From NCBI RefSeq assembly GCF_030845995.1, contig NZ_CP132719.1, positions 2,604,001-2,668,000 on the forward strand: a stretch of 64,000 bases of DNA, given 5' to 3'. The stretch's first letter is position 1; the number at the start of each line of letters is the position of its first letter. The position numbers and the translations under genes were made by a program. Of the stretch, positions 1 to 64,000 are shown piece by piece. The notes under the pieces are model-generated. The model had not been told where the DNA came from. It did no database searches and saw only the letters and a list, made by a program, of their open reading frames with translations. The stretch comes from Geothrix sp. 21YS21S-4 (GTDB taxonomy: Bacteria > Acidobacteriota > Holophagae > Holophagales > Holophagaceae).

Positions 1-1088
1 AAGCGATCCATGACGGCATTGGCCGCGGCCGCCAGGACGACGCCGGCGGCGCCTCCCAGGGCCGCGACCAGGGTGGCCTCCACCAGGAACTGCAGGAGCA
101 CGCTCCGGCGCGTGGCGCCCACGGCGCGGCGGACGCCGATCTCGCGGGTGCGGTCGGTGACGCTCACCAGCATGATGTTGGAGATCCCGATGCCGCCCAC
201 GATCAGGGAGATGCCGGCGGCGAAGGCGAGGAACGCCGTCATCACGTCCGCCTGCTGGTTCATCATCTTCACCAGGTCGTCCTGCTTGCGGATGGTGAAG
301 GGCGATTCCTCGCCGGCCGCGAGGCGCAGCCGCTGGCGCAAGAGGGCCGTGATCTCCCGCTCCGCCGCGGCGGCCTGCCCTTCCCGCGCGCTGACGAGGA
401 TGTTCTGGATGCGGTCGCGGCCCATGATCTTGCGCATGACGGTGGAGTAGGGCGCCACCACCACGTCGTCCTGGTCGCCCATCATCCCGGCGCCCTTGGA
501 TTCCAGGACGCCGATCACCTCGAAGGGCAGGCGGCCGATGCGGATGGTCTGGCCCGTGGGATCTGCGACGCCCGGAAACAGGTTCGTCGCGACGGTCGTG
601 CCCAGGAGGCAGACCTTCGCCTCGCGGCGCACTTCGCCGGTGGTGAAGGGCCGCCCCACGCGGAGGCTCCATCCCTGGATCCTCATGAACGAGGTCCCGG
701 CGCCCTGGACGCTGGTCACGTAGCTGTTGTTGCGGAACACCGCCGCGGCCGAGGTGCGGACCTGGGGCATGGCCGCCGCGACGCCGGATCCGCCGAGTTC
801 CTGCTCGATCAGCGCCGCGTCCTCCTCCCGCAGGACCTCCACGCTCCCGATGGCCATGGGGCCCATCCGCGTGTTCCCTCCGGCGCTGCCGCCGTTGAAC
901 ACGATCAGGGTGTTGGAGCCCATCGTCTGGATGAGCCGCAGCGACGCGCGGCGGGAGCCCTCGCCGATTCCGATCATGGCGATGATGGCGCCCACGCCGA
1001 TGACGATCCCCAGCATGGTCAGGGCGGTCCGCGTCTTGTTGCGGCGGATGGCGAGCAGCGCGAGGGAGGCGAGTTCCCGATGGTCCAT
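1..1088 (-). CDS. MacB/FtsX-type ABC transporter permease, 3' part beyond the window
   Basis: Inner-membrane permease of a tripartite efflux or lipoprotein-type ABC exporter. The visible 362 codons begin MDHRELASLALLAIRRNKTR, followed by a first membrane helix containing MLGIVIGVGAIIAMIG, then a periplasmic MacB-type domain, and near the window edge the FtsX helix signature IVGGIGISNIMLVSV and REIGVRRAVGAT. No ATPase domain precedes the permease, so the ATPase must be a separate gene, probably just outside the window. ATG 1088 is preferred over ATG 1094 because GAGG lies six bases upstream of it. It follows the adaptor gene at 1112-2290 by 23 bases and is surely co-transcribed. The C-terminus is missing. 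Confidence 0.9.
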   Translation of the reverse strand, partial: MDHRELASLALLAIRRNKTRTALTMLGIVIGVGAIIAMIGIGEGSRRASLRLIQTMGSNTLIVFNGGSAGGNTRMGPMAIGSVEVLREEDAALIEQELGGSGVAAAMPQVRTSAAAVFRNNSYVTSVQGAGTSFMRIQGWSLRVGRPFTTGEVRREAKVCLLGTTVATNLFPGVADPTGQTIRIGRLPFEVIGVLESKGAGMMGDQDDVVVAPYSTVMRKIMGRDRIQNILVSAREGQAAAAEREITALLRQRLRLAAGEESPFTIRKQDDLVKMMNQQADVMTAFLAFAAGISLIVGGIGISNIMLVSVTDRTREIGVRRAVGATRRSVLLQFLVEATLVAALGGAAGVVLAAAANAVMDR

Positions 1089-1111
1089 GGACATCCTCGA
1101 AGGGCGTTCGA

Positions 1112-2290
1112 TCAGGGCGGGGGCGGGCCGCCGGGCCCCTTGGGCCCCAGCGGGGACGCGGCGGCGGAGGCGGCCTTGGTATCCTTGGCGGAGGGCTGGA
1201 CGCCCGTCGCCACCGCCATCCCCTCCCGCAGGTCGGAGCCGGAGACCTCCGTGAACTGGCCGTCGCTGAGTCCCGCCGTCACAGCCACGGGGCGGAGCGA
1301 GCCGTTCTCCGCGAGCCACAGCCGCTCCTGGCCCAGGGCGGCGACAGTTCCCTGGACCGTCCCGGGATCGAACCGCAGCGCCAGGTTCGGAACGCGCAGA
1401 ACGTCCGTCCGCCGCGCGGTGGTGATGTCCACGTGGGCGGTCATGCCGGGATACAGGATGTAGTCCCCGCGCGAGGTTCCCGCCCGCGGGACGTTGGCCA
1501 CGTCCATCACCACCGTGTAGGTCACCACGTTGTTGCTGGTGGTCGGATTGAGCTGGACCTCCCGCACGCGGCCCTCGAAGGTGCGGTCCGGGAAGCTGCT
1601 GACGGTGAAGGCCACGGACTGCCCCGCTTCCACCTGGCCGATGTCCGCCTCGTCAATGGCCGCCTTGAGCTGCATCTGCGACAGATCCTGGGCGATCACG
1701 AACAGGCTGGGCGTGCTGAAGCTGGCGGCCACCGTCTGGCCCACGTCCACCACCCGCGAGACCACCACCCCGTCCACCGGGGCGCGGATGGTGCAGTACG
1801 CGAGGTTGATCTCCGCCTTGACGCACTCCGCGCGGGCGGCGTCCAGAACCCCCTGGGCGCTCTGGAAGGCCGAGACCCGGGCATCGAGATCGGAGGCCGA
1901 CACCAGCTTGGCTTCCCCCAGCGCGCGGTAGCGGGCGAGGTCCGCCTTGGCGTTGTCGTAGGCCGCCTGCGCCTTGAGCACCGCGGCCTTGGCGCCGCTG
2001 AGCTGCGCCTCGGAGACCGTCGGATCGATCAGGGCGATGATCTGGCCCTTCTTCACGAGGCTGTTGAAGTCCGCGTACAGCGCCGTGACGACGCCGGAGA
2101 CCTGCGTTCCCACGGACACCTGGATCAGCGCGTTCAGGGTGCCGCTGGCCTTGATGTGCTGGGCGACGGCCCCGCGGTCCACCTGGACGGTGCGCCAGGC
2201 GGGCGCCGGGGAGCGTTTCAGGGCGTAGGTCGCCGCGAGGAGCGACGCGGCCCCCAGGACAAGGACGAGGCTTGCCGCGCGGATTCGCAT
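1112..2290 (-). CDS. MacA/HlyD-family periplasmic adaptor (membrane fusion) protein
   Basis: Periplasmic adaptor that links an inner-membrane ABC permease to an outer-membrane channel. The 392-residue product has an N-terminal membrane anchor (about residues 5-23), a lipoyl/hairpin region with VSGVVTALYADFNSLVKKGQ and a second lipoyl half around CTIRAPVDGVVVSRVVDVGQ, then beta-barrel and membrane-proximal domains, and a low-complexity Gly/Pro tail. An ATG 15 bases upstream is possible, but ATG 2290 has GGAGA seven bases ahead and the upstream one has no visible site. The next gene downstream is the matching permease, so substrate class is that of MacAB-like exporters; the exact substrate cannot be told. 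Confidence 0.92.
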   Translation of the reverse strand: MRIRAASLVLVLGAASLLAATYALKRSPAPAWRTVQVDRGAVAQHIKASGTLNALIQVSVGTQVSGVVTALYADFNSLVKKGQIIALIDPTVSEAQLSGAKAAVLKAQAAYDNAKADLARYRALGEAKLVSASDLDARVSAFQSAQGVLDAARAECVKAEINLAYCTIRAPVDGVVVSRVVDVGQTVAASFSTPSLFVIAQDLSQMQLKAAIDEADIGQVEAGQSVAFTVSSFPDRTFEGRVREVQLNPTTSNNVVTYTVVMDVANVPRAGTSRGDYILYPGMTAHVDITTARRTDVLRVPNLALRFDPGTVQGTVAALGQERLWLAENGSLRPVAVTAGLSDGQFTEVSGSDLREGMAVATGVQPSAKDTKAASAAASPLGPKGPGGPPPP

Positions 2291-2441
2291 GGGAAGGATC
2301 TCCATTGGGCCGCGAGGACCGGCCCGGACTGGAGTCAGGATGCGCCGTCCGGGCCCGTTCCGCCCGTCCCGCGGCCCCAGCCGTAGCTGGGCGGGGGCGA
2401 ATGTCGCGGAGGAACCGCCGAATGCGGAAGGAGCTTCCGGA

Positions 2442-3173
2442 TCAGATGCCCAGCCGCTCCCGCAGGCGCGGCGCGCCGCCTCGGCTGGCTTCGATCTCCG
2501 CGCCGCCCAGCAGGCGGATGATGGCCCGCCCGCCCGGGGCCGGCTTGAGCCCGATCACCGCCTCGGGGCGCACCAGCAGGTGACGGTGGACGCGCAGCAG
2601 CCCGGAGCCGGGAAAAGCCGCCTCCACCTCCGCCAGCGCGGTCCACGGCGTGCGGAGGCGACCGCCCGCGTGGGCCCAGACGACTTCGTTGTCCACCTCG
2701 AAATGGGTGGTCTTCGCCAGGTCCACCAGGACGATGCCCCCACCCGCCTGCACCGGATAGCGCAGCGGCCCCGCGGGCGCCGCGGGCGCGGGATCGGCGG
2801 GCGCCGCGCCACGCCGGGCCAAGGCGCGGGTGAGGGCCCGCTCCAGGCGCGAGGCGGTGACGGGCTTCAGCAGGTAGTCCACCGCTTCGGCGTCGAAGGC
2901 CTCCACCGCGTGTTCGGAGTGGGCGGTGGTCAGCACCACGGGGATCCGGTCGCCGAAGGCCTTCAGCAGGGCCAGCCCGTCGACGTTCGGCATGTGGATG
3001 TCGAGGAAGAGGACATCCGCCTCGCCCCGGTGGCGCAGCCAATCCAGGGCGCTCTTCCCGTCGGCGAAGGTGTTCACCACCGAACAGCCGGCCTCCTGGA
3101 GGAGGCGCACGAGCCGCTTGCGACTCAGGGCCTCGTCCTCGGCCACCAGCACCCGCAGGCCCCGTCCGTTCAT
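2442..3173 (-). CDS. LytTR-family response regulator
   Basis: Cytoplasmic response regulator of 243 residues. The receiver domain (about 1-120) shows the acidic pocket VLVAEDEALSRKRL, the phospho-acceptor in DVLFLDIHMPNVDG and the conserved lysine in YLLKPV. The C-terminal part (about 145-243) is a LytTR DNA-binding domain with LLRVHRHLLVRPEAV. The start overlaps the stop of the upstream kinase gene as ATGA, so the two are translationally coupled. The family controls genes through direct-repeat sites; target genes are not evident here. Confidence 0.93.
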   Translation of the reverse strand: MNGRGLRVLVAEDEALSRKRLVRLLQEAGCSVVNTFADGKSALDWLRHRGEADVLFLDIHMPNVDGLALLKAFGDRIPVVLTTAHSEHAVEAFDAEAVDYLLKPVTASRLERALTRALARRGAAPADPAPAAPAGPLRYPVQAGGGIVLVDLAKTTHFEVDNEVVWAHAGGRLRTPWTALAEVEAAFPGSGLLRVHRHLLVRPEAVIGLKPAPGGRAIIRLLGGAEIEASRGGAPRLRERLGI

Positions 3174-4243
3174 GCCCGTCCCTCCGGCGCCCAGCGCAGG
3201 CGCGCCACTGTCCATTCTCCCCGGGATTCCAGGTCGAAGGCCGCTTCCGGATCCGCCAGCAGCCGCAGGCGGGCCTCCAGATTGCTCAGCCCCACGCCCC
3301 GCGGGACCGCCGGATCCAGGGGCCGGCCGGTGTTCTCCACCATCAGTTCGAGGCGCTCGCCGACCCGCCCGCAGGCGATGCGGACGTCCCCTCCCGCTTC
3401 GCAGGGGCTGATGCCGTGCTTGATGGCGTTCTCCACCAGGGTGAGCAGGAACAGGGGCGGAACCGGCGTCCCGTCGGCCCACTCGGGCCACGTCCATTCG
3501 GCGCGCAGGCGATCCCCCAGCCGCATCTGCTCCATGGCCAGGTAGGCCTCCACCAGGCGGCGCTCCTCGCCCAGGGCCACCCGCTCCCGCGTTCCGTGGA
3601 GGGTGAGCCGCCGGTAGAGGTCGGCGAGCTGGGTGATGACTTCCTCGGCCGCCAGGGGATCCTCGCGGATCAGCTCCGACAGGCCGCTCAGGGCGTTGTA
3701 CAGGACGTGCGGATCGAGCTGGTTCTGGAGCGCCTTCGCCTCGGCCTGGCGGAGCAGCCCGGCGGTCCGGCGCTCCCGGGCCTCCATCCGCTCCTTTTCC
3801 GCGAGAACCCACCCCACGACGATGGCGAAGGCCACGTTCATCAGGCCCAGGCCCCAGCCGGGATCGGGGCCCCGCGGGTGCGCGTGGTGGGAAGGCCCGC
3901 CCTCCGACCAGGCGGGCGGCGGCGGGGGAACCGGCCGCAGGCTGCGGAAGGCGAAGAAGAGCGCCGCCACCCACGCCGCGTTGAACACCACCGCCAGGAA
4001 CAGCCCCCGCAACTGCGCGCCGCCGCCCTGCTTGCCCGCGGCCCACTGCCAAGGCAGCGGCGCCAGGGCGAGGTGAAGGTAGATCGCCGCGAAGGGGAAC
4101 GCCCATTCCAAGAGGACCACCGGATGACGGCTGTCCAGGGCGCGGAAGATGCAGAACATTCCTCCCACCAGGAGGACGAGGGCGCCGTTCCAGCGGTCGG
4201 TCAGCCGCCGGGCCAGCGATCGCAGGATCCATTCTTGCCGCAC
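3170..4243 (-). CDS. LytS/YehU-type sensor histidine kinase
   Basis: Inner-membrane sensor kinase of about 357 residues, partner of the LytTR regulator that it overlaps by four bases. Four or so hydrophobic segments occupy the first 150 residues. The kinase core carries the His_kinase-family acceptor in LQNQLDPHVLYNALSGL and the ATP-binding N-box in LFLLTLVENAIKHGI, with a G-box near GVGLSNLEARLRLL. No ATG lies near the expected N-terminus; GTG 4243 with a G-rich stretch seven bases upstream is the best start, but the reading frame stays open further upstream, so the start is uncertain. Confidence 0.88.
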   Translation of the reverse strand: MRQEWILRSLARRLTDRWNGALVLLVGGMFCIFRALDSRHPVVLLEWAFPFAAIYLHLALAPLPWQWAAGKQGGGAQLRGLFLAVVFNAAWVAALFFAFRSLRPVPPPPPAWSEGGPSHHAHPRGPDPGWGLGLMNVAFAIVVGWVLAEKERMEARERRTAGLLRQAEAKALQNQLDPHVLYNALSGLSELIREDPLAAEEVITQLADLYRRLTLHGTRERVALGEERRLVEAYLAMEQMRLGDRLRAEWTWPEWADGTPVPPLFLLTLVENAIKHGISPCEAGGDVRIACGRVGERLELMVENTGRPLDPAVPRGVGLSNLEARLRLLADPEAAFDLESRGEWTVARLRWAPEGRA

Positions 4244-4671
4244 GTCGACGCCCCCGGGCTTCCGCCTCCAGGAAAGCAGGAATCCCGGCCAACGGCACGG
4301 ATCCGCCGCCGGATGTCGCGTCCGTCCCGCCGGATGTCGTCCCGCGCGGGGCCGGCGTCGGCGGCAAAACGGACGTTTGGCGGGCCTCCGGAATTCCCCG
4401 TGATCCGCGCCTGGCGCTTCTTGCCTCGTGACGATGTAAAACGAGTCTGGGCGCGGCTCTTCGAGGGCCCTTCCGTTCGGATGGCGCTCGGCGGAGGAGG
4501 CCTGCGGTTCCATCCGTCTTCCTTTCCGCGACGTTCGGCGGCGTTCCGCAGCCATCGGGCCCCGGGGGCTCGGCTTCCGCGCCCCGTCGCCCGATAGGGG
4601 AGGACCGGTTTTGGCCGACCGTTTGCGGGGTAGCGGCGGAGCCGTGCTCCCCATCACCCAAGGAGGGAAAC
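4244..4671. other. Intergenic region between divergent lytS-type and repeat-protein genes
   Basis: These 428 bases lie between the start of the minus-strand kinase gene and the plus-strand gene at 4672. The kinase frame is open through much of it, so part could be an N-terminal extension, but its composition there is Arg/Pro-rich and not protein-like. The right end holds a candidate sigma-54 promoter at 4611-4626 and a strong ribosome binding site AAGGAGGG before 4672. No RNA gene or repeat was recognised. Confidence 0.5.
4611..4626 (+). promoter_or_regulatory. Candidate sigma-54 promoter of the 4672 gene
   Basis: The sequence TTGGCCGACCGTTTGC contains the -24 element TGGC and the -12 element TTGC with exactly ten bases between the invariant GG and GC. 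Initiation would fall near 4638, giving a leader of about 35 bases that includes the AAGGAGGG site. The bases after TGGC do not match the ACG consensus. GC-rich DNA makes chance matches common, so this is an inference. Confidence 0.4.
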
Positions 4672-5376
4672 ATGAACGTGTCGTCCGTCGGGGCCTCCCA
4701 AAGCCTCGACTACCTTTCGCTCTTGAGCACCAAGAGCCGCTCCAGTTCGTCGAGCACCAGCAGCAGCTCCGACAGCACGACGGACACCCTGAGCCTGTCC
4801 CTCCAGGCGCTGATGATGTCGTCATCTCAGATCCAGGGCACCAATCCCTTCAAGACCGACTTCGACAACCTGGGCTCGCTGATCCAGTCCGGGGACTTGG
4901 ATGGGGCGAAGAAGGCCTACGCCTCCATGCAGGAGAAGATGCAGGCCCACGGATCGAACGGCGGCGGGAACCAGTCCATGGACGAGAGCTTCGCGGCCAT
5001 CGGCAAGGCCCTGGATTCCGGCGACACCAGCGCGGCCCAGTCCGCCTGGAGTTCCATGCAGACCCAGCTCCAGTCCATGGGCGGAGGCGGTTCCAACGGG
5101 ACCAATCCCTTCGAGCAGGACATGACCCAGCTGGGCAAGCTGCTCGACTCCGGCGACGTGGACGGCGCCAAGAGCCTGTACCAGACCATGCAGAGCCACA
5201 TGAAGTCCCACCAGCCCCCGCCCCAGGGCGGCCAGTCCGGCAGCAACGGAACGGACGCCTCGTCCAGCCTGTCGGCCATCGGGGATGCCCTCGATTCCGA
5301 CGACCTGAGCGCCGCCCAGGACGCCTGGACCGCCATGATGCAGGAACTTCAGAAGCGGAGCACCGCCAGCATCTGA
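4672..5376 (+). CDS. Hypothetical protein with four internal helical repeats
   Basis: No family was recognised. The 234-residue product has a Ser/Thr-rich N-terminal third (tracts of serine at about 21-38) and then four copies of a roughly 35-residue unit at about residues 58-93, 101-136, 145-180 and 197-229. Each unit has the pattern LGxLxxSGDxxGAKxxYxxMQ or IGxALDSGDxSAAQxAWxxM; the two types alternate, suggesting duplication of an older pair. Units are separated by Gly/Ser/Asn linkers. There is no clear signal peptide. The repeats look like short helical hairpins. The strong site AAGGAGGG fixes the start. It is a single-gene unit, possibly sigma-54 controlled. Confidence 0.8.
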   Translation: MNVSSVGASQSLDYLSLLSTKSRSSSSSTSSSSDSTTDTLSLSLQALMMSSSQIQGTNPFKTDFDNLGSLIQSGDLDGAKKAYASMQEKMQAHGSNGGGNQSMDESFAAIGKALDSGDTSAAQSAWSSMQTQLQSMGGGGSNGTNPFEQDMTQLGKLLDSGDVDGAKSLYQTMQSHMKSHQPPPQGGQSGSNGTDASSSLSAIGDALDSDDLSAAQDAWTAMMQELQKRSTASI

Positions 5377-5412
5377 TCGAAACGGGCGGCGGGGCGCACC
5401 TGCCCCGCCGCC

Positions 5413-6300
5413 TCACTCTCCTGAGTCGGCCAGTTCCAGCGGCACGGCGGGATCGCCCCGGTGGTGGACCACCCGCTGGGGATAGGGGATCTCGATCCGG
5501 GCGTCGCGGAAGGCCAGCAGGATCCGCCGCCGCAGTTCCCGCGCCACTTCCCACTGGGCGCCGGGCGCGGTCTTGGTAAGGGTGCGGACGGTGTAGCCGC
5601 TGGCCCCCAGGATCTCGATGCCCTTCACTTCCAGGGGCTCCAGCGCCCGGGTGGGATGGGCCTCGTGGACCGCCCGGCCCGCCTCCCGCAGCACCTCGAA
5701 GACCTGGTCCGGATCGGTCTCGTAGCTGACCTCCACATCCACCAGCGCCCGGGCGAAATCCTTGGAGAGGACCACGACGCGGACGATGGAGCCGTTCGGC
5801 ACGAAGTGGGCCCGGCCCTCGGAATCGCGGAGCTGGGTGATCCGCAGCGTCATGCGCTCCACGGTCCCCACGTGCTTGTCGTCCACATTGACGATGTCGC
5901 CCACGCCGAACTGGTTCTCCATCAGCAGGAAGAACCCGCTGATGACGTCCTTCACCAGGCTCTGGGCGCCGAAGCCCAGCGCCACGCCCGCCACGCCGGC
6001 GCCGGCCACCAGGGGGCCGATGTTGACCCCGAACTCCTGCAGGGTCATCAGCAGGAAGAAGGCCACCACCACGACCCGCGCGGCGTTGGTGAGGACGGAT
6101 CCGAGGGTCTCGGCCCGGCGCTCGGCATCGGAGGTCACGTCGTCGTTCCCGTCGTCCACGGCCCGGCGGACGGCGCGGACCACCAGGGCCACGCCCCAGA
6201 GGATCGCCAGGCAGGTGAGCAGGACGAGGCCCAGCTTCTGGGCCTTGATCCAGAGGCCCTGGACGGCAATGGGCTGGAGGAACGAAGTGAACATGGGCAT
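5413..6300 (-). CDS. MscS-family mechanosensitive ion channel
   Basis: Small-conductance mechanosensitive channel of 295 residues in the inner membrane, which releases solutes under hypo-osmotic shock. Three hydrophobic segments (about 12-35, 68-90 and 93-120) lead to the pore helix signature GAGVAGVALGFGAQSLVKDV, followed by the beta domain FLLMENQFGVGDIVNVDDKH and the alpha/beta C-terminal domain. The length is that of the core MscS type without extra domains. The start at 6300 has only a weak ribosome site; the second ATG at 6294 is possible. It is a single-gene unit, convergent with the repeat protein gene. Confidence 0.93.
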   Translation of the reverse strand: MPMFTSFLQPIAVQGLWIKAQKLGLVLLTCLAILWGVALVVRAVRRAVDDGNDDVTSDAERRAETLGSVLTNAARVVVVAFFLLMTLQEFGVNIGPLVAGAGVAGVALGFGAQSLVKDVISGFFLLMENQFGVGDIVNVDDKHVGTVERMTLRITQLRDSEGRAHFVPNGSIVRVVVLSKDFARALVDVEVSYETDPDQVFEVLREAGRAVHEAHPTRALEPLEVKGIEILGASGYTVRTLTKTAPGAQWEVARELRRRILLAFRDARIEIPYPQRVVHHRGDPAVPLELADSGE

Positions 6301-6442
6301 TCCGAAGGATTAGCCTATCAGAGGTGCGGGCGGGACCTGACTGGCCCATGGCGAATCAATCGTTGAATTTCACAATGGCGCGCCGGCATCCAAAGGCCCA
6401 AATTGGGATCTCATCGCCAGCCACCCCTCCGGAGATCGCGAG

Positions 6443-6541
6443 ATGACCATCGACCGCCGCAAGCACCACGGGCCCTTCCGCCTCCTGTACATGGACCTCC
6501 GGGCCTTCCTCAACCGCTACCTGGGATGGGGGAGCGCCTGA
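6443..6541 (+). CDS. Possible 32-residue small protein
   Basis: A short reading frame starts with ATG eight bases after GGAG and encodes MTIDRRKHHGPFRLLYMDLR followed by AFLNRYLGWGSA, ending one base before the convergent stop of the homogentisate dioxygenase gene. It is basic at the N-terminus and aromatic-rich. It lies in an otherwise empty 242-base interval. No homologue is recognised; it could be chance. Confidence 0.35.
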   Translation: MTIDRRKHHGPFRLLYMDLRAFLNRYLGWGSA

Positions 6542-6542
6542 T

Positions 6543-7685
6543 CTATTTCCAGCTCGCCCAATAGTTGACGTTCTCCACCAGCTGGGCGGCAGGGGTCGCT
6601 TTCAAGGGGCGGAACGCATCCACCATGACCGCCACCTCATCGGTGCGGTCTTTGGTGCGGCTGAGGGGGATGGCCTTGGGGTGGGGCCCGTGGTGGATGC
6701 CCTGGGGGTGCCAGGTCATCATCCCCGCGCCGATGCCGTCGCGGCTGAAGAAGTGGCCCGCCGAATAGAACAGGACCTCGTCGTAGTCGATGTTGGAGTG
6801 GAAGAAGGGCACCCGCACGGCGCCCTCCTCCTCCTCGAAGGGCCGGGGCAGGAAGGAGCAGATCACGAAGTTCTGGGCGACGAAGGTGCTGTGGGCGCTG
6901 GGGGGCAGGTGGTACCGGGCGCTGACCACCGGGCGGATGTCCTTCACGTTGATCCGCCACACCGTGAGGTCGCCCTTCCACCCCACCACGTCCAGGGGAT
7001 TGAAGGGGTAGAAGACCTTCGTGATCTGGTTCTCGCGCTTGATGTGGACCGCCCATTCCCGGGGCGCGGCGTCGTAGGGCTCCAGCTCCGGCGTGTCCAC
7101 CATGGCGGGATCGAAGATGGCGTTGGGTCCCAGCTGGTTGCGGTCGGGAATGGTGACTTCGCTGAAGCTCTCGATCAGCAGGTAGCGCTGGTCGCCGGCA
7201 TCCGGCAGGAAGCGGTAGGTGGTCCCCCGGGGGATCACCAGGTAGTCGCCGGTGGCGTAGGTCAGGGCGCCGAACGTCGTCTCCAGTTTCCCGGCGCCGC
7301 CGTGGATGTAGTAGACGTCGTCCCCATCGGCGTTCCGGTAGAAGAAGTCCATGGCCGCCGGCACCACCCAATGCAGGGCCACGTCCCCGTTGTGCAGGAT
7401 GCAGATGGGCGCGAACGCCGCTTCCGTCGACCCGAACATCGACGCGCGGAGGGCTTCGTCCGCCGAGGGCTTCAGCCCGTTGAGATCGTAGCTGTGGGGG
7501 CGCAGCGGCCCCTCGATCCGCGTCCAGTCCGTCACCGGATGCAGGCGGTAGAGGTGCGTCGTGCGGCCGAAGAATCCGTTCCGCGCGTGCTCCTCCTCGA
7601 ACGTGCCCTCCGGCAGGTCCACATGCGCCTGGCGCGTGTGGAGACCCTTGCGGAGGGGGAAGAGAGGGGTTTCCTTCTTCAGCAT
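6543..7685 (-). CDS. hmgA: Homogentisate 1,2-dioxygenase
   Basis: Non-haem iron dioxygenase that opens the ring of homogentisate to maleylacetoacetate in tyrosine and phenylalanine breakdown, in the cytosol. The roughly 380-residue cupin-fold protein shows the double-stranded beta-helix stretch GDYLVIPRGTTYRF and the C-terminal metal region FFHSNIDYDEVLFY and HPQGIHHGPHPKA, where the iron-binding His, Glu and His are expected. ATG 7685 has GAGG five bases ahead; an ATG at 7709 is an alternative with GAGGG too close. The other tyrosine-pathway genes (hppD, fahA, maiA) are not nearby. A POT-type transporter gene precedes it on the same strand, 95 bases away. Confidence 0.9.
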   Translation of the reverse strand: MLKKETPLFPLRKGLHTRQAHVDLPEGTFEEEHARNGFFGRTTHLYRLHPVTDWTRIEGPLRPHSYDLNGLKPSADEALRASMFGSTEAAFAPICILHNGDVALHWVVPAAMDFFYRNADGDDVYYIHGGAGKLETTFGALTYATGDYLVIPRGTTYRFLPDAGDQRYLLIESFSEVTIPDRNQLGPNAIFDPAMVDTPELEPYDAAPREWAVHIKRENQITKVFYPFNPLDVVGWKGDLTVWRINVKDIRPVVSARYHLPPSAHSTFVAQNFVICSFLPRPFEEEEGAVRVPFFHSNIDYDEVLFYSAGHFFSRDGIGAGMMTWHPQGIHHGPHPKAIPLSRTKDRTDEVAVMVDAFRPLKATPAAQLVENVNYWASWK

Positions 7686-7780
7686 GGGGACCTCGGAGGA
7701 ATCTCCCATTATCCCTCAAAAAGAGTTCAATTCCCCTTCGCTTCTCCGTCCTTCTCCGCTTCCGTGGAGCCCTGTCCTTC

Positions 7781-9142
7781 TCAACTCTGCTTCTGCAGCC
7801 AGCGGTTGTAGATCCACAGGCTGAGCGCGCTGCCGAGGCCGAAGAGGGTGAGGATGATCCAGCCGGTGGCGGCGGCTTTGGAATCCAGCTTCAGGAGGCC
7901 GTCCGCCTGCTTTTCCGCGCCGGCGCACATCACGCGGTTGAACAGCCACGCGCCCGCGGGGCCGCCCACCAGGCTGCCGATGGCCATGGGCAGGTTGGCG
8001 TAGCCGAGGAACAGGCCCTCCTGGCCCTTGGGCGCGAGGGAGCCGAGGTACTCGTAGAGGCGGCTGGAGGCGAACAGCTCTCCGAAGGCGATCAGCGCCA
8101 CCGTCAGGATGATGAACAGGCTGCCGACGGGCAGGAGGACGCCGGCCGTCACGCCCCCGGCCATGAACAGGGGCGCCACGTTGATGAGCATGGAGAGGCC
8201 GATGATCACCGTGCCCACGATGATGGATTTGATGGGCGGCAGCTTCCCGAACAACTTCGTGATGAGCAGCTGGAACACGACGATGGTGATGGGGTTGGCC
8301 ATGGTGTAGAGGTCCATGGCGGGGCTCAGCTCCACGGTCTTCTTCACGTAGAGGGGCAGGACGTTGTAGACCTGGTTGTAGATGAAGTAGAAGCCGCTGC
8401 TCACCAGCATGAACATCGTGAAGCGGCCGCTCCGCAGCACCTTGAAGATGCCGAGGAGAACCTCTCCCACCGTGCGCTTGGGTTTGGCGGGATCCACGGC
8501 GGGCTCGGGATCGCGGTAGAGGAGCAGGACCACGAGGAAGGCCAGGACGGCCGCCACCATCGACACGATGAAGATGGTGTCGAGCTTCCCCAGTTTCGTG
8601 CGCACGAAGAAGGCCGTGAGGCGGCCGAACACGCTGCCGACGTTGATCACCATGTAGAAGATCGCGAAGGCCAGCGTCGCCTTGCCCATGTGCGTGCGCT
8701 GCACGGTGCCCGCGATGCAGGGCTTCACGAAGGAACCGCCGATTCCCACCAGCAGGATCGCCAGCGCCACAGGCACCATCACGCCCGCGCCCGCGGTGAC
8801 GTCCTTTCCGGCCTGGAGCGCGAGGACATGCCCGCCGAACCACACCGGATAGCCCATCAGGAAGTAGCCGCCCACCAGCAGGACGCAGGCCATCAGGAGG
8901 CTGCGGCGGAAGCCGATCTGATCCGCGATGGTCCCGCTCAGGATGGGAAGGAAGTAGACGAGGAACCAGAGGATCCCGTTGAGGGTGCTGGGCCAGTAGT
9001 CGCCGAGGCCCAGCCGGCCCAGGTAGATGACGATGAAGCTGGCCATCGAGTAGTAGGCCGCGCGTTCGAACAATTCCGTAACATTCGCGTTCCAATAAGT
9101 CGCGGGAAAGGCATATTTCCCACCGGCGGATGGCTGGCTCAT
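7781..9142 (-). CDS. POT/PTR2-type peptide:H+ symporter (MFS)
   Basis: Inner-membrane transporter of 453 residues with about 12-14 hydrophobic helices. The first helix carries the proton-dependent oligopeptide transporter signature ExxERxxYY (ELFERAAYYSM), which argues for uptake of di- and tripeptides or related nitrogen compounds by proton symport. Further matches to the family are the helix 4-5 region GIGGSFVKPCIAGTVQ and NVGSVFGRLTAFF. The start at 9142 has GAGG five bases upstream. The gene lies ahead of hmgA on the same strand, which fits a role in feeding amino-acid catabolism, but co-transcription is not proven. The C-terminal half is divergent from model POT proteins. Confidence 0.82.
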   Translation of the reverse strand: MSQPSAGGKYAFPATYWNANVTELFERAAYYSMASFIVIYLGRLGLGDYWPSTLNGILWFLVYFLPILSGTIADQIGFRRSLLMACVLLVGGYFLMGYPVWFGGHVLALQAGKDVTAGAGVMVPVALAILLVGIGGSFVKPCIAGTVQRTHMGKATLAFAIFYMVINVGSVFGRLTAFFVRTKLGKLDTIFIVSMVAAVLAFLVVLLLYRDPEPAVDPAKPKRTVGEVLLGIFKVLRSGRFTMFMLVSSGFYFIYNQVYNVLPLYVKKTVELSPAMDLYTMANPITIVVFQLLITKLFGKLPPIKSIIVGTVIIGLSMLINVAPLFMAGGVTAGVLLPVGSLFIILTVALIAFGELFASSRLYEYLGSLAPKGQEGLFLGYANLPMAIGSLVGGPAGAWLFNRVMCAGAEKQADGLLKLDSKAAATGWIILTLFGLGSALSLWIYNRWLQKQS

Positions 9143-9262
9143 GGCTACCTCGAGGTCACGCCAAAGTGTGGCATGAGTTTTCCACAACCCCGCATGGGGG
9201 CTCACGTTCCGCACGAAGGTGCCGAACAGAAAGTCATCTTCGCTCCCCCGCCGGCGAGATTG

Positions 9263-9276
9263 AGGTCGATCGACCT
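9263..9276. promoter_or_regulatory. 14-bp perfect palindrome in the leader of the barrel-protein gene
   Basis: AGGTCGATCGACCT is a perfect palindrome that ends two bases before the ribosome site GGAGG (9278-9282) of the gene starting at 9287. It could be an operator or an mRNA hairpin next to the ribosome site. Palindromes of this length are uncommon by chance but the function is inferred. Confidence 0.4.
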
Positions 9277-9286
9277 TGGAGGTTCC

Positions 9287-10507
9287 ATGCTTCGACGTTT
9301 CCCTTCGACCCGCGCCCTGCCGCCGGCCCTGCTGTGCCTCACGGCGCTGGCGGCCTCCGCCCAGGAGACGTCCTTCAAATTCCGCGGATTCGGCACCCTG
9401 GCCGCCACGCATTCCAGCGAGAAGAACGCGGACTTCACGTCGAACTTCTCCCAGCCGAACGGCCCGGGATTCACGCGCTCCGTGGACTTCGGCGTGGATT
9501 CGCACGTGGGCCTCCAACTGGACGTGGCCCTGCCCGCCCAGTTCAGCGCGGCGGTCCAGGTGATCTCCGAGCGGCGCTACGACAAGACCTTCGAGCCCTA
9601 CATCAACATGGCGCACCTCAAGTACCAGGCCCTTCCCGGGCTGGCGTTCCGCGCGGGCCGGATGCCGTTTTCCGCCTACCTCATCTCCGACTATCAGAAG
9701 GTGGGCTACTCCACGCCCTGGGTACGGCCGCCGGTGGAGGTCTACCAGTTCAATCCCCTGACCTTCTTCGACGGCGCCGACATCCTGTGGAAACAGCAGG
9801 TCGGCTCAGTGGCCCTTTCCGGCCAGTTGCTGGCGGGCACCACCGAAGCCAAGGTCCCCCTCGCGGGCGGCACCGCCACCTTCAAGGGCAAGGACGCGAT
9901 GGCCGCCAACGTCACTGCCGAGGTCGGCCACGCCACTTTCCGGGCCTTCTACCTCCAGATGAAGGGCACCGTCGACAGCGCGGCTCTCGACGGCCCTGCG
10001 GGGCCCTTCGCGCTGCTGCGCGGCCTGCCGCCTGCCTACGGAGGGAATGCCGCCCTCGCGGACCAGTACCAGGTCAAGGGCGACCGCATCACCTACGCCA
10101 GCGTGGGCTTCAACTACGATCCCGGCGATTGGTTCGTGATGGGGGAGGCCGCCCGCAACGCCGGCGACGAGAACATCCTGTTCCACACCACCGCGGGCTA
10201 CGTCACGGGCGGCTATCGGCTCCAGGCGTGGACCCCCTACCTCACCGTGGCCAAGAAGCGCACGGACTCCCCCACCACCAGCGCCAATCCCATCGCGAGG
10301 GCCCTGATCGTCGACAACGATCACGCCCAGAGCAGCGTGGGCGCGGGCCTCCGGTGGGACTTCGCCTCCAGCGCGGACCTCAAGCTCCAATTCGATCGCG
10401 TGAACCAGCCGGCGGGTTCCACCGGAACGTTCGTCAATCGCCAACCGGCATTCCAACCGGGCGGCAGCTACAACCTGATCACCGCCACCCTCGACTTCGT
10501 GTTCTAA
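9287..10507 (+). CDS. Outer-membrane beta-barrel (porin-like) protein
   Basis: A 406-residue exported protein. Residues 1-24 form a signal peptide ending ALAASAQ. The rest alternates polar and hydrophobic residues as in a beta-barrel, with aromatic girdle residues, and finishes ATLDFVF, the terminal phenylalanine expected for BAM-dependent insertion. The start is fixed by GGAGG four bases ahead. Twelve bases separate it from the next gene, a small PstS-like periplasmic protein, so the pair is probably an operon for anion (perhaps phosphate or oxyanion) uptake. No recognised porin family can be assigned from motifs alone. Confidence 0.82.
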   Translation: MLRRFPSTRALPPALLCLTALAASAQETSFKFRGFGTLAATHSSEKNADFTSNFSQPNGPGFTRSVDFGVDSHVGLQLDVALPAQFSAAVQVISERRYDKTFEPYINMAHLKYQALPGLAFRAGRMPFSAYLISDYQKVGYSTPWVRPPVEVYQFNPLTFFDGADILWKQQVGSVALSGQLLAGTTEAKVPLAGGTATFKGKDAMAANVTAEVGHATFRAFYLQMKGTVDSAALDGPAGPFALLRGLPPAYGGNAALADQYQVKGDRITYASVGFNYDPGDWFVMGEAARNAGDENILFHTTAGYVTGGYRLQAWTPYLTVAKKRTDSPTTSANPIARALIVDNDHAQSSVGAGLRWDFASSADLKLQFDRVNQPAGSTGTFVNRQPAFQPGGSYNLITATLDFVF

Positions 10508-10519
10508 AGGGAGGAGCAG

Positions 10520-10939
10520 ATGACGATCCGATCCCTCGCCGGAATGGCCACCGCGATTCTCATCGGGGCCACCGCCCACGCCCAGGTGGTGGTCATCGTG
10601 TCCGCCAAGAACCCCATCTCCAAGCTGAGCCCCGACCAGATCGCGCCCATCTTCCTGGGGCAGGCGGTCACCTTCTACAACGGGGGGAAGGCCGAGCCCC
10701 TCGACCAGGCCGAAGGGTCCCCGCTGCGGGACGAGTTCTACCGCCAGTTGGCCGGGAAGAACGCTGCCCAGCTCAAGGCCCACTGGGCCAAGCAGACCTT
10801 CTCCGGAAAGGGCCAGCCCCCCAAGGCCCTCCTCACCAACGAGGAAGTCGTGAAGATGGTGGCCGAGAATCCCAAGTACATCGGCTACGTGAACAAGGCC
10901 GCCGTCAATGCCAGCGTGAAGGTGGTGTTCGGGCCCTGA
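10520..10939 (+). CDS. Small PstS-like periplasmic substrate-binding protein
   Basis: A 139-residue exported protein with signal peptide MTIRSLAGMATAILIGATAHA. The mature part resembles a single lobe of phosphate-type binding proteins (PBP_like family), with VVIVSAKNPISKLSPDQIAPIF, the loop GSPLRDEFYRQLAG, and the C-terminal AENPKYIGYVNKAAV. Full PstS proteins are more than twice as long, so this is a half-size relative. The ribosome site GGGAGGAG is strong. It follows the beta-barrel gene by 12 bases. The ligand is unknown; no ABC permease or ATPase gene is adjacent. Confidence 0.8.
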   Translation: MTIRSLAGMATAILIGATAHAQVVVIVSAKNPISKLSPDQIAPIFLGQAVTFYNGGKAEPLDQAEGSPLRDEFYRQLAGKNAAQLKAHWAKQTFSGKGQPPKALLTNEEVVKMVAENPKYIGYVNKAAVNASVKVVFGP

Positions 10940-10942
10940 GCC

Positions 10943-11329
10943 TCAGCGGAGTTCCGCGCCCCGCTCCGCCAGCAGTTCGCGGAGGACGGAGCGGTGGCAG
11001 CGGGCCTCGTCCTCGCAGTAGCAGCCCACCGCCAGATCCGTCCGGTGCGACAGCGCGGCGAGGAGATCCAGCAGCCGGGCCCGTTCCGGCTGGGCCATCT
11101 CCGCGCGGTATTTCTTCCTGAAGGCGGCCCAGTCGCGGTCGCTGGCGGCGGCCTGGGCCTCCTTCACCAGCCCCTCGCTGGGGGCCGCCTCCGGCATCCA
11201 CAGGTCGTAGAAATCGCGGGCGGCGAACTCCGCCTTGGGAACGCCCCGGGGCGGGCGGCGCACCGTCCCCAGCCGGAGCCCCTCCCCCGGTTCCCTCGGA
11301 CTGCCCAGGCGCACCACGCGGACGGCCAC
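10943..11329 (-). CDS. DUF488 family protein
   Basis: A 128-residue cytosolic protein of the DUF488 family, whose biochemical role is not established. The family signature lies at the C-terminus, CYCEDEARCHRSVL, with paired cysteines and a histidine that may bind metal or act catalytically; the central FYDLWMPEAAPSEGLV also fits. The GTG start at 11329 is supported by GAGGAGG four bases ahead. It is convergent with the PstS-like gene (three bases between the stops) and divergent from pruA. Confidence 0.85.
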   Translation of the reverse strand: MAVRVVRLGSPREPGEGLRLGTVRRPPRGVPKAEFAARDFYDLWMPEAAPSEGLVKEAQAAASDRDWAAFRKKYRAEMAQPERARLLDLLAALSHRTDLAVGCYCEDEARCHRSVLRELLAERGAELR

Positions 11330-11398
11330 GGTTCCTCCTCGCAAGCGGTCCCTTAGGATTCCCCTCCGGTCCGGAATCCGTCCAGGGGCATGGCGTTT

Positions 11399-11413
11399 TT
11401 GACAATGCGTCAA
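11399..11413. promoter_or_regulatory. Inverted repeat TTGAC-N5-GTCAA upstream of pruA
   Basis: TTGACAATGCGTCAA forms five-base arms around a five-base centre in the 201-base divergent interval between the DUF488 gene and pruA. TTGACA could also be a -35 box, but no -10 box lies at 16-18 bases. An operator is a possible reading. Confidence 0.3.
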
Positions 11414-11530
11414 GCCCGTATCCGCCCTCGGCGGAGGCGAAAGCGGGATTCGGCGTCCAACCCCACCCGCCGGTATTCTGGATGGATGCCGGCACGGCCG
11501 ACCCGCTCCGCCGGAAGGAGATTCCATCCC

Positions 11531-13162
11531 ATGTCCAATGCCATCTTCAGCCTGCCCACCCCCCACAACGAGCCCATCCTCTCCTACGCCCCCGGCTCGA
11601 AGGAACGCGCCCTCCTCAAGGCCGAACTGGAGCGCCAGTCCGCGGTGGAGCTGGACATTCCCCTGATCATCGGCGGGAAGGAAGTCCGCACGGGCCGCAC
11701 CAAGGCCGCCGTCTGCCCCCACGACCACCAGCACGTCCTGGCCCGCTACCACGAGGCCGGCGAGACCGAAGTGCGCATGGCCATCGACGCCGCCATGGCC
11801 GCCAAGAAGGACTGGGAAGCCACGCCCTGGGAGGACCGCGCCGCCGTCTTCCACAAGGCCGCCAGCCTGATCTCCTCCAAGTACCGCTACATCCTGAACG
11901 CCGCGACCATGCTGGGCCAGTCGAAGAGCGCCTTCCAGGCGGAGATCGACAGCACCTGCGAAGCGGCGGACTTCTTCCGGTTCAACACGAAGTTCATGGA
12001 AGAGATCTATCGGCAGCAGCCCCAGTCCGATCCCCAGGTCTGGAACCGGATGCAGTTCCGCGCGCTGGAAGGCTTCGTGTTCGCGGTGACGCCCTTCAAC
12101 TTCACCGCCATCGCCGCCAACCTGCCCACGGCCCCCGCCATGATGGGCAACACCGTGGTGTGGAAGCCGGCGTCGACTTCCGTGGTGTCCAACTACTACC
12201 TCATGCAGCTCTACAAGGAAGCGGGCCTCCCCGACGGCGTGATCAACTTCCTGCCCGGCCGCGGCTCCATGATCGGCAAGCTGGTGATCGAGGATCCCAA
12301 CCTCGCGGGCCTCCACTTCACCGGCTCCACGGGCGTGTTCAACGACATGTGGAAGACCATCGGGAACAACCTGGACCGCTACCGCGCCTATCCCCGCCTG
12401 GTGGGCGAGACCGGCGGGAAGGACTACATCTTCGTCCACGCCAGCGCCGACGTCGAAGCCGCCGCCTCCGCCATCGTCCGCGCCGGATTCGAGTACCAGG
12501 GCCAGAAGTGCTCCGCCTGTTCCCGCGTCTACGCGCCCGCTTCGCTGTGGGCCGAGCTGAAGAAGCGGGTGCTGGAGCTGATGGCCGGCATCCGCATGGG
12601 TGACGTCCGCGACTTCCGCAACTTCTTCAACGCCGTCATCGACGAGCCCGCCTTCGACAGCACGATGAAGTACATCGAGCTGGCGAAGCAGGCGCCGGAC
12701 GCCGAGATCCTGGTGGGCGGCAAGGGCGACAAGTCCAAGGGCTACTTCATCGAGCCCACCATCATCCTCACCACCAACCCCAAGTTCGTGAGCATGGAAG
12801 AGGAGATCTTCGCGCCCGTCGTCACCGTCTACGTCTACGACGACGCGAAGCTGGACGAGACCCTGCGCCTCCTGGACGAGACCTCGCCCTACGCCCTGAC
12901 CGGCGCGATCTTCGCGACCGACCGCTACGTGATCAACCACCTGACCGAGGCCCTGGCCAACAGCGCGGGGAACTTCTACATCAACGACAAGTGCACCGGC
13001 GCCGTGGTCGGCCACCAGCCCTTCGGCGGGGCCCGCACCTCGGGCACCAACGACAAGGCCGGCAGCTTCCTCAACCTGGTGCGCTGGACCTCCCCGCGCA
13101 CCATCAAGGAGAGCTTCACGCCCCCCTACGACCTGAGGTTCCCCTTCCTCGAAGCGGAATAG
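11531..13162 (+). CDS. pruA: L-glutamate gamma-semialdehyde (1-pyrroline-5-carboxylate) dehydrogenase
   Basis: NAD-dependent aldehyde dehydrogenase that oxidises glutamate semialdehyde to glutamate, the last step of proline and arginine/ornithine catabolism. At 543 residues it matches the stand-alone, ALDH4A1-like form rather than the fused bacterial PutA. The catalytic cysteine lies in YQGQKCSACSRVY, the general-base glutamate in LVGETGGKDY, and the Rossmann region holds TPFNFTAIAANLPTAP. ATG 11531 begins the conserved N-terminus and has AAGGAG ten bases upstream. No proline dehydrogenase gene is adjacent. A strong terminator follows at 13179-13212. Confidence 0.93.
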   Translation: MSNAIFSLPTPHNEPILSYAPGSKERALLKAELERQSAVELDIPLIIGGKEVRTGRTKAAVCPHDHQHVLARYHEAGETEVRMAIDAAMAAKKDWEATPWEDRAAVFHKAASLISSKYRYILNAATMLGQSKSAFQAEIDSTCEAADFFRFNTKFMEEIYRQQPQSDPQVWNRMQFRALEGFVFAVTPFNFTAIAANLPTAPAMMGNTVVWKPASTSVVSNYYLMQLYKEAGLPDGVINFLPGRGSMIGKLVIEDPNLAGLHFTGSTGVFNDMWKTIGNNLDRYRAYPRLVGETGGKDYIFVHASADVEAAASAIVRAGFEYQGQKCSACSRVYAPASLWAELKKRVLELMAGIRMGDVRDFRNFFNAVIDEPAFDSTMKYIELAKQAPDAEILVGGKGDKSKGYFIEPTIILTTNPKFVSMEEEIFAPVVTVYVYDDAKLDETLRLLDETSPYALTGAIFATDRYVINHLTEALANSAGNFYINDKCTGAVVGHQPFGGARTSGTNDKAGSFLNLVRWTSPRTIKESFTPPYDLRFPFLEAE

Positions 13163-13178
13163 GCTTCCCCCGTCCCTC

Positions 13179-13212
13179 GGAGCCTCCGGAATCCCACAAT
13201 TCCGGAGGCTCC
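13179..13212 (+). terminator. Terminator hairpin after pruA
   Basis: Perfect 14-bp stem GGAGCCTCCGGAAT with its complement around the loop CCCACA, seventeen bases after the pruA stop. No long T tract follows. Confidence 0.7.
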
Positions 13213-13282
13213 TGGAATGCCGGGTCCAAAAGACAAGGATCACCGCCAATCCCCACAGGCGATCAAGGCCAGGGTTTTCTTT

Positions 13283-13356
13283 TCACCACCAAGGCACCAA
13301 GAAAAGCTCTACTTCCTGGGGATGCCTTCTTGGTGCCCTTCGCGTCTTGGTGGTGA
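13283..13356. repeat. Gene-less relative of the TIR element, copy A (degenerate hairpin)
   Basis: The outer arms TCACCACCAAG (from 13283) and CTTGGTGGTGA (13346-13356) match the ends of the 456-bp element at 31497-31952; the next part, GGCACCAAG, is also shared. An eight-base insertion (CTTCGCGT) breaks the right arm. It lies between the convergent ends of pruA and a histidine kinase gene. Directly beyond it, 13384-13440 holds a second imperfect hairpin made of the related words CAAGACGCCAAGA and TCTTGGCGCTCTTGGCGGTG. Together they look like decayed small mobile or REP-type sequences. Confidence 0.7.
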
Positions 13357-13456
13357 TCCTTATTTTTTGAATGAAAAGGAGTACAAGACGCCAAGAAGAC
13401 AAAGACAGGGTTTTTGCAGGTCTTGGCGCTCTTGGCGGTGAAAAAAAAATTGGATG

Positions 13457-15226
13457 TCAGGCGCGCTCGAGCATCAGCCCTTCGGCGGAGGACATCAGCG
13501 GCAGGAAGATGCTGAACCGCGATCCCTTGCCGGGTTCGCTGGCCACTTCCAGCCGGCCGCCGCCCTCCTCCACGAGGGCCCGGAGGGAGGGCAGGCCCAG
13601 GCCCGTCCCCTTGCCCAGGGGCTTGGTGGTGAAGAAGGGATCGAAGATCCGCTCCAGGACTTCCGGCGTCATGCCGGTCCCGGAATCGGCCACGTCGATC
13701 TTCGCCACATCGCGCTCGGGAGCGGGAGCCGCCCGGATGGTGAGGCGGCCGCCGGCGGGCATGGCGTCGCGGGCGTTGGCCACCAGGTTCACCAGCATCT
13801 GCTCCAGCCGGGGACGGGAGCTGAGGACCACCAGGGCTTCCTCGGCGGGCACCTCGATGAGCAGTTCCACCGTCCGGGGGAGGATCATCCGCAGGGTCGT
13901 CTCCATGTCCCGCAGCTCCCAGGTCAGATCCGTAGGCGCGACCTCTTCCGCTTCCCGGCGCACGAACCGCATCAGCCGGCCCGTGAGATCCGCCGCCCGC
14001 TCCGCGGTCACGGTGATCCGGGAGAGGTCCGCCAGGGCCGGCGGGCGGCCGCTCTCCAGGTTGAGGACGGCCATCTCGGCGGCGCTCTTCATGACGCTGA
14101 GGAGGTTGTTCAGGTCGTGGGCCAAGCCCGCGCCCATCAGCGCCAGGGTGTTCAGGCGCTCGGTGCGGAGCAGCGCCTCCTGGGCCTCCTCCAGAGCCTC
14201 GGTCCGCTGGCGGACCCGGTCCTCCAGGGTCGCGCGGGCGGCCCGCAGGTCCCGAATGGCCTGGAGCTGCCGCAGCAGCAGGAGCGCCACGATGGCGAGG
14301 AAGATCCCGAAAGCGCCCCGCAGCAGCTCCATGGACGCCCCGGGCAGCAGGACGCCGAGAACCCCCATCGCCACCACGATGGGCAGGTAGGGGAACAGGT
14401 CTTCCACCTTGCGTTCCACGGGCCGGGGGTTCTCCACCCAGGACCAGGCCGCCAGGCCCTGGAAGAGGGGAATGCCCCCCGCCACGACGATCCAGCCCGC
14501 TGCCGCCGGCACGGGCGGAAGGCCCGCCAGGGTCCAGCAGGACAGGCTGGCGAGCCACGCCAGGGCCGAGCCCCCCAGCCACCGGAGGGGCGCGATGGTC
14601 CGCCCTGCGCGGCCCGACACCATGAAGATGAGGCCCCCGCCCAGCAGGGCGGCGTTCAGGTAGGCCGCCATCACCCGCAGGCCCATCCCCTGGACCGAGG
14701 CCCGCAGGGAGCCCTGGACGCCCATCATCCAGAGCAGGAAGAGCACAGCCCCCGCGAACAGCAGGCCATCCAGCGCGCGCCGCCGGAAGGCCTTCGCCTG
14801 CTCCGCCTCCTTGGGGAAGCTGAGGACGCCCGCGAGCCCCAGGATGCCGGTGGCGGCGCTCAGGAGGCTGACGACGGATGAGGCCGCGGGAAGGTGCCGC
14901 CCTCCACTCAGGAAGGTCACGAGGAGGTTGGGGATTTCCAGAAAGCTGGCGACCGCCAGGAGGGTCCAGGCGGGACGTTCGGCCCCCTCCGTCCGCCATG
15001 CGCGGTACGCGAGGCTGGCGGTGGCCAGGACCTCCAGCAGCATGTAGCTGAGGGGCCAGACCTGGACGCGGCGCTCGGGAGATTGGGTCAGGTGCAGCAG
15101 GGCCAACAGGATCCACGTCCCCACCAGCACGCCCCGGGCCACCCACACCGCGGACACATCCCGGGTTCCGGGGCCGAGGGCCCCGGAACGCTCCGGAAGG
15201 GAAAGGGGGGACGGGGGCCCGGGCAA
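13457..15226 (-). CDS. Membrane-bound sensor histidine kinase
   Basis: Inner-membrane histidine kinase of about 589 residues. Residues 25-340 hold eight or more hydrophobic segments with no recognised ligand domain. A coiled-coil (LEDRVRQRTEALEEAQEALL) leads to the dimerisation domain with acceptor histidine in GAGLAHDLNNLLSVM, then the ATPase domain with NLVANARDAM (N-box), DSGTGM (G1) and GKGTGLGLPSL (G2). The first plausible start is TTG 15226, seven bases after GAGG; a GTG about 25 codons later, at the first helix, is an alternative. No regulator gene is adjacent, so it is an orphan. Confidence 0.88.
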   Translation of the reverse strand: MPGPPSPLSLPERSGALGPGTRDVSAVWVARGVLVGTWILLALLHLTQSPERRVQVWPLSYMLLEVLATASLAYRAWRTEGAERPAWTLLAVASFLEIPNLLVTFLSGGRHLPAASSVVSLLSAATGILGLAGVLSFPKEAEQAKAFRRRALDGLLFAGAVLFLLWMMGVQGSLRASVQGMGLRVMAAYLNAALLGGGLIFMVSGRAGRTIAPLRWLGGSALAWLASLSCWTLAGLPPVPAAAGWIVVAGGIPLFQGLAAWSWVENPRPVERKVEDLFPYLPIVVAMGVLGVLLPGASMELLRGAFGIFLAIVALLLLRQLQAIRDLRAARATLEDRVRQRTEALEEAQEALLRTERLNTLALMGAGLAHDLNNLLSVMKSAAEMAVLNLESGRPPALADLSRITVTAERAADLTGRLMRFVRREAEEVAPTDLTWELRDMETTLRMILPRTVELLIEVPAEEALVVLSSRPRLEQMLVNLVANARDAMPAGGRLTIRAAPAPERDVAKIDVADSGTGMTPEVLERIFDPFFTTKPLGKGTGLGLPSLRALVEEGGGRLEVASEPGKGSRFSIFLPLMSSAEGLMLERA

Positions 15227-15314
15227 AAGGGGGCCTCGCAGAAAGGGTGTTCCAGAGCTTACCCGGGAATCTCCTAAGGGAAAGCCCCCATCCGCAGGGA
15301 AAACCCCGGTCCGC

Positions 15315-16829
15315 TCAGATGTCGAGCGTGATCCCCTGGGCCAGCTCCACCCGGCCGCTGAAGTTGATGGCGCTGGTCTGCCGGCGCATGTAGGCCTTCC
15401 ACGCGTCGGACCCGCTCTCGCGGCCGCCGCCGGTCTCCTTCTCGCCGCCGAAGGCCCCGCCGATCTCGGCGCCGCTGGTGCCGGTGTTCACGTTGGCCAG
15501 GCCGCAGTCGCTGCCCGCGGCGGACAGGAACAGTTCGCTCTCCCGCTGGTCGTTGGTGATGATGGCGCTGGAGAGGCCCTGGGGCACGCCGTTCTGGAGG
15601 GCGATGGCCTCCTCGATGGTGCGGTAGGGCATCAGGTAGAGGACGGGCGCGAAGGTCTCCTCCTGGACGATGGGGAGGTTGCCCTTCACTTCGGCGATGC
15701 AGGGGGTGATGTAGCACCCGCCGGCGTGGGGGAGCTTCTCGCCGCCGCTGAGGATCGTCCCACCCTGGGCCTTCACGGTCTCGATGGCGGCCAGCATGGT
15801 GTCCACCGCGCCGCGGTCGACGAGGGGGCCCATGAGGTACTTGTCCTCGCGGGGATCGCCGATAGGCGTCTTCTTGTACAGCTCCAGCAGGCGGTCGCGG
15901 AAGGTCGCGTAGATGGAATCGTGGATGATGACCCGGCGGGTGGAGGTGCAGCGCTGGCCGGAGGTTCCGATGGCGCCGAAGTAGATGGAGCGCAGCGCGA
16001 TGTCCAGATCGCCCTTCTCGCTGACGATCACCGCGCCGTTGCCGCCCAGTTCCAGGATGTGGCGCCCGAAGCGCTCCTGGACCAGCTTGCCGACGTGGCG
16101 TCCGCCGGGGACGGAGCCGGTGTAGGACACCAGGGCCACGCGGGGATCGGTGTTGATCAGGTCCCCGATGTCGCTGCCCTTCCCGATGGCGAGGCTGCAG
16201 ATGGCGGGATCGTAGCCGAAGTCGCGCAGGACCTTCTCGGCGATCTTCGTGCAGGCGAGGGCCGTCAGCGGCGTCTTGGAGGACGGCTTCCACAGCACCG
16301 TGTCGCCGCAGACGAGGGCCAGCGCCGTGTTCCAGCTCCACACCGCCACGGGGAAGTTGAAGGCCGTGATCACGCCCACCACGCCGAGGGGATGCCACTG
16401 CTCCTGCAGGCGGTGCTGGCGGCGCTCGCTGGGCATGGTGAGCCCGTAGAGCTGGCGGGAGAGGCCCACCGCGAAATCGCAGATGTCGATCATCTCCTGG
16501 ACCTCGCCCAGGCCCTCGCGCAGGGTCTTGCCCATCTCCACGGTCACCAGCTCGGCCAGGGCGGCCTTGTTCCGGCGGAGCTCGTCGCCCAGGGCCTTCA
16601 CCACCTCGCCGCGCTTGGGCGCTGGCACCAGCCGCCACGAATCGAACGCCGCGTGGCAGCGGCTGAGGATCCCATCGAATTCCTCGGCGGTGACGTTCAC
16701 CACGTCCGCCAGGGTCTTGCCATCGATCGGAGAAACGGCGGGCTGCGCCTTCCCCGTGCCCAGCCACGCGCCGGCGAATCCCCCCGGATTCGATTCCGAC
16801 AGCCCGAGCAGCGAAAGGGTCTTTTCCAT
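15315..16829 (-). CDS. ALDH7-type aldehyde dehydrogenase (aminoadipate semialdehyde dehydrogenase-like)
   Basis: NAD(P)-dependent aldehyde dehydrogenase of 504 residues. The overall pattern matches the ALDH7/antiquitin group, which oxidises alpha-aminoadipic semialdehyde in lysine breakdown. The catalytic cysteine is in GTSGQRCTSTRR, the glutamate in HILELGGNGAVIV, and the group-typical C-terminus FGGEKETGGGRESGSDAWK is present. It is a single gene, divergent from a LysR-type regulator 82 bases away, whose operator-like palindromes lie between the two; the regulator probably controls it. No lysine aminotransferase gene is adjacent, so substrate is inferred from family. Confidence 0.88.
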   Translation of the reverse strand: MEKTLSLLGLSESNPGGFAGAWLGTGKAQPAVSPIDGKTLADVVNVTAEEFDGILSRCHAAFDSWRLVPAPKRGEVVKALGDELRRNKAALAELVTVEMGKTLREGLGEVQEMIDICDFAVGLSRQLYGLTMPSERRQHRLQEQWHPLGVVGVITAFNFPVAVWSWNTALALVCGDTVLWKPSSKTPLTALACTKIAEKVLRDFGYDPAICSLAIGKGSDIGDLINTDPRVALVSYTGSVPGGRHVGKLVQERFGRHILELGGNGAVIVSEKGDLDIALRSIYFGAIGTSGQRCTSTRRVIIHDSIYATFRDRLLELYKKTPIGDPREDKYLMGPLVDRGAVDTMLAAIETVKAQGGTILSGGEKLPHAGGCYITPCIAEVKGNLPIVQEETFAPVLYLMPYRTIEEAIALQNGVPQGLSSAIITNDQRESELFLSAAGSDCGLANVNTGTSGAEIGGAFGGEKETGGGRESGSDAWKAYMRRQTSAINFSGRVELAQGITLDI

Positions 16830-16872
16830 GGCCCACCTCCAGATCCTGTTGTACCGTCTTCCAGGCCCTGCG

Positions 16873-16891
16873 TTGAATTCATTCTATTCAA
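16873..16891. promoter_or_regulatory. Candidate LysR operator, inverted repeat 1
   Basis: Perfect inverted repeat TTGAAT-N7-ATTCAA in the interval between the ALDH7-type gene and the divergent LysR gene. It fits the T-N11-A core of LysR-family boxes. Confidence 0.55.
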
Positions 16892-16897
16892 GCCAGG

Positions 16898-16914
16898 CAT
16901 GAACAGGATTCATG
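16898..16914. promoter_or_regulatory. Candidate LysR operator, inverted repeat 2, overlapping the regulator start
   Basis: Perfect inverted repeat CATGAA-N5-TTCATG, whose right arm contains the start codon of the LysR gene. Binding here would block the regulator's own expression, the usual autoregulation in this family. Confidence 0.5.
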
Positions 16915-17823
16915 ATTGTGGACGCCCTCCTCGACCTTCCCCAGCTCCGCACGTTCTTCGTGCTGGCCCAGACCGGCAGCTTCACGGCCTGCGCCCAGCG
17001 GCTGAACCGCACCCAGTCCGCCGTCAGCCACGCCATGGCCAAGCTGGAGGATCTGGCCGGCACCGCCCTGCTGGATCGCCGCGGCCGGAGCCTGGGCCTG
17101 ACCGAGGAGGGCCGCCGCCTGTACCACGCCTGCGAACAGGCCTTCGCCACCCTCGACGCCGCCACCGAGGACCTGCGGCGGCACCGCAGCCTCGTCCGGG
17201 GCCGCCTCCGCGTGGGGGCCACGGTGGAATTCGGCAGCAGCATCCTGATGAAGCACATGCAGCCGTTCCTCGCCGCGAACCCCGACCTGGAGATCGACTT
17301 CACCCTCAGCCAGGATCTGGTGGCGCCCCTTCTGCGCGATGACCTCGACCTGATCATCGACTGCCAGGACCACGCCCTTCCCACGCTGCGGAAGGCGCCC
17401 CTCTTCCGCGAGATATACCTGGTGGCCTGCGCTCCCGCCTTCCGCATGACGAACCGGCTGAAGACGCCCGCGGACCTCGCCCGCTGCCCGATCCTCTCCC
17501 TCGACAAGGCCGGCACCTGGTGGAACCGCTTCCTGATGGCCCTCCCCGACCGCGACCAGCCGGTCCTGGAGCGCTTCATCGCCGTGGACCACGTCCGCGC
17601 CATGATCCACGCCGCCGTCGAGGGGATGGGCGTTCTTCTGGCCCCGCGGTACAGCGTCCTGGGGGAGCTGGAACGGGGCGACCTCGTGCCCCTCTTCCCC
17701 GATATCCGCCCCGCCGAGGACCGCTTCTCGATCTACCAGAAGAAAGTGAAGGCTGGACAGGAGAAGCAGCGGCTGCTCACGCGCTACCTCCAGTCCCTGA
17801 GCCCGGCGGAATTCGGGTCCTGA
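16912..17823 (+). CDS. LysR-family transcriptional regulator
   Basis: Cytosolic DNA-binding regulator of 303 residues. The N-terminal winged helix (about 8-66) reads LRTFFVLAQTGSFTACAQRL then TQSAVSHAMAKLE, and the C-terminal periplasmic-binding-like domain (about 92-295) would bind a small effector. It is divergent from the ALDH7-type dehydrogenase with two palindromes between them, so it most likely governs that gene and itself; the inducer may be lysine-derived or the aldehyde's precursor. The start codon lies inside the second palindrome. A YdeI-like gene follows 24 bases downstream. Confidence 0.9.
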   Translation: MIVDALLDLPQLRTFFVLAQTGSFTACAQRLNRTQSAVSHAMAKLEDLAGTALLDRRGRSLGLTEEGRRLYHACEQAFATLDAATEDLRRHRSLVRGRLRVGATVEFGSSILMKHMQPFLAANPDLEIDFTLSQDLVAPLLRDDLDLIIDCQDHALPTLRKAPLFREIYLVACAPAFRMTNRLKTPADLARCPILSLDKAGTWWNRFLMALPDRDQPVLERFIAVDHVRAMIHAAVEGMGVLLAPRYSVLGELERGDLVPLFPDIRPAEDRFSIYQKKVKAGQEKQRLLTRYLQSLSPAEFGS

Positions 17824-17847
17824 ATCGCGGGGCCGAGGAGCGCCGAC

Positions 17848-18402
17848 GTGCCGATCTTCTTCGAAACCCCCGCCGCCTTCCGCGCCTGGCTCGAAGCGCA
17901 CGGCGCCACCGCCTCCGAAGTGATCGTGGGCTTCCACACGCGGAAGAGCGGCCGGCCGAGCTTGACCTGGCCCGAATCCGTGGACGAGGCGCTGTGCTTC
18001 GGCTGGATCGACGGCGTACGGAAGAACCTCGACGAAGATTCCTACCAGATCCGGTTCACGCCGCGAAAGGCGACCTCCATCTGGAGCGCGGTCAACCTGG
18101 AGCGGGTGCGTGTCCTCCAAGCCGAAGGGCGGATGACGAAAGCTGGCCTGGAAGCCCACGCCCGCCGGCGGGAGACTGCCTCGAAGGTCTATTCCTACGA
18201 GCAGGCAGAGGAGGCATCCCTCGATCCACAGGAGGACGTCCTCTTCCGGAAGCATGAAGCGGCGTGGCGCTTCTTCCAGGCGCAACCGCCGGGCTACCGC
18301 CGGCGGGCCCTGTGGTGGATCGTCAGCGCGAAGCGCCCCGAGACCCGGCGGAGCCGCCTGGGCAAACTCATCGCGGCTTCGGAAGAGGGGCGCCGGCTGT
18401 GA
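17848..18402 (+). CDS. YdeI/OmpD-associated family protein
   Basis: A 184-residue cytosolic protein of the YdeI/OmpD-associated (bacteriocin-protection) family, which has no firmly known activity. Seen are the N-terminal FFETPAAFRAWLEAHGATAS, the family core SVDEALCFGWIDGVRKNLDE and RFTPRKATSIWSAVN, and a Lys/Arg-rich C-terminus with a final RRSRLGKLIAASEEGRRL. The start is GTG with GAGGAG seven bases ahead. It lies 24 bases after the LysR gene and may be co-transcribed with it. Confidence 0.85.
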   Translation: MPIFFETPAAFRAWLEAHGATASEVIVGFHTRKSGRPSLTWPESVDEALCFGWIDGVRKNLDEDSYQIRFTPRKATSIWSAVNLERVRVLQAEGRMTKAGLEAHARRRETASKVYSYEQAEEASLDPQEDVLFRKHEAAWRFFQAQPPGYRRRALWWIVSAKRPETRRSRLGKLIAASEEGRRL

Positions 18403-18419
18403 GGCGGCGGAAGTAGCCT

Positions 18420-18502
18420 CTTCGCCGAGTTTCGACTTCCGTGCCGCGAAAGGAGACGACTCCGGCGGTCAGTTCCAGGTGCTCCTTGAGGCCCTTGGCG
18501 GT
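18420..18502 (-). pseudogene. Diverged partial duplicate of HU gene 3' end
   Basis: Bases 18463-18502 match the HU stop-codon region at 18727-18765, with an identical 21-base core around CCTTGAGGCCCTTGGCGGTC. The upstream flank (CGCCGAGTTTCGACTTCCG) resembles the flank of the real gene (CGCCGGGTCCCGACTCCG). The stop codon is lost. A second fragment of the same gene continues at 18584-18598, so the copy is interrupted. Confidence 0.55.
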
Positions 18503-18587
18503 CCTGGCTCGGGCCTCCGGCCCCACCATCGGCTACGCCGATGCGGCCCTCTTCTCCCTTCGCCTCCGGCTGCGGTCGAAGCGTGAA

Positions 18588-18615
18588 GACGACCTTGCAC
18601 GGCCGCAAGGTCGTC
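18588..18615 (+). terminator. Hairpin terminator, YdeI-like gene side
   Basis: Stem GACGACCTTGC / GCAAGGTCGTC (11 bp, loop of six) followed by TCTCTCT. It lies in the HU-like remnant and probably ends transcripts coming from the plus-strand YdeI-like gene. Confidence 0.5.
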
Positions 18616-18629
18616 TCTCTCACAACGAC

Positions 18630-18653
18630 GAAGGCCGCCTTGCGGCGGCCTTC
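18630..18653. terminator. Hairpin in the YdeI/HU convergent interval
   Basis: Stem GAAGGCCGCC / GGCGGCCTTC with loop TTGC. It can end transcription in either direction but lacks a long T tract. Confidence 0.5.
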
Positions 18654-18686
18654 TGCATCTGTGGCATAACCTCCTCGCCGGGTCCC

Positions 18687-18719
18687 GACTCCGAACGCGC
18701 CACTGGCGCGTTCGGAGTC
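18687..18719. terminator. 33-base palindrome downstream of HU
   Basis: Perfect arms GACTCCGAACGCGCCA and complement around a single central C, thirteen bases beyond the HU stop. Outside them, CGCCGGGT and ACCCGGCG extend the pairing. The position suggests an HU terminator or mRNA 3' protector. Confidence 0.6.
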
Positions 18720-18732
18720 ACCCGGCGGTCGG

Positions 18733-19032
18733 TTACATCTGGTCCTTGAGGCCCTTGGCGGTCTTGAAGACGACCTTGCGGCCGGCGGGGATCTGGATGC
18801 TCTCGCCGGTCTTGGGGTTGCGGCCCATCTTCTCCTTGGTGGCGCGGACCTCGAAGGTGCCGAGACCGAAGAGGTTGACGCGGTTGCCGGTCAGGAGGGT
18901 CTCGACGATGTGGTCGCGGACGCCGTCCAGGATGGACTTGGCGCGGGCCTTGGACAGGTCCTGGGCCTCGGCGAGGGTGGCGGCGAGCTCGGCGATACCG
19001 AGGGTTTCGGGCTTGGCAGTGGTCTTCGCCAT
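18733..19032 (-). CDS. HU/IHF-family nucleoid DNA-binding protein
   Basis: Histone-like DNA-bending protein of 99 residues that acts as a dimer on the nucleoid. A short N-terminal extension (about nine residues) precedes the helical part GIAELAATLAEAQDLSKARA. The beta-arm region holds NLFGLGTFEVRATKEKMGRN and PKTGESIQIPAGRKVVFK, in which the intercalating proline arm RNPKTGE is intact. It lies 105 bases after rplI on the same strand and has a large palindrome just beyond its stop. Confidence 0.95.
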   Translation of the reverse strand: MAKTTAKPETLGIAELAATLAEAQDLSKARAKSILDGVRDHIVETLLTGNRVNLFGLGTFEVRATKEKMGRNPKTGESIQIPAGRKVVFKTAKGLKDQM

Positions 19033-19137
19033 GGAAGGCTCCTTCGGAAGGGAATGGGCGGGAACTCCGGCGCGCGGAGTCCAGGCAGGGCCGGCGCCCG
19101 CGGCGGGGCCTGCCCGAGGGGAAGGGATGGAGGAAAG

Positions 19138-19590
19138 TTATTCCGCGGTGGCCGCGGCGGTGACTTCCAGGCTGATCTTGGCGTGCACCCCGGTGTAGAG
19201 GCGGACGTCCACGGTGTAGGTCCCCGCATCCTTGATGTGGGGAACGGTGATGTCGCGGCGGTCCAGGGTGAAGCCCTTGCCCTTGAACAGCTCGGCCACG
19301 TCGCCGTTGGTGACGGACCCGAAGAGGTGGCCGTTCTCGCCGGCCTTCTTGGCCACGGCGAGGCTCACGGCTTCGAGCTTCTCCGCCAGGCTCTTGGCGT
19401 CGGCCAGTTCCTTGGCGCGGAGCTTGTCGGCGCGCACCTTCTCCAGCTCGATCTGGCGCTTGTTCCCGGCGGTGACGGGGAGGGCCATCTTGCGGGGCAG
19501 GAGGTAGTTGCGGGCGTAGCCGTCCTTGACGTTCACGACGTCGCCGCGACCGCCCAGGTGGGGCACGTTCTCGATGAGCAGGATTTCCAT
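19138..19590 (-). CDS. rplI: 50S ribosomal protein L9
   Basis: Large-subunit ribosomal protein of 150 residues, normal for the family. The N-terminal globular domain shows MEILLIENVPHLGGRGDVVN and VKDGYARNYLLPRKMALP, the long central helix runs from about residue 42 to 75, and the C-terminal domain contains GHLFGSVTNGDVAELF. Unlike the usual rpsF-rpsR-rplI arrangement, no other ribosomal gene is adjacent; a divergent PilZ gene lies upstream and the HU gene follows. Confidence 0.97.
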   Translation of the reverse strand: MEILLIENVPHLGGRGDVVNVKDGYARNYLLPRKMALPVTAGNKRQIELEKVRADKLRAKELADAKSLAEKLEAVSLAVAKKAGENGHLFGSVTNGDVAELFKGKGFTLDRRDITVPHIKDAGTYTVDVRLYTGVHAKISLEVTAAATAE

Positions 19591-19793
19591 GGGAACTCCA
19601 GGGAGGAGATGAGGGTAGGTGCGGCCAGCGCCAGATGCTCGCGTTGTCCCCGCTTGGGTGAGACGGCGTGTGCGCCGTCAGGGCCGGATCCTGGATCCGC
19701 CCTGTCCCCCGGTGGGTTCAGGCCATTCGGAAAATCCAGTCTATCCTGGAAGGCACCGATACCCAAGGCAGGATTTCCTCTCCGGAGCCCCGG

Positions 19794-20174
19794 ATGATCA
19801 GCCAGGCCGACCGCCGCGACGCCCGACGCATCATCGTCGGAGCGGAGTTCGCCATCTCGTTCACCCTCCGGGGCCACGACTACCGCGACGTGCGGATCAC
19901 GAACCTCAGCCCCGGCGGATGCTTCGCCCTGGTGGGCGCCCGGGACGCCCGGCTGTTCGAACGCGGGGCCGTCCTGGAAGGCTTGGTGCTGCAGCATCCC
20001 GAACTGCCCAAGGCGCCGATCCTGGCCACGGTGTCCTACGTCCTCGGGGGGCGACCCGGAGCCGATCCCCTGGAACTGGTGGGAATCGGCATCCAGTTCC
20101 AGGGAATGGATCCGGCGTCGCAGGAGGCCCTGGACACCTGGGTGGACGCGGCCGAAGCGGCGCAGCGGAACTGA
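19794..20174 (+). CDS. PilZ-domain protein
   Basis: A 126-residue single-domain protein expected to bind cyclic di-GMP. The PilZ motif RxxxR is present near the N-terminus (QADRRDARRIIVG), and the second motif NxSxxG is in ITNLSPGGCFAL. The rest forms the expected beta-barrel with GIGIQFQGMD near the end. ATG 19794 was chosen because the domain begins here; the frame is open upstream but that part is not protein-like. It is divergent from rplI. The effector is unknown; motility or surface polysaccharide are usual targets of such proteins. Confidence 0.85.
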   Translation: MISQADRRDARRIIVGAEFAISFTLRGHDYRDVRITNLSPGGCFALVGARDARLFERGAVLEGLVLQHPELPKAPILATVSYVLGGRPGADPLELVGIGIQFQGMDPASQEALDTWVDAAEAAQRN

Positions 20175-20197
20175 TTCCCGCCGCGCCCTGCGGGGGG

Positions 20198-21325
20198 CTA
20201 CTTCTTTCCGAAGAAGCCCAGGATCGCGGCGGCCACTTCCTCCCGCATGGCTTCGGTCATCTCGGGATAGACCGGCAGGCTGAGGACTTCCTTGGCGGCC
20301 CGCTCGGACTCGGGGAACTGGCCGACCGCGTAGCCCAGATCCTGGAAGCAGGGCTGCTCGTGGAGGCAGATGGGGTAGTAGACGGCGCTGCCGATCCCGC
20401 GCTCCTTGAGGTGGGCCTGGAGCGCGTCGCGCTTCCCGCCCTTCACGCGGATGGTGAACTGGTTGTAGATGTGGCGGCCGTCGGGCACCACTTCCAGGGG
20501 CAGGACCGCCTCGTCGGCGGCCAGTCCCTTCATCCGCTCCAGGTACCAGGCGGCGTGCTTCCGGCGCCCTTCGTGCCAGCCGTCGAGCATGGGCAGCTTG
20601 GCGCGGAGCACCAGGGCCTGGAACTCGTCCATGCGCCCGTTCATGCCCACCTCGTGGTGCATGTAGACGGGCTCCATCCCGTGGACGCGGATGCGGCGGA
20701 CCCGCGCGGCCAGGGCCGCGTCGTCGCGGACGGCGGTCATCCCCGCGTCGCCGAAGGCGCCGAGATTCTTGGTGGGGTAGAAGCTGTAGGCGGTCAGGTC
20801 GCCGAACTGGCCGGCGGACTTGCCCCAGCCCTTGGCGCCGAGGCTCTGGCAGGCGTCCTCCACCACGGGCAGGCCGTGCTTCTGCGCCACGGCCATGATC
20901 GCGGGCATCTCCGCCAGCTGGCCGAAGAGGTGCACGGGCATGATGGCCTTGGTGCGGGGCGTGATGGCGGCTTCCACCAGGGCGCCGGTGGCGTTGAAGG
21001 TGGCGGGATCCAGGTCGATGAACACCGGCTTGGCGCCCAGGCGGGACACCACGCCGGCCGTGGCGAAGAAGGTGAAGGTGGGGACGATCACTTCGTCGCC
21101 GTGCCCGATGCCGAGCGCCATCAGGGCCGCCAGCTGCGCGTCCGTTCCGCTGGACATGGCCACCGCGTGGGCCGCGCCGGCGTAGGCGGAGATCTCGGCC
21201 TCCAGCCCCTTCACGTTCTCGCCCAGGATGAAGGCCGACCGGTCGATGAGGCCCGCGAGCCCCTCCAGCACCTTCGTCTTCACGGCGGCGTTCTGCGGCG
21301 CGAGTTCGAGCATCGGGACGGGCAT
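20198..21325 (-). CDS. DegT/DnrJ/EryC1/StrS-family PLP aminotransferase
   Basis: Sugar aminotransferase-type enzyme of 375 residues that transfers an amino group to nucleotide-linked keto-sugars in surface-glycan or related pathways. The PLP lysine is K186 in SFYPTKNLGAFGDAG, the cofactor-binding aspartate is in VVEDACQSLGAKG, and the N-terminal AMSSGTDAQLAALMALGIG is typical. ATG 21325 has GGAGG five bases upstream; two upstream ATGs lack one. No other sugar-nucleotide genes are adjacent, so the exact substrate is open. Confidence 0.88.
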   Translation of the reverse strand: MPVPMLELAPQNAAVKTKVLEGLAGLIDRSAFILGENVKGLEAEISAYAGAAHAVAMSSGTDAQLAALMALGIGHGDEVIVPTFTFFATAGVVSRLGAKPVFIDLDPATFNATGALVEAAITPRTKAIMPVHLFGQLAEMPAIMAVAQKHGLPVVEDACQSLGAKGWGKSAGQFGDLTAYSFYPTKNLGAFGDAGMTAVRDDAALAARVRRIRVHGMEPVYMHHEVGMNGRMDEFQALVLRAKLPMLDGWHEGRRKHAAWYLERMKGLAADEAVLPLEVVPDGRHIYNQFTIRVKGGKRDALQAHLKERGIGSAVYYPICLHEQPCFQDLGYAVGQFPESERAAKEVLSLPVYPEMTEAMREEVAAAILGFFGKK

Positions 21326-21419
21326 GGGAGCCTCCATATCGCGGATTTTCAAGTATGGCAGTGGGTCGGGAAAGTTTCCGTCACATCGGTTTGTCAGGAT
21401 CGAACGATTCCTGGGTCTT

Positions 21420-21497
21420 AACCGCAGATGGCGCAGAGGGCCGCAGATGAAAAACCACCCAGGCCCTTCATCTGCGTTATCTGCGCCATCTGCGGTT
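21420..21497. repeat. Nested palindromic intergenic repeat (CGCAGATG type)
   Basis: Outer arms of 18 bases (21420-21437 and 21480-21497, AACCGCAGATGGCGCAGA and its complement) are perfect. Inside them lies a second pair, CGCAGATGAA (21442-21451) and TTCATCTGCG (21467-21476). It sits between the lysS stop and the aminotransferase start. The words are unrelated to the CACCAAG repeats, so this is a second small-repeat family. Confidence 0.75.
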
Positions 21498-21505
21498 GAA
21501 AAGCT

Positions 21506-23017
21506 CTATTCCTTTTCGACCGTCTCGCCAGTCTTGGTGGGGCGCATATGGGGGAACAGGATGACGTCGCGGATGCTTGCGCTGTTGGTCAGCAGCATCA
21601 CCATCCGGTCGATGCCGATGCCCTCGCCGCCGCAGGGCGGGAAGCCGTGCTCCAGGCTGGTGACGAAGTCCTGATCCAGCAGCATGGCCTCGTCGTTGCC
21701 CGCCTCCCGCTCGTCCATCTGGGCCTGGAAGCGGCCCATCTGGTCGATGGGATCGTTCAGCTCGGAGTAGGCGTTGGCCAGCTCCATCCCGCCGACGAAC
21801 AGCTCGAAGCGGTCCACGAAGCGGTCGTCGCCTTCGAGGGTCTTGGTGAGCGGCGACAGCTCGATGGGGTAGTCGGTGATGAAGGTGGGCTGGATCAGCT
21901 TCTTTTCGGCGTGGTGCTCGAACAGCTCGCCCAGCAGAAGGCCCGTGGTCTTCTTGTCCACGTCCTCCAGGAACGCGGCCTTGGCCAGGGTCCGCACGCT
22001 CTCGCCGTCCTCCAGGAGGTGGGGCTCGATGCGGCCGTACTCGGCGATGGCGTTCTTCAGCGTCAGGCGGCGGAAGGGCGCGGCGTAGGAGATCACCTCC
22101 TCGCCCCAGGGCAGGCGCTCGGAGCCCATGACCTCGCGGGCCACCTGGCTCAGCAAGTTCTCCGTGAGGGCCATCATGTCGCGCAGGTCGCTGCCGGCCT
22201 CGTACATCTCCATCATGGTGAACTCAGGGTTGTGGCGGACGCTGAGCCCTTCATTGCGGAAGTTGCGGTTGATCTCGAAGACCTTCTCGAACCCGCCGAC
22301 GATGAGCCGCTTGAGATACAGCTCCGGCGCGATCCGCAGGTAGAGGGCCATGTCCAGGGCGTTGTGGTGGGTGGTGAACGGCCGGGCCGTGGCGCCGCCC
22401 GGGATGGGCTGCATCATCGGCGTCTCCACCTCCAGGTAGCCCCGCTCCTCCATGAAGCGGCGGATGGCGCTCACGATTTTCGACCGCGTCTGGAACGTCT
22501 TCAGGACTTCGGTATTGGAGATAAGGTCCAGGTACCGCTGGCGGTAGCGCTGCTCCTTGTCCTGCAGGCCGTGCCACTTCTCGGGCAGGGGCAGCAGGGC
22601 CTTGCTGAGGAACTGGACCTCCTTCACCCGGATGCTCAGCTCGCCGGTCTTCGTCCGCATGAGCGGGCCGGTGACGCTGATGAAATCGCCCATGTCCAGG
22701 AGCTTGAGAACGTCCCACCCGGGCTCCGCGAGGTCCTCCTTGCGGAAGAAGGCCTGCAGCTTCTCGCCGTTCTCCGTGAGGTGCGCGAAGACGCTCTTGC
22801 CCATCTCGCGGATGGTGAGCACGCGGCCCATGGCAGAGACCGTCACTTCCAGCCCTTCCAGCCGCTCGTTGGGCCACGCTTCGGCGTCGGCGTAGGCCGC
22901 GGCCAGCTGGGCGATTCCGTGGGTCCGCTTCGCCTTCCGCGGCCAGGGGTCCACCCCCAGGGCCTTGAGCTTCCCGAGCTTCTCGAGGCGCACGTCGCGG
23001 TACTGGTTGGGCTGCAT
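21506..23017 (-). CDS. lysS: Lysyl-tRNA synthetase, class II
   Basis: Cytosolic enzyme that charges tRNA-Lys. The 503-residue length and order are standard: an N-terminal OB-fold anticodon domain (about 55-150), class II motif 2 around EINRNFRNEGLSVRHNPEFT, and motif 3 in GGEGIGIDRMVMLLTNSASI near the C-terminus. It ends 8 bases after the palindromic repeat. A DUF3187 gene lies upstream on the same strand, 43 bases away. Confidence 0.97.
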   Translation of the reverse strand: MQPNQYRDVRLEKLGKLKALGVDPWPRKAKRTHGIAQLAAAYADAEAWPNERLEGLEVTVSAMGRVLTIREMGKSVFAHLTENGEKLQAFFRKEDLAEPGWDVLKLLDMGDFISVTGPLMRTKTGELSIRVKEVQFLSKALLPLPEKWHGLQDKEQRYRQRYLDLISNTEVLKTFQTRSKIVSAIRRFMEERGYLEVETPMMQPIPGGATARPFTTHHNALDMALYLRIAPELYLKRLIVGGFEKVFEINRNFRNEGLSVRHNPEFTMMEMYEAGSDLRDMMALTENLLSQVAREVMGSERLPWGEEVISYAAPFRRLTLKNAIAEYGRIEPHLLEDGESVRTLAKAAFLEDVDKKTTGLLLGELFEHHAEKKLIQPTFITDYPIELSPLTKTLEGDDRFVDRFELFVGGMELANAYSELNDPIDQMGRFQAQMDEREAGNDEAMLLDQDFVTSLEHGFPPCGGEGIGIDRMVMLLTNSASIRDVILFPHMRPTKTGETVEKE

Positions 23018-23060
23018 GGGGACTCCGGCTGAACCTCTTAGTTTACAGGCCCGGGGCCGA

Positions 23061-24059
23061 TCAGGACTGCCCGAAGCGGTAGGCCACGAAGGCCGTGACG
23101 TCGGGGGCGGTGAAGGTCCCCGCCTCTTCGCTGAATCCGAACCGCCACCGGGGAAGGCGCGTGTGGCGGATGGTCCAGTGCTGCTGCCAGCCCGCGCGGT
23201 CCAGGCGCGACAGGCCCGTGCGGTAGGGGCTCCCGGCGTAGCCCAGGCTGGCCTCGATCCCGAGGCCGGACACGAGCCCCGCGCCCTCGCCCTGCCAGCC
23301 CAGGGAAGCCCACGCGCGGCTGAAGGAGGTCTTGTCCATCACCGTCCGCAGCGGGCTGTGGTCCGACAGCCCGAGGATCACGCGCTCCGCCTGCCCGAAC
23401 ACGGTCCAGCGTCCGAAGCGCCGCCACAGCGCGCCGCCCACCAGGCCGTCCGTGCTGCCGCTCCCCGAGAAATCCGACTGCTTTCCCGTGGGCAACTGCA
23501 CCGACGCGCCCACGCGGCCGCCCGCGTCGGAGGTCCCGAAGGGCCGCACCCACGCCACGTCCAGGTCCATGAGCGCCACGCCGGCGCGGGAGAGGTCCCC
23601 CACCACCTGCCCGTCCCGCTCCAGGTGATAGGCGAGGCGGTTCTTGGGGGCATCCTCGCGCCCGCCCTGGGGCATGTTGAACAGCTGATGCCAGTTCCAC
23701 ATGGCCTGATCCGCGATGCCGCCGGAGCGCGAGAGCACTCGCGCCCGCACGTTCACGCGGGAGGAGCCCGCCTTCATCGCCCAGTCGCCCGTGAACTGCC
23801 ACTCCTCGCCGTCCAGCCGCGCGAAGCTGCGGCCGTCGGAACTGCGCTCCAGATCCGGGCGGAGCATCTGGCTGGTGGCCTCGATCGCCACTTCGGTGAC
23901 GCCCTCGGGAAGGGGCTCCGGAAAGCCCGCGAACCATGCGACGCGGTTGGGGCGCGGGGTCGCCTGGGCGTACACCGTTGCGGGTGACAACGCCAGTCCT
24001 ACCCCAAGGAAACCCGCAAGGGGGCTGGAGATCCGGAGGGAACGATTGACCAACGTCAC
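23061..24059 (-). CDS. DUF3187-like outer-membrane protein
   Basis: Exported protein of 332 residues with a signal peptide at about 1-31 ending SPATVYA. The mature part is rich in alternating beta-strand segments with aromatic residues and ends VTAFVAYRFGQS, which suggests an outer-membrane barrel. The overall pattern fits DUF3187 proteins, whose role is unknown. The start is GTG 24059, six bases after AGGA; longer upstream frames include unlikely sequence. It is 43 bases upstream of lysS. Confidence 0.75.
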   Translation of the reverse strand: MTLVNRSLRISSPLAGFLGVGLALSPATVYAQATPRPNRVAWFAGFPEPLPEGVTEVAIEATSQMLRPDLERSSDGRSFARLDGEEWQFTGDWAMKAGSSRVNVRARVLSRSGGIADQAMWNWHQLFNMPQGGREDAPKNRLAYHLERDGQVVGDLSRAGVALMDLDVAWVRPFGTSDAGGRVGASVQLPTGKQSDFSGSGSTDGLVGGALWRRFGRWTVFGQAERVILGLSDHSPLRTVMDKTSFSRAWASLGWQGEGAGLVSGLGIEASLGYAGSPYRTGLSRLDRAGWQQHWTIRHTRLPRWRFGFSEEAGTFTAPDVTAFVAYRFGQS

Positions 24060-24219
24060 GGAAGATCCTTTCTGCACAGGTAATACTCTGCCCTGACGAT
24101 CCCCGGCCCAGCCAGAACGATTCTTGAGCGAGCACAATAGTTTGCGGCGCCCTCGGCGGACGAGGCGCCCGCCCATCCGGTGTCCCAACGTCTTCCACCC
24201 CTCTTCACAGGAGCCGCCC

Positions 24220-25527
24220 ATGACCCTCAAAGCCCGCCTGCTTGAAAAGATCCAGGAACACCGGCCGCGCACCCAGAAGCTCAACAAGGAATTCGGCGAC
24301 GTGGTCATCGACCAGGTGACGATCAGCCAGGCGCTGGGCGGCGCCCGCGACATCCACGCGCTCGTGACGGACATCTCCTACCTCGACTACCAGGAGGGCA
24401 TCCGCTTCCGGGGCAAGAACATTCCCGAGACCTTCGCGGCGCTCCCCAAGGCGGCGGGCGGCGAGTACCCCACCGTGGAATCCTTCTGGCACTTCCTCCT
24501 CACGGGCGAAGTCCCCACCCAGGAGGAGACGGACGAGATCGTGTCCGACTTCCAGGCCCGTGCCGAAGTGCCCGAGTACGTCTACGACGTGATCCGCGCC
24601 CTGCCCAAGGACAGCCACCCGATGGTGATGCTGTCCGCCGCCGTCCTCTCCATGCAGAAGGACAGCAAGTTCGCCGCCGCCTACCACGGCACGAAGAAGA
24701 CCGACTACTGGGATCCCATGTTCGAGGACGCCTCGGACTTGGTGGCCCGCCTGCCCCGGATCGCGGCCTTCATCTACCGCCACAAGTACAAGAATGGCGA
24801 CATCATCCCCGCGAAGCCGGGTCTGGACCTGGGCGCCAACTTCGCCCACATGATGGGCATCGACAAGCCCTACGACGACGTGGCCCGGATGTACTTCATC
24901 CTCCACAGCGACCACGAGAGCGGCAATGTCAGCGCCCACACCACCCACCTGGTGGCCTCCGCCCTGTCCGACGCCTACTACAGCTTCAGCGCCGGCCTGA
25001 ACGGCCTCGCGGGTCCCCTGCACGGCCTGGCCAACCAGGAAGTCCTGGATTGGATCCTCAAGTTCCAGAAGCAGCTGGACGGCGCCGAGGCCACCGAGGA
25101 GAACGTCAAGAAGGCGCTGTGGGACACGCTCAACGCCGGCCAGGTCATCCCCGGCTACGGCCACGCCATCCTGCGCAAGACCGACCCCCGCTACACCGCG
25201 CAGATGGAGTTCTGCCTCAATCACCTGCCCACCGATCCGCTCTTCAAGCTGGTCAACATGATCTACAAGGTGGCTCCCGGCGTGCTCACCGAGCAGGGCA
25301 AGACCAAGAACCCCTGGCCCAACGTGGACGCGCAGAGCGGCGTGATCCAGTGGTACTACGGGCTGCGCGAGTACGACTTCTACACCGTGCTCTTCGGCGT
25401 GGGCCGCGCCCTCGGCGTGCTCGCCAACATCACCTGGGACCGCGCCCTGGGCTATCCCCTGGAGCGCCCCAAGTCCGTCACCACCGCCATGCTCGAAGAG
25501 TGGGCGGCCAAGGGCGGGCGCAAGTAG
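24220..25527 (+). CDS. gltA: Citrate synthase, mitochondrial (eukaryotic) type
   Basis: Condenses acetyl-CoA and oxaloacetate to citrate, the entry step of the TCA cycle. The 435-residue protein carries all three catalytic residues in motifs that are nearly those of animal mitochondrial enzymes: histidine in GLAGPLHGLANQEVL, histidine in VIPGYGHAILRKTDPRYTAQ, and aspartate in NVDAQSGVIQWYYGL. It lacks the N-terminal NADH-binding extension of Gram-negative hexameric enzymes. Geobacter is known to use such a type. It faces the ATP-citrate-lyase-like operon, with a shared terminator between them. ATG 24220 follows a CAGGAG site. Confidence 0.95.
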   Translation: MTLKARLLEKIQEHRPRTQKLNKEFGDVVIDQVTISQALGGARDIHALVTDISYLDYQEGIRFRGKNIPETFAALPKAAGGEYPTVESFWHFLLTGEVPTQEETDEIVSDFQARAEVPEYVYDVIRALPKDSHPMVMLSAAVLSMQKDSKFAAAYHGTKKTDYWDPMFEDASDLVARLPRIAAFIYRHKYKNGDIIPAKPGLDLGANFAHMMGIDKPYDDVARMYFILHSDHESGNVSAHTTHLVASALSDAYYSFSAGLNGLAGPLHGLANQEVLDWILKFQKQLDGAEATEENVKKALWDTLNAGQVIPGYGHAILRKTDPRYTAQMEFCLNHLPTDPLFKLVNMIYKVAPGVLTEQGKTKNPWPNVDAQSGVIQWYYGLREYDFYTVLFGVGRALGVLANITWDRALGYPLERPKSVTTAMLEEWAAKGGRK

Positions 25528-25543
25528 GTTTCCCGGAATTCGG

Positions 25544-25575
25544 AAAAGGGGCGGGCGCAAAGGCCCGCCCCTTTT
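25544..25575. terminator. Bidirectional terminator between citrate synthase and lyase genes
   Basis: A 13-bp stem AAAAGGGGCGGGC / GCCCGCCCCTTTT with a six-base loop lies between two convergent stops. Both sides have A or T runs, so it can terminate in both directions. Confidence 0.85.
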
Positions 25576-25590
25576 CTGTGCCGGGACCGG

Positions 25591-28317
25591 TCACAGCACG
25601 AAGGACAGTTCCGCTTCCGGCGTGCGGCAGTCCATGTCCAACCCCCGGTCGCGGTGGTCGGCGATCTCCGCGGCGGTGCCCACGGCGCGGCCGAACAGGA
25701 ACAGGGTGAAGGCCAGATCCTGCACCTGCCGGAGCGACATGCGCCCGGCCTGGAGATCCTTCCACGCCAGCTTGAGGCTGATCACCGCCAGGACCGCGTC
25801 CACGTTCACGCAGAACACGTTCTTGGTGACGCCCTCGTCGTACAGCGCCTGCACCAGCAGGTGATAGAACTCCCAGAAGACGTTGTAGACGCCCTTCCCC
25901 TTGAACATCGCCGCCACGAACTGCTCGCGCGGATCCACGTTGATGTGGTTGCCCCGGAAGACCGGATGGTTGACGCAGGGGATCGGCTTCACGGGCGTAT
26001 CCCCGCTCTCCTGCGCCTCCTTCTTGTAGCTGCCATAGGCTTTGGCCGCCTTCACCGCCATCGCCTTCAGGTCGAGCCCGTGATCGGGATTGCCGGGATC
26101 GGGCAGCGACACGTCCTGGAACTGCGTCACCAGGTAGTCGATGGCCTCGTGGCCGTTCCCTCCGTGGGCGCGGCCGGTGTTGGCGAGGAATCCGACGAAG
26201 GCCATGGACACGTCGTTCCGGGCGCTGACGCTCTCCTTGGCGCCCTTGGCCGACAGGGTGCCGGGGCCGTTGGTGACGGTGAGGCCCAGGAGCGTCTGGA
26301 ACTCCAGCAGCTCCGAGGGCTCCGGCACGCGGCTGAACAGCACCTTGAAGGCGTTCTCCGTGAAGCTGTGGTTGAGGTTGGACAGCTTCTTGTCCACCAG
26401 CTTCTTCCAGTGGGGATTGTGGGCGCGGTCCACCACCGAATAGGCCACGATGCGGGCCATCAGGTAGAAGTAGGCGACGGCGTCCTCCACCACCTGCCGG
26501 CTGATCCGCTTCTCCAGCATCGGATTCCACAGAACGCAGACGGCGATGGCCGCGAGCAGGAACTCGTAGGTATCGCGGATCTCCAGGCCCCGCGCCTCCG
26601 CCAGGGCGATGATGTGCTGGCAGACCTTGAGCGCCACGCAGGACTTCTGGGACTTCTTGACCTCCTTGAGCAGCAGGTCGGACACGTCCGTCTTCCGCGA
26701 GGGATCGGGCCCCAGCAGGTGGCGGATGACGTAGTCGTCCAGCTCCGGAGGAAAGGTCGTGGTGCGCTCGTCCAGCCCGAACTCCCGGATGAGGTCGATG
26801 ACGAAGCGGGCGTGTTCGCGGGACTTCGCCAGGACGCCCTTGTCGCCCACGAGGGAGATCAGGGACGCCAGGTAGGCATTGGGCGTGCAGCCGTTGGCCC
26901 GGCCCACGTCGATCAGCTCCATCCGGCGCTCGTCGATCTTGAGGAACAGGTTGAGGATCAGGTTGAGGGTGGGGATGTCGCTCTTCTCCGGCATCACCTT
27001 GGTCAGCGCGAAGTAGAGGTTCTCCTCCAGCGTGTGGCGGGACAGGTCGAGCACCGTCTTGCCGTGCAGCTCCGACACCTGGGTCTCGCGGTTCATGCGC
27101 GAGGCGCCCGACTTCGAGGCCATGTTCTGCCGCAGGTAGTGGGCGCCGACCTGCTTGTTCACCTCGATGATCTGGGCGTCGTAGGGCGCGGGGGCCTTCA
27201 CGGCGGGAAGCGCCATGCCCGCGGGCAGGGCCACCATGGCATCGCTCAGCCAGAGCTTCAGGGACAGATCCCCCGTGGCGGGGAAGTCCGGCTTCTCGTC
27301 GATCTTGTCGAACACCGCCCGCACCGCATCCGGGATGTACTGGATGCTGGGGACGCGCACCCCGCGCTTGCTCACCTGGCAGGTCGCGGGATCGAAGACG
27401 TCCACGCCGAAGTACTCGTCGAACCAGCGCTCCTTGCTCTCGGCGTCGTCCCCGCTGCCCGACAGCGCCCCGGCGTGGCCGCAGGCCCGGGTGAGGTTCT
27501 TCTTCCAGCGGCCGGTGACGCAGGCGATGATCGGCTTCGTGAACCCGAAGGCGCGGTCCCGGATCCAGTCCAGCGCCAGCTTCTCGTAGTAGCCGCCGGG
27601 CTCCACGTAGACCACCACGGCCTTGGTGCGGGGATCGTTCTGCGCAGCGTACAGGAACTCCGGCAGGGCGAAGTGGATGTAGACGTCCTTCCCGCTGGAG
27701 ACGGCGGTGCTGATCCCGAAGCCGGCGGTGCGGAGGTACTCCGCCATGGTGGTGGTGAAGTTGCCCGAATTGGAGTGGATGGCGATGGAACCCTTCACCA
27801 GCGTCTCGTCGGGATGGTCGCCGCCGAGGCTGCCGCCGATGCGGACGCGATCCCAGGCGTTGGCCATGCCGAGACAGTTGGCGCCGATGACGTCCACGCC
27901 CGCTTCCTGGCAGAGGGCGCGGATGTTGCGGGAGTCCCGCGCCGGCACCTTCTCGGTGACGATCACGATGCGCTTGAGGGCCTCGTTGTGGGTCACCAGC
28001 TCGGACACCGCTTTGCACACGCCGAGGGGCGGGATGTAGACCACGCCCATGTCGAAGGCGATGCCCTGCTCCATGACTTCGCGGATGCTGCGGTAGACGG
28101 GGATGTCGCCCAGCTTGGTCTCCAACGCGCCGCGCCGGCCGTACTGCACGCCGGCCACCACGTTGCCGCCGCTGTACTCGTGGGAGACCGGCGTGACCTT
28201 GCGGCTCTCGCTGCCGAGGATGTTCATCACGCACACGCGGTGGTCGCGGGTGACCAGCTCCTCCAGGGAGTGCAGGCCGACGTAGTAGGGGAAGGGGCGG
28301 GTCTTCAGTCGTCGCAT
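25591..28317 (-). CDS. ATP-citrate-lyase-like large subunit (CoA-ligase alpha plus citrate-synthase-like domain)
   Basis: A 908-residue protein. Residues 1-340 are a succinyl-CoA-synthetase-alpha-like module with CoA-binding region and the phospho-histidine site GHAGA (H281). The C-terminal part ends in a citrate-synthase-like domain with VTNGPGTLSAKGAKE and NTGRAHGGNGHEAID (about 680-725). The domain order is that of the ATP-citrate lyase alpha subunit, which cleaves citrate to acetyl-CoA and oxaloacetate with ATP and CoA. Classic bacterial AclA is about 600 residues, so roughly 300 residues are extra, mostly helical sequence at 380-650. Nine bases separate it from the beta-subunit gene. A citryl-CoA synthetase role without lyase activity is less likely. 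Confidence 0.8.
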   Translation of the reverse strand: MRRLKTRPFPYYVGLHSLEELVTRDHRVCVMNILGSESRKVTPVSHEYSGGNVVAGVQYGRRGALETKLGDIPVYRSIREVMEQGIAFDMGVVYIPPLGVCKAVSELVTHNEALKRIVIVTEKVPARDSRNIRALCQEAGVDVIGANCLGMANAWDRVRIGGSLGGDHPDETLVKGSIAIHSNSGNFTTTMAEYLRTAGFGISTAVSSGKDVYIHFALPEFLYAAQNDPRTKAVVVYVEPGGYYEKLALDWIRDRAFGFTKPIIACVTGRWKKNLTRACGHAGALSGSGDDAESKERWFDEYFGVDVFDPATCQVSKRGVRVPSIQYIPDAVRAVFDKIDEKPDFPATGDLSLKLWLSDAMVALPAGMALPAVKAPAPYDAQIIEVNKQVGAHYLRQNMASKSGASRMNRETQVSELHGKTVLDLSRHTLEENLYFALTKVMPEKSDIPTLNLILNLFLKIDERRMELIDVGRANGCTPNAYLASLISLVGDKGVLAKSREHARFVIDLIREFGLDERTTTFPPELDDYVIRHLLGPDPSRKTDVSDLLLKEVKKSQKSCVALKVCQHIIALAEARGLEIRDTYEFLLAAIAVCVLWNPMLEKRISRQVVEDAVAYFYLMARIVAYSVVDRAHNPHWKKLVDKKLSNLNHSFTENAFKVLFSRVPEPSELLEFQTLLGLTVTNGPGTLSAKGAKESVSARNDVSMAFVGFLANTGRAHGGNGHEAIDYLVTQFQDVSLPDPGNPDHGLDLKAMAVKAAKAYGSYKKEAQESGDTPVKPIPCVNHPVFRGNHINVDPREQFVAAMFKGKGVYNVFWEFYHLLVQALYDEGVTKNVFCVNVDAVLAVISLKLAWKDLQAGRMSLRQVQDLAFTLFLFGRAVGTAAEIADHRDRGLDMDCRTPEAELSFVL

Positions 28318-28326
28318 GGCGGTCTC

Positions 28327-29604
28327 CTAGGCCCGGACCAGGTTTTCGATCTGCTTGCGGTAGGCGGCGGCGCCCTCGTCCCGCCACCAGCGGTCCACCT
28401 TCCGCGCATACTCCAGCGTCAGGATCATCGAGGTGTCGTGGCCGAACATCTTGTACGGCAGGCGCAGCCGGTCGAGGATGTCCTTCGCGTAGAACATGCC
28501 CTTCACCACGTTGGGCCCGCCCCGTCCGACGACGACGTAGAGCGGCTTCCAGCCGGCCTTCGCCACGTGGTCGCGCAGGGCGTCGAACACGCCCTTGAAG
28601 GTCACGTAGATGTCCGTGTTGTTCGCCTTCCCCCCGATGAGCAGGAGCATGCTCGCCTGGTGGTACCAATGCTCGAACACGATGCGGCTGATCTCGTACA
28701 TCTTCTCGTAGGGCGGATTCCCCCCGAAATCCGACGAGAAGATCGCCGCCTCGCCCAGGCTCTCCGTTCCCGCGCTGTTGGCGCCGCCGCCGAACATGAA
28801 CGGCAGGATGCTTCCCTGGGGATTCATCTCCAGCACGTCGCTCTGGCCCTGGTAGGTGCGGAGTTCGTTGATGTCCGCCTCGAAGGCCGTGGTCTCCGTC
28901 TGGAAGAGGGCGTCGGGGAGCCCGATCCGCTTCCAGGCCGGGTTGTCCTGATCGAAGCTCGCCTTCACGTCGCAGGCCACGGGCAGGAGCTGGTTGCCGC
29001 GCCGCATCACGCGGATGGGATTCAGTTCGATGGTGGTGAGGCCGTAGCCGTCGTACAGCTCCCACAGCTTGGGCAGGTGCTGGACCAGCGCCGAGATGAA
29101 GGCCTCGGGACAGCCGGTGTCCGTGAGGGCATTCGTGATCTCGAAGGCGTTGATCCCGATGAAGGGATCGATCTCCACCACGGCCTTCTTCTCCGCCGGC
29201 AGGGCCTCGATGTCCACGCCGCCCCAGGGCGTGATGGTGAACACCGGCCCGCGGTGGACGCTGGAGCTGGAGATGCTGAAGTAGACCTCCAGATCGGACG
29301 GCACGAAGGCCTCCATCGTCACGCCGTTGGCGGTGACGACCTTGTTCCCGTAGGTGTGCTGCGCGAAGAACAGGTCGCGCTTCGCCTGCAGCGCCTCCTG
29401 CAGCGTGCTGACCACCCGGACCAGCCCCGCCTTCCCCTTCTTGCCGACGCCGCCGTAGAAGGCCGGTTTCACCACCAGCTTCCGGTGCTTCTCGAGGAAC
29501 TGCTGGATCTCCTGGTTGGTGGCGGAGCCGTCGATGAAATCCGCCACGGGAAACTCAACCAGCTGCAGAAGCTTGGAGCCGTAGCGCAAGCCCGAAAGTT
29601 GCAT
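28327..29604 (-). CDS. ATP-citrate-lyase-like small subunit (ATP-grasp)
   Basis: ATP-grasp subunit of 425 residues that would bind ATP and citrate and phosphorylate the partner's histidine. The N-terminal KLVVKPAFYGGVGKKGKAGL corresponds to the ATP-grasp lysine and glycine-rich loop, and WELYDGYGLTTIELNPIRVM to the metal/ATP site. The C-terminal half with PFMFGGGANSAGTESLGEA resembles the citrate-binding domain of ATP-citrate lyase beta. ATG 29604 has GAGGAGGG just upstream. It is the first gene of a two-gene operon with the 908-residue subunit. A promoter with a dyad lies at about 29671-29704. Confidence 0.82.
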   Translation of the reverse strand: MQLSGLRYGSKLLQLVEFPVADFIDGSATNQEIQQFLEKHRKLVVKPAFYGGVGKKGKAGLVRVVSTLQEALQAKRDLFFAQHTYGNKVVTANGVTMEAFVPSDLEVYFSISSSSVHRGPVFTITPWGGVDIEALPAEKKAVVEIDPFIGINAFEITNALTDTGCPEAFISALVQHLPKLWELYDGYGLTTIELNPIRVMRRGNQLLPVACDVKASFDQDNPAWKRIGLPDALFQTETTAFEADINELRTYQGQSDVLEMNPQGSILPFMFGGGANSAGTESLGEAAIFSSDFGGNPPYEKMYEISRIVFEHWYHQASMLLLIGGKANNTDIYVTFKGVFDALRDHVAKAGWKPLYVVVGRGGPNVVKGMFYAKDILDRLRLPYKMFGHDTSMILTLEYARKVDRWWRDEGAAAYRKQIENLVRA

Positions 29605-29670
29605 GGTCCCTCCTCGGTCGTCTGGCAATGAACTGGAGCGTCGGACCATCAGGAAGGGCCGCCTCCGCAT

Positions 29671-29704
29671 AAATGATATTTAGATCATTTTTCGCGGCAA
29701 CCAA
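29671..29704 (-). promoter_or_regulatory. Predicted promoter of the lyase operon with overlapping dyad
   Basis: On the minus strand, TTGGTT (29699-29704) and TAAATA (29677-29682) form -35 and -10 boxes with 16 bases between. The -10 box lies inside a perfect inverted repeat AAATGAT-N6-ATCATTT (29671-29690). The six-base centre and TGA/TCA half sites resemble CRP/FNR-type sites, but the position over the -10 suggests repression. The start codon follows 72 bases on. Confidence 0.5.
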
Positions 29705-29808
29705 AAACAACCAGTAGGTCGTAATACGAGGCTCCAGTCCCCATGCGCCTTGACGGATCGCGAAGATCGGGCCCCGGCTGGACCGGAATGACCGATTCGC
29801 GGCAAAGC

Positions 29809-29849
29809 CCGGCCCCCGGAACGGGTTTTCACCGCGCTCCGGGGGCCGG
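29809..29849 (-). terminator. Terminator hairpin after pyrG
   Basis: A perfect 12-bp stem, CCGGCCCCCGGA with its complement, and a 17-base loop lie 17 bases downstream of the pyrG stop. The T tract is weak (GGGCTTTGCC). Confidence 0.65.
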
Positions 29850-29865
29850 TTTCCTCCTGCGCGCT

Positions 29866-31476
29866 TCAGCCGCGGGCGGCGGCGCTCGCCTTCACGAAGG
29901 CGGTGAACAGCGGATGCGGCGTGAGGGGCCGACTCTTGAACTCGGGGTGGAACTGGCAGGCCAGGAAGTAGGGATGGTCCTTCAGCTCCACGATCTCGAC
30001 GAACACGCCGTCGGGGCTCATCCCGGTGAAGGCGAGGCCCTTGTCCTCCAGCGCCTTCTTGTACTCGTGGTTGAACTCGTAGCGGTGGCGGTGGCGCTCG
30101 CTGATCTCCGTCGCGCCGTAGGCCTTCGCGGCCTGGCTGCCGGGCTCCAACCGGCACGGATAGGCGCCCAGGCGCATGGTCCCGCCCAGCTCCTCCACGT
30201 CCACCAGCTCCCGCAGCTTGAAGATCACGCGGTGCTTCGGGGCGTCGTCGAACTCGGTGGAATCGGCGCCTTCGAGCCCCGCCACGTCCCGCGCGAACTC
30301 CACGGAGGCCATCTGCATTCCCAGGCAGATCCCGAAGAACGGAATGCGGTGCTCGCGGGCGTACTGGATGGACTTGATCATCCCGCGTGTCCCGCGCACA
30401 CCAAACCCGCCGGGAACGAGGATTCCGTGGCAGTCCTGGAGGAAGGCCGCGGGATCCTGGTCCTCCAGGTCCTCGGCCTCGATCCACTTCAGGTCGACGT
30501 GGGTCTCCAGCCCGTAGCCCGCGTGGTGCAGCGCCTCGATGAGGCTCTTGTAGCTCTCCTTGAACTCCACGTACTTGCCCACGATCCCGATGCGCACGTT
30601 CCCCTTGGGATTGCGGATCCGGTGGAGGAGATCCTGCCAGGCGCTGAGGTCGGGCTCCTTCTCGCCCAGGCCCAGCAGGGTCGCGGCCTTCGCGTCCAGG
30701 CGCTCCAGGTGGAGGTTGAGGGGCACTTCGTAGATGGAGTGGGCGTCCCGCGCGCTGAACACCGCGTCCGGCGTGACCGAGCAGAACAGGGCGATCTTGT
30801 CCTTCAGGTCCCGTGGGATGTCCTGCTCCGCGCGGCACAGCAGGATGTCCGGCTGGATGCCGAGGGCCCGCAGTTCCTTGACGCTGTGCTGGGTCGGCTT
30901 GGATTTCAGCTCCCCCGCCGCCTTGATGAAGGGCACGTAGGTCAGGTGCATGTTGATGGCGTTGGCCTTCATCTGGGAGTCGAGGCCCGCCTCCAGCTTG
31001 AACTGGCGGATGGCCTCCAGAAACGGCTGGCTCTCGATGTCGCCGACGGTCCCGCCGATCTCGACGATCACCACGTCCATGTCCTTGGCGACCTTCCGCA
31101 TCACGCCCTTGATCTCGTCCGTGATGTGGGGGATCACCTGGACCGTCTTGCCGAGGTAGTCCCCGCGCCGCTCCTTCTGGATCACGGTGTTGTAGATCCG
31201 TCCGGTCGTGATGGTGTGGTTGTGCGTGGTGGGCACCGACGTGAACCGCTCGTAGTGGCCGAGGTCCAAGTCCGTCTCCGCGCCGTCGTCGGTGACGAAC
31301 ACCTCCCCGTGCTGGAACGGCGACATCGTGCCCGGATCCACGTTGAGGTAGGGATCCATCTTCATCAGCGTGACCTTCAGCCCGCGGGCCTCCAGCAGCG
31401 CCCCCAGCGACGCCGCCGCGATCCCCTTGCCCAGGCTCGACAGCACCCCGCCGGTTACGAACACATACTTAGTCAT
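29866..31476 (-). CDS. pyrG: CTP synthase
   Basis: Cytosolic enzyme that makes CTP from UTP, glutamine and ATP. The 536 residues match the family. The synthetase domain begins [18 protein letters not shown] with the ATP loop, and continues with [20 protein letters not shown]. The glutaminase domain (from about 290) has the oxyanion loop GGFGVRG, the nucleophile cysteine in FFGICLGMQ and the catalytic pair in CQFHPEF. The start is followed back to ATG 31476 with GGGGAG ahead. The TIR element begins 21 bases upstream of the start codon, so the native promoter may be displaced or lies inside the element. Confidence 0.97.
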
Positions 31477-31496
31477 CGCCTGCTCCCCCAACAACT

Positions 31497-31952
31497 GATC
31501 ACCACCAAGACACCAAGGCGCCAAGAACTGCAAAAGCCCTATAAGACGAATCGAGAGATTCCGCTCTTCATGAGAGGGACATTGAAGTTGAGAAGAAAAC
31601 CAAGCCTGCGGCTCGAAAGCTTCAAATAGGTCAGAAGCTGGGCGTCGTGGATGGGAAGAAGCTTCTCCAACATCTTCAGTTCGATGATGGCAATGCCATC
31701 CACGAGCATGTCCAACCGGAATCCACCATCAAGGGTCAAATTCTCGTAACGGATTGGAACCAGGACCTGAGTCTCGACAGTCGCACCTCGTTGCCTCAAC
31801 TCGTGAGCAAGGCAGGCTTCGTACACACTTTCCAGCAAACCAGGACCCAACGTCCGATGCACTTTGATCGCTGCATCGACGATGAGAGTCGCCACCTTCT
31901 CTTCCTCTTTCGAAAGATCTTTTCTTGGTGCCTTGGTGTCTTGGTGGTGATC
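31497..31952. mobile_element. 456-bp element with 31-bp terminal inverted repeats and one nuclease-fold gene
   Basis: Bases 31497-31527 and 31922-31952 are inverted repeats of 31 bases with one mismatch (GATCACCACCAAGACACC... on the left). Between them lies one gene, oriented as pyrG and argS are. The element occupies almost the whole gap between the argS stop (31970) and the pyrG ribosome site. The same end sequences occur without a gene at 36782-36845 and 13283-13356. No target-site duplication is evident. No transposase motif is present. Confidence 0.7.
31539..31895 (-). CDS. GxxExxY-family protein (PD-(D/E)XK nuclease-like fold)
   Basis: A small protein of about 118 residues. It shows the signature GxxExxY in [13 protein letters not shown] and nuclease-like motifs: aspartate in [12 protein letters not shown]-x-K in [11 protein letters not shown], and glutamine in [11 protein letters not shown]. 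This is the pattern of the PDDEXK_3 / GxxExxY family, whose function is not established. The best start is GTG 31895, eight bases after GAGG; the frame continues upstream through the terminal repeat and could add residues. It lies inside the TIR element. Base composition (many AT-rich codons) differs from the GC-rich neighbours, a sign of transfer. Confidence 0.82.
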
Positions 31953-31969
31953 TTGTCCCGGCTGGATGC

Positions 31970-33769
31970 TCACATCTCCTCCGGCGCGCGGATGCCCATC
32001 AGGAACAGCCCCTGGCGCAGCGCGCGGGCGGTGGCCACGCACAGGGCGAGGCGAGCGTCGCGGATCTCGGGGGCGTTGTCCGGGGCGAGGATGGGGCAGT
32101 TGGTGTAGTAGCCGCTGAAGGACCGGGCCACAGCCACCAGCTGGCGCGCCAGGGGCGTGGCCATGCAGCCGTCGGCCACGGCGGCGATGGCGCCGGGCAG
32201 GCCGGCCAGTTCGAACAGCAGAGCCTGGGCCTCGGGCGCTGCGAGACCGGCGGAATCCGTAGGAAGCTCGGCTTTCGGGAAGGCCAGGAAGGGGCCGTCT
32301 TCGGAAACCACCTGCGCCTTCGCGGCCCAGTCGCCGCCAGCCTTGCGGAGGACGCTCAGGATCCGGGCGTGGGCGTACTGCACGTAGGGGCCGGTATCGC
32401 CGTCCAGGGCGATGACGCGGTCCCAGGTGAAGGTGATGGGCTTCACGCGGTCGTTCATCGCGTCGAAGAACACCACCGCGCCCATTCCCAAAATCTCGGC
32501 GACGGCCGCCTTGTCCTTCAGCTCGGGGTTCTTCTCCTCGATGATGGCGGCCACGCGCTCCTTGGCCTCGTCGAGCACATCCTCCAGGAAGATGACGTTG
32601 CCCTTGCGGGTGCTCATTTTCCCCTCGGGCAGCTTCACCATCCCGAAGGGCGTGTGGAGCATCCGGCCCTTGAACCAGGAATCCAGCTTGTCCAACACGG
32701 CGAAGATCTGCTGGAAGTGCAGCACCTGATCGGCGCCCACCACGTACAGGCAGCGGTCAAAGCCGTAGGCCTCCTTCCGGTAGAGGGCCGCGGCCAGGTC
32801 GCGGGTGGCGTAGATGCTGGTCCCGTCCGCCTTCTGCACCAGACAGGGCGTGGCGATGCCCACGTCCTCCAGCTCGACGATTCGGGCGCCCTTGTCGCCC
32901 TCCACCAGGAGGCGGGCGTCTTCCAACTGCTTCAACGTCGGCGCCAGGCGATCCTCGTAGAAGGCCTCGCCCTGCTCCAGGGTGTCGAAGCCCACGCCCA
33001 GGCGATCGTAGATCCGCTGGAATTCCCGCAGGGAGATCTCGCGGAACCAGCTCCACAGGCGGCGGGCCTCGACGTCGCCCTCCTCCAGCCGCTTGAACCA
33101 GCCGCGGGCCTCGTCGCGCATGGCGGGATCGGCCTCTTCCTCGGCGTGGAACCGCACGTAGAGCTGGAACAGGCGGAACAGCGGCGTCCGGCGCTTGTCC
33201 GGCGCGGGATCGGCCCAGTCGAAATCCCTCTCCAGATCAGCGTTCCCGTCCTGGGCCCAGCGGGTGTAGGCGGCCAGAAGGGTCCCGAACTGGGTGCCCC
33301 AGTCGCCCAGGTGGTTGAGGCGGACCACGTCGTAGCCCAGGAACCGGTGGGTCTGGGCGAGGGCATGACCGATCATCGTGGACCGCAGGTGGCCAATGGT
33401 GAACAGCTTGGCGATGTTCGGAGAGCTGTACTCGACGATCACCTTCTTGCCGTTGGCGGGCCTCGCCCCGTAGGGCCGGCCGGCGGGCGCGCCCACGATG
33501 GCGCCCATGACCGCCTGCGCGCGGGCCGCGGGCGTCAGCTTCAGGTTGAGGTACGGCCCCGCCGCCACGAGGCTGGCGCCTTCGATGGCGATGGAGCTGG
33601 CCAATTCCTGCGACAGCTGCACGGGGTTCTTGCCGAGCTGCTTGGCCGCGCGGAAGCAGGGAAAGGCCAGGTCGCCCAGGTCGCCGGACTTGGGCCGCTC
33701 CAGGGCGATCTCCACGCCGGGGAGGGCCGCCGCCAGCCGCTGTTCAAAGGTGGTGCGCAGTGCGTCCAT
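31970..33769 (-). CDS. argS: Arginyl-tRNA synthetase
   Basis: Class I enzyme that charges tRNA-Arg. The 599 residues include the N-terminal Add-1 domain, the HIGH-type signature VEYSSPNIAKLFTIGHLRST, the KMSK-type loop LPEGKMSTRKGNVIFLED, and the C-terminal anticodon domain (DALR) ending GIRAPEEM. ATG 33769 is 11 bases after the transketolase stop, so it is in an operon with it. The TIR element begins 17 bases after its stop. Confidence 0.97.
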   Translation of the reverse strand: MDALRTTFEQRLAAALPGVEIALERPKSGDLGDLAFPCFRAAKQLGKNPVQLSQELASSIAIEGASLVAAGPYLNLKLTPAARAQAVMGAIVGAPAGRPYGARPANGKKVIVEYSSPNIAKLFTIGHLRSTMIGHALAQTHRFLGYDVVRLNHLGDWGTQFGTLLAAYTRWAQDGNADLERDFDWADPAPDKRRTPLFRLFQLYVRFHAEEEADPAMRDEARGWFKRLEEGDVEARRLWSWFREISLREFQRIYDRLGVGFDTLEQGEAFYEDRLAPTLKQLEDARLLVEGDKGARIVELEDVGIATPCLVQKADGTSIYATRDLAAALYRKEAYGFDRCLYVVGADQVLHFQQIFAVLDKLDSWFKGRMLHTPFGMVKLPEGKMSTRKGNVIFLEDVLDEAKERVAAIIEEKNPELKDKAAVAEILGMGAVVFFDAMNDRVKPITFTWDRVIALDGDTGPYVQYAHARILSVLRKAGGDWAAKAQVVSEDGPFLAFPKAELPTDSAGLAAPEAQALLFELAGLPGAIAAVADGCMATPLARQLVAVARSFSGYYTNCPILAPDNAPEIRDARLALCVATARALRQGLFLMGIRAPEEM

Positions 33770-33780
33770 TCCGTCGTTCC

Positions 33781-34611
33781 TCAATCCGCCAGTTCGGCCA
33801 GGGCCTTTTCGTATTCCTCGGCCTTGGGCGCCACGCCGTGCCACCCGGCCTGGTTTTCCATGAAGCTCACGCCCTTGCCCTTCACGGTGCGGGCGCAGAC
33901 CATCGCGGGCTGGTCCTTCACGGTGCGGGCCCAGGCCAGAGCTTCCAGGATTTGCGTGAAGTCGTGGCCGTCGATCTCCTTGACCGCCCAGCCGAAGGCG
34001 CGCCACTTGTCCGGCACCGGGTGGATGTTCATCACCTTCTTCACGTCGCCGTCGATCTGGAGCCCGTTGAGGTCGTGGAAGACGCACAGGTTGTCCAGCT
34101 TGTGGTGGGCCGCGGCCATGGCGGCTTCCCAGATGACGCCTTCCTGGCACTCGCCGTCGCCCACCACGCAGTAGACGCGCTGCGGGGCCTTCTGGACTTT
34201 CAGGCCCAGGGCGATCCCCACGGCCTGGGGCAGACCCTGGCCCAGGCTACCCGTGGTGACCTCCACGCCCGGCGTGAAGTGGTTCTCAGCGTGGCCCTGG
34301 AGCTTGGTGGGGTACTGGCGGAAGGTCTCCAGCCAGGCCTTGGGGAAGAAGCCCTGGTCCGCGAGGATGGCGTACTGGGCCGGGCAGGCGTGGCCCTTGG
34401 AGAGGACGAACCGGTCGCGGGCGGGGTTGGCGGGATCCTCCGGGAACACCGCCATCTCGTGGTAGTAGAGCGCCACGCCGATGTCGATCCAGCTGAGGCT
34501 TCCCCCCGGGTGACCGCTCTGGGCCTTGAACACCTGAAGCAGCACGTCCCGGCGCAGGGCTTTCGCCTTTCCCGCCAAATCCTGCACGGACTCCAATTTC
34601 TGTTGCGGCAT
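33781..34611 (-). CDS. Transketolase, N-terminal (TPP-binding) subunit
   Basis: The 276-residue protein corresponds to the N-terminal half of transketolase and to split-gene transketolases of archaea and some bacteria. It shows AQSGHPGGSLSWIDIGVALY, the substrate/TPP contacts RDRFVLSKGHACPAQYA, and the TPP motif GDGECQEGVIWEAAMAAAHH with N in DLNGLQIDG. It works with a C-terminal partner, which is not in the window. Start ATG 34611 has AAGGA six bases upstream. It leads into argS with 11 bases between, an unusual pairing. Confidence 0.9.
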   Translation of the reverse strand: MPQQKLESVQDLAGKAKALRRDVLLQVFKAQSGHPGGSLSWIDIGVALYYHEMAVFPEDPANPARDRFVLSKGHACPAQYAILADQGFFPKAWLETFRQYPTKLQGHAENHFTPGVEVTTGSLGQGLPQAVGIALGLKVQKAPQRVYCVVGDGECQEGVIWEAAMAAAHHKLDNLCVFHDLNGLQIDGDVKKVMNIHPVPDKWRAFGWAVKEIDGHDFTQILEALAWARTVKDQPAMVCARTVKGKGVSFMENQAGWHGVAPKAEEYEKALAELAD

Positions 34612-34711
34612 GGCCCATCCTTCTCCGGAGGCCACTCGCCTCCGATCAGCATGACCCACGGGAGGCCCCTTCGGAAGGGGGCGAATGGATCCTGCGGGCG
34701 GCCTTTTGCCC

Positions 34712-34739
34712 TTGACCCTCACAGGTTTTGCGATAGGAT
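34712..34739 (+). promoter_or_regulatory. Sigma-70-type promoter of rpsT
   Basis: TTGACC (34712-34717) and TAGGAT (34734-34739) with a 16-base spacer, upstream of rpsT. The leader is about 40 bases and ends with a GGAG ribosome site. Confidence 0.6.
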
Positions 34740-34787
34740 GGTCTTTCGCGCTTCCCGGGGCTTCCAGGGAAGCTGGAGATCCGAGCC

Positions 34788-35051
34788 ATGGCCAATCACA
34801 AGTCCGCCGCCAAGAAGGCCCGCCGCGATGCCGAGGCTCGCCTCCGCAACCGCAGCAACCGCTCGGCGCTGAAGACCGCCGTCAAGAAGTTCCTGGCCAT
34901 GGTGGCCGAGGGCAACAAGACCGAAGCGAGCAAGCTGCTGCCTCTGACCCAGGGCCTGGTCGACAAGGCCTGCCGGAAGGGCGTCATGCACAAGAACGCC
35001 GCCGACCGCACCAAGTCCCGTCTGGCTCTTAAGGTGAACAACCTGGCCTAA
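34788..35051 (+). CDS. rpsT: 30S ribosomal protein S20
   Basis: Small basic ribosomal protein of 87 residues, normal for the family, that binds 16S rRNA. The start MANHKSAAKKARRDAEAR and the helical body with KKFLAMVAEGNKTEASKLL, and the end KSRLALKVNNLA are typical. It has its own promoter and terminator and is a single-gene unit, as in many bacteria. Confidence 0.96.
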   Translation: MANHKSAAKKARRDAEARLRNRSNRSALKTAVKKFLAMVAEGNKTEASKLLPLTQGLVDKACRKGVMHKNAADRTKSRLALKVNNLA

Positions 35052-35070
35052 CGGACCATCCGCCTGATGT

Positions 35071-35096
35071 GAAGGACCCGGTTCGCCGGGTCCTTC
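35071..35096 (+). terminator. Terminator of rpsT
   Basis: An 11-bp perfect stem GAAGGACCCGG / CCGGGTCCTTC closed by a TTCG tetraloop, twenty bases after the rpsT stop. It also serves the convergent gluQ side. Confidence 0.8.
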
Positions 35097-35102
35097 GCCG
35101 TT

Positions 35103-36002
35103 TCAGGCCCAGGCGGCGGGGACGCGGACTTCGCCCGGGGGGACGCGGCGCCAATCGAAGCGGGGGGCAAGGTCTTCCGCCCGGCATGGCTCCGGCCGTT
35201 CCAGGCATCCCAGGCTCCAGCCCAGCCAGCCGAGGACGGCTTCCGCGGACACGCCGCGCTCCGCGAGGGCTTCAAGGCCCAGCGCCCCCGCCCGCTTCCC
35301 CAGGCGGCCCCCCTCCGGCGCGGCCACCAGCCCCAGGTGCGCGTAGGCGGGGCGCGGAAGACCCAGCGCCTCCTGGAGTCGGATGTGGGTGGCGGTGACG
35401 GGCCGGAGATCCGCGCCCCGCACCACCTCCGTGACGCCCTTCGCCCCGTCGTCCACCGCTACCGCCAAGTGGTACGCGAAGCAGCCGTCCCGGCGGAAGA
35501 GCAGCGGATCGCCGGTGAGAGCGCCCGGATCGTCCATCTGCGGCCCCAGCAGCCGGTCCTCCCAGGCCACGGGGCCTTCAGGCAGCCGCAGGCGGAGGGC
35601 GCGGTCGAACCCCTCCCAGTCGCGCTCCCGGCAGCGGCCCGGGTAGGGGCGCAGGCCATCCTCCGCGTGGGGCGCGGACGCCAATGTCTGGAGATCCTTT
35701 CGGGTGCAGAGGCAGGGATACAGAAGGTCGCCCGCCTGGAGGGCCGCCAGGGCCTCGCGGTAGGCGGAGCCGCGATCCGACTGCCAGACCACGGGCACGT
35801 CCGACACGAGGCCCAGAGCGTCCAGATCCCGCAGCTGCGCCTCGCCCAGCTCGCGGCGACAGCGGGGGCCGTCCACGTCCTCCATCCGCACGATCCAGCC
35901 TCCTCCGACCGCCCGCGCGGACAGCCAGGAGGCCAGCGCCGTCCGGAGATTTCCCAGGTGGAGGAGGCCGGTGGGCGAGGGGGCGAAGCGGCCAAGGGGC
36001 AT
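35103..36002 (-). CDS. gluQ: Glutamyl-Q tRNA(Asp) synthetase
   Basis: Truncated glutamyl-tRNA synthetase paralogue of 299 residues that attaches glutamate to the queuosine base of tRNA-Asp. The HIGH-type signature GRFAPSPTGLLHLGNLRTAL opens the protein, the zinc-binding cysteines are in LLYPCLCTRKDL, and the KMSKS-like loop is GGRLGKRAGALGL. It lacks the anticodon-binding domain, as GluQ does. It is divergent from the methyltransferase gene, with a 17-base gap. Confidence 0.9.
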   Translation of the reverse strand: MPLGRFAPSPTGLLHLGNLRTALASWLSARAVGGGWIVRMEDVDGPRCRRELGEAQLRDLDALGLVSDVPVVWQSDRGSAYREALAALQAGDLLYPCLCTRKDLQTLASAPHAEDGLRPYPGRCRERDWEGFDRALRLRLPEGPVAWEDRLLGPQMDDPGALTGDPLLFRRDGCFAYHLAVAVDDGAKGVTEVVRGADLRPVTATHIRLQEALGLPRPAYAHLGLVAAPEGGRLGKRAGALGLEALAERGVSAEAVLGWLGWSLGCLERPEPCRAEDLAPRFDWRRVPPGEVRVPAAWA

Positions 36003-36019
36003 CCGACTAGGATAGGGTC

Positions 36020-36769
36020 ATGTCCCTTTTCCACCGCCTGCCGCCCGTTTTCCGCGCCCTCGGGGCCCAGGCGCTCGCCTTCGCGGGCCTGGTCGCCCTG
36101 GCGCGCCTCGGGCTGCGGTTCCCACCCATGGTGTGGCTCCTGGCCCAGGCGACGGGCGCGGTGTTCCTGTCCCGGTTCGCGGCCCTGCCCTTCCGCTGGC
36201 TCCTCATCCAGGCGGCCCTGCCCTTCCTGGTGTGGGCGGCGTGGGGACTGGGCCTTCCGGCCTGGATCTATCTGGCCCTGTTCCTCGTTCTCGCGGCGGT
36301 ATTCGGCGGGGGCCTCCTCACCCGCGTCCCCCTCTACCACGCCAGCCGCGATGCCTGGAAGAAGCTGGAAGACCTCGTTCCGGATCGTCCCGGCGTGCGC
36401 TTCGTGGACCTGGGGTGCGGGTTCGGCGGCCCCGTCGCCCACCTCGCGAAGGCCCGGCCGGACGCCACCTTCGTGGGGGTGGAGGCCTCTCCCTTCACCT
36501 GGCTGGTGGCCTGGCTGCGGTGCCTCCCCTGGCGCAACGCCCGCATCCGCCTGGGCAGCCTATGGCGGACGGACCTCGCCGCGTTCGACGTGGCCTACGC
36601 GTTCCTGTCCCCCGTCCCCATGCCCGCGCTGGGGGCCAAGGCCCGTCGCGAGATGCGCCCCGGAACGCGCCTCATCAGCCACAGCTTCGAAATCCCCGGC
36701 GAAACGCCCCTTCGCGTGATCCCCGTGAAGGGGCGCGAAGGGGCGCGGCTGATGGTCTGGGATTTCTGA
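36020..36769 (+). CDS. Membrane-anchored SAM-dependent methyltransferase
   Basis: A 249-residue protein with three to four hydrophobic helices in residues 12-105 and a class I methyltransferase domain behind them. The SAM-binding motif I is RFVDLGCGFGGPVAHLAKA, followed by the acidic loop VGVEASPFTWLVAWLR. The C-terminal part is shorter than usual. The substrate is unknown; the membrane anchor suggests a lipid or quinone-like molecule or a membrane protein. It is divergent from gluQ. A hairpin repeat follows at 36782. Confidence 0.82.
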   Translation: MSLFHRLPPVFRALGAQALAFAGLVALARLGLRFPPMVWLLAQATGAVFLSRFAALPFRWLLIQAALPFLVWAAWGLGLPAWIYLALFLVLAAVFGGGLLTRVPLYHASRDAWKKLEDLVPDRPGVRFVDLGCGFGGPVAHLAKARPDATFVGVEASPFTWLVAWLRCLPWRNARIRLGSLWRTDLAAFDVAYAFLSPVPMPALGAKARREMRPGTRLISHSFEIPGETPLRVIPVKGREGARLMVWDF

Positions 36770-36781
36770 AAAGCAAACTCA

Positions 36782-36845
36782 TCACCACCAAGGCACCAAG
36801 AAAAGCTCTTTTGCAGTTCTTGGTGTCTTGGTGCCTTGGTGGTGA
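36782..36845. repeat. Gene-less relative of the TIR element, copy B (perfect hairpin)
   Basis: Nineteen-base perfect inverted arms, TCACCACCAAGGCACCAAG (36782-36800) and complement (36827-36845), enclose 26 bases that repeat parts of the arm (TTCTTGGTGT). The arms match the ends of the 456-bp element. It lies between the convergent stops of the methyltransferase and DHS-like genes. Confidence 0.75.
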
Positions 36846-36860
36846 AGCCTTTCTATCTCA

Positions 36861-37853
36861 CTACCATCCCAGCAGATACGCGAAGATCAGCGGGGCCACG
36901 ATGGTGGCGTCGGATTCCACGATGAACTTGGGGGTGTCGATGCCCAGCTTGCCCCAGGTGATCTTCTCGTTGGGGACGGCGCCGGAGTAGGAACCGTAGC
37001 TGGTGGTGCTGTCGCTGATCTGGCAGAAGTAGCCCCACAGCGGGACCTCGGTCAGCTCCAGGTCCTGGTGGAGCATGGGCACCACGCAGATGGGGAAGTC
37101 GCCGGCGATGCCGCCGCCGATCTGGAACATGCCCAGCGTGGAGGTCTTCGTGACCTCCTGGTAGTGGTTCGCCAGCCAGGTCATGTACTCGATGCCGGTA
37201 CGGACGGTGTGGACGTTCTTGATCTCGCCCCGGATGACGGCGGCGGCGTACATGTTGCCGAGGGTGCTGTCCTCCCAGCCCGGCACCACGATCGGTACGT
37301 TCTTCTCCAGGGCCGCCAGCATCCACGAGTGCTTGGGATCGATCTGGTAGTGCTCCTTCAGCTTTCCGGCCTTCAGCACCTTCTGGAAGAACTCGTGGGG
37401 GAAGTAGTGCTCGCCCTTGGCGTCGGCCTCGGTCCAGACCTCCAGCATGGCCTTTTCCATCCGCCGCATGGCCTCCATCTCGGGGATGCAGGTGTCGGTG
37501 ACGCGGTTCATGTGGCGGCCGAGGAGATCCGCCTCGTCCTGGGGCGTCAGGTCGCGGTAGTGGGGGACGCGCTCATAGAAGTCGTGGGCCACAAGGTTGA
37601 AGATGTCCTCCTCCAGGTTGGCGCCGGTGCAGACGATCAGGTGCACCTTGTCCTGGCGGATCATCTCGGCGAAGGACAGGCCCAGCTCGGCGGTGCTCAT
37701 GGCCCCGGCCAGGGTGACCATCATCTTGCCGCCTCCTTCCAGGTAGACGCGGTAGCCCTCGGCGGCGTCCACCAGCGCGGCGGCATTGAAGTGCCGGAAA
37801 TGATGCTTCATATAGCTGCCGACAGGGCCAAGCTGGGGATTGGAAAGAACCAT
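36861..37853 (-). CDS. Deoxyhypusine-synthase-like protein
   Basis: A 330-residue protein of the deoxyhypusine synthase superfamily. In eukaryotes and archaea this enzyme modifies eIF5A; bacteria lack that target, and bacterial relatives are thought to act in polyamine metabolism (for example homospermidine formation). The NAD-binding region IVCTGANLEEDIFNLVAHD, the GMFQIGGGIAGDFPICVVPM segment and the region NEKITWGKLGIDT are seen; the lysine in the last corresponds to the catalytic lysine in the WGK motif. ATG 37853 has GGAGG four bases upstream. It is divergent from motA. Confidence 0.85.
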   Translation of the reverse strand: MVLSNPQLGPVGSYMKHHFRHFNAAALVDAAEGYRVYLEGGGKMMVTLAGAMSTAELGLSFAEMIRQDKVHLIVCTGANLEEDIFNLVAHDFYERVPHYRDLTPQDEADLLGRHMNRVTDTCIPEMEAMRRMEKAMLEVWTEADAKGEHYFPHEFFQKVLKAGKLKEHYQIDPKHSWMLAALEKNVPIVVPGWEDSTLGNMYAAAVIRGEIKNVHTVRTGIEYMTWLANHYQEVTKTSTLGMFQIGGGIAGDFPICVVPMLHQDLELTEVPLWGYFCQISDSTTSYGSYSGAVPNEKITWGKLGIDTPKFIVESDATIVAPLIFAYLLGW

Positions 37854-37881
37854 ACGTCCTCCGAATTCACCATTGTGCCAG

Positions 37882-37898
37882 CGGCCCGTTACGGGCCG
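37882..37898. promoter_or_regulatory. Small palindrome between the DHS-like and motA genes
   Basis: CGGCCCG-TTA-CGGGCCG is a seven-base perfect hairpin in the 102-base divergent interval. It could be an operator or a leader hairpin of motA. Confidence 0.3.
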
Positions 37899-37955
37899 GA
37901 GTCCAGAATTCAGTCCAGGCGGTCCCGGACCGATGTAACAGGCAGGAGCTGCAGC

Positions 37956-38822
37956 ATGTTCTTCATCATCGGACTGGTGGTGGTCTTCGGGGCGGTCATC
38001 GGGGGCTACCTGATGGAAGGGGGCAGCATCCCCAACCTGCTTCATCCGTTGCCGGCGGAAGGCACCATCATCTTCGGCGCCGCGATCGGATCCTTCCTCG
38101 CCGCCAACCCCATGACCACCATCAAGCGCGTGGCGGCGGACATCGCCAAGCCGCTCAAGGGCAGCCCGTACACCAAGGCGGTGTACATGGAGGTCCTGAT
38201 GATGCAGTACGAGGTCTACGTCAACATCAAGAAGGGCGGCCTGCTGGCCCTGGAGCAGGACGTCAACGACCCGCACAATTCGGCGATCTTCAAGAAGTAC
38301 CCGACGTTCACCCACAACCACCACGCCCTCGATTTCTTCTGCGACTCCATGAAGCTGCTCATCAACGGCAGCGCCAAGATGGACGAGATCGACCTGGTGA
38401 TGGACGCCGACCTCGACGTGCACCACGCCGAGAGCGCGGCGCCCGGCGCGGCCGTGGGCAACCTGGCGGACGCTTTCCCGGCGTTCGGCATCGTGGCGGC
38501 GGTGATGGGCGTGGTGATCACCATGGGCTTCCTGGACCAGCCCCCCAACGTCATCGGCGGCAAGGTGGGCGCCGCGCTGGTGGGCACCTTCCTGGGCATC
38601 CTGCTGGCCTACGGGGTGTTCCAGCCCCTCGCCAAGAACATCGACGCCGTCAACGGCGCCGAAGGCTTCTACTACAACTGCCTCCGGTCCGGCCTCACCA
38701 GCTTCGGCAACGGCGCCGCGCCCGTGACCGCCGTGGAATTCGCCCGCCGCAACATCCCCTCCACCGAGCGCCCCGGTTCGGGAGAGCTCGAAGAAGTGGT
38801 CCGACAGATCAAGCCGAGGTGA
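37956..38822 (+). CDS. motA: Flagellar motor stator protein MotA
   Basis: Inner-membrane subunit of the flagellar stator, which with MotB conducts protons to turn the rotor. The 288-residue protein has four hydrophobic segments, two at the N-terminus and two near GNLADAFPAFGIVAAVMGVV and GKVGAALVGTFLGILLAYGV, the typical TM3 and TM4. The large cytoplasmic loop with charged residues lies between. ATG 37956 has AGGAG seven bases ahead. MotB follows after six bases. Confidence 0.96.
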   Translation: MFFIIGLVVVFGAVIGGYLMEGGSIPNLLHPLPAEGTIIFGAAIGSFLAANPMTTIKRVAADIAKPLKGSPYTKAVYMEVLMMQYEVYVNIKKGGLLALEQDVNDPHNSAIFKKYPTFTHNHHALDFFCDSMKLLINGSAKMDEIDLVMDADLDVHHAESAAPGAAVGNLADAFPAFGIVAAVMGVVITMGFLDQPPNVIGGKVGAALVGTFLGILLAYGVFQPLAKNIDAVNGAEGFYYNCLRSGLTSFGNGAAPVTAVEFARRNIPSTERPGSGELEEVVRQIKPR

Positions 38823-38828
38823 CGGAAG

Positions 38829-39713
38829 GTGGCCGAGCAGCAGCCTGAAGTCAAAATCCGGATCGTCAAGAAGAAGGGCGGCCACGGCGCGGCCCACGGC
38901 GGGGCCTGGAAGGTGGCCTACGCGGACTTCGTGACGGCGATGATGGCCTTCTTCCTGCTGATGTGGCTGCTGAACAGCGCCAACGCCAACACCAAGGCCG
39001 GGATCGCCGGGATGTTCCAGGATCCCAACTTCTTCAACACCGAGCGCGGCAAGGAGATCCTCGCCAACCACGGCAAGGGCATCCTCCCCGGCGGGCGCGG
39101 CATGGCGCCGGGGCCCGACGGCGACGGAGACGGCGATACCTCCGCGGAAGCCCCTCCCGCATCGGCGGAAGAGGAGCACAAGACCCTGGAGGCCACCGCG
39201 GAAGCCATCGAGAAGTCCTTCCAGAAGGACGAGCTGCTGCAGGCCTTCCAGGATCAGCTCAGCATGGACTTCACGGACGAGGGGCTCCGCATCCAGATCC
39301 AGGACAAGGCGGCCCAGGTGCTGTTCGATTCGGGGAGCGCCACCCTCAAGGCCTACACCCTTTCGATCCTCAAGGAGATCGCCAAGGAACTGGGCAAGCT
39401 GCCCAACCGCGTGGTCATCGGCGGACACACGGACGCCGCCCAGTACGCCAACAAGGCCTACACCAACTGGGAGCTGAGCGCCGAGCGGGCCAACGCCGCG
39501 CGCCGGGTGATGGAGAGCGCCGCCGGGGGCCTGCGCCCCAAGCAGGTGCGCCGGGTCACGGGCTACGCCGACACCGTTCCCCTGGAGGGCAAGGATCCCA
39601 AGGATCCCCAGAACCGCCGGATCTCCATCGTCGTGATCTCCGCCGCGACCGAAGCCACCGAGACCCGCAACCAGAAGTCCCGCCCCCGCGAGAAGGAAAA
39701 GCACGGGGAATAA
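38829..39713 (+). CDS. motB: Flagellar motor stator protein MotB
   Basis: Peptidoglycan-anchoring stator subunit of 294 residues. The N-terminal membrane helix follows AWKVAYADFVTAMMAFFLLM, which contains the proton-carrying aspartate in YADF. The C-terminal OmpA-like domain has VVIGGHTDAAQYANKAYTNW and ELSAERANAARRVM for peptidoglycan binding. The start is GTG, six bases after the motA stop. A strong terminator follows two bases after the stop. Confidence 0.95.
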   Translation: MAEQQPEVKIRIVKKKGGHGAAHGGAWKVAYADFVTAMMAFFLLMWLLNSANANTKAGIAGMFQDPNFFNTERGKEILANHGKGILPGGRGMAPGPDGDGDGDTSAEAPPASAEEEHKTLEATAEAIEKSFQKDELLQAFQDQLSMDFTDEGLRIQIQDKAAQVLFDSGSATLKAYTLSILKEIAKELGKLPNRVVIGGHTDAAQYANKAYTNWELSAERANAARRVMESAAGGLRPKQVRRVTGYADTVPLEGKDPKDPQNRRISIVVISAATEATETRNQKSRPREKEKHGE

Positions 39714-39714
39714 A

Positions 39715-39740
39715 GAAGCGCCCGGAGGTACGGGCGCTTC
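39715..39740 (+). terminator. Terminator after motB
   Basis: A perfect 10-bp stem GAAGCGCCCG / CGGGCGCTTC with loop GAGGTA, immediately after the motB stop codon. Confidence 0.8.
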
Positions 39741-39868
39741 GAGAGGGTAGGTTGGCGGGATTGCGAGTGGTGGGGAGTTGGAGCGGGAGTCCCGCGGACG
39801 GGACTGGTCTCAATAGGTGGGACGTATGGTGGCGGGAAGCCCTTGCGGGCACCTCGCCTTCCATCCTA

Positions 39869-40570
39869 TCACCGCTCCGATCCCGGCCATTGGAGAAGGG
39901 AGCCTTCCACCCCCTTCGACCAGCCGCTAAAGAGGAGTTCGACCTGCCGCCCGCCGGGCTCCTCCATCTCCATCTTCGACAGGACGGGCTGGCCGTGGGC
40001 CTGGACGACGGGACCGAACCGCACCGTCCGCGCCAATCGGCCCGACGCCAGCCGGAACTCGGCTTTCAGGGGCAGGGATCCTTCCTTGGCCACCCACAGG
40101 ACCGCCTGCCGATGGCTGACCGCGGGTCGCCGGGCTTCCAACTCCAAGCGCCAACAGGGCCGTCCTTCGAGCGTCCCATCCGCCAGATCCGTCACCGCGT
40201 AGTCCTCCCGGAACCGGCTGCGGGCCACATCGCCGCCGGCCGCGGCGCCCAGGAGGCGCTGCTGGGGCGTGACCTTCAGGGGACGTGTCGACCCCGGGAC
40301 CAGGAGCCACATCTCGTCCCCCCGCAGGAGGACGGAACGGCCCTTCTCCTTGTCGGAAAGGCCATCCAGACGGGCGATGCCGCCCTCGCCGGACAGGACC
40401 TTCCACCGTTGGGAACCGCCCCCGGCCTTGATCGTGAGTTCCACCGTGAACGCCGGCCACGGATGGCGGAGGCGGTCCACCCGCGCCAGGATCTCCTCGC
40501 CCGACACGCCCTGGGCCGAAGCGGGCAGGGCCAAGGCGAAGAGGAGAAAGGGCGGGAACGCTGGGCGCAT
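39869..40570 (-). CDS. LolA-like / outer-membrane lipoprotein-sorting family protein
   Basis: An exported protein of 233 residues with a signal peptide at 1-20 (MRPAFPPFLLFALALPASAQ). The mature part is of the LolA-like fold (YtpA/DUF-type lipoprotein-sorting), with a helix followed by an antiparallel beta-sheet and typical pieces such as RSVLLRGDEMWLLVPGSTRP and AVLWVAKEGSLPLKAEF. The start ATG overlaps the preceding cupin gene's stop by one base (TGATG). It is the last gene of a manC-cupin-lolA-like operon. Confidence 0.75.
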   Translation of the reverse strand: MRPAFPPFLLFALALPASAQGVSGEEILARVDRLRHPWPAFTVELTIKAGGGSQRWKVLSGEGGIARLDGLSDKEKGRSVLLRGDEMWLLVPGSTRPLKVTPQQRLLGAAAGGDVARSRFREDYAVTDLADGTLEGRPCWRLELEARRPAVSHRQAVLWVAKEGSLPLKAEFRLASGRLARTVRFGPVVQAHGQPVLSKMEMEEPGGRQVELLFSGWSKGVEGSLLQWPGSER

Positions 40571-40929
40571 CAGCGGCGCCCGTAGTCGTCCTGGAGGCGC
40601 TCGATGTCCGTCTCGTCGAAGGTGCCCAGGCTCACCTCCAGCACCCGCACCGGCGTCGGCGAATCCGCGTCGCAGCGCAGCCGATGGGTGCAGCCGAGGG
40701 GCAGCCAGATCTCCTCCCCCACGGCGGGGCGCAGTTCCGCGCCGTCCCGGTCCACCACCACGCCGGGATCCAGCGCCACCCACAGCTCGCCCCGGTGGCC
40801 GTGCCGCTGAAGGCTCAGCTTCTGCCCGGGATTGCAGGTGAGAATCTTCACCGTGCAGGGCGTGTTGAGGGCGTACTGGTCGAAGCAGCCCCAGGGCTTG
40901 TCCACGTGGAGGGTTTCGGGTCGGTCCAT
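40570..40929 (-). CDS. Cupin domain protein (mannose-6-phosphate isomerase type II-like)
   Basis: A 119-residue single cupin. It matches the C-terminal domain of bifunctional ManC/AlgA, the mannose-6-phosphate isomerase part: DKPWGCFDQYALNTPCTVKI near the start, then the metal-binding core LSLQRHGHRGELWVALDPG and IWLPLGCTHRL. The paired histidines and glutamate are the expected metal ligands. It lies 43 bases after the stand-alone nucleotidyltransferase gene, so the classic fusion appears as two genes here. Confidence 0.85.
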   Translation of the reverse strand: MDRPETLHVDKPWGCFDQYALNTPCTVKILTCNPGQKLSLQRHGHRGELWVALDPGVVVDRDGAELRPAVGEEIWLPLGCTHRLRCDADSPTPVRVLEVSLGTFDETDIERLQDDYGRR

Positions 40930-40972
40930 GCGCGGTAGTGTAGCGGGACTCGGGGAAGGCGGAGCCCGCCCT

Positions 40973-42043
40973 TTACAGCAGGTCCGCGCGCCCTTCCGCC
41001 TGGAGCCGCTCGACGATCTGCTTGACGGTCTGCGCGCGGTCCCGGTGGCAGATGAGCAGGGCGTCGTCCGCGTCCACGACGATCAGATTCTCCACGCCGC
41101 TGGCGGCGATGAGGCGCTTCCCGCCGAAGAAGGCGCTGTTGTGCGTGTCCAGCAGGAGCGTGTCGCCCCGGGTGACATTTCCCTCCGAATCGGCCTGGTG
41201 GAACTCGATGGCGGCGGGCCAGGAACCCACGTCCGACCACCGGAAGCGGGTGGGCACCACGGCGACGGTCCCGGCCTTCTCCATGAGGGCGACGTCGATG
41301 GCCACTTTAGGTAGCTGGCCGTAGGCCGCGGCCAGGGCCGAGGGTTCGGCGCCGGCGGCGGTCCAGGCGTCCAGGGGCGCCAGAACGTCGGGAGCATGCT
41401 TCTCCAGCCCTTCGCGGAAGTCGGCGAGGGTCCACACGAACATCCCCGCATTCCAGTAGTGGCGCCCGGATTCCAGGTATTCCATGGCCACGTCCGCCGG
41501 GGGCTTCTCCCGGAAGGCCTTCACCTGGAGGACGGGCCCCTTCCCTTCGGACTCGATGTAGCCATAGCCGGTCTCGGGATAGGTGGGCCTGATTCCGAAG
41601 GTCACCAGCTCGTGGGCCGACTGCGCGTGGTCCACGGCGAGGTCCAGATCCTCCAAGAAGATCTCGCGGTCCCCGATCCAGTGGTCGGCGGAGAGGACGG
41701 CCATGACGCCGCCGGGCACCTTCCGCTCGATCTGCACCAGGGCCAGGGCGAGGCAGGGCGCGGTGTTCCGGCCCTCGGGCTCCACGATCACGTTTTCCGC
41801 GGGAAGTTCGGGCAGCATCCGGCGGGTCTCGGCGGCGAGGTCCTCCGTCGTCACCACGAAGATCCGCTCGGGAGGCACGTGGCCGTCCAGGCGGCGAACG
41901 GTCTGGTGCAGCAGGGTCTCGGTGCCCGCGATGGCGAGGAACTGCTTGGGCCGCGCGTTGCGGCTGTGGGGCCAGAAGCGCGTGCCCCGGCCGCCGGCCA
42001 TCACGACTGCCACGAGGGAATCCTGGGAACGCTCCGCCATCAT
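40973..42043 (-). CDS. manC: Mannose-1-phosphate guanylyltransferase, nucleotidyltransferase domain only
   Basis: Makes GDP-mannose from mannose-1-phosphate and GTP for surface polysaccharide. The 356-residue protein has the nucleotidyltransferase signature VVMAGGRGTRFWPHSRNARP with KQFL, then VLSADHWIGD and WNAGMFVWTL, and ends in the left-handed helix region, without the cupin isomerase domain of longer ManC proteins. The cupin is the next gene. Two adjacent ATGs are possible; the second (42040) has the better spacing from AGGAGG. Confidence 0.93.
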   Translation of the reverse strand: MMAERSQDSLVAVVMAGGRGTRFWPHSRNARPKQFLAIAGTETLLHQTVRRLDGHVPPERIFVVTTEDLAAETRRMLPELPAENVIVEPEGRNTAPCLALALVQIERKVPGGVMAVLSADHWIGDREIFLEDLDLAVDHAQSAHELVTFGIRPTYPETGYGYIESEGKGPVLQVKAFREKPPADVAMEYLESGRHYWNAGMFVWTLADFREGLEKHAPDVLAPLDAWTAAGAEPSALAAAYGQLPKVAIDVALMEKAGTVAVVPTRFRWSDVGSWPAAIEFHQADSEGNVTRGDTLLLDTHNSAFFGGKRLIAASGVENLIVVDADDALLICHRDRAQTVKQIVERLQAEGRADLL

Positions 42044-42106
42044 CGACCTCCTGCCGCCGCGCGACCCTTCCAGGGAACCACGCCCCCGCCGCCCCTCACA
42101 AGGCGG

Positions 42107-43075
42107 CTAGCGCGACAGGACGCCCACCAGCTCGCCCAGGTCCCCGGGCGGGACGGGATGGGGATCCAGGACCCTCGCCAGCGGCTGGATCGCCAGGGCG
42201 CCCGCCACTTCGCCCAGATAGAAGCCCTTCTGCCCGGCATCCAGCAGGCGGACGGCGGCGGCGCCCCAGCGGCTGCCCCAGATCCGGTCCAGGGCGGAAG
42301 GGCTTCCGCCCCGCTGGATGTGCCCCAGGACCACCACTCGGAGGTCCAGCCCGTGATCCCGGCGCAGCCGGTCGCCCACGGCCATGGCATTGCCTGCGCT
42401 GTCCCCTTCGGCCACCACCACGATGGAGCTGCGCTTGCCCCGCAGCCAGTTGGTGTGGAGGTGCGTCACCAGCGTCTCGTAGGAATCGTCGGGAGATTCG
42501 GGATAGAGCACCGCTTCCGCGCCGCAGGCGATGGCGGTGTGGACGGCCAGCATCCCCGAGCTGCGCCCCATCACCTCCACCAGGAACAGGCGCCCGTGGC
42601 TGGAGGCGGTGTCGCGGATGCGGTCGATGGCCTCCACCGCGGTGTTGAGGGCCGTGTCGAAACCCAGGGTACGGTCCGTGCCCGGCAGGTCGTTGTCGAT
42701 GGTCCCGGGAATCCCGGCGCAGGCGATACCGTGCTCCCGCTGGAGGGCCTCCGCCGCCCGGAAGCTGCCGTCGCCGCCGATCACCACCAGGGCGTCGATC
42801 CCCGCGGCGCGGAGATTCGCGACGGCCACCGCCCGTCGTTCGGGCTGATGGAATTCCGGGCAGCGGGCGGTATGGAGGACGGTGCCTCCCCGCTGGAGGA
42901 TGTTGGCGCAGGCCCGGCTCGGGAGCGGCGCCATGTCCCCTTCCAGCAGCCCCTGGTAGCCCTGGCGGATCCCCCAGGCCTCGTGCCCCAGGGCGTCCGC
43001 CTGGCGTACCGCGGCGCGGATGGCCGCGTTCATGCCAGGTGCGTCCCCGCCGGAGGTGAGGACGCCGATCCTCAT
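42107..43075 (-). CDS. pfkA: ATP-dependent 6-phosphofructokinase
   Basis: Glycolytic kinase that converts fructose-6-phosphate to fructose-1,6-bisphosphate. The 322-residue length is that of the E. coli type. The nucleotide site GGDGSF has glycine, not aspartate, at the position that separates ATP from pyrophosphate users, so ATP is the likely donor. The catalytic region PGTIDNDLPGTD and the substrate site MGRSSGM are present. The start overlaps the stop of the preceding small gene (ATGA). Confidence 0.94.
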   Translation of the reverse strand: MRIGVLTSGGDAPGMNAAIRAAVRQADALGHEAWGIRQGYQGLLEGDMAPLPSRACANILQRGGTVLHTARCPEFHQPERRAVAVANLRAAGIDALVVIGGDGSFRAAEALQREHGIACAGIPGTIDNDLPGTDRTLGFDTALNTAVEAIDRIRDTASSHGRLFLVEVMGRSSGMLAVHTAIACGAEAVLYPESPDDSYETLVTHLHTNWLRGKRSSIVVVAEGDSAGNAMAVGDRLRRDHGLDLRVVVLGHIQRGGSPSALDRIWGSRWGAAAVRLLDAGQKGFYLGEVAGALAIQPLARVLDPHPVPPGDLGELVGVLSR

Positions 43076-43389
43076 TTCGCCTTCCGCTTGGTGGCGGCGG
43101 AGCCCCGGGGGGCGCCGGCCTTGCGGGAAGCAACGGCCTTCCCCTTCTTCCGGGCGGCCTTCGTGGCGACCCGCTTCCCCTTGGGCGTGTCCCTCACGTG
43201 GAGTTCCGGCGGCGGCAGGGGCGGAGGCTCGACGATGCCGCGGGGCACGGGCGGGAGGTCGCCCTCGGAGATTCCCTGCGAAGCGGCCCGCTGGGCGCGG
43301 ACCTTCAGGACGGGATCTTCCTGCTGGGACCGGGGCGCGGCGACCAACCCCAGGGCCAGGCTGCTGATGAACAGGACGCGGCGGGGCAT
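43072..43389 (-). CDS. Small exported Lys/Ala-rich hypothetical protein
   Basis: A 105-residue protein with signal peptide MPRRVLFISSLALGLVAAP, then a Pro-rich stretch (PPVPRGIVEPPPLPPPE) and a Lys/Arg/Ala-rich C-terminal third (KAARKKGKAVASRKA). No family was recognised. Overlaps pfkA by four bases and so is co-translated with it. It resembles basic, disordered envelope or nucleoid-associated proteins. Confidence 0.7.
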   Translation of the reverse strand: MPRRVLFISSLALGLVAAPRSQQEDPVLKVRAQRAASQGISEGDLPPVPRGIVEPPPLPPPELHVRDTPKGKRVATKAARKKGKAVASRKAGAPRGSAATKRKAK

Positions 43390-43429
43390 GCTTCCTCCGA
43401 GGAACCGATTATGGCACCCCGGTGGGAAC

Positions 43430-45920
<2,491 letters not shown>

Positions 45921-45935
45921 CCGGGCCCTCTCCTT

Positions 45936-45973
45936 CACGGAAAAGTCCCGCGTTCCGGCGGGACTTTTCCGTG
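45936..45973 (+). terminator. Terminator after thiC
   Basis: A 16-bp perfect stem, CACGGAAAAGTCCCGC and complement, with a six-base loop 15 bases beyond the thiC stop. The right arm contains a run of four T. Confidence 0.85.
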
Positions 45974-46018
45974 GCGCCGCGCGTATGATCGGATCGGTTT
46001 TCCTTCCAGGAGGCAGTC

Positions 46019-46600
46019 ATGGCCGCGAAGAAGATCCTCATGCTGGTGGGCGATTTCGGCGAGGACTACGAAATCATGGTGCCCTTCCAGGCGCTCCAGG
46101 CCGTGGGCCACACGGTCCACGCGGTGTGCCCCGACAAGGGGACGGGCGAGTACGTCGCCACCGCCATCCACGATTTCGAAGGGCACCAGACCTACTCCGA
46201 GAAGCCCGGCCACCGGTTCGCGCTGAACGCCACCTTCGCCGAGGTCCGACCGGAGCAGTACGACGCCCTGGTGGTTCCTGGCGGCCGCGCGCCCGAATAC
46301 CTGCGCCTCAACCCCAAGGTCCTGGAGATCGTCCGCCACTTCTTCGACGCGAAGAAGCCCGTGGCGGCCATCTGCCACGGCGCCCAGCTCCTGGCCGCGG
46401 CCGGGGTGCTGGAGGGCCGCACCTGCTCCGCCTATCCCGCCTGCCGGGCCGAGGTGGAAGTGGCCCGCGGGAAGTACGCGGACATCGCGGTGGACGCGGC
46501 CGTGACCGACGGCAACCTGGTCACCGCCCCGGCCTGGCCCGCCCACCCCGCGTGGATCGCGCAGTTCCTGCAGGTGCTGGGCACCCGCATCGCGCTCTGA
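46019..46600 (+). CDS. DJ-1/PfpI-family protein
   Basis: A 193-residue cytosolic protein of the DJ-1/PfpI superfamily. The fold signature [20 protein letters not shown] starts it, and the nucleophile elbow cysteine is in [16 protein letters not shown]. The glutamate partner near the N-terminus (GEDYE) fits. These proteins act as deglycase, chaperone or hydratase; the specific role here is unknown. An AGGAGG site precedes the ATG. Convergent with the FKBP gene, ten bases apart. Confidence 0.9.
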
Positions 46601-46610
46601 GGCCGAAGCG

Positions 46611-47078
46611 CTACTGGACGCCCAGCAGCTCCACATCGAAGATCAGGTCGGCGTTGGGCGGGATGTCCCCGCCCGCGCCGCGCGCGCCGTAGCCCAGCGC
46701 CGCGGGGATGTGGAGGGTGCGCTTGCCGCCCACCTTCATGGACATCAGGCCCTCGTCCCAGCCCTTGATCACGCGTCCCAGGCCGATGGGAATCACCAGC
46801 GGCTCGCCGCGGTCCACCGAGCTGTCGAACTTCTTCCCGCGCTGGCCCTTGTCGGACAGCCAACCGGTGTAGTGGACCGTGCACCGCTGGCCGCGCTGGG
46901 GCAGCGGGCCCGTGCCCACCTGCGTGTCCACGTACTGGAGGCCGCTGGGCGTGGTGGTCAGGGCCGGCATCTTGGGCTTGGCCGCCGCCGGTTTCTTGGG
47001 CAGCGCCGTGGCGGAAGATGCATGGGCCGCCGCCGGCAGGGCGAGGCACAAAACGAGGGCGGACCAGGGGCGGATCAT
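46611..47078 (-). CDS. FKBP-type peptidyl-prolyl isomerase, exported
   Basis: A periplasmic folding helper of 155 residues. Residues 1-20 are a signal peptide (MIRPWSALVLCLALPAAAHA). The FKBP domain (about 45-155) has CTVHYTGWLSDKGQRGKKFD, PLVIPIGLGRVIKGWDEGL and IPAALGYGARGAGGDIPPNA, all active-site regions conserved. A Lys/Pro/Ala linker connects the two parts. ATG 47078 is preceded by AGGAGG. It is on the same strand as the histidine kinase upstream, 35 bases away. Confidence 0.93.
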   Translation of the reverse strand: MIRPWSALVLCLALPAAAHASSATALPKKPAAAKPKMPALTTTPSGLQYVDTQVGTGPLPQRGQRCTVHYTGWLSDKGQRGKKFDSSVDRGEPLVIPIGLGRVIKGWDEGLMSMKVGGKRTLHIPAALGYGARGAGGDIPPNADLIFDVELLGVQ

Positions 47079-47113
47079 GGGACCTCCTGCTCCCGAGTGT
47101 ACGTCACCCGTTT

Positions 47114-49150
47114 CTAATCCGGGGTCGGTCCAGCCTCGGGCCTGGTGCGGGGCAGGAACACCCGGAACACGGTCCCCGTCCCCGGGCGGCTGCTCAGCGT
47201 GAGGCGCCCGCCGTGGGTGTCGACGATGTGCTTCACCAGGTCCAGCCCCACGCCGGCGCCCGGCGTGGCGGCGGCGTTCTGCCCGCGGAAGAAGCGCTTG
47301 AAGATGTCCTGCTGCTGATCCTCGGGAATCCCGATCCCCGGATCCGCCACCTCGAAGGCGAACCACCCCGGCTCCGGCGAGAAGATCCGAAGGTGGATGT
47401 CGCCGCCGTCGGGCGTGTACTTGATGGCGTTGTCGAGCAGGTTCTGGAGGGCGATGGAGATCCACTCGGGATCGCAGGTCACGGTCTCGACTCCGAATCC
47501 GGCATCCACGACGATCCGGTGGGTGTCCGTCGTGGCCTGGGCGCGCGCGGCGACCATGGCGAGTTCCCGCGCCAGATCGAGGGGCTGGGGCCGGAAGGCC
47601 CAGGTTCCCGCGGCCATCCGGCCCGGATGGAAGCTGGTGTCCAAAAGGTGGAGCAGCCTGCGCACGGCCCCGCGGATCTTCCCGAGATGGCCCGGAATCC
47701 GCGCCGAGGCGCTCCCCCGCGCCATCCCGATGATCTGGGCCGAGCCGTCGATGATCGAAAGGGGCGTCCGGAACTCGTGCGAGATGGTGCTGATGAACCG
47801 CTCCTGCTCGTCCACCATCTTCCGCATCTCCGCCAGGGCCTGCTCGGCCTGGGCCTTCTCGCGGTGGAGCTCCAGCGTCCGCGCTGCCACCCGCGCCTCC
47901 AGCTCCGCGCCGTGGCGCTCCGCGGCCGCCAGCGCCTCCGTCCGCACGACGTCCCGTTCCCGCTTGAAGCGCTCCAAGCGGTAGGCCACGGGCACGTTCA
48001 TCAGGATGAGGTGGAAGATCGACGCGAGGTAGAAGGCGTGTTCCGTGGCGAACGTGGCCGGCAGCCAACCGAGGTTGCGGCCCAGCAGCAGGACGGCCCC
48101 TGCGAGTTGGACGCCGAAGGCCAGCAGGTAGAGCCGCGCCGCGCCATTTCCCCGCACGGCCAACCATCCCGCCAGCGCCCCGTTGAAGAGCGCCATCGCC
48201 AGCAGGAGGAGCTGCGTGAGCGGGGCGATCGCAAAATAACCTCCCATCGCGCAGACGGCCACGCCCGCACCCGCGAGACCCCAGACGGTCCAGCCGTAGG
48301 CGCGACCGGCCCGGGGGAAGCCCTTCCTGAAATCCACGATCCCGGAGAACACCTGCCCGCCCAGCCCGAGAAACAGGCAGTTCGTGGTTCCGATGAGCCA
48401 CTGGAACACCCGCGGATGATCCGGCGTGAACAGGAGATTCCCGTACCCGGACGTGCCCAGGGACAGGAGGATCATGCAGCCGACGTAGGCCCCGTAGTGG
48501 AGATGCAGGCTCTCCCGCAGGCGGATCCAGTACACGAGGTTGCCGATCAGGATGATGAAGGCGATCCCGAAGAAGCCTCCGAACCAGAAGCTCTCTCGGA
48601 CGGCCGCGCCCCAGAACGCCCCGGGCTCCCACAGGATGGGCTCCACCGCCATGGTGGTCCGCGTGGCCACGCGCAGGAAGCAGACCTGCGGGCGATGGGA
48701 CGCGAAGGCCGGAGGCGGCAGGGAGAACACCGCATGGCGGTAGCGATCCGCCGCTCCGGTCAGGGGAAGGATCGCGCCCCGCGGCTGCTCCGTGTAGGTC
48801 CCCTCGGCCCCGGGCGAGAACAGGCGGATGTCCTCCAGGAACGCGACGGGGACTTCCAGCTTCCGGTCCCCGGTGGCGCTCCCCCAGAAAAGGGTGAAGC
48901 GCAGCCAGACCGTTCCCTTTCCGTAGCCCCGGGAGACGTTTCCCGGCAGCGGCGCGAAGGCGCACCCTTCCGCGGCGGCCTGAACCTCCGCCAACGACAG
49001 CCGGCCTGCGGGATCCGTCAGGAGTTCCAGGTGGCCCGCGAGCGGGATCCGCCCGCCCCGCGCCACCGTCACCTCGGGCGCGGCCCAGGCGCTCACCGCC
49101 GCCAGCCATCCGGCGACCAGCGCCGACAGGGCGCGCCGCAGGCTCCTCAT
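47114..49150 (-). CDS. 7TMR-DISM sensor histidine kinase
   Basis: A 678-residue sensor kinase. It has a signal peptide (1-23), an extracytoplasmic sensor of the 7TMR-DISM extracellular type (about 25-180), seven helices (about 185-395), a coiled-coil, then HisKA with the acceptor histidine in FISTISHEFRTPLSIIDG and the ATPase domain with NLLDNAIKYTPDGGD, ADPGIGIPE and GAGVGLDLVKHIV. Such sensors usually bind carbohydrate or small ligands outside the membrane. It overlaps the response regulator gene by four bases, so they are a pair. Confidence 0.9.
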   Translation of the reverse strand: MRSLRRALSALVAGWLAAVSAWAAPEVTVARGGRIPLAGHLELLTDPAGRLSLAEVQAAAEGCAFAPLPGNVSRGYGKGTVWLRFTLFWGSATGDRKLEVPVAFLEDIRLFSPGAEGTYTEQPRGAILPLTGAADRYRHAVFSLPPPAFASHRPQVCFLRVATRTTMAVEPILWEPGAFWGAAVRESFWFGGFFGIAFIILIGNLVYWIRLRESLHLHYGAYVGCMILLSLGTSGYGNLLFTPDHPRVFQWLIGTTNCLFLGLGGQVFSGIVDFRKGFPRAGRAYGWTVWGLAGAGVAVCAMGGYFAIAPLTQLLLLAMALFNGALAGWLAVRGNGAARLYLLAFGVQLAGAVLLLGRNLGWLPATFATEHAFYLASIFHLILMNVPVAYRLERFKRERDVVRTEALAAAERHGAELEARVAARTLELHREKAQAEQALAEMRKMVDEQERFISTISHEFRTPLSIIDGSAQIIGMARGSASARIPGHLGKIRGAVRRLLHLLDTSFHPGRMAAGTWAFRPQPLDLARELAMVAARAQATTDTHRIVVDAGFGVETVTCDPEWISIALQNLLDNAIKYTPDGGDIHLRIFSPEPGWFAFEVADPGIGIPEDQQQDIFKRFFRGQNAAATPGAGVGLDLVKHIVDTHGGRLTLSSRPGTGTVFRVFLPRTRPEAGPTPD

Positions 49151-49878
49151 GCCCGCAGGTTCGACGTGGACAGGAAGGCGTAGCCCTCGCCGTGGCGGGC
49201 CCGCAGGGGAAACGCCTCGCCGGGACAGGCTTCCTTGGCCTTCTTCCGGAGGCGGCTGACCAGGGCCTCCAAGCGATGCTTGGAACCAGCGTCCGCGTCC
49301 CACCCCAGGAGGCCCAACAGGTCGTCGTGCTTGAAGGTCTTGCCCGGCTCCGCCATCAGCCGGACCAGCACCCGGAATTCGCTGGCGGTGAGGGAAATCG
49401 GCGTTCCCGACGGAGAGAAGACGACCGAGCCGGCCCGGTCCAGCCGCCACGGCGCCACGGGCGCTTCCGCCGCGGGTCGCTGCGACAGCCGGCGGTGGAG
49501 GCTCTTGATGGCGCCCGCCAATTCCCGGAGGTCCACCGGCTTCACGAAGTACAGGTCCGCCCCCCCGGCGAGGCCCCGCACCCGGTCTTCCACCTGGCCC
49601 CGCGCGGTGAGCATGAGGATCCCCAGCGCCGGGCGCTCCTGCCGCAGCCGTCGCGCCGCGGAGAAGCCATCCTCCCCCGGCAATCCCAGGTCGAGGACGA
49701 GAATATCCGCCTCCCGCGCCGCGAAGAACGTTTCCAGCGCCTCCGCGGACGACACGCCCCACGCGGCCATCCCGAAGTCCGGGAGCCCCACCAACAGGAT
49801 GTCGCGGAGGTCGTCGTCGTCCTCGCACACCACGACCCGGATCCGGGCAGCGGAAAGTTCAGGCATGGGCGTGTCCAT
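49147..49878 (-). CDS. Response regulator with winged-helix output domain
   Basis: A 243-residue response regulator of the OmpR type. The receiver domain (about 12-125) has the acidic pair VCEDDDD, phospho-acceptor DILVLDLGLPGEDG, and the lysine in YFVKPVD. The C-terminal winged helix (about 150-240) has LTASEFRVLVRLMAEPG and RLEALVSRLRKK near the recognition helix. It overlaps the 7TMR-DISM kinase gene. The start has no clear ribosome site, and a second ATG four codons later is possible. Confidence 0.92.
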   Translation of the reverse strand: MDTPMPELSAARIRVVVCEDDDDLRDILLVGLPDFGMAAWGVSSAEALETFFAAREADILVLDLGLPGEDGFSAARRLRQERPALGILMLTARGQVEDRVRGLAGGADLYFVKPVDLRELAGAIKSLHRRLSQRPAAEAPVAPWRLDRAGSVVFSPSGTPISLTASEFRVLVRLMAEPGKTFKHDDLLGLLGWDADAGSKHRLEALVSRLRKKAKEACPGEAFPLRARHGEGYAFLSTSNLRA

Positions 49879-49942
49879 TCGCCCCAGCCTACCATTCCCT
49901 ACAAGGTCCTCCTGAATGTCCGGCGGCCCGGAGAAGGAGGCT

Positions 49943-50377
49943 TCAGCCCTCGAGGGCCTCCAGCTGAGCCTTGGCCCGCCGCACGCCCAGGGTCCTCACC
50001 GACGCGATGGCCGCGAGCTGCTGGGGACGGGGCTTGGATTTTCCGGTCTCCCAGTTGTAGACAGTCTGGGCGGAGACGCCGAGCAGCTTCCCCATCTCCG
50101 CGGCGGACAGGCCCAGCCGCTTCCGCTGCGTGGCGAGCCCCTTGGCCCGGAATCGGAGGCGGGGGCCCGCTTCGCCCTCGGCAGCCGCCGCCTTGGGCAC
50201 GGCCTTCTTCGCCACGCGCGACAGGTTCTTCTCCAGGGCCGCCACCCGCCGCTTCAGGGCGGCGATGTCCGAGCGGTACTGGGCCGAGGCCTTCTTCAGG
50301 GTTTCGAGCTCGTTCCGGACTTCCTTCCGGGCCAGCCTCAGGATCTCGGATTTGAGGACTGTCGCGATATTCGGCAT
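49943..50377 (-). CDS. HTH (XRE-type) regulator with N-terminal coiled-coil
   Basis: A 144-residue protein. Residues 1-60 form a basic coiled-coil (TLKKASAQYRSDIAALKRRV). Residues about 80-135 hold a Cro/C1-type helix-turn-helix, RKRLGLSAAEMGKLLGVSAQ followed by TVYNWETGKSKPRPQQLAAI. This order (dimerising coil first, DNA-binding last) differs from ordinary phage repressors and suggests a chromosome- or stress-related regulator. No operator was identified. The AT-rich upstream interval (50378-50531) probably holds its promoter. Confidence 0.8.
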   Translation of the reverse strand: MPNIATVLKSEILRLARKEVRNELETLKKASAQYRSDIAALKRRVAALEKNLSRVAKKAVPKAAAAEGEAGPRLRFRAKGLATQRKRLGLSAAEMGKLLGVSAQTVYNWETGKSKPRPQQLAAIASVRTLGVRRAKAQLEALEG

Positions 50378-50531
50378 GTATGAGCTCCAGAATTGATGGA
50401 TCGGAATGATCGTGACAGAAATTCCCGGGATGGGAAGTATCCGTCATTTTCGATTTAACTAGCCACTTCGAAAAGCCCCGCTCTCCGCTTAAAACTGCCT
50501 CCGGAGATAAATCCCCCTGAAGATAAGCGCC

Positions 50532-51155
50532 TCATCTGGATTTGAGGACCGCCACCAGGTCGAAATTCGGATCAGCCGCGAAGTCCGATGGCGCAATGAA
50601 TCCCAGCTGGTTCCACTGGACCTCCAGGTCCACCTGCTCGTAGCACTGGGCCACGTACTCCGAGCAGATGAACTCGCGGTCGGGCTCTATTTTCTTCAGC
50701 TGCTTCTTCGTGAATGGGACTTTGGAAGCCAGGATCCGGGCGGCCATCTTGGCGATCTCGTCCTTGTCGTAGGGATAGCCGAACTGGTCCACGGCGTACT
50801 GGGCGAGCGCGGTGAGCTTCTTCGCGCCCACCGCAGCGAACTTGCGGTTCCGGATGATCGCCATGCCCCCTGGATAGGGCTTTCCGTCGTTCGCGTAGTC
50901 CTCCAGGTACTTGGACAACCGCACGGTCCGCACGCCGATGGGCTCCACGCTCTCCAGGAGCATGATCCGGTCGATGGCATCCAGGCGGAGAATGAAGGCG
51001 ACGTGGCTCCACACGCTGGCCGTGGCCTGCTGGATCATGGATGAGAAGACGCCGGTGCCCGAGCAGATCAGGACGTCCCCGTTCTGGAGGTCCTTTCGGA
51101 TCTTCGCGTAATCGGCCGCGGGGTCCGGGGGAAACGCATCGACGCTGAGGGCCAT
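50532..51155 (-). CDS. YiiX/YaeF-type permuted NlpC/P60-like cysteine hydrolase
   Basis: A 207-residue protein of the YiiX (C92) permuted papain-fold family. The His and Cys expected of the active site are in ASVWSHVAFILRL and REFICSEYVAQCYEQ, with the first motif NGDVLICSGTG opening the domain. No signal peptide is visible, unlike many family members that are exported. Substrates may be lipid- or peptide-amide bonds; unknown. It lies 70 bases downstream of topB on the same strand. Confidence 0.8.
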   Translation of the reverse strand: MALSVDAFPPDPAADYAKIRKDLQNGDVLICSGTGVFSSMIQQATASVWSHVAFILRLDAIDRIMLLESVEPIGVRTVRLSKYLEDYANDGKPYPGGMAIIRNRKFAAVGAKKLTALAQYAVDQFGYPYDKDEIAKMAARILASKVPFTKKQLKKIEPDREFICSEYVAQCYEQVDLEVQWNQLGFIAPSDFAADPNFDLVAVLKSR

Positions 51156-51225
51156 GGGGCGCTCCGGAGAGAAGGGCCTTTTCGGGAAAGCCCCACTAGG
51201 ATAGTCCTTCTCCGATTCGATCTGC

Positions 51226-53223
51226 CTAGGGAGTCTTCCCGATGGGCGCCATCACCTGGCATGGCGCGCAGCGGTGGAAGAACTCTCCCCGCCGGGTGCT
51301 GGGGATGATCCGCATGGGGGCGCCGCAGGAGGGACAGGGCGCGCCGTGGATCTGCGGCGCGGGGGCCTCCTGCAGCTCGCCCACCACGGCGGATACGAAC
51401 CCGCGGATGTCGCCCATGAAGGCCGCCCGGGTCTCCTCGCCGCGCCGCATGCGCTCCAGCCGGGCCTCCCACTGGCCCGTCAGCTCGGCGCTGCGGAGAG
51501 CCTCCACGGAGAGGCTCTGGATGAGGCGGACGCCCTTGTCCGTGGGAAGGAGGACGTTGCGCTTGCGCTCGACGTAGGCCCGCTTGATGAGGGTCTCGAT
51601 CATGTTGGCGCGGGTGGCGGGCGTCCCCAGGCCGCAGTCCCGCATGGCCCCGCGGAGGCTCTCGTCGTCCAGCTCCCTGCCCGCGCCCTGCATGGCGGAC
51701 AGGAGGTCCCCCTCGCTCATGCGCTTGGGCGGCGTGGTCTTCCCCTCCTTGGGATCGAGGGAAGCGACGGCCACGGCTTCGCCCTTCTTCACGGCCGGCA
51801 GGCCCTCGGCCTCTTCGCTCGTCTCCTCTTCGCCTTCCGCGGAAGGGTCGGCGCCTTTGTCCGCTTTCTTGCGGCGATGGGGAGGATCCACCGCGGACCA
51901 GCCCTCCTCCTTCACCACGGAGCCCTGGGTCTTGAACGTCTCGGGGCCGATCTCCGTCACGAGGGTGGTCTTCACCTCCACCCGCTCCGGGAAGTAGGCG
52001 CCCAGGAAGCGCCGGGCGATCAGCTCGTAGATCCGCAGCTCGTCGCCGGCCAGGTCCCGGGCCGGCTTTTCGGTGGGCACCAGCGCGGCGTGATCCTCCA
52101 CTTCCTTGTCGTTGACGAACCGCTTGTCGAGCTTCACGGGCCAGCGCGCGCGGAGCTGGTCGAGAAAGGGCCCCAGCCCCGTGAGCTGGCCCTGGGCCAG
52201 CGCCTTGATCCACTGCGGCGCCTTCTGGGCGTCCGCTTCCGTCAGGTGGCGGCTGCTGGTGCGGGGGTAGGAGATGAGCTGCTTTTCGTAGAGATTCTGC
52301 GCGAGGCCGAGCGTGGCCTCCGCGGTGAACCCGAAGCGCTTGTTGGCCTCCTTCTGCAGGCTCGTGAGGTCGTACAGCAGTTCGGGCTTCTTCTTCTCCG
52401 TCCGGCCCGTGACGCTGCGGATCCTCCCGGGCCGACCCTCCAGCTCCGCCGCGAGGGCCCTCGCCTCCTCTTCGGCGGCGAACCGCTCCTGGACCTCGCC
52501 CTCCCGCTCCCGGAACCACCGGCCCTCGTAATTCCCCACGGGATGGGCGAATCGGGCGCGCAGGCTCCAGAAGGGCTGCGGCTTGAAGGTGCGGATGTCC
52601 AGCTCCCGGCGCACCAGGAGCGCCAGGGTGGGCGTCTGCACCCGGCCCACGCTCCACACGCCGTCCTCCGCCCCCGCGCGGCGCATCCGCAGCGTCTGGG
52701 CCCGCGTGGCGTTGATGCCCACCAGCCAGTCCGCCTCCTGGCGGCTCCGCGCCGCGTCCCGAAGACCCGCGTAGGCCTCGCCCGGCTTCATCGCGGCGTA
52801 GGCCTCCCGGATGGCCTCCGGCGTGAGGCTGGAGGTCCAGAAGCGGTGGACGGGCTTGGCGCACGCCGCCAGTCGGTACACCAGGTCGAAGATCAATTCC
52901 CCTTCCCGCCCGGCGTCCGTGGCGTTCACCACTTCCGTCACGTCCGCGCGATTCAGCAGGCGGGCCACCGCCTCGAACTGGTCCTTCGTCTGCGCGATGG
53001 GCGCGTAGCGGAAGGGCTCCGGGAAGATCGGCAGCCGGTCCCACCGCCAGGCCTTCCAAGCCGGATCGTACCCTTCCGGATTCAGCGCCTCCACCAGGTG
53101 CCCCACGCACCAGGTCACCACCAGCCCGTTCCCCTCGATGAAGCTCCGCCCCCGCCCCGCCAGACCCAGCGCCTCCGCCAAGGCGCGGCCCATGCTGGGT
53201 TTTTCGGCGACGATCAGGCGCAA
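51226..53223 (-). CDS. topB: DNA topoisomerase III
   Basis: Type IA topoisomerase of 665 residues that relaxes and decatenates DNA. The TOPRIM domain opens LIVAEKPSMGRALAEALGL and contains the DxDxE-type NATDAGREGELIFDL. The active-site tyrosine is in QLISYPRTSSRHLTEAD. The C-terminus holds a cysteine-bearing zinc-ribbon-like end GAPCPSCGAPM and HRCAPCQVM. The length matches TopB. The tRNA-Asn gene lies 83 bases upstream, in the same direction. Confidence 0.94.
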   Translation of the reverse strand: MRLIVAEKPSMGRALAEALGLAGRGRSFIEGNGLVVTWCVGHLVEALNPEGYDPAWKAWRWDRLPIFPEPFRYAPIAQTKDQFEAVARLLNRADVTEVVNATDAGREGELIFDLVYRLAACAKPVHRFWTSSLTPEAIREAYAAMKPGEAYAGLRDAARSRQEADWLVGINATRAQTLRMRRAGAEDGVWSVGRVQTPTLALLVRRELDIRTFKPQPFWSLRARFAHPVGNYEGRWFREREGEVQERFAAEEEARALAAELEGRPGRIRSVTGRTEKKKPELLYDLTSLQKEANKRFGFTAEATLGLAQNLYEKQLISYPRTSSRHLTEADAQKAPQWIKALAQGQLTGLGPFLDQLRARWPVKLDKRFVNDKEVEDHAALVPTEKPARDLAGDELRIYELIARRFLGAYFPERVEVKTTLVTEIGPETFKTQGSVVKEEGWSAVDPPHRRKKADKGADPSAEGEEETSEEAEGLPAVKKGEAVAVASLDPKEGKTTPPKRMSEGDLLSAMQGAGRELDDESLRGAMRDCGLGTPATRANMIETLIKRAYVERKRNVLLPTDKGVRLIQSLSVEALRSAELTGQWEARLERMRRGEETRAAFMGDIRGFVSAVVGELQEAPAPQIHGAPCPSCGAPMRIIPSTRRGEFFHRCAPCQVMAPIGKTP

Positions 53224-53306
53224 CGGAATCTCCCCTTCCCATTTTCCACGGATGCTCCCGCCGTACGCGAAAAGCCCCGGAACCGTTGGATTCCAGGGCT
53301 TCGTTC

Positions 53307-53382
53307 TGGCTCCGGAGGAGGGATTTGAACCCCCGACCTAGTGATTAACAGTCACCCGCTCTGACCCCTGAGCTACTCCGGA
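53307..53382 (-). tRNA. tRNA-Asn (GUU)
   Basis: On the minus strand a cloverleaf of 76 bases starts TCCGGAGTAGCTCAGGGGTC, has the anticodon GTT in the loop CTGTTAATC, the T arm GGTTCAAATC and the 3' acceptor CTCCGGA plus G and an encoded CCA. The acceptor stem pairs over seven bases. Confidence 0.95.
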
Positions 53383-53452
53383 AGGGCGAAGGTCCATTCT
53401 ACCGGAGGATGGGGGAGATTCAAGCGGGGGGCTGCGGGAGCTGTGACCGGCG

Positions 53453-54037
53453 TCAGCCCCGCTGCAGCTCCATGAGGATCTGGCGGGCGGCGGCCTTGAG
53501 GGTCTCGATGACGCCGGTGCCGTGGTTGGCGACGGCTTCGATCATGGGCTCGCCACGGAAGCGCAGAAGGCGCTCCATCTCGGGCACCGAGGCCGCGGAG
53601 GGCATGTCGCGCTTGTTCAACTGGAGGACGTAGGGGATCGACCGGATGTCGAAGCCGTTCTCCTTGAGGTTGGTGGCCAGGTTCGCGATGGATTCGATGT
53701 TGGCCTCCATCCGCGCGCGCTGGCTGTCGGCGACGAAGATGATCCCGTCGCAGCCCCGGAGGATGAGCTTCCGGCTGGCGTCGTAGAAGACCTGGCCCGG
53801 CACGGTGTAGAGGTGGAAGCGGACCTTGAAGCCCTTCACCATGCCCATGTCCAGGGGCAGAAAATCGAAGAACAGGGTGCGGTCCGTCTCGGTGGCGAGG
53901 CTGACCAGCTTGCCCTTCTTGTCCGGATGGGCCTGCTCGTAGATCCACTGGATGTTCGTCGTCTTCCCGCAGAGGCCGGGACCGTAGTAGACGATCTTGC
54001 AGTTGATCTCGCGCGATGCGTAGTTGATGAAAGTCAT
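53453..54037 (-). CDS. mglA: MglA-type Ras-like GTPase
   Basis: A 194-residue small GTPase of the MglA family, which sets cell polarity and, in Myxococcus, gliding and pili switching. The P-loop is YYGPGLCGKTTNIQWIYEQ, the switch region FFDFLPLDMGMVKGFKVRFH, and the G4 motif is VLQLNKRDMPS. It directly follows mglB (seven bases), so it is a GTPase with its activator. In this motile organism it may position flagella or pili. The tRNA gene lies 70 bases beyond. Confidence 0.93.
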   Translation of the reverse strand: MTFINYASREINCKIVYYGPGLCGKTTNIQWIYEQAHPDKKGKLVSLATETDRTLFFDFLPLDMGMVKGFKVRFHLYTVPGQVFYDASRKLILRGCDGIIFVADSQRARMEANIESIANLATNLKENGFDIRSIPYVLQLNKRDMPSAASVPEMERLLRFRGEPMIEAVANHGTGVIETLKAAARQILMELQRG

Positions 54038-54044
54038 GGCGGGA

Positions 54045-54542
54045 CTAGTCGCCGAACAGGCGATCGATGTCTTCGTCCGTGATCTCCGAGAAGGGGCTCT
54101 CGAAGCGGCCCCCCGCGTCGGTCTCCTTCTGCGCGCGCTGCTCCACCTGGTCGAAGATCTCCAGCAGCTCCTTGCTGGCCTTCTTCACCCGCAGCCGCAC
54201 CAGCGCGAGGCTGGAATTCTGGTCGAAGATCACGACGAGGATCCCGCGCTTGCCCACGATGGAGATGTGCAGGTTGTCCTTCTCGCCCTCGTGGAAGAGG
54301 AGGCTGAACTCCTTCTCCCCGATGAGCTTGGCCAGGCCGTCCGTGGCGGCCACGTTGCCCGCGGTGAGCGAGGCCAGGCTGGTGGCGTCGATGCTCTTCA
54401 CGTCGCCGGCGGCGGCGATCTGCTGGCCGTTCTTGTCCACCAGGAACACCACCTTGGCGGAGGCGTCCTTCTGCAGGCGGCTGATGATCTCGTAGAGGAG
54501 CTTGTACTCCTCCTCGAACATGATGAGATCCAGCTTTGCCAC
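54045..54542 (-). CDS. mglB: MglB-type roadblock/LC7 GTPase-activating protein
   Basis: A 165-residue roadblock protein that activates GTP hydrolysis by MglA. The fold shows AKVVFLVDKNGQQIAAAGDV and SLASLTAGNVAATDGLAKLI, typical LC7 sequence. The C-terminal tail is acidic (SEITDEDIDRLFGD). The start is GTG 54542 with GGAGG five bases upstream. It sits directly upstream of mglA, with the deoC stop 41 bases upstream. Confidence 0.9.
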   Translation of the reverse strand: MAKLDLIMFEEEYKLLYEIISRLQKDASAKVVFLVDKNGQQIAAAGDVKSIDATSLASLTAGNVAATDGLAKLIGEKEFSLLFHEGEKDNLHISIVGKRGILVVIFDQNSSLALVRLRVKKASKELLEIFDQVEQRAQKETDAGGRFESPFSEITDEDIDRLFGD

Positions 54543-54583
54543 GAGAACCTCCGACGGGACGGCTCTCTGGAGAATACCGCAGT

Positions 54584-55420
54584 TCAGTAGGTCCCCGTCC
54601 CCGCTCCCCCGCGGACCACGGCGATGGACGCGGAGAGGCCCAGGCGCGTGGCGCCCGCGAGGACCATGCTCAGCGCGTCGGCGTAGGTGCGGATCCCGCC
54701 GGAGGCCTTCACGCCCATGTCCGTGCCCACCGCGCGGCGCATGAGGGCGATATCGGCTTCCGTGGCGCCGCCGGTGGAGAAGCCGGTGGAGGTCTTCACG
54801 AAATCGAGGCCCGCTTCCAGGGCCAAGGCGCAGGCGCGGGTCTTCTGCTCCTCGGAGAGCAGGCAGGTCTCCAGGATCACCTTGAGGACGGCGGGCGCGG
54901 GGACGGCGGCGCGGAGGCCCTCCATGTCCCGGCGCACGGTGTCCCAGTCGCCGCCCTTGGCGGCGCCGACGGCCAGGACCATGTCCACTTCCTGGGCGCC
55001 GTCCAGCAGCGCCACCTCGGCCTCGCGGGCCTTGGATACCAGGGACGAGGCCCCCAGGGGAAAGCCCACGACCGTGCAGGTCCGCACGCCGCTGCCCTTG
55101 AGGAGCGAGGAAGCCAGAGGTACCCACAGGGGATTCACGCAGACGGAGGCGAAGCCGTAGGTGAGGGCCTCGCCGCAGAGGGTTTCCACCTGGGCGCCGG
55201 TGGCATCCGCCTTCAGGAGGGTGTGGTCGATGAGCGGCGACAGGTCCCAGGGCCCCCCCGGGAGGGCCGCCTGCGCGGCGGGCCGGTGATGCTGGCCGGA
55301 ACCGTCGCGGAGGAGGCAGAAACCCTCCACGCATCCCAGCAACTGGGTGCGGTTCTCCCCGCGCCAGGGCAGCAGCCGGGCGCGGATTTCGGCGGTGAGG
55401 TCGAGGAGGGGATCGATCAT
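54584..55420 (-). CDS. deoC: Deoxyribose-phosphate aldolase
   Basis: Class I aldolase of 278 residues that splits deoxyribose-5-phosphate to acetaldehyde and glyceraldehyde-3-phosphate. The core has [20 protein letters not shown], the Schiff-base lysine region [18 protein letters not shown] and the second lysine in [15 protein letters not shown]. The first 55 residues are an N-terminal extension not usual for the short bacterial form. It lies upstream of mglBA on the same strand and probably shares an operon; the functional link is unclear. Confidence 0.93.
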
Positions 55421-55466
55421 GCTCCCATCATGGCCTCTGCCCTCCGCCGCGAAAAGCCGTACGCGA

Positions 55467-55490
55467 AAAAGCGGGCCGAAGCCCGCTTTT
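55467..55490 (-). terminator. Terminator after the Lys/Glu/Ala-rich repeat protein gene
   Basis: A 10-bp stem AAAAGCGGGC / GCCCGCTTTT with loop CGAA. On the minus strand a run of T follows; on the plus strand the last bases are also T. Twenty-five bases downstream of the gene's stop. Confidence 0.8.
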
Positions 55491-55514
55491 CGTCCTGCGG
55501 AAACGAGAGCCAGA

Positions 55515-56360
55515 TTACTTCTTGGCCTCTTCCTTCTTCTCGGTCTTCTCAGCCTTCTTGGCGGCCTTCTTCTCAGCCTTGGGGGCGTCGGCCTTCTTCT
55601 CTTCGGCGTTCATCGCCTTCTTCTCGGCGGCGGGAGCAGCCTCGGCCTTAGGGGCCTTCTTGGCGTGCTTCTTGGCCTTCTTCTCAGCCTTGGGGGCATC
55701 GGCCTTCTTCTCTTCGGCGTTCATGGCCTTCTTCTCGGCGGCAGGAGCGGCCTCGGCCTTCTCGGCCTTCTTGGCGTGCTTCTTGGCCTTCTTCTCAGCC
55801 TTGGGGGCGTCGGCCTTCTTCTCTTCGGCGTTCATGGCCTTCTTCTCGGCGGCAGGAGCGGCCTCGGCCTTCTCAGCCTTCTTGGCGTGCTTCTTGGCCT
55901 TCTTCTCGGCCTTGGGGGTGGGGGCATCGGCCTTCTTCTCTTCGGCGTTCAGAGCCTTCTTCTCTTCCTTCTTGGGCTCAGCCTTCTTCTCGCCCTTCTT
56001 TTCCTTCTTGGGCTCGGCCTTCTTCTCTTCGGTGTTCAGAGCCTTCTTCTCTTCCTTCTTGGGCTCAGCCTTCTTCTCGCCCTTCTTTTCCTTCTTGGGC
56101 TCAGCCTTCTTCTCTTCGGTGTTCAGAGCCTTCTTCTCTTCCTTCTTGGGCTCAGCCTTCTTCTCGGCCTTCTTTTCCTTCTTGGGCTCGGCCTTCTTCT
56201 CTTCGGTGTTCAGGGCCTTCTTCTCTTCCTTCTTAGGCTCGGCCTTCTTGGGCTCGGCCTTCTTCGTCTCCACCTTCTTGGCCTCGGGCTTCTTCGCCTC
56301 GTCGGCGAACGCGGGGCTGATCAGAGCGGCGGCGACGAGGAGCGCAGCAAGCTTCTTCAT
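55515..56360 (-). CDS. Exported Lys/Glu/Ala-rich tandem-repeat protein
   Basis: A 281-residue protein with a signal peptide at 1-19 ([19 protein letters not shown]). The rest consists of tandem repeats: three copies of a 29-residue unit ([18 protein letters not shown] followed by a variant of the same) and then about four copies of a 37-residue unit ([19 protein letters not shown], then [18 protein letters not shown]). It has no folded domain signature and resembles histone-H1- or TolA-like disordered tails. The repeat number is likely unstable. A candidate sigma-54 promoter and an NtrC-type regulator gene lie upstream. Confidence 0.82.
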
Positions 56361-56411
56361 GGGGGATTCTCCCTGGGTTGATCCGGCACGGCCGGAAGTG
56401 CAATCCAGGAA

Positions 56412-56427
56412 GCAGCAATCAGGCCAA
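56412..56427 (-). promoter_or_regulatory. Candidate sigma-54 promoter of the repeat protein gene
   Basis: On the minus strand TTGGCCTGATTGCTGC has GG and GC with ten bases between. TGGC matches the -24 box, while the -12 box is CTGC instead of TTGC. It sits in an AT-rich interval about 50 bases upstream of the start codon and next to an NtrC-type activator gene. Confidence 0.4.
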
Positions 56428-56522
56428 CATTCAAACCCAATAAAATATCCACTTAAAAAATATTGACCCCTTCAACTGCCGTTGCAAACTGCAACTCGTG
56501 GCAGCGTGCGACGAGGTGGTCC

Positions 56523-57890
56523 CTAATCCCCGTCATGGAAGCCGTAGCGCTTCAGCTTCCGGTAGAGGGTGGTGCGATCCACGCCCAGGATCTCGGCGAT
56601 CCGCTGCTTCTCCTTGTGGCGGCCCACCAGGATCTGGATGTACCGCCGCTCCAGTTCATCCAGGGAGGGCCAGTCCTCGATGAGGGCGGGCATCTCGTCG
56701 GAGGCCTCGGGCCGACGGAGGGCCCGCTTGAGGGCGTCCGCCTGGATCTTGGCGGGGAGGTCGTCCACGGTGATCTCCCGGCCGCGGCTGAGCTGCGTCA
56801 GGTTTTCCACGGCGTTGCTCAGCTCCCGCACGTTGCCCGGCCAGGAATAGGCCTCCAGGACCCGCCTCGCCTCCGGAAACAGCCGGTAGGTCTGCTGGTC
56901 CTTCTGGCCGAACTCGGCCAGGAAGTGATCCAGCAGGGGGGCGATGTCCTCCCGCCGCTCCCGCAGGGGCGGAACGGCCAACTCCACGACGCTCAGCCGG
57001 TAGTAGAGATCCTCCCGGAAGGTCCCGGCCTTCACCATCTGGGGAAGATCGCGGTTGGTGGCGGCGATGACGCGGGCGTCCACCTTGATGGTCTTGTTCC
57101 CGCCCACGCGGCGGATCTCCTGCTCCTGGAGCACCCGGAGCAGCCGCACCTGGAAGCTGGGGCTGGTCTCGCCGATCTCGTCCAGGAAGATGGTGCCGCC
57201 GGAGGCCTCCTCGAAGAGGCCGGGCTTCTCGCCCACCGCGCCCGTGAACGACCCCTTCACGTGGCCGAACAGTTCCGACTCCAGCAGCGTCTCGGTCAGG
57301 GCGCCGCAGTTCACCGCGACGAAGGCCCGGTCCCGGCGGTCGCTGGACAGGTGGATGCTGCGGGCCACCAGTTCCTTGCCCGTGCCGCTCTCGCCGGTGA
57401 TGAGGACGGTGGCGCGGCTGTTCTGCAGGCTGGCGATGGTCTTGTAGACCGCCATCATCTTGGGGCTGGATCCGATCATCAGGCTCCGCTTGCCCTTGGG
57501 CGAAGCCTGGACGGCGCTTTGCCCGCTGGACTGGCGCCGGGCCAGGGCGCGGCTGACCAGGGCCTTCAGCTCCTCGTTGTTCCAGGGCTTGCTGAGGAAG
57601 TCGAAGGCCCCTTCCCGCACGGCCTCGATGGCGGTCTCCAGCGTCCCGAAGCCGGACAGGAGGATCGTGTCCACGCCCAGGGGCTTGGCCTCGCGCAGCA
57701 GGTCGAGGCCGTCCTTCTTGGCTTCGAGGTTGATGTCGGAGAGCAGCAGGTCGAAGGCTTCCTTGTGGAGCAGCTCGATGGCGCGGTCCGGATGGGTGGC
57801 CTTGGCGACGTCCAGTCCCATCCCCCCGAGCAGTTCCTCCAGGAACTCGCAGGTTTCCTTGCTGTCATCCACCACGAGCACCCGGGCCAT
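56523..57890 (-). CDS. NtrC-family sigma-54-dependent response regulator
   Basis: A 455-residue activator of sigma-54 promoters. The receiver (about 1-115) has the phospho-acceptor DLLLSDINLEAKKDG. The AAA+ core has Walker A GESGTGKELVARSIHL, the loop GSFTGAVGE (GAFTGA with Ser for Ala), Walker B GGTIFLDEIGE and the sensor region ATNRDLP. A Fis-type HTH (RIAEILGVDRTTLYRKLKRY) ends it. ATG 57890 has GAGGGGGATCC ahead. No kinase gene is adjacent. The nearby candidate sigma-54 promoter may be a target. Confidence 0.93.
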   Translation of the reverse strand: MARVLVVDDSKETCEFLEELLGGMGLDVAKATHPDRAIELLHKEAFDLLLSDINLEAKKDGLDLLREAKPLGVDTILLSGFGTLETAIEAVREGAFDFLSKPWNNEELKALVSRALARRQSSGQSAVQASPKGKRSLMIGSSPKMMAVYKTIASLQNSRATVLITGESGTGKELVARSIHLSSDRRDRAFVAVNCGALTETLLESELFGHVKGSFTGAVGEKPGLFEEASGGTIFLDEIGETSPSFQVRLLRVLQEQEIRRVGGNKTIKVDARVIAATNRDLPQMVKAGTFREDLYYRLSVVELAVPPLRERREDIAPLLDHFLAEFGQKDQQTYRLFPEARRVLEAYSWPGNVRELSNAVENLTQLSRGREITVDDLPAKIQADALKRALRRPEASDEMPALIEDWPSLDELERRYIQILVGRHKEKQRIAEILGVDRTTLYRKLKRYGFHDGD

Positions 57891-57979
57891 GGATCCCCCT
57901 CTTTGCAAGGTATCCCAGACTGCCCTGGCCGCGGGCAAGGGCCGGGCGTATGCTCGGGCGACCTGCGACGGAGAATTCC

Positions 57980-58714
57980 ATGCGGAAGCTCGTGGTTCTT
58001 GCCCTTTCCTCGGCCCTTGCCATCGCCAGCCTCAGCGGCGCGGACCTCACCATCACCTCCCAGGTCACCGGAAAAGGCGCCCTGGCCAAGGACGGCTCCC
58101 AGGTCCAGTACCTCAGCCCCACGCGGATCCGGGTGAACCACGCGGGCTCGAAGAGCGACACGCTGGTGGACTACGGCAAGGAGACCATCTACGCCATCGA
58201 CCACGACAAGAAGACCATCACCCGGTTCACTTTCCAGGACCTGCAGGAGGCCATGCAGAGCCTGGAGACCCAGATGGCGGGGATGCCCGAGATGGTTACC
58301 AAGATGATGTTCGGGGACGTCTCCGAGGTGAAGGTCGAGCAGCTGGGCTCCGACACGATCCTGGGCCGGCCCTGCAAAAAGGTGAGGATCACCCTCGGCA
58401 AGATGGTGGAGGAGCTGAGCGTGGATCCCTCGCTCCAGTTCCCCGTGAAGGACTACGCCAAGGCCATGGGGATGCTGAACCGCGCGCCCGGCCCCATGGG
58501 CGTGCTGTTCAAGCGGGTCTACCAGGAGACGGCGAAGCTCAAGGGCGTCCCCCTGCGGACCCGCATCACGGGCCTGATGGGCACGGACCTCACCACCGAG
58601 GCCACCGCCATCGCCACGACTCCCATCGCCGAGGGCGTCTGGGCCCTGCCCGCGGGCTACGCCCAGAAGGACGGCGGCAAGGAGATGAAGGAAAGCCTGA
58701 AAGGGAAGCGCTAG
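57980..58714 (+). CDS. Exported DUF4412-like protein
   Basis: A periplasmic or surface protein of 244 residues with signal peptide MRKLVVLALSSALAIASLSG. The body is mostly beta-strand with conserved patterns like YGKETIYAIDHDKKTITRF and GRPCKKVRITLGKMVEEL that resemble the DUF4412 family, whose role is unknown. The start 57980 has GGAG six bases ahead; an upstream ATG at 57950 is less likely as it lies outside the signal peptide. Divergent from the NtrC-type gene. Confidence 0.75.
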   Translation: MRKLVVLALSSALAIASLSGADLTITSQVTGKGALAKDGSQVQYLSPTRIRVNHAGSKSDTLVDYGKETIYAIDHDKKTITRFTFQDLQEAMQSLETQMAGMPEMVTKMMFGDVSEVKVEQLGSDTILGRPCKKVRITLGKMVEELSVDPSLQFPVKDYAKAMGMLNRAPGPMGVLFKRVYQETAKLKGVPLRTRITGLMGTDLTTEATAIATTPIAEGVWALPAGYAQKDGGKEMKESLKGKR

Positions 58715-58722
58715 ACTGGACG

Positions 58723-58743
58723 GGGCCCTCGCGGGCCCTTTCT
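58723..58743 (+). terminator. Hairpin between the DUF4412-like gene and xseB
   Basis: GGGCCC-TCGC-GGGCCC followed by TTTCTTC. It sits 12 bases before the xseB start codon and after the DUF4412-like stop, so it is either a terminator with read-through or an attenuator. Confidence 0.6.
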
Positions 58744-58754
58744 TCGGACTCCCC

Positions 58755-58994
58755 ATGAGCGCCCAACCCTCCTTCGACGACGGCCTGGACCGGCTGGAAG
58801 CGCTGGTGCAGCAGCTGGAGTCGGGCAGCCTGGGCCTGGAAGAGGCCCTGGTCCGGTTCGAGGAGGGCGTCCAGCTCAGCCAGGCCCTCCAGAAGCAGCT
58901 GGCGGACGCCCAGCGGCGGGTGGAGGTCCTGAAGGCGGGCCTGGGCGGCGAATACCGGGCCGAGCCCCTGGACGACGCGAAGGACCCCCGATGA
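58755..58994 (+). CDS. xseB: Exodeoxyribonuclease VII small subunit
   Basis: A 79-residue helical subunit of exonuclease VII. The signature SFDDGLDRLEALVQQLESGS followed by LGLEEALVRFEEGVQL is typical. The gene stop overlaps the ispA start (ATGA), giving the common xseB-ispA-dxs operon. No xseA is nearby. Confidence 0.93.
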   Translation: MSAQPSFDDGLDRLEALVQQLESGSLGLEEALVRFEEGVQLSQALQKQLADAQRRVEVLKAGLGGEYRAEPLDDAKDPR

Positions 58995-59878
58995 GCGGGG
59001 CCGCCGCGCAGGTCCAGGCGGACCTGGACCGCCTGCTGCCCATCCTCGACGCCACCCTCACCCGGCCCTTCCTGGAAGGCGAGGCCGCCCGCCTGGGCGA
59101 AGCGGTCCGCTACAGCCTGAAGGCGGGCGGCAAGCGGGTCCGCCCGATCCTGTGCATCCTCGCGGCGGAGACCGTGGGGGGCACCGCGGACCAGGCCCTG
59201 CCGGGCGCCCTGGCGCTGGAGTTCATCCACACCTATTCCCTCATCCACGACGACCTGCCGGCCATGGACGACGACGACCTCCGCCGGGGCCGCGCCACCA
59301 ACCACAAGGTCTTCGGGGAAGGCCACGCCATCCTGGCCGGGGACGCGCTGCTCACTGAGGCCTTCGGCGTCCTGGCGACGGCGGAGCTGGAACCTGCCCG
59401 CCGGGCGCACGCCTTGGCCCTCCTGGCGGAAGCTGCCGGATGGCGCGGCATGGCGGGAGGCCAGGCCCTGGATCTGGAAGGCGAGGGCCTGGAGGCCTAC
59501 GACCTGGCCCACCTGATGCTCATCCACCGGCTGAAGACCGGCGCCCTCCTCCGGGCCTCCCTGGAGATCGGCGCGGTGCTGGGCGGCGCGGAACCCGCGG
59601 CCCAGGCCGCCCTGCGGGCCTACGGCGAAGCCATCGGCCTGGCGTTCCAGATCCAGGACGACATCCTGGACGCCACCGCCACGGACGCCGACCTGGGCAA
59701 GCGCGCCGGCAAGGATGCGGGGAGGGGTAAGATCACCTACCCTTCGCTCCTGGGGCTGGACGGTGCCCGCGAGGCCCTGAGCGAGGCCACCGAGACCGCC
59801 CTATGCCATCTAGCTTCCCTACCCAACCGCGACTCCTTGGCAGCCTGGGCCCGCTACCTGGCCCAGCGGGCGAAGTAG
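58991..59878 (+). CDS. ispA: Farnesyl/geranyl diphosphate synthase
   Basis: Polyprenyl synthase of 295 residues that condenses isoprenoid C5 units. The first aspartate-rich motif is IHDDLPAMDDDDLRRG, the second AFQIQDDILDATATDAD; both have the DDxxD form needed for Mg2+. KAGGKRVRP is the conserved lysine-arginine site. The start overlaps the xseB stop by four bases. Eight bases separate it from dxs. Chain length (C15 or C20) cannot be read with certainty. Confidence 0.93.
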   Translation: MSGAAAQVQADLDRLLPILDATLTRPFLEGEAARLGEAVRYSLKAGGKRVRPILCILAAETVGGTADQALPGALALEFIHTYSLIHDDLPAMDDDDLRRGRATNHKVFGEGHAILAGDALLTEAFGVLATAELEPARRAHALALLAEAAGWRGMAGGQALDLEGEGLEAYDLAHLMLIHRLKTGALLRASLEIGAVLGGAEPAAQAALRAYGEAIGLAFQIQDDILDATATDADLGKRAGKDAGRGKITYPSLLGLDGAREALSEATETALCHLASLPNRDSLAAWARYLAQRAK

Positions 59879-59886
59879 GGATCCCC

Positions 59887-61812
59887 GTGGAAGCGCCTTC
59901 CAGCCCCTATCCGCTCCTGGATTCCCTGGCCGCCCCGCAGCAGATCCGCCACTTCTCCCCCGCGCAGCTGGAGCAGTTGGCGACGGAAGTGCGCGCGTTC
60001 ATCATCGCGTCCGTATCCGAAACCGGCGGCCACTTCAGCTCCAACCTCGGCACCGTCGAGCTGACCGTCGCCCTCTTCCACCACTTCGACTTCCTGCAGG
60101 ACCGCATCGTGTGGGACGTGGGCCACCAGGCCTATTCCCACAAGATCCTCACCGGCCGCAAGGGCCGCTTCCCCAGCCTGCGCCAGCACGACGGCCTGTC
60201 GGGCTTCCTCAAGCGGGACGAGAGCCCCTACGACCACTTCGGCGCGGGGCACGCCAGCACCAGCATCTCCGCGGTGCTGGGGATGGCGAAGGCCCGGGAC
60301 CTCCAGAAGCAGGACCACGCCTGCATCGCCGTCATCGGCGACGGCTCCATGACCGCGGGGATGGCCTTCGAGGGCCTCAACCAGGCGGGCTACCTGGAGA
60401 CCAAGAACTTCCTGGTGATCCTCAACGACAACGACATGAGCATCAACCCCAACGTGGGATCGCTCCAGGGCTACCTGAACCAGATCATGTCCGGCCAGTA
60501 CTACCAGCGGTGGCGCGACCGGATCGAGCACGCCATCAAGGCCATCCCCCTGGAGGGCCTGAGCAAGGGCGTGGCCCGCGCCGCCAAGTGGAGCGAAGAG
60601 AGCTTCAAGCGCCTAATGGTGCCGGGGCTGCTGTTCGAGGACCTGGGCTTCCGCTACCTGGGCCCCGTGAACGGCCACGACGTGAACGCCACGTCCAAGG
60701 CCCTCGCCGAGGCCAAGGAGAAGATGAAGGACGGCCCGGTGCTGCTGCACGTGCAGACCAAGAAGGGCTACGGGTACGAGCCCGCCGTGCAGGACCCCCT
60801 GAAGTGGCACGGCGTCACCGCCTTCGACGCCGAAGCGGGCGAGATCATCAAGGTCCAGGCGGATCCCGCGAAGCCCGCCCCGCCCAGCTACACCAGCGTC
60901 TTCGGCAAGGCCCTGGTGGAACTGGCGAAGACCGACGACAAGATCGTGGGCATCACCGCCGCGATGCTGGACGGCACGGGACTGAACCTCTTTCAGAAGG
61001 CCTTTCCGAATCGCTGCTTCGACGTGGGCATCGCCGAGCAGCACGCCGTCACCTTCGCCGCCGGCCTCGCGGCCCAGGGAATGCGCCCGGTGTGCGCCAT
61101 CTACAGCACCTTCCTCCAGCGGGGCTTCGACCAGGTGGCCCACGACGTCTGCATCCAGGACCTGCCCGTGACCTTCGCCCTGGACCGGGCGGGGATCGTG
61201 GGCGCGGACGGCCCCACCCACCACGGGCTGTACGACCTGGCCTACCTGCGGTGCCTCCCCAACATCATCCTGATGGCGCCCAAGGACGAGAACGAACTGC
61301 GGCGGATGCTGATGACGGGCCTCTACTGCGGACATCCGGCCGCCCTGCGCTATCCCCGCGGGAACGGGCTGGGCGTGCCCCTGGAGGAACCCATCGCCGC
61401 GCTGCCCGTGGGCAAAGGCGAGCTGCTCCGCGAGGGCTCGGACCTGCTGCTGTGCGCCGTGGGCGCCATGGTGGAACCGGCGCGGCGGATCGCCGAATCC
61501 CTGGCCACCGAGGGCGTGTCCTGCGCCGTGATCAACGCCCGGTTCATCAAGCCGCTGGACGAGGCCCTCATCCACGCCTGGGCCAGCACCTGCCGCGGGA
61601 TCGTGGTGCTCGAGGAGGGCTGCGCTCCCGGCGGATTCAGCGGGGCCGTGGCCGAATCCCTGGCGGACGCCGGGCTCACCCGCCCCCTGCTCCGCTGCGC
61701 CATCGCCGATCGGCTGGTGCACCACGGCGATCCCAAGCGCCTGCTGGAGGAAGAGGGCCTCGGCCCCCTGGCGCTGGAAGCGCGGATCCGGGATTTTCTC
61801 CATCGAATCTAA
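59887..61812 (+). CDS. dxs: 1-deoxy-D-xylulose-5-phosphate synthase
   Basis: Thiamine-diphosphate enzyme that joins pyruvate and glyceraldehyde-3-phosphate, the entry to the MEP isoprenoid pathway. The 641 residues show the His in GGHFSSNLGTVELTVALF, TPP binding GDGSMTAGMAFEGLN, and the C-terminal transketolase domain with IAEQHAVTFAAGLAAQGM. GTG 59887 was chosen because it follows the ispA stop by eight bases and gives the usual length; the frame is open upstream inside ispA. Confidence 0.95.
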   Translation: MEAPSSPYPLLDSLAAPQQIRHFSPAQLEQLATEVRAFIIASVSETGGHFSSNLGTVELTVALFHHFDFLQDRIVWDVGHQAYSHKILTGRKGRFPSLRQHDGLSGFLKRDESPYDHFGAGHASTSISAVLGMAKARDLQKQDHACIAVIGDGSMTAGMAFEGLNQAGYLETKNFLVILNDNDMSINPNVGSLQGYLNQIMSGQYYQRWRDRIEHAIKAIPLEGLSKGVARAAKWSEESFKRLMVPGLLFEDLGFRYLGPVNGHDVNATSKALAEAKEKMKDGPVLLHVQTKKGYGYEPAVQDPLKWHGVTAFDAEAGEIIKVQADPAKPAPPSYTSVFGKALVELAKTDDKIVGITAAMLDGTGLNLFQKAFPNRCFDVGIAEQHAVTFAAGLAAQGMRPVCAIYSTFLQRGFDQVAHDVCIQDLPVTFALDRAGIVGADGPTHHGLYDLAYLRCLPNIILMAPKDENELRRMLMTGLYCGHPAALRYPRGNGLGVPLEEPIAALPVGKGELLREGSDLLLCAVGAMVEPARRIAESLATEGVSCAVINARFIKPLDEALIHAWASTCRGIVVLEEGCAPGGFSGAVAESLADAGLTRPLLRCAIADRLVHHGDPKRLLEEEGLGPLALEARIRDFLHRI

Positions 61813-61820
61813 GTAAAACC

Positions 61821-61849
61821 TTGCGAAATTCTCCGAAAATTCCTAAGGT
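61821..61849 (+). promoter_or_regulatory. Sigma-70-type promoter upstream of the 61896 gene
   Basis: TTGCGA (61821-61826) and TAAGGT (61844-61849) with a 17-base spacer, in an AT-rich part of the interval after dxs. Confidence 0.5.
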
Positions 61850-61895
61850 GGGTCCCAACCCCCACCCGAGGTCGAGTTCCTTTTCAGAGGCCTTC

Positions 61896-62807
61896 GTGAA
61901 GTCATATCCGTTCCGCGCCTTCCTCCTGTGCGCCGCCGCCTGGGCCTTGTCCGCGCCGGCCTCGGCCCAGGTCTGGGATGCCGCGGGTCAGGCCGCCGGC
62001 TGGGCGAAGCAGGACAAGGACGACTCCTTCACCTTCTTCGATGCGAAGAGCCGCGCCCTCCACACCTGGCTCCGGGACGGCGGCGTGATGACCACCGTGC
62101 CCCTGGGGAAATTGGAGGGCGAGCCCGCGCGATGGGTGGTGGACCCCCGGAACAACGCCTGGGTGGCCTCGGGAGCCGTGCTTTCCCTCGTGGACCGCAC
62201 CGGCCGGGTGGTCAACACCGTCAAGCTCCCGGCGGAAGTCGGCGACGTCTGCTGGGATGCCAGGGGCTTCGTGCTCTCCTACCGCACCGCCGAACCCTAC
62301 CTGGAGAGGCGGGACTTCAAGAGCGCCGACCTGATCTGGGCCTTCGGCGCCAAGCCCCCCAAGCGCGACGGCCCGATTCCCGCCAACCGGCGGCCTGTCG
62401 TCGCGGACGACGCCGGCAACGTCCTGATGGCGGACGGGAACAGCCTCAACCTCAGCCTCCTGGACGGAGGGACCGGCCGGAAGATCGCCGAGACCGCCCT
62501 CACGGCGGAGGGCGCGCCGGTGCCTCCGCTCGAAGGGAACGCCGCCGACCGCGAGCCCCTCGCCCTCTGGACCGGAAAGGGAGTCCTGTTCGCCGCCGTC
62601 AAGGCCACGCAGGTGCCCGCCGCCCTGCGGGGCCCGAGTCCCAGCGCCGCCCAGGGCCTGCTGCTGGCGCGGATCGACCTCGCCCAGGGCCGCCTGGCCT
62701 TCCAGCCCACGGGCCTGGCCGAGGGGCATCTGCTCGTGGGAATCCTGGAATCCGAAGCGGTCTTCGTCAGCCCCAAGGGCGGGCTGATGCTGGTGAAGAT
62801 CAAGTAG
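61896..62807 (+). CDS. Exported hypothetical protein, possible beta-propeller
   Basis: A 303-residue protein with a signal peptide at 1-24 ending APASAQ. Repeated beta-strand segments with tryptophan and aspartate (DPRNNAWVASGAVLSLVDRT and VADDAGNVLMADGN) suggest a propeller-like fold, but no family was recognised. The start is GTG 61896, five bases after AGAGG. It has its own predicted promoter and is not part of the dxs operon. The C-terminus is VSPKGGLMLVKIK. Confidence 0.7.
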   Translation: MKSYPFRAFLLCAAAWALSAPASAQVWDAAGQAAGWAKQDKDDSFTFFDAKSRALHTWLRDGGVMTTVPLGKLEGEPARWVVDPRNNAWVASGAVLSLVDRTGRVVNTVKLPAEVGDVCWDARGFVLSYRTAEPYLERRDFKSADLIWAFGAKPPKRDGPIPANRRPVVADDAGNVLMADGNSLNLSLLDGGTGRKIAETALTAEGAPVPPLEGNAADREPLALWTGKGVLFAAVKATQVPAALRGPSPSAAQGLLLARIDLAQGRLAFQPTGLAEGHLLVGILESEAVFVSPKGGLMLVKIK

Positions 62808-62816
62808 AGAGCGGCC

Positions 62817-64000
62817 TCAGCGCGCCAGCCCCTGGATCCGCTCCCGGTCGAGGTAGGGGATGGTGCGCCACCCGTTGCCGGCGGCGAGGCTCAGGCTGGG
62901 ACGGGCCAGGACGTACTCCAGCAGCAGGTTCCGCTGGGAGACGGGCGTGATCAGCTCCGGCGTCCCCTTGAATCCGATGGCCTCCATGTAGCCGCCCCCG
63001 CCCCGCAGGCGGTAGGTGCTGAGGGCCAGGGTGAAGGTCTGGTCCGGCTTCACGGGCTGGCCCTGGAAGGAGAGACTCGCGACGCGGGCGCCCACGGGCT
63101 TCCCCAGGTCGAGGGCGTAGGTCGCGCCATCCACGGTGTCGAAGTTGTAGAAGGGCACGTCGCGGTTGTACAGCTCCGGCTCCCAGCTGTAGAGGTAGTG
63201 CTTGGCGGCGTGTTCCAGGTAGGCCTTGAGCTGGGCGCCGGTGATCCGGATCCGCGCCACCTGGTTCTCGTAGGGGGCCAGGGCGTAGAACTGCCGGACG
63301 CTGGTGGGCCCCTTGGGGATGAACAGCTTCGGCCCCGGGCAGGCCGCTGCGGACAGCTGGGCTCCCGTCGCCTGGCGCTGGACCTGGTGCATGAGCTGCA
63401 TCACCGGGGTGTCCTCCATCCGGGACCAGCGGCTGTCGAGGTCCACCTGGAGGTTCGTCGCCGCCGTGTCGAGGTAGCGGTCCGTCGCGGCGCGCAGGTC
63501 GGCGGTCAGGCTCAGGACTTCGGGATCCGAAGGCGTCTCGGCGTCCGGGCGCAGCAGACGGCCCGAGGCCGCGGCCACCCGCCACCGGCCCCGCTCCATC
63601 CTCAGCTGGAGGTCCACGGCGGCAAGCGCCCGCCCCTGGGATTCGGCTTGCAGAATGGGCACGCCCTTGTGCTCGGTCTGGATCGCCTGGTGGGTGTGGC
63701 CCGTGAAGACCGCGTCGAGTCCCGGCACCTGGTCCACCAGCCGGAGGGCGGCGTTCTCGTCCCCCTCCCGCCCGCTCACCGCGCCCAGCCCCGAGTGGAG
63801 CAGGGCCACCACCACGTCCGCCTTCTCCTTGTCCCGGAGCCGGGGCACCTCTTCCTTGGCGGAGGCCACGATATCGGCGAAGCGCAGCCCGGCGTAGTTG
63901 CCCGGTTCCGTCATGGACGGGACGCCGGGGGTGGTGAAGCCCACCAGGGCCACGCGCACGCCGCCCACCGTCACCAGGACGTGGGCGGGAAAGGCCCGCT
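62817..64000 (-). CDS. 5'-nucleotidase/2',3'-cyclic phosphodiesterase (UshA-like), N-terminus beyond the window
   Basis: A calcineurin-like metallophosphatase fused to the C-terminal 5'-nucleotidase domain, probably periplasmic. The visible 394 codons lack the N-terminal GDxxD and GNHD motifs, which must lie outside. Seen are the metal-binding TGHTHQAIQ and a helix/loop with VALLHSGLG, then the 5'-nucleotidase domain with LAPYENQVARIRITGAQLKA and YNFDTVDGATYALDLGKPVG, and a substrate stacking region STYRLRGGGGYMEAIG. It ends nine bases after the convergent gene's stop. The start is not in the window. Confidence 0.9.
   Translation of the reverse strand, partial: RAFPAHVLVTVGGVRVALVGFTTPGVPSMTEPGNYAGLRFADIVASAKEEVPRLRDKEKADVVVALLHSGLGAVSGREGDENAALRLVDQVPGLDAVFTGHTHQAIQTEHKGVPILQAESQGRALAAVDLQLRMERGRWRVAAASGRLLRPDAETPSDPEVLSLTADLRAATDRYLDTAATNLQVDLDSRWSRMEDTPVMQLMHQVQRQATGAQLSAAACPGPKLFIPKGPTSVRQFYALAPYENQVARIRITGAQLKAYLEHAAKHYLYSWEPELYNRDVPFYNFDTVDGATYALDLGKPVGARVASLSFQGQPVKPDQTFTLALSTYRLRGGGGYMEAIGFKGTPELITPVSQRNLLLEYVLARPSLSLAAGNGWRTIPYLDRERIQGLAR

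Follow-up and report, generated by a model that had tools for sequence, protein, structure and literature searches.

How does a unit of 456 bp, with one small gene between two inverted repeats, come to fill the space between argS and pyrG, and what might move it? The unit lies at positions 31497-31952 of a window of 64,000 nucleotides (the whole stretch of DNA analysed) from Geothrix sp. 21YS21S-4. The original prediction cast it as a discrete transposon-like element with a nuclease-fold protein, GxxExxY. We consider that its best explanation overall, and probably the right one, is a minimal REPIN-like mobile element with autonomous and gene-less copies. Among openly accessible journal papers we found none that ties GxxExxY to repeats or describes repeats of these sequences.

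Anatomy of the argS-pyrG element and its protein

The argS-pyrG gap of this genome measures 493 bp (31477-31969), and 456 bp of it are element, which two inverted arms and one gene make up and which occupied/empty comparison with congeners delimits; the element fills the gap, as predicted. The left arm (GATCACCACCAAGACACCAAGGCGCCAAGAA, 31497-31527, forward strand) and the right arm (31922-31952, reverse strand), its inverted copy with one mismatch, are 31 nt each, 97% complementary and spaced 394 nt apart, and their inverted-repeat (IR) score is 28.5, whereas 200 shuffles of the flanks never exceed 15, so that the inverted ends with a single mismatch are borne out. The label "terminal inverted repeat" holds in part: the ends are inverted, but each is itself made of three direct CRCCAAG units, 8 nt apart (CACCAAG at 31503-31509, CACCAAG at 31511-31517 and CGCCAAG at 31519-31525 in the left arm).

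The sole enclosed gene (31539-31895, reverse strand) belongs to PF13366/TIGR04256, and no DDE transposase is encoded when the element is tested as a DDE IS or MITE. Its open frame continues into the right arm, where there is no start codon, and the GTG at 31893-31895 is the only plausible in-frame start near the arm, giving a protein of 118 aa. Profile searches place this protein above the cut-offs for both TIGR04256 GxxExxY (134.7 bits, cut-off 35) and PF13366 PDDEXK_3 (130 bits, cut-off 22), in agreement with the single GxxExxY gene with D, ExK and Q motifs that had been predicted. G24, E27, Y30, D67, E77 and K79 are among the residues invariant in 47 sequences, at least 90% of which also keep Q91 and Y95; D, ExK and QxxxY are the motif set of RecB/Cas4-type nucleases. 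AlphaFold2 gives a high-confidence model (pLDDT 95.3, pTM 0.88). Among solved structures it matches SSO0001, a Cas4 nuclease, best (Z 9.7 over 98 residues); other PD-(D/E)XK proteins come next, and in Foldseek LHK-Exo and lambda exonuclease are also near the top, albeit with E of about 0.01. A search for a sequence match to any solved chain found none. The protein models as a minimal Cas4/RecB-like PD-(D/E)XK fold and is a predicted nuclease.

At argS-pyrG, pairs of GxxExxY genes with unsaturated dS give dN/dS of 0.03-0.14, and such purifying selection implies that the protein is selected for function. For the named family TIGR04256 GxxExxY / PF13366 PDDEXK_3, no function has been reported. 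A search of viral contigs found no relative, and plasmids yielded 7 distant matches with no sign of recent transfer. A GxxExxY gene is annotated in the genome of a haptophyte virus, Chrysochromulina parva virus (PMC12085832), so the family reaches eukaryotic viruses.

Arms with and without a gene

Is the association between gene and arms peculiar to this gap? The source genome (3.08 Mb, one contig) carries six GxxExxY genes, and all six lie between inverted repeats, each pair different in sequence, with units of the types CGCAGATG, AACACCGATG, AAGCGGAGG, CACGGATGAA, CACCAAG (the window element) and CGCAGAG. Five of the six pairs score clearly above shuffles (18.5-40 versus 12.5-15); the sixth reaches 16 versus 14 in its best ungapped part and is, by eye, longer on both sides. 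We then counted flanking inverted repeats, at an IR score of at least 15, around 108 testable genes from 80 loci of many phyla and 29 of relatives: 74 of the 108 had them, compared with 3 of 327 random intervals from the same loci. Mismatched arm pairs reached the threshold in 21 of 322 cases, which indicates that some arm families recur between phyla. In a larger set that includes more relatives, inverted arms flank 139 of 183 genes (86 of 103 in relatives, 53 of 80 across phyla) as against 3 of 191 among unrelated ORFs of 100-180 aa from these loci. On these counts, the linkage of gene and arms extends across phyla.

Inverted repeats at 139 of 183 testable genes also dispose of the idea that such ends never flank other GxxExxY genes. 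The expectation that these genes would lie between the same repeats elsewhere stands for the architecture, which is shared, but not for the sequence, which differs per element; we accordingly rejected a single repeat common to all GxxExxY genes. The best internal period is 8-11 in 136 of the 139 armed loci, and an arm usually comprises three direct units, 8-11 nt apart (CACCAAG, CGCAGAG, CACGGAG, CGCAGATG). Its commonest form is ACC-RC-nn-AG, 1-3 bases, CRC-nn-AG, 1-3 bases, CRC-nn-AG; variants replace AG by AT or take other forms (ACAGGATTAACAGGATT, CACGGAA, CATCCCCTT), and some arms extend into the GxxExxY reading frame. Protein tracks arm type only among proteins more than about 60% identical, and deep co-evolution of protein and arm core, for which we found nothing beyond about 60% identity, was rejected. 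In other phyla, the arm recurs within 3 kb of its own element in 13 of 46 loci, compared with 2 of 184 for foreign arms. At L303, L316 and L307, the GxxExxY gene has a different repeat on its flanks, a long GC-rich hairpin (CATGGGGGGCGCCAGGGCCGCG...).

Arms also enclose other genes. Of 26 testable loci with free-standing four-helix S23 genes (TIGR02436) in relatives, 20 show the gene between inverted iterated arms, and in 16 of these the unit is 7 nt long (GCTATCA, GTCTTCA, GGCATTA, GTTCAAA and others, L176-L205); S23 would share the lifestyle of GxxExxY as a second such protein family. G008 (L265, C6, about 11101-12157) has a DUF4268 gene on its own, with no GxxExxY gene, between CCAAG arms; this 1146-bp insert is at a site that in other species is empty or holds a GxxExxY element, and other cargo is therefore possible. 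DUF4268 was nevertheless rejected as a second arm-linked nuclease family, as only the G008 copy has arms and four others have none. Likewise rejected was a cargo reading of the long stretches from arm to arm in G001 (around argG) and G020: they consist of ordinary genes between solitary arms.

Gene-less versions of the same ends, which the original prediction had reported in the window, are indeed present as inverted, hairpin-forming CCAAG pairs at 13285-13354 (70 bp, z -6.6) and 36784-36843 (60 bp, z -7.4). Beside the former, at 13384-13441, a degenerate second pair of CCAAG type can be read from the sequence. The window-element arm has 6 matches in the 64-kb window (0.00 expected), and pattern searches of the genome count about 55 or more copies of this arm type, 67 by the strict CCAAG pattern; a generic arm pattern finds 152 copies, versus 0 for the reversed control. 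The 29 readable CCAAG pairs are all inverted and span 58-79 bp (median 76). While the two pairs examined by folding form hairpins, single arms of the window element give 0 kcal/mol.

Where might gene-less copies come from? The inner ends of the 36784-36843 copy are both of the distinct inner ends of the gene-bearing element (AAAAG, AACTGC), and likewise in some other pairs, as internal deletion would give. Deletion can be caught in progress at argS-pyrG in G022, where the gene is part-deleted and the arms are intact, and at ftsA-ftsZ, where remnants with arms measure 395 bp in G029 and 242 bp in G008. The site of the 36784-36843 copy is empty in G002, G010, G029 and G033; in G018 and G007 (L363, L364) it holds gene-less pairs with 7-nt units (GGCTATCAGC type). 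Elsewhere, in G044 (C15, C16, C18, C26), arms of the ACAGATG and ACGAATG types alternate in arrays at a spacing of about 180 bp, and G057 has more than 350 arms, many of them near-identical copies of ACCGCAGATGGCGCAGATTTCCGCGCAG.

Arm number appears to depend on gene and arm type, keeping in mind that the statistics are only indicative because the genomes are related, the patterns were picked post hoc and the classes are limited to checkable genes. The count of GxxExxY genes correlates with that of arms (Spearman 0.79 over 60 genomes, 0.72 within the genus), the median number of generic arms being 47.5 in 40 genomes with a GxxExxY gene and 0 in 20 without. For strict CCAAG arms, where the classes comprise only genomes whose genes were checked, 13 genomes with a CCAAG-armed gene have 12-67 (median 26) and six without have 0-5 (median 2). 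CACGGAG arms number 43 in G008, 25 in G020 and 23 in G024, all with a CACGGAG-armed gene, and 0 in most other genomes, including the source genome, which lacks such a gene; the draft G031 has 3, G009 has 2 (its own pair only, with no dispersed copies despite its CACGGAG-armed gene), and the exceptions are G010 with 6 and G011 with 10. Arms without a detected GxxExxY gene occur in G043 (39), G005 (19) and G045 (14), and G046 has GxxExxY genes and no generic arms. Counts of Y1/RAYT transposases show no correlation with arm counts, and Y1 is absent from most arm-rich genomes; RAYTs, being absent or uncorrelated, were rejected as makers of the GxxExxY repeats. The source genome (G000 C1) has five identical-scoring IS200-type Y1 transposase copies, at 1121467, 1771272, 2192230, 2445343 and 2777555.

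Empty sites and movement

Empty sites were found in relatives at every locus examined, namely argS-pyrG, thiolase-HBD, a third source-genome locus, rpoB-rpoC and ftsA-ftsZ, and they support the predicted discrete, transposon-like unit. The argS-pyrG gap itself, for which the prediction had allowed that relatives might show no empty sites, is empty in ten congeners, with 8 or 30-31 bp, and measures 366-551 bp in eleven occupied genomes. Occupancy is scattered on the flanking-gene tree, requiring 6 changes versus 7.3 expected at random, and the sister species G022 and G023 differ in their arm variant (CGCCAAG, CACCAAG). Since the occupied alleles have a common pyrG-proximal stretch outside the left arm, allelic exchange or loss may explain part of this patchiness. 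At thiolase-HBD, some species are empty, two have a CGCAGATG element, others have a CACAGATT element, and five have gene-less pairs of two further kinds; one gap therefore serves several families.

Movement is most clearly indicated for the CACGGAG element, which occupies two non-homologous sites, ftsA-ftsZ in G009, G020 and G024 and rpoB-rpoC in G008 and G031. Its proteins are 79-90% identical between the two sites, and conservation in the alignment runs from CACCACGGAG to CTCCGTGGTGAA, dropping off outside the arms. Each of the two sites is empty in other species, where the rpoB-rpoC gap is a uniform stretch of 48 bp. No target-site duplication is visible at the rpoB-rpoC, ftsA-ftsZ or argS-pyrG junctions, among species 6-20% diverged, so that a short one could be missed. 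We regard it as highly probable that GxxExxY gene and arms form a mobile unit. The elements sit in gaps of housekeeping operons (argS-pyrG, ftsA-ftsZ, rpoB-rpoC, thiolase-HBD), near the downstream ribosome site, and these four gaps are taken by different families in different species.

Possible mechanism, rival explanations and known systems

How might such a unit move? An autonomous copy would consist of one small Cas4/RecB-like GxxExxY gene between inverted arms of about three direct units, and a non-autonomous copy of two arms and a short spacer that can fold into a long hairpin. The protein would recognise its own family of arms by binding to their repeated units. With the two arms base-paired into a hairpin in single-stranded DNA, such as that of the lagging strand, it would cut at or near the base of the stem; host replication and repair would then join the released or copied unit into intergenic gaps, and no target duplication would arise. 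Protein and arm sequence would drift together, and several gene and repeat families per genome would follow. The sequence comparisons are best accommodated if the GxxExxY protein itself moves or maintains the unit, and we think it fairly likely that it acts on the arms; binding, cutting and host-mediated joining are steps that we infer. The route through a single-strand hairpin follows the example of REPIN-RAYT (PMC3116915), is likewise inferred, and is put forward tentatively, as something we would doubt rather than trust.

The main rival holds that GxxExxY is a passenger: REPIN-like arm pairs would be moved by an unlinked or host enzyme, and the gene would be carried because it serves the host or the element, say as a nuclease in recombination or repair. 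That G008 has a DUF4268 gene alone between CCAAG arms is consistent with this, other cargo being possible, as are the few genomes that have arms and no GxxExxY gene. If the gene were merely carried along, however, it would be hard to see why one protein family is tied to many unrelated arm sequences in many phyla, why copy number follows the matching gene, and why Y1/RAYT are absent from most arm-rich genomes. What speaks most strongly for arms as substrates, and not as generic packaging, is the agreement of arm type with protein family: S23 arms are of another kind (period 7). On balance, we consider a passenger role unlikely.

A homing-type endonuclease, which would cut the unoccupied allele so that the element is copied in by recombination, with dispersed arms as by-products, strikes us as improbable. 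The PD-(D/E)XK fold does occur in homing endonucleases, the same intergenic sites recur patchily in many species (the 6 changes versus 7.3 at random), and occupied argS-pyrG alleles share sequence outside the arm; but the CACGGAG element, at two non-homologous sites, is not confined to an allelic cognate site, dozens of gene-less copies lie at unrelated sites, and such an enzyme needs no inverted iterated arms. Alternatively, imagine a self-regulated selfish gene or toxin-like module, its arms serving as operator or terminator hairpins and as recombination homology, with no dedicated transposition reaction. Arms at both ends of a small gene, some reaching into the reading frame, and arm pairs that fold into strong hairpins would suit it, yet high-copy gene-less inverted pairs of defined length and arm-bounded units at new sites beside unrelated genes would be left unexplained, and we give it very little credence.

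If instead the nuclease does the moving, as we favour, the element would be mobile with no known transposase or recombinase at work, bearing on the relation of Cas4-like nucleases to mobile DNA, and would be a new class once the nuclease is shown to move it. That a new class of transposable element spans most bacterial phyla, its sole protein a stand-alone Cas4/RecB-like PD-(D/E)XK nuclease that mobilises itself and gene-less copies by recognising their iterated-unit arms, while S23 elements (7-nt units) form an independent class that lives in the same way, we consider a serious prospect, if one that falls just short of an even chance. Were this reading of GxxExxY and S23 true, it would explain many short bacterial repeats that have so far had no explanation. 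A large, unstudied family gains a likely role, and many short intergenic repeats of bacterial genomes gain a likely source. The hypothesis is directly testable, as every GxxExxY gene predicts its own binding sequence.

Among known systems, Cas4/RecB/lambda-exonuclease-type PD-(D/E)XK nucleases share the D, ExK and QxxxY motifs, and the nuclease domains of AdnAB and AddAB are further structural matches; unlike these types, GxxExxY is much shorter (118-123 aa) and stands alone inside a repeat-bounded unit. S23 intervening sequences of 23S rRNA, earlier proposed as mobile elements (PMC4990558), are also one-gene units, of about 430 bp, with terminal inverted repeats, but they differ in their unrelated protein and in units of 7 rather than 8-11 nt, and the classical ones lie inside rRNA genes. 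Classical DDE IS elements and MITEs have terminal inverted repeats, autonomous and internally deleted copies and empty sites in common with GxxExxY elements, which differ in having no DDE transposase, no target-site duplication that we could see, and internally iterated arms. In REPIN-RAYT systems (PMC3116915), too, inverted doublets of about 60-110 bp that form hairpins are scattered between genes, one linked gene has these repeats on either side, and a genome has several families. However, the protein linked here is PD-(D/E)XK (PF13366/TIGR04256), not HUH/Y1; a REP is itself an imperfect palindrome, whereas the GxxExxY arm is a direct iteration that does not fold singly; and a genus holds several arm families with free core drift, most arm-rich genomes lacking Y1. 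As neither a palindromic arm nor a Y1/HUH gene was found when both were looked for, the element is not a member of REPIN-RAYT. By analogy, it nonetheless resembles REPIN-RAYT in how it would work, and more closely so than it does a classical terminal-inverted-repeat transposon.
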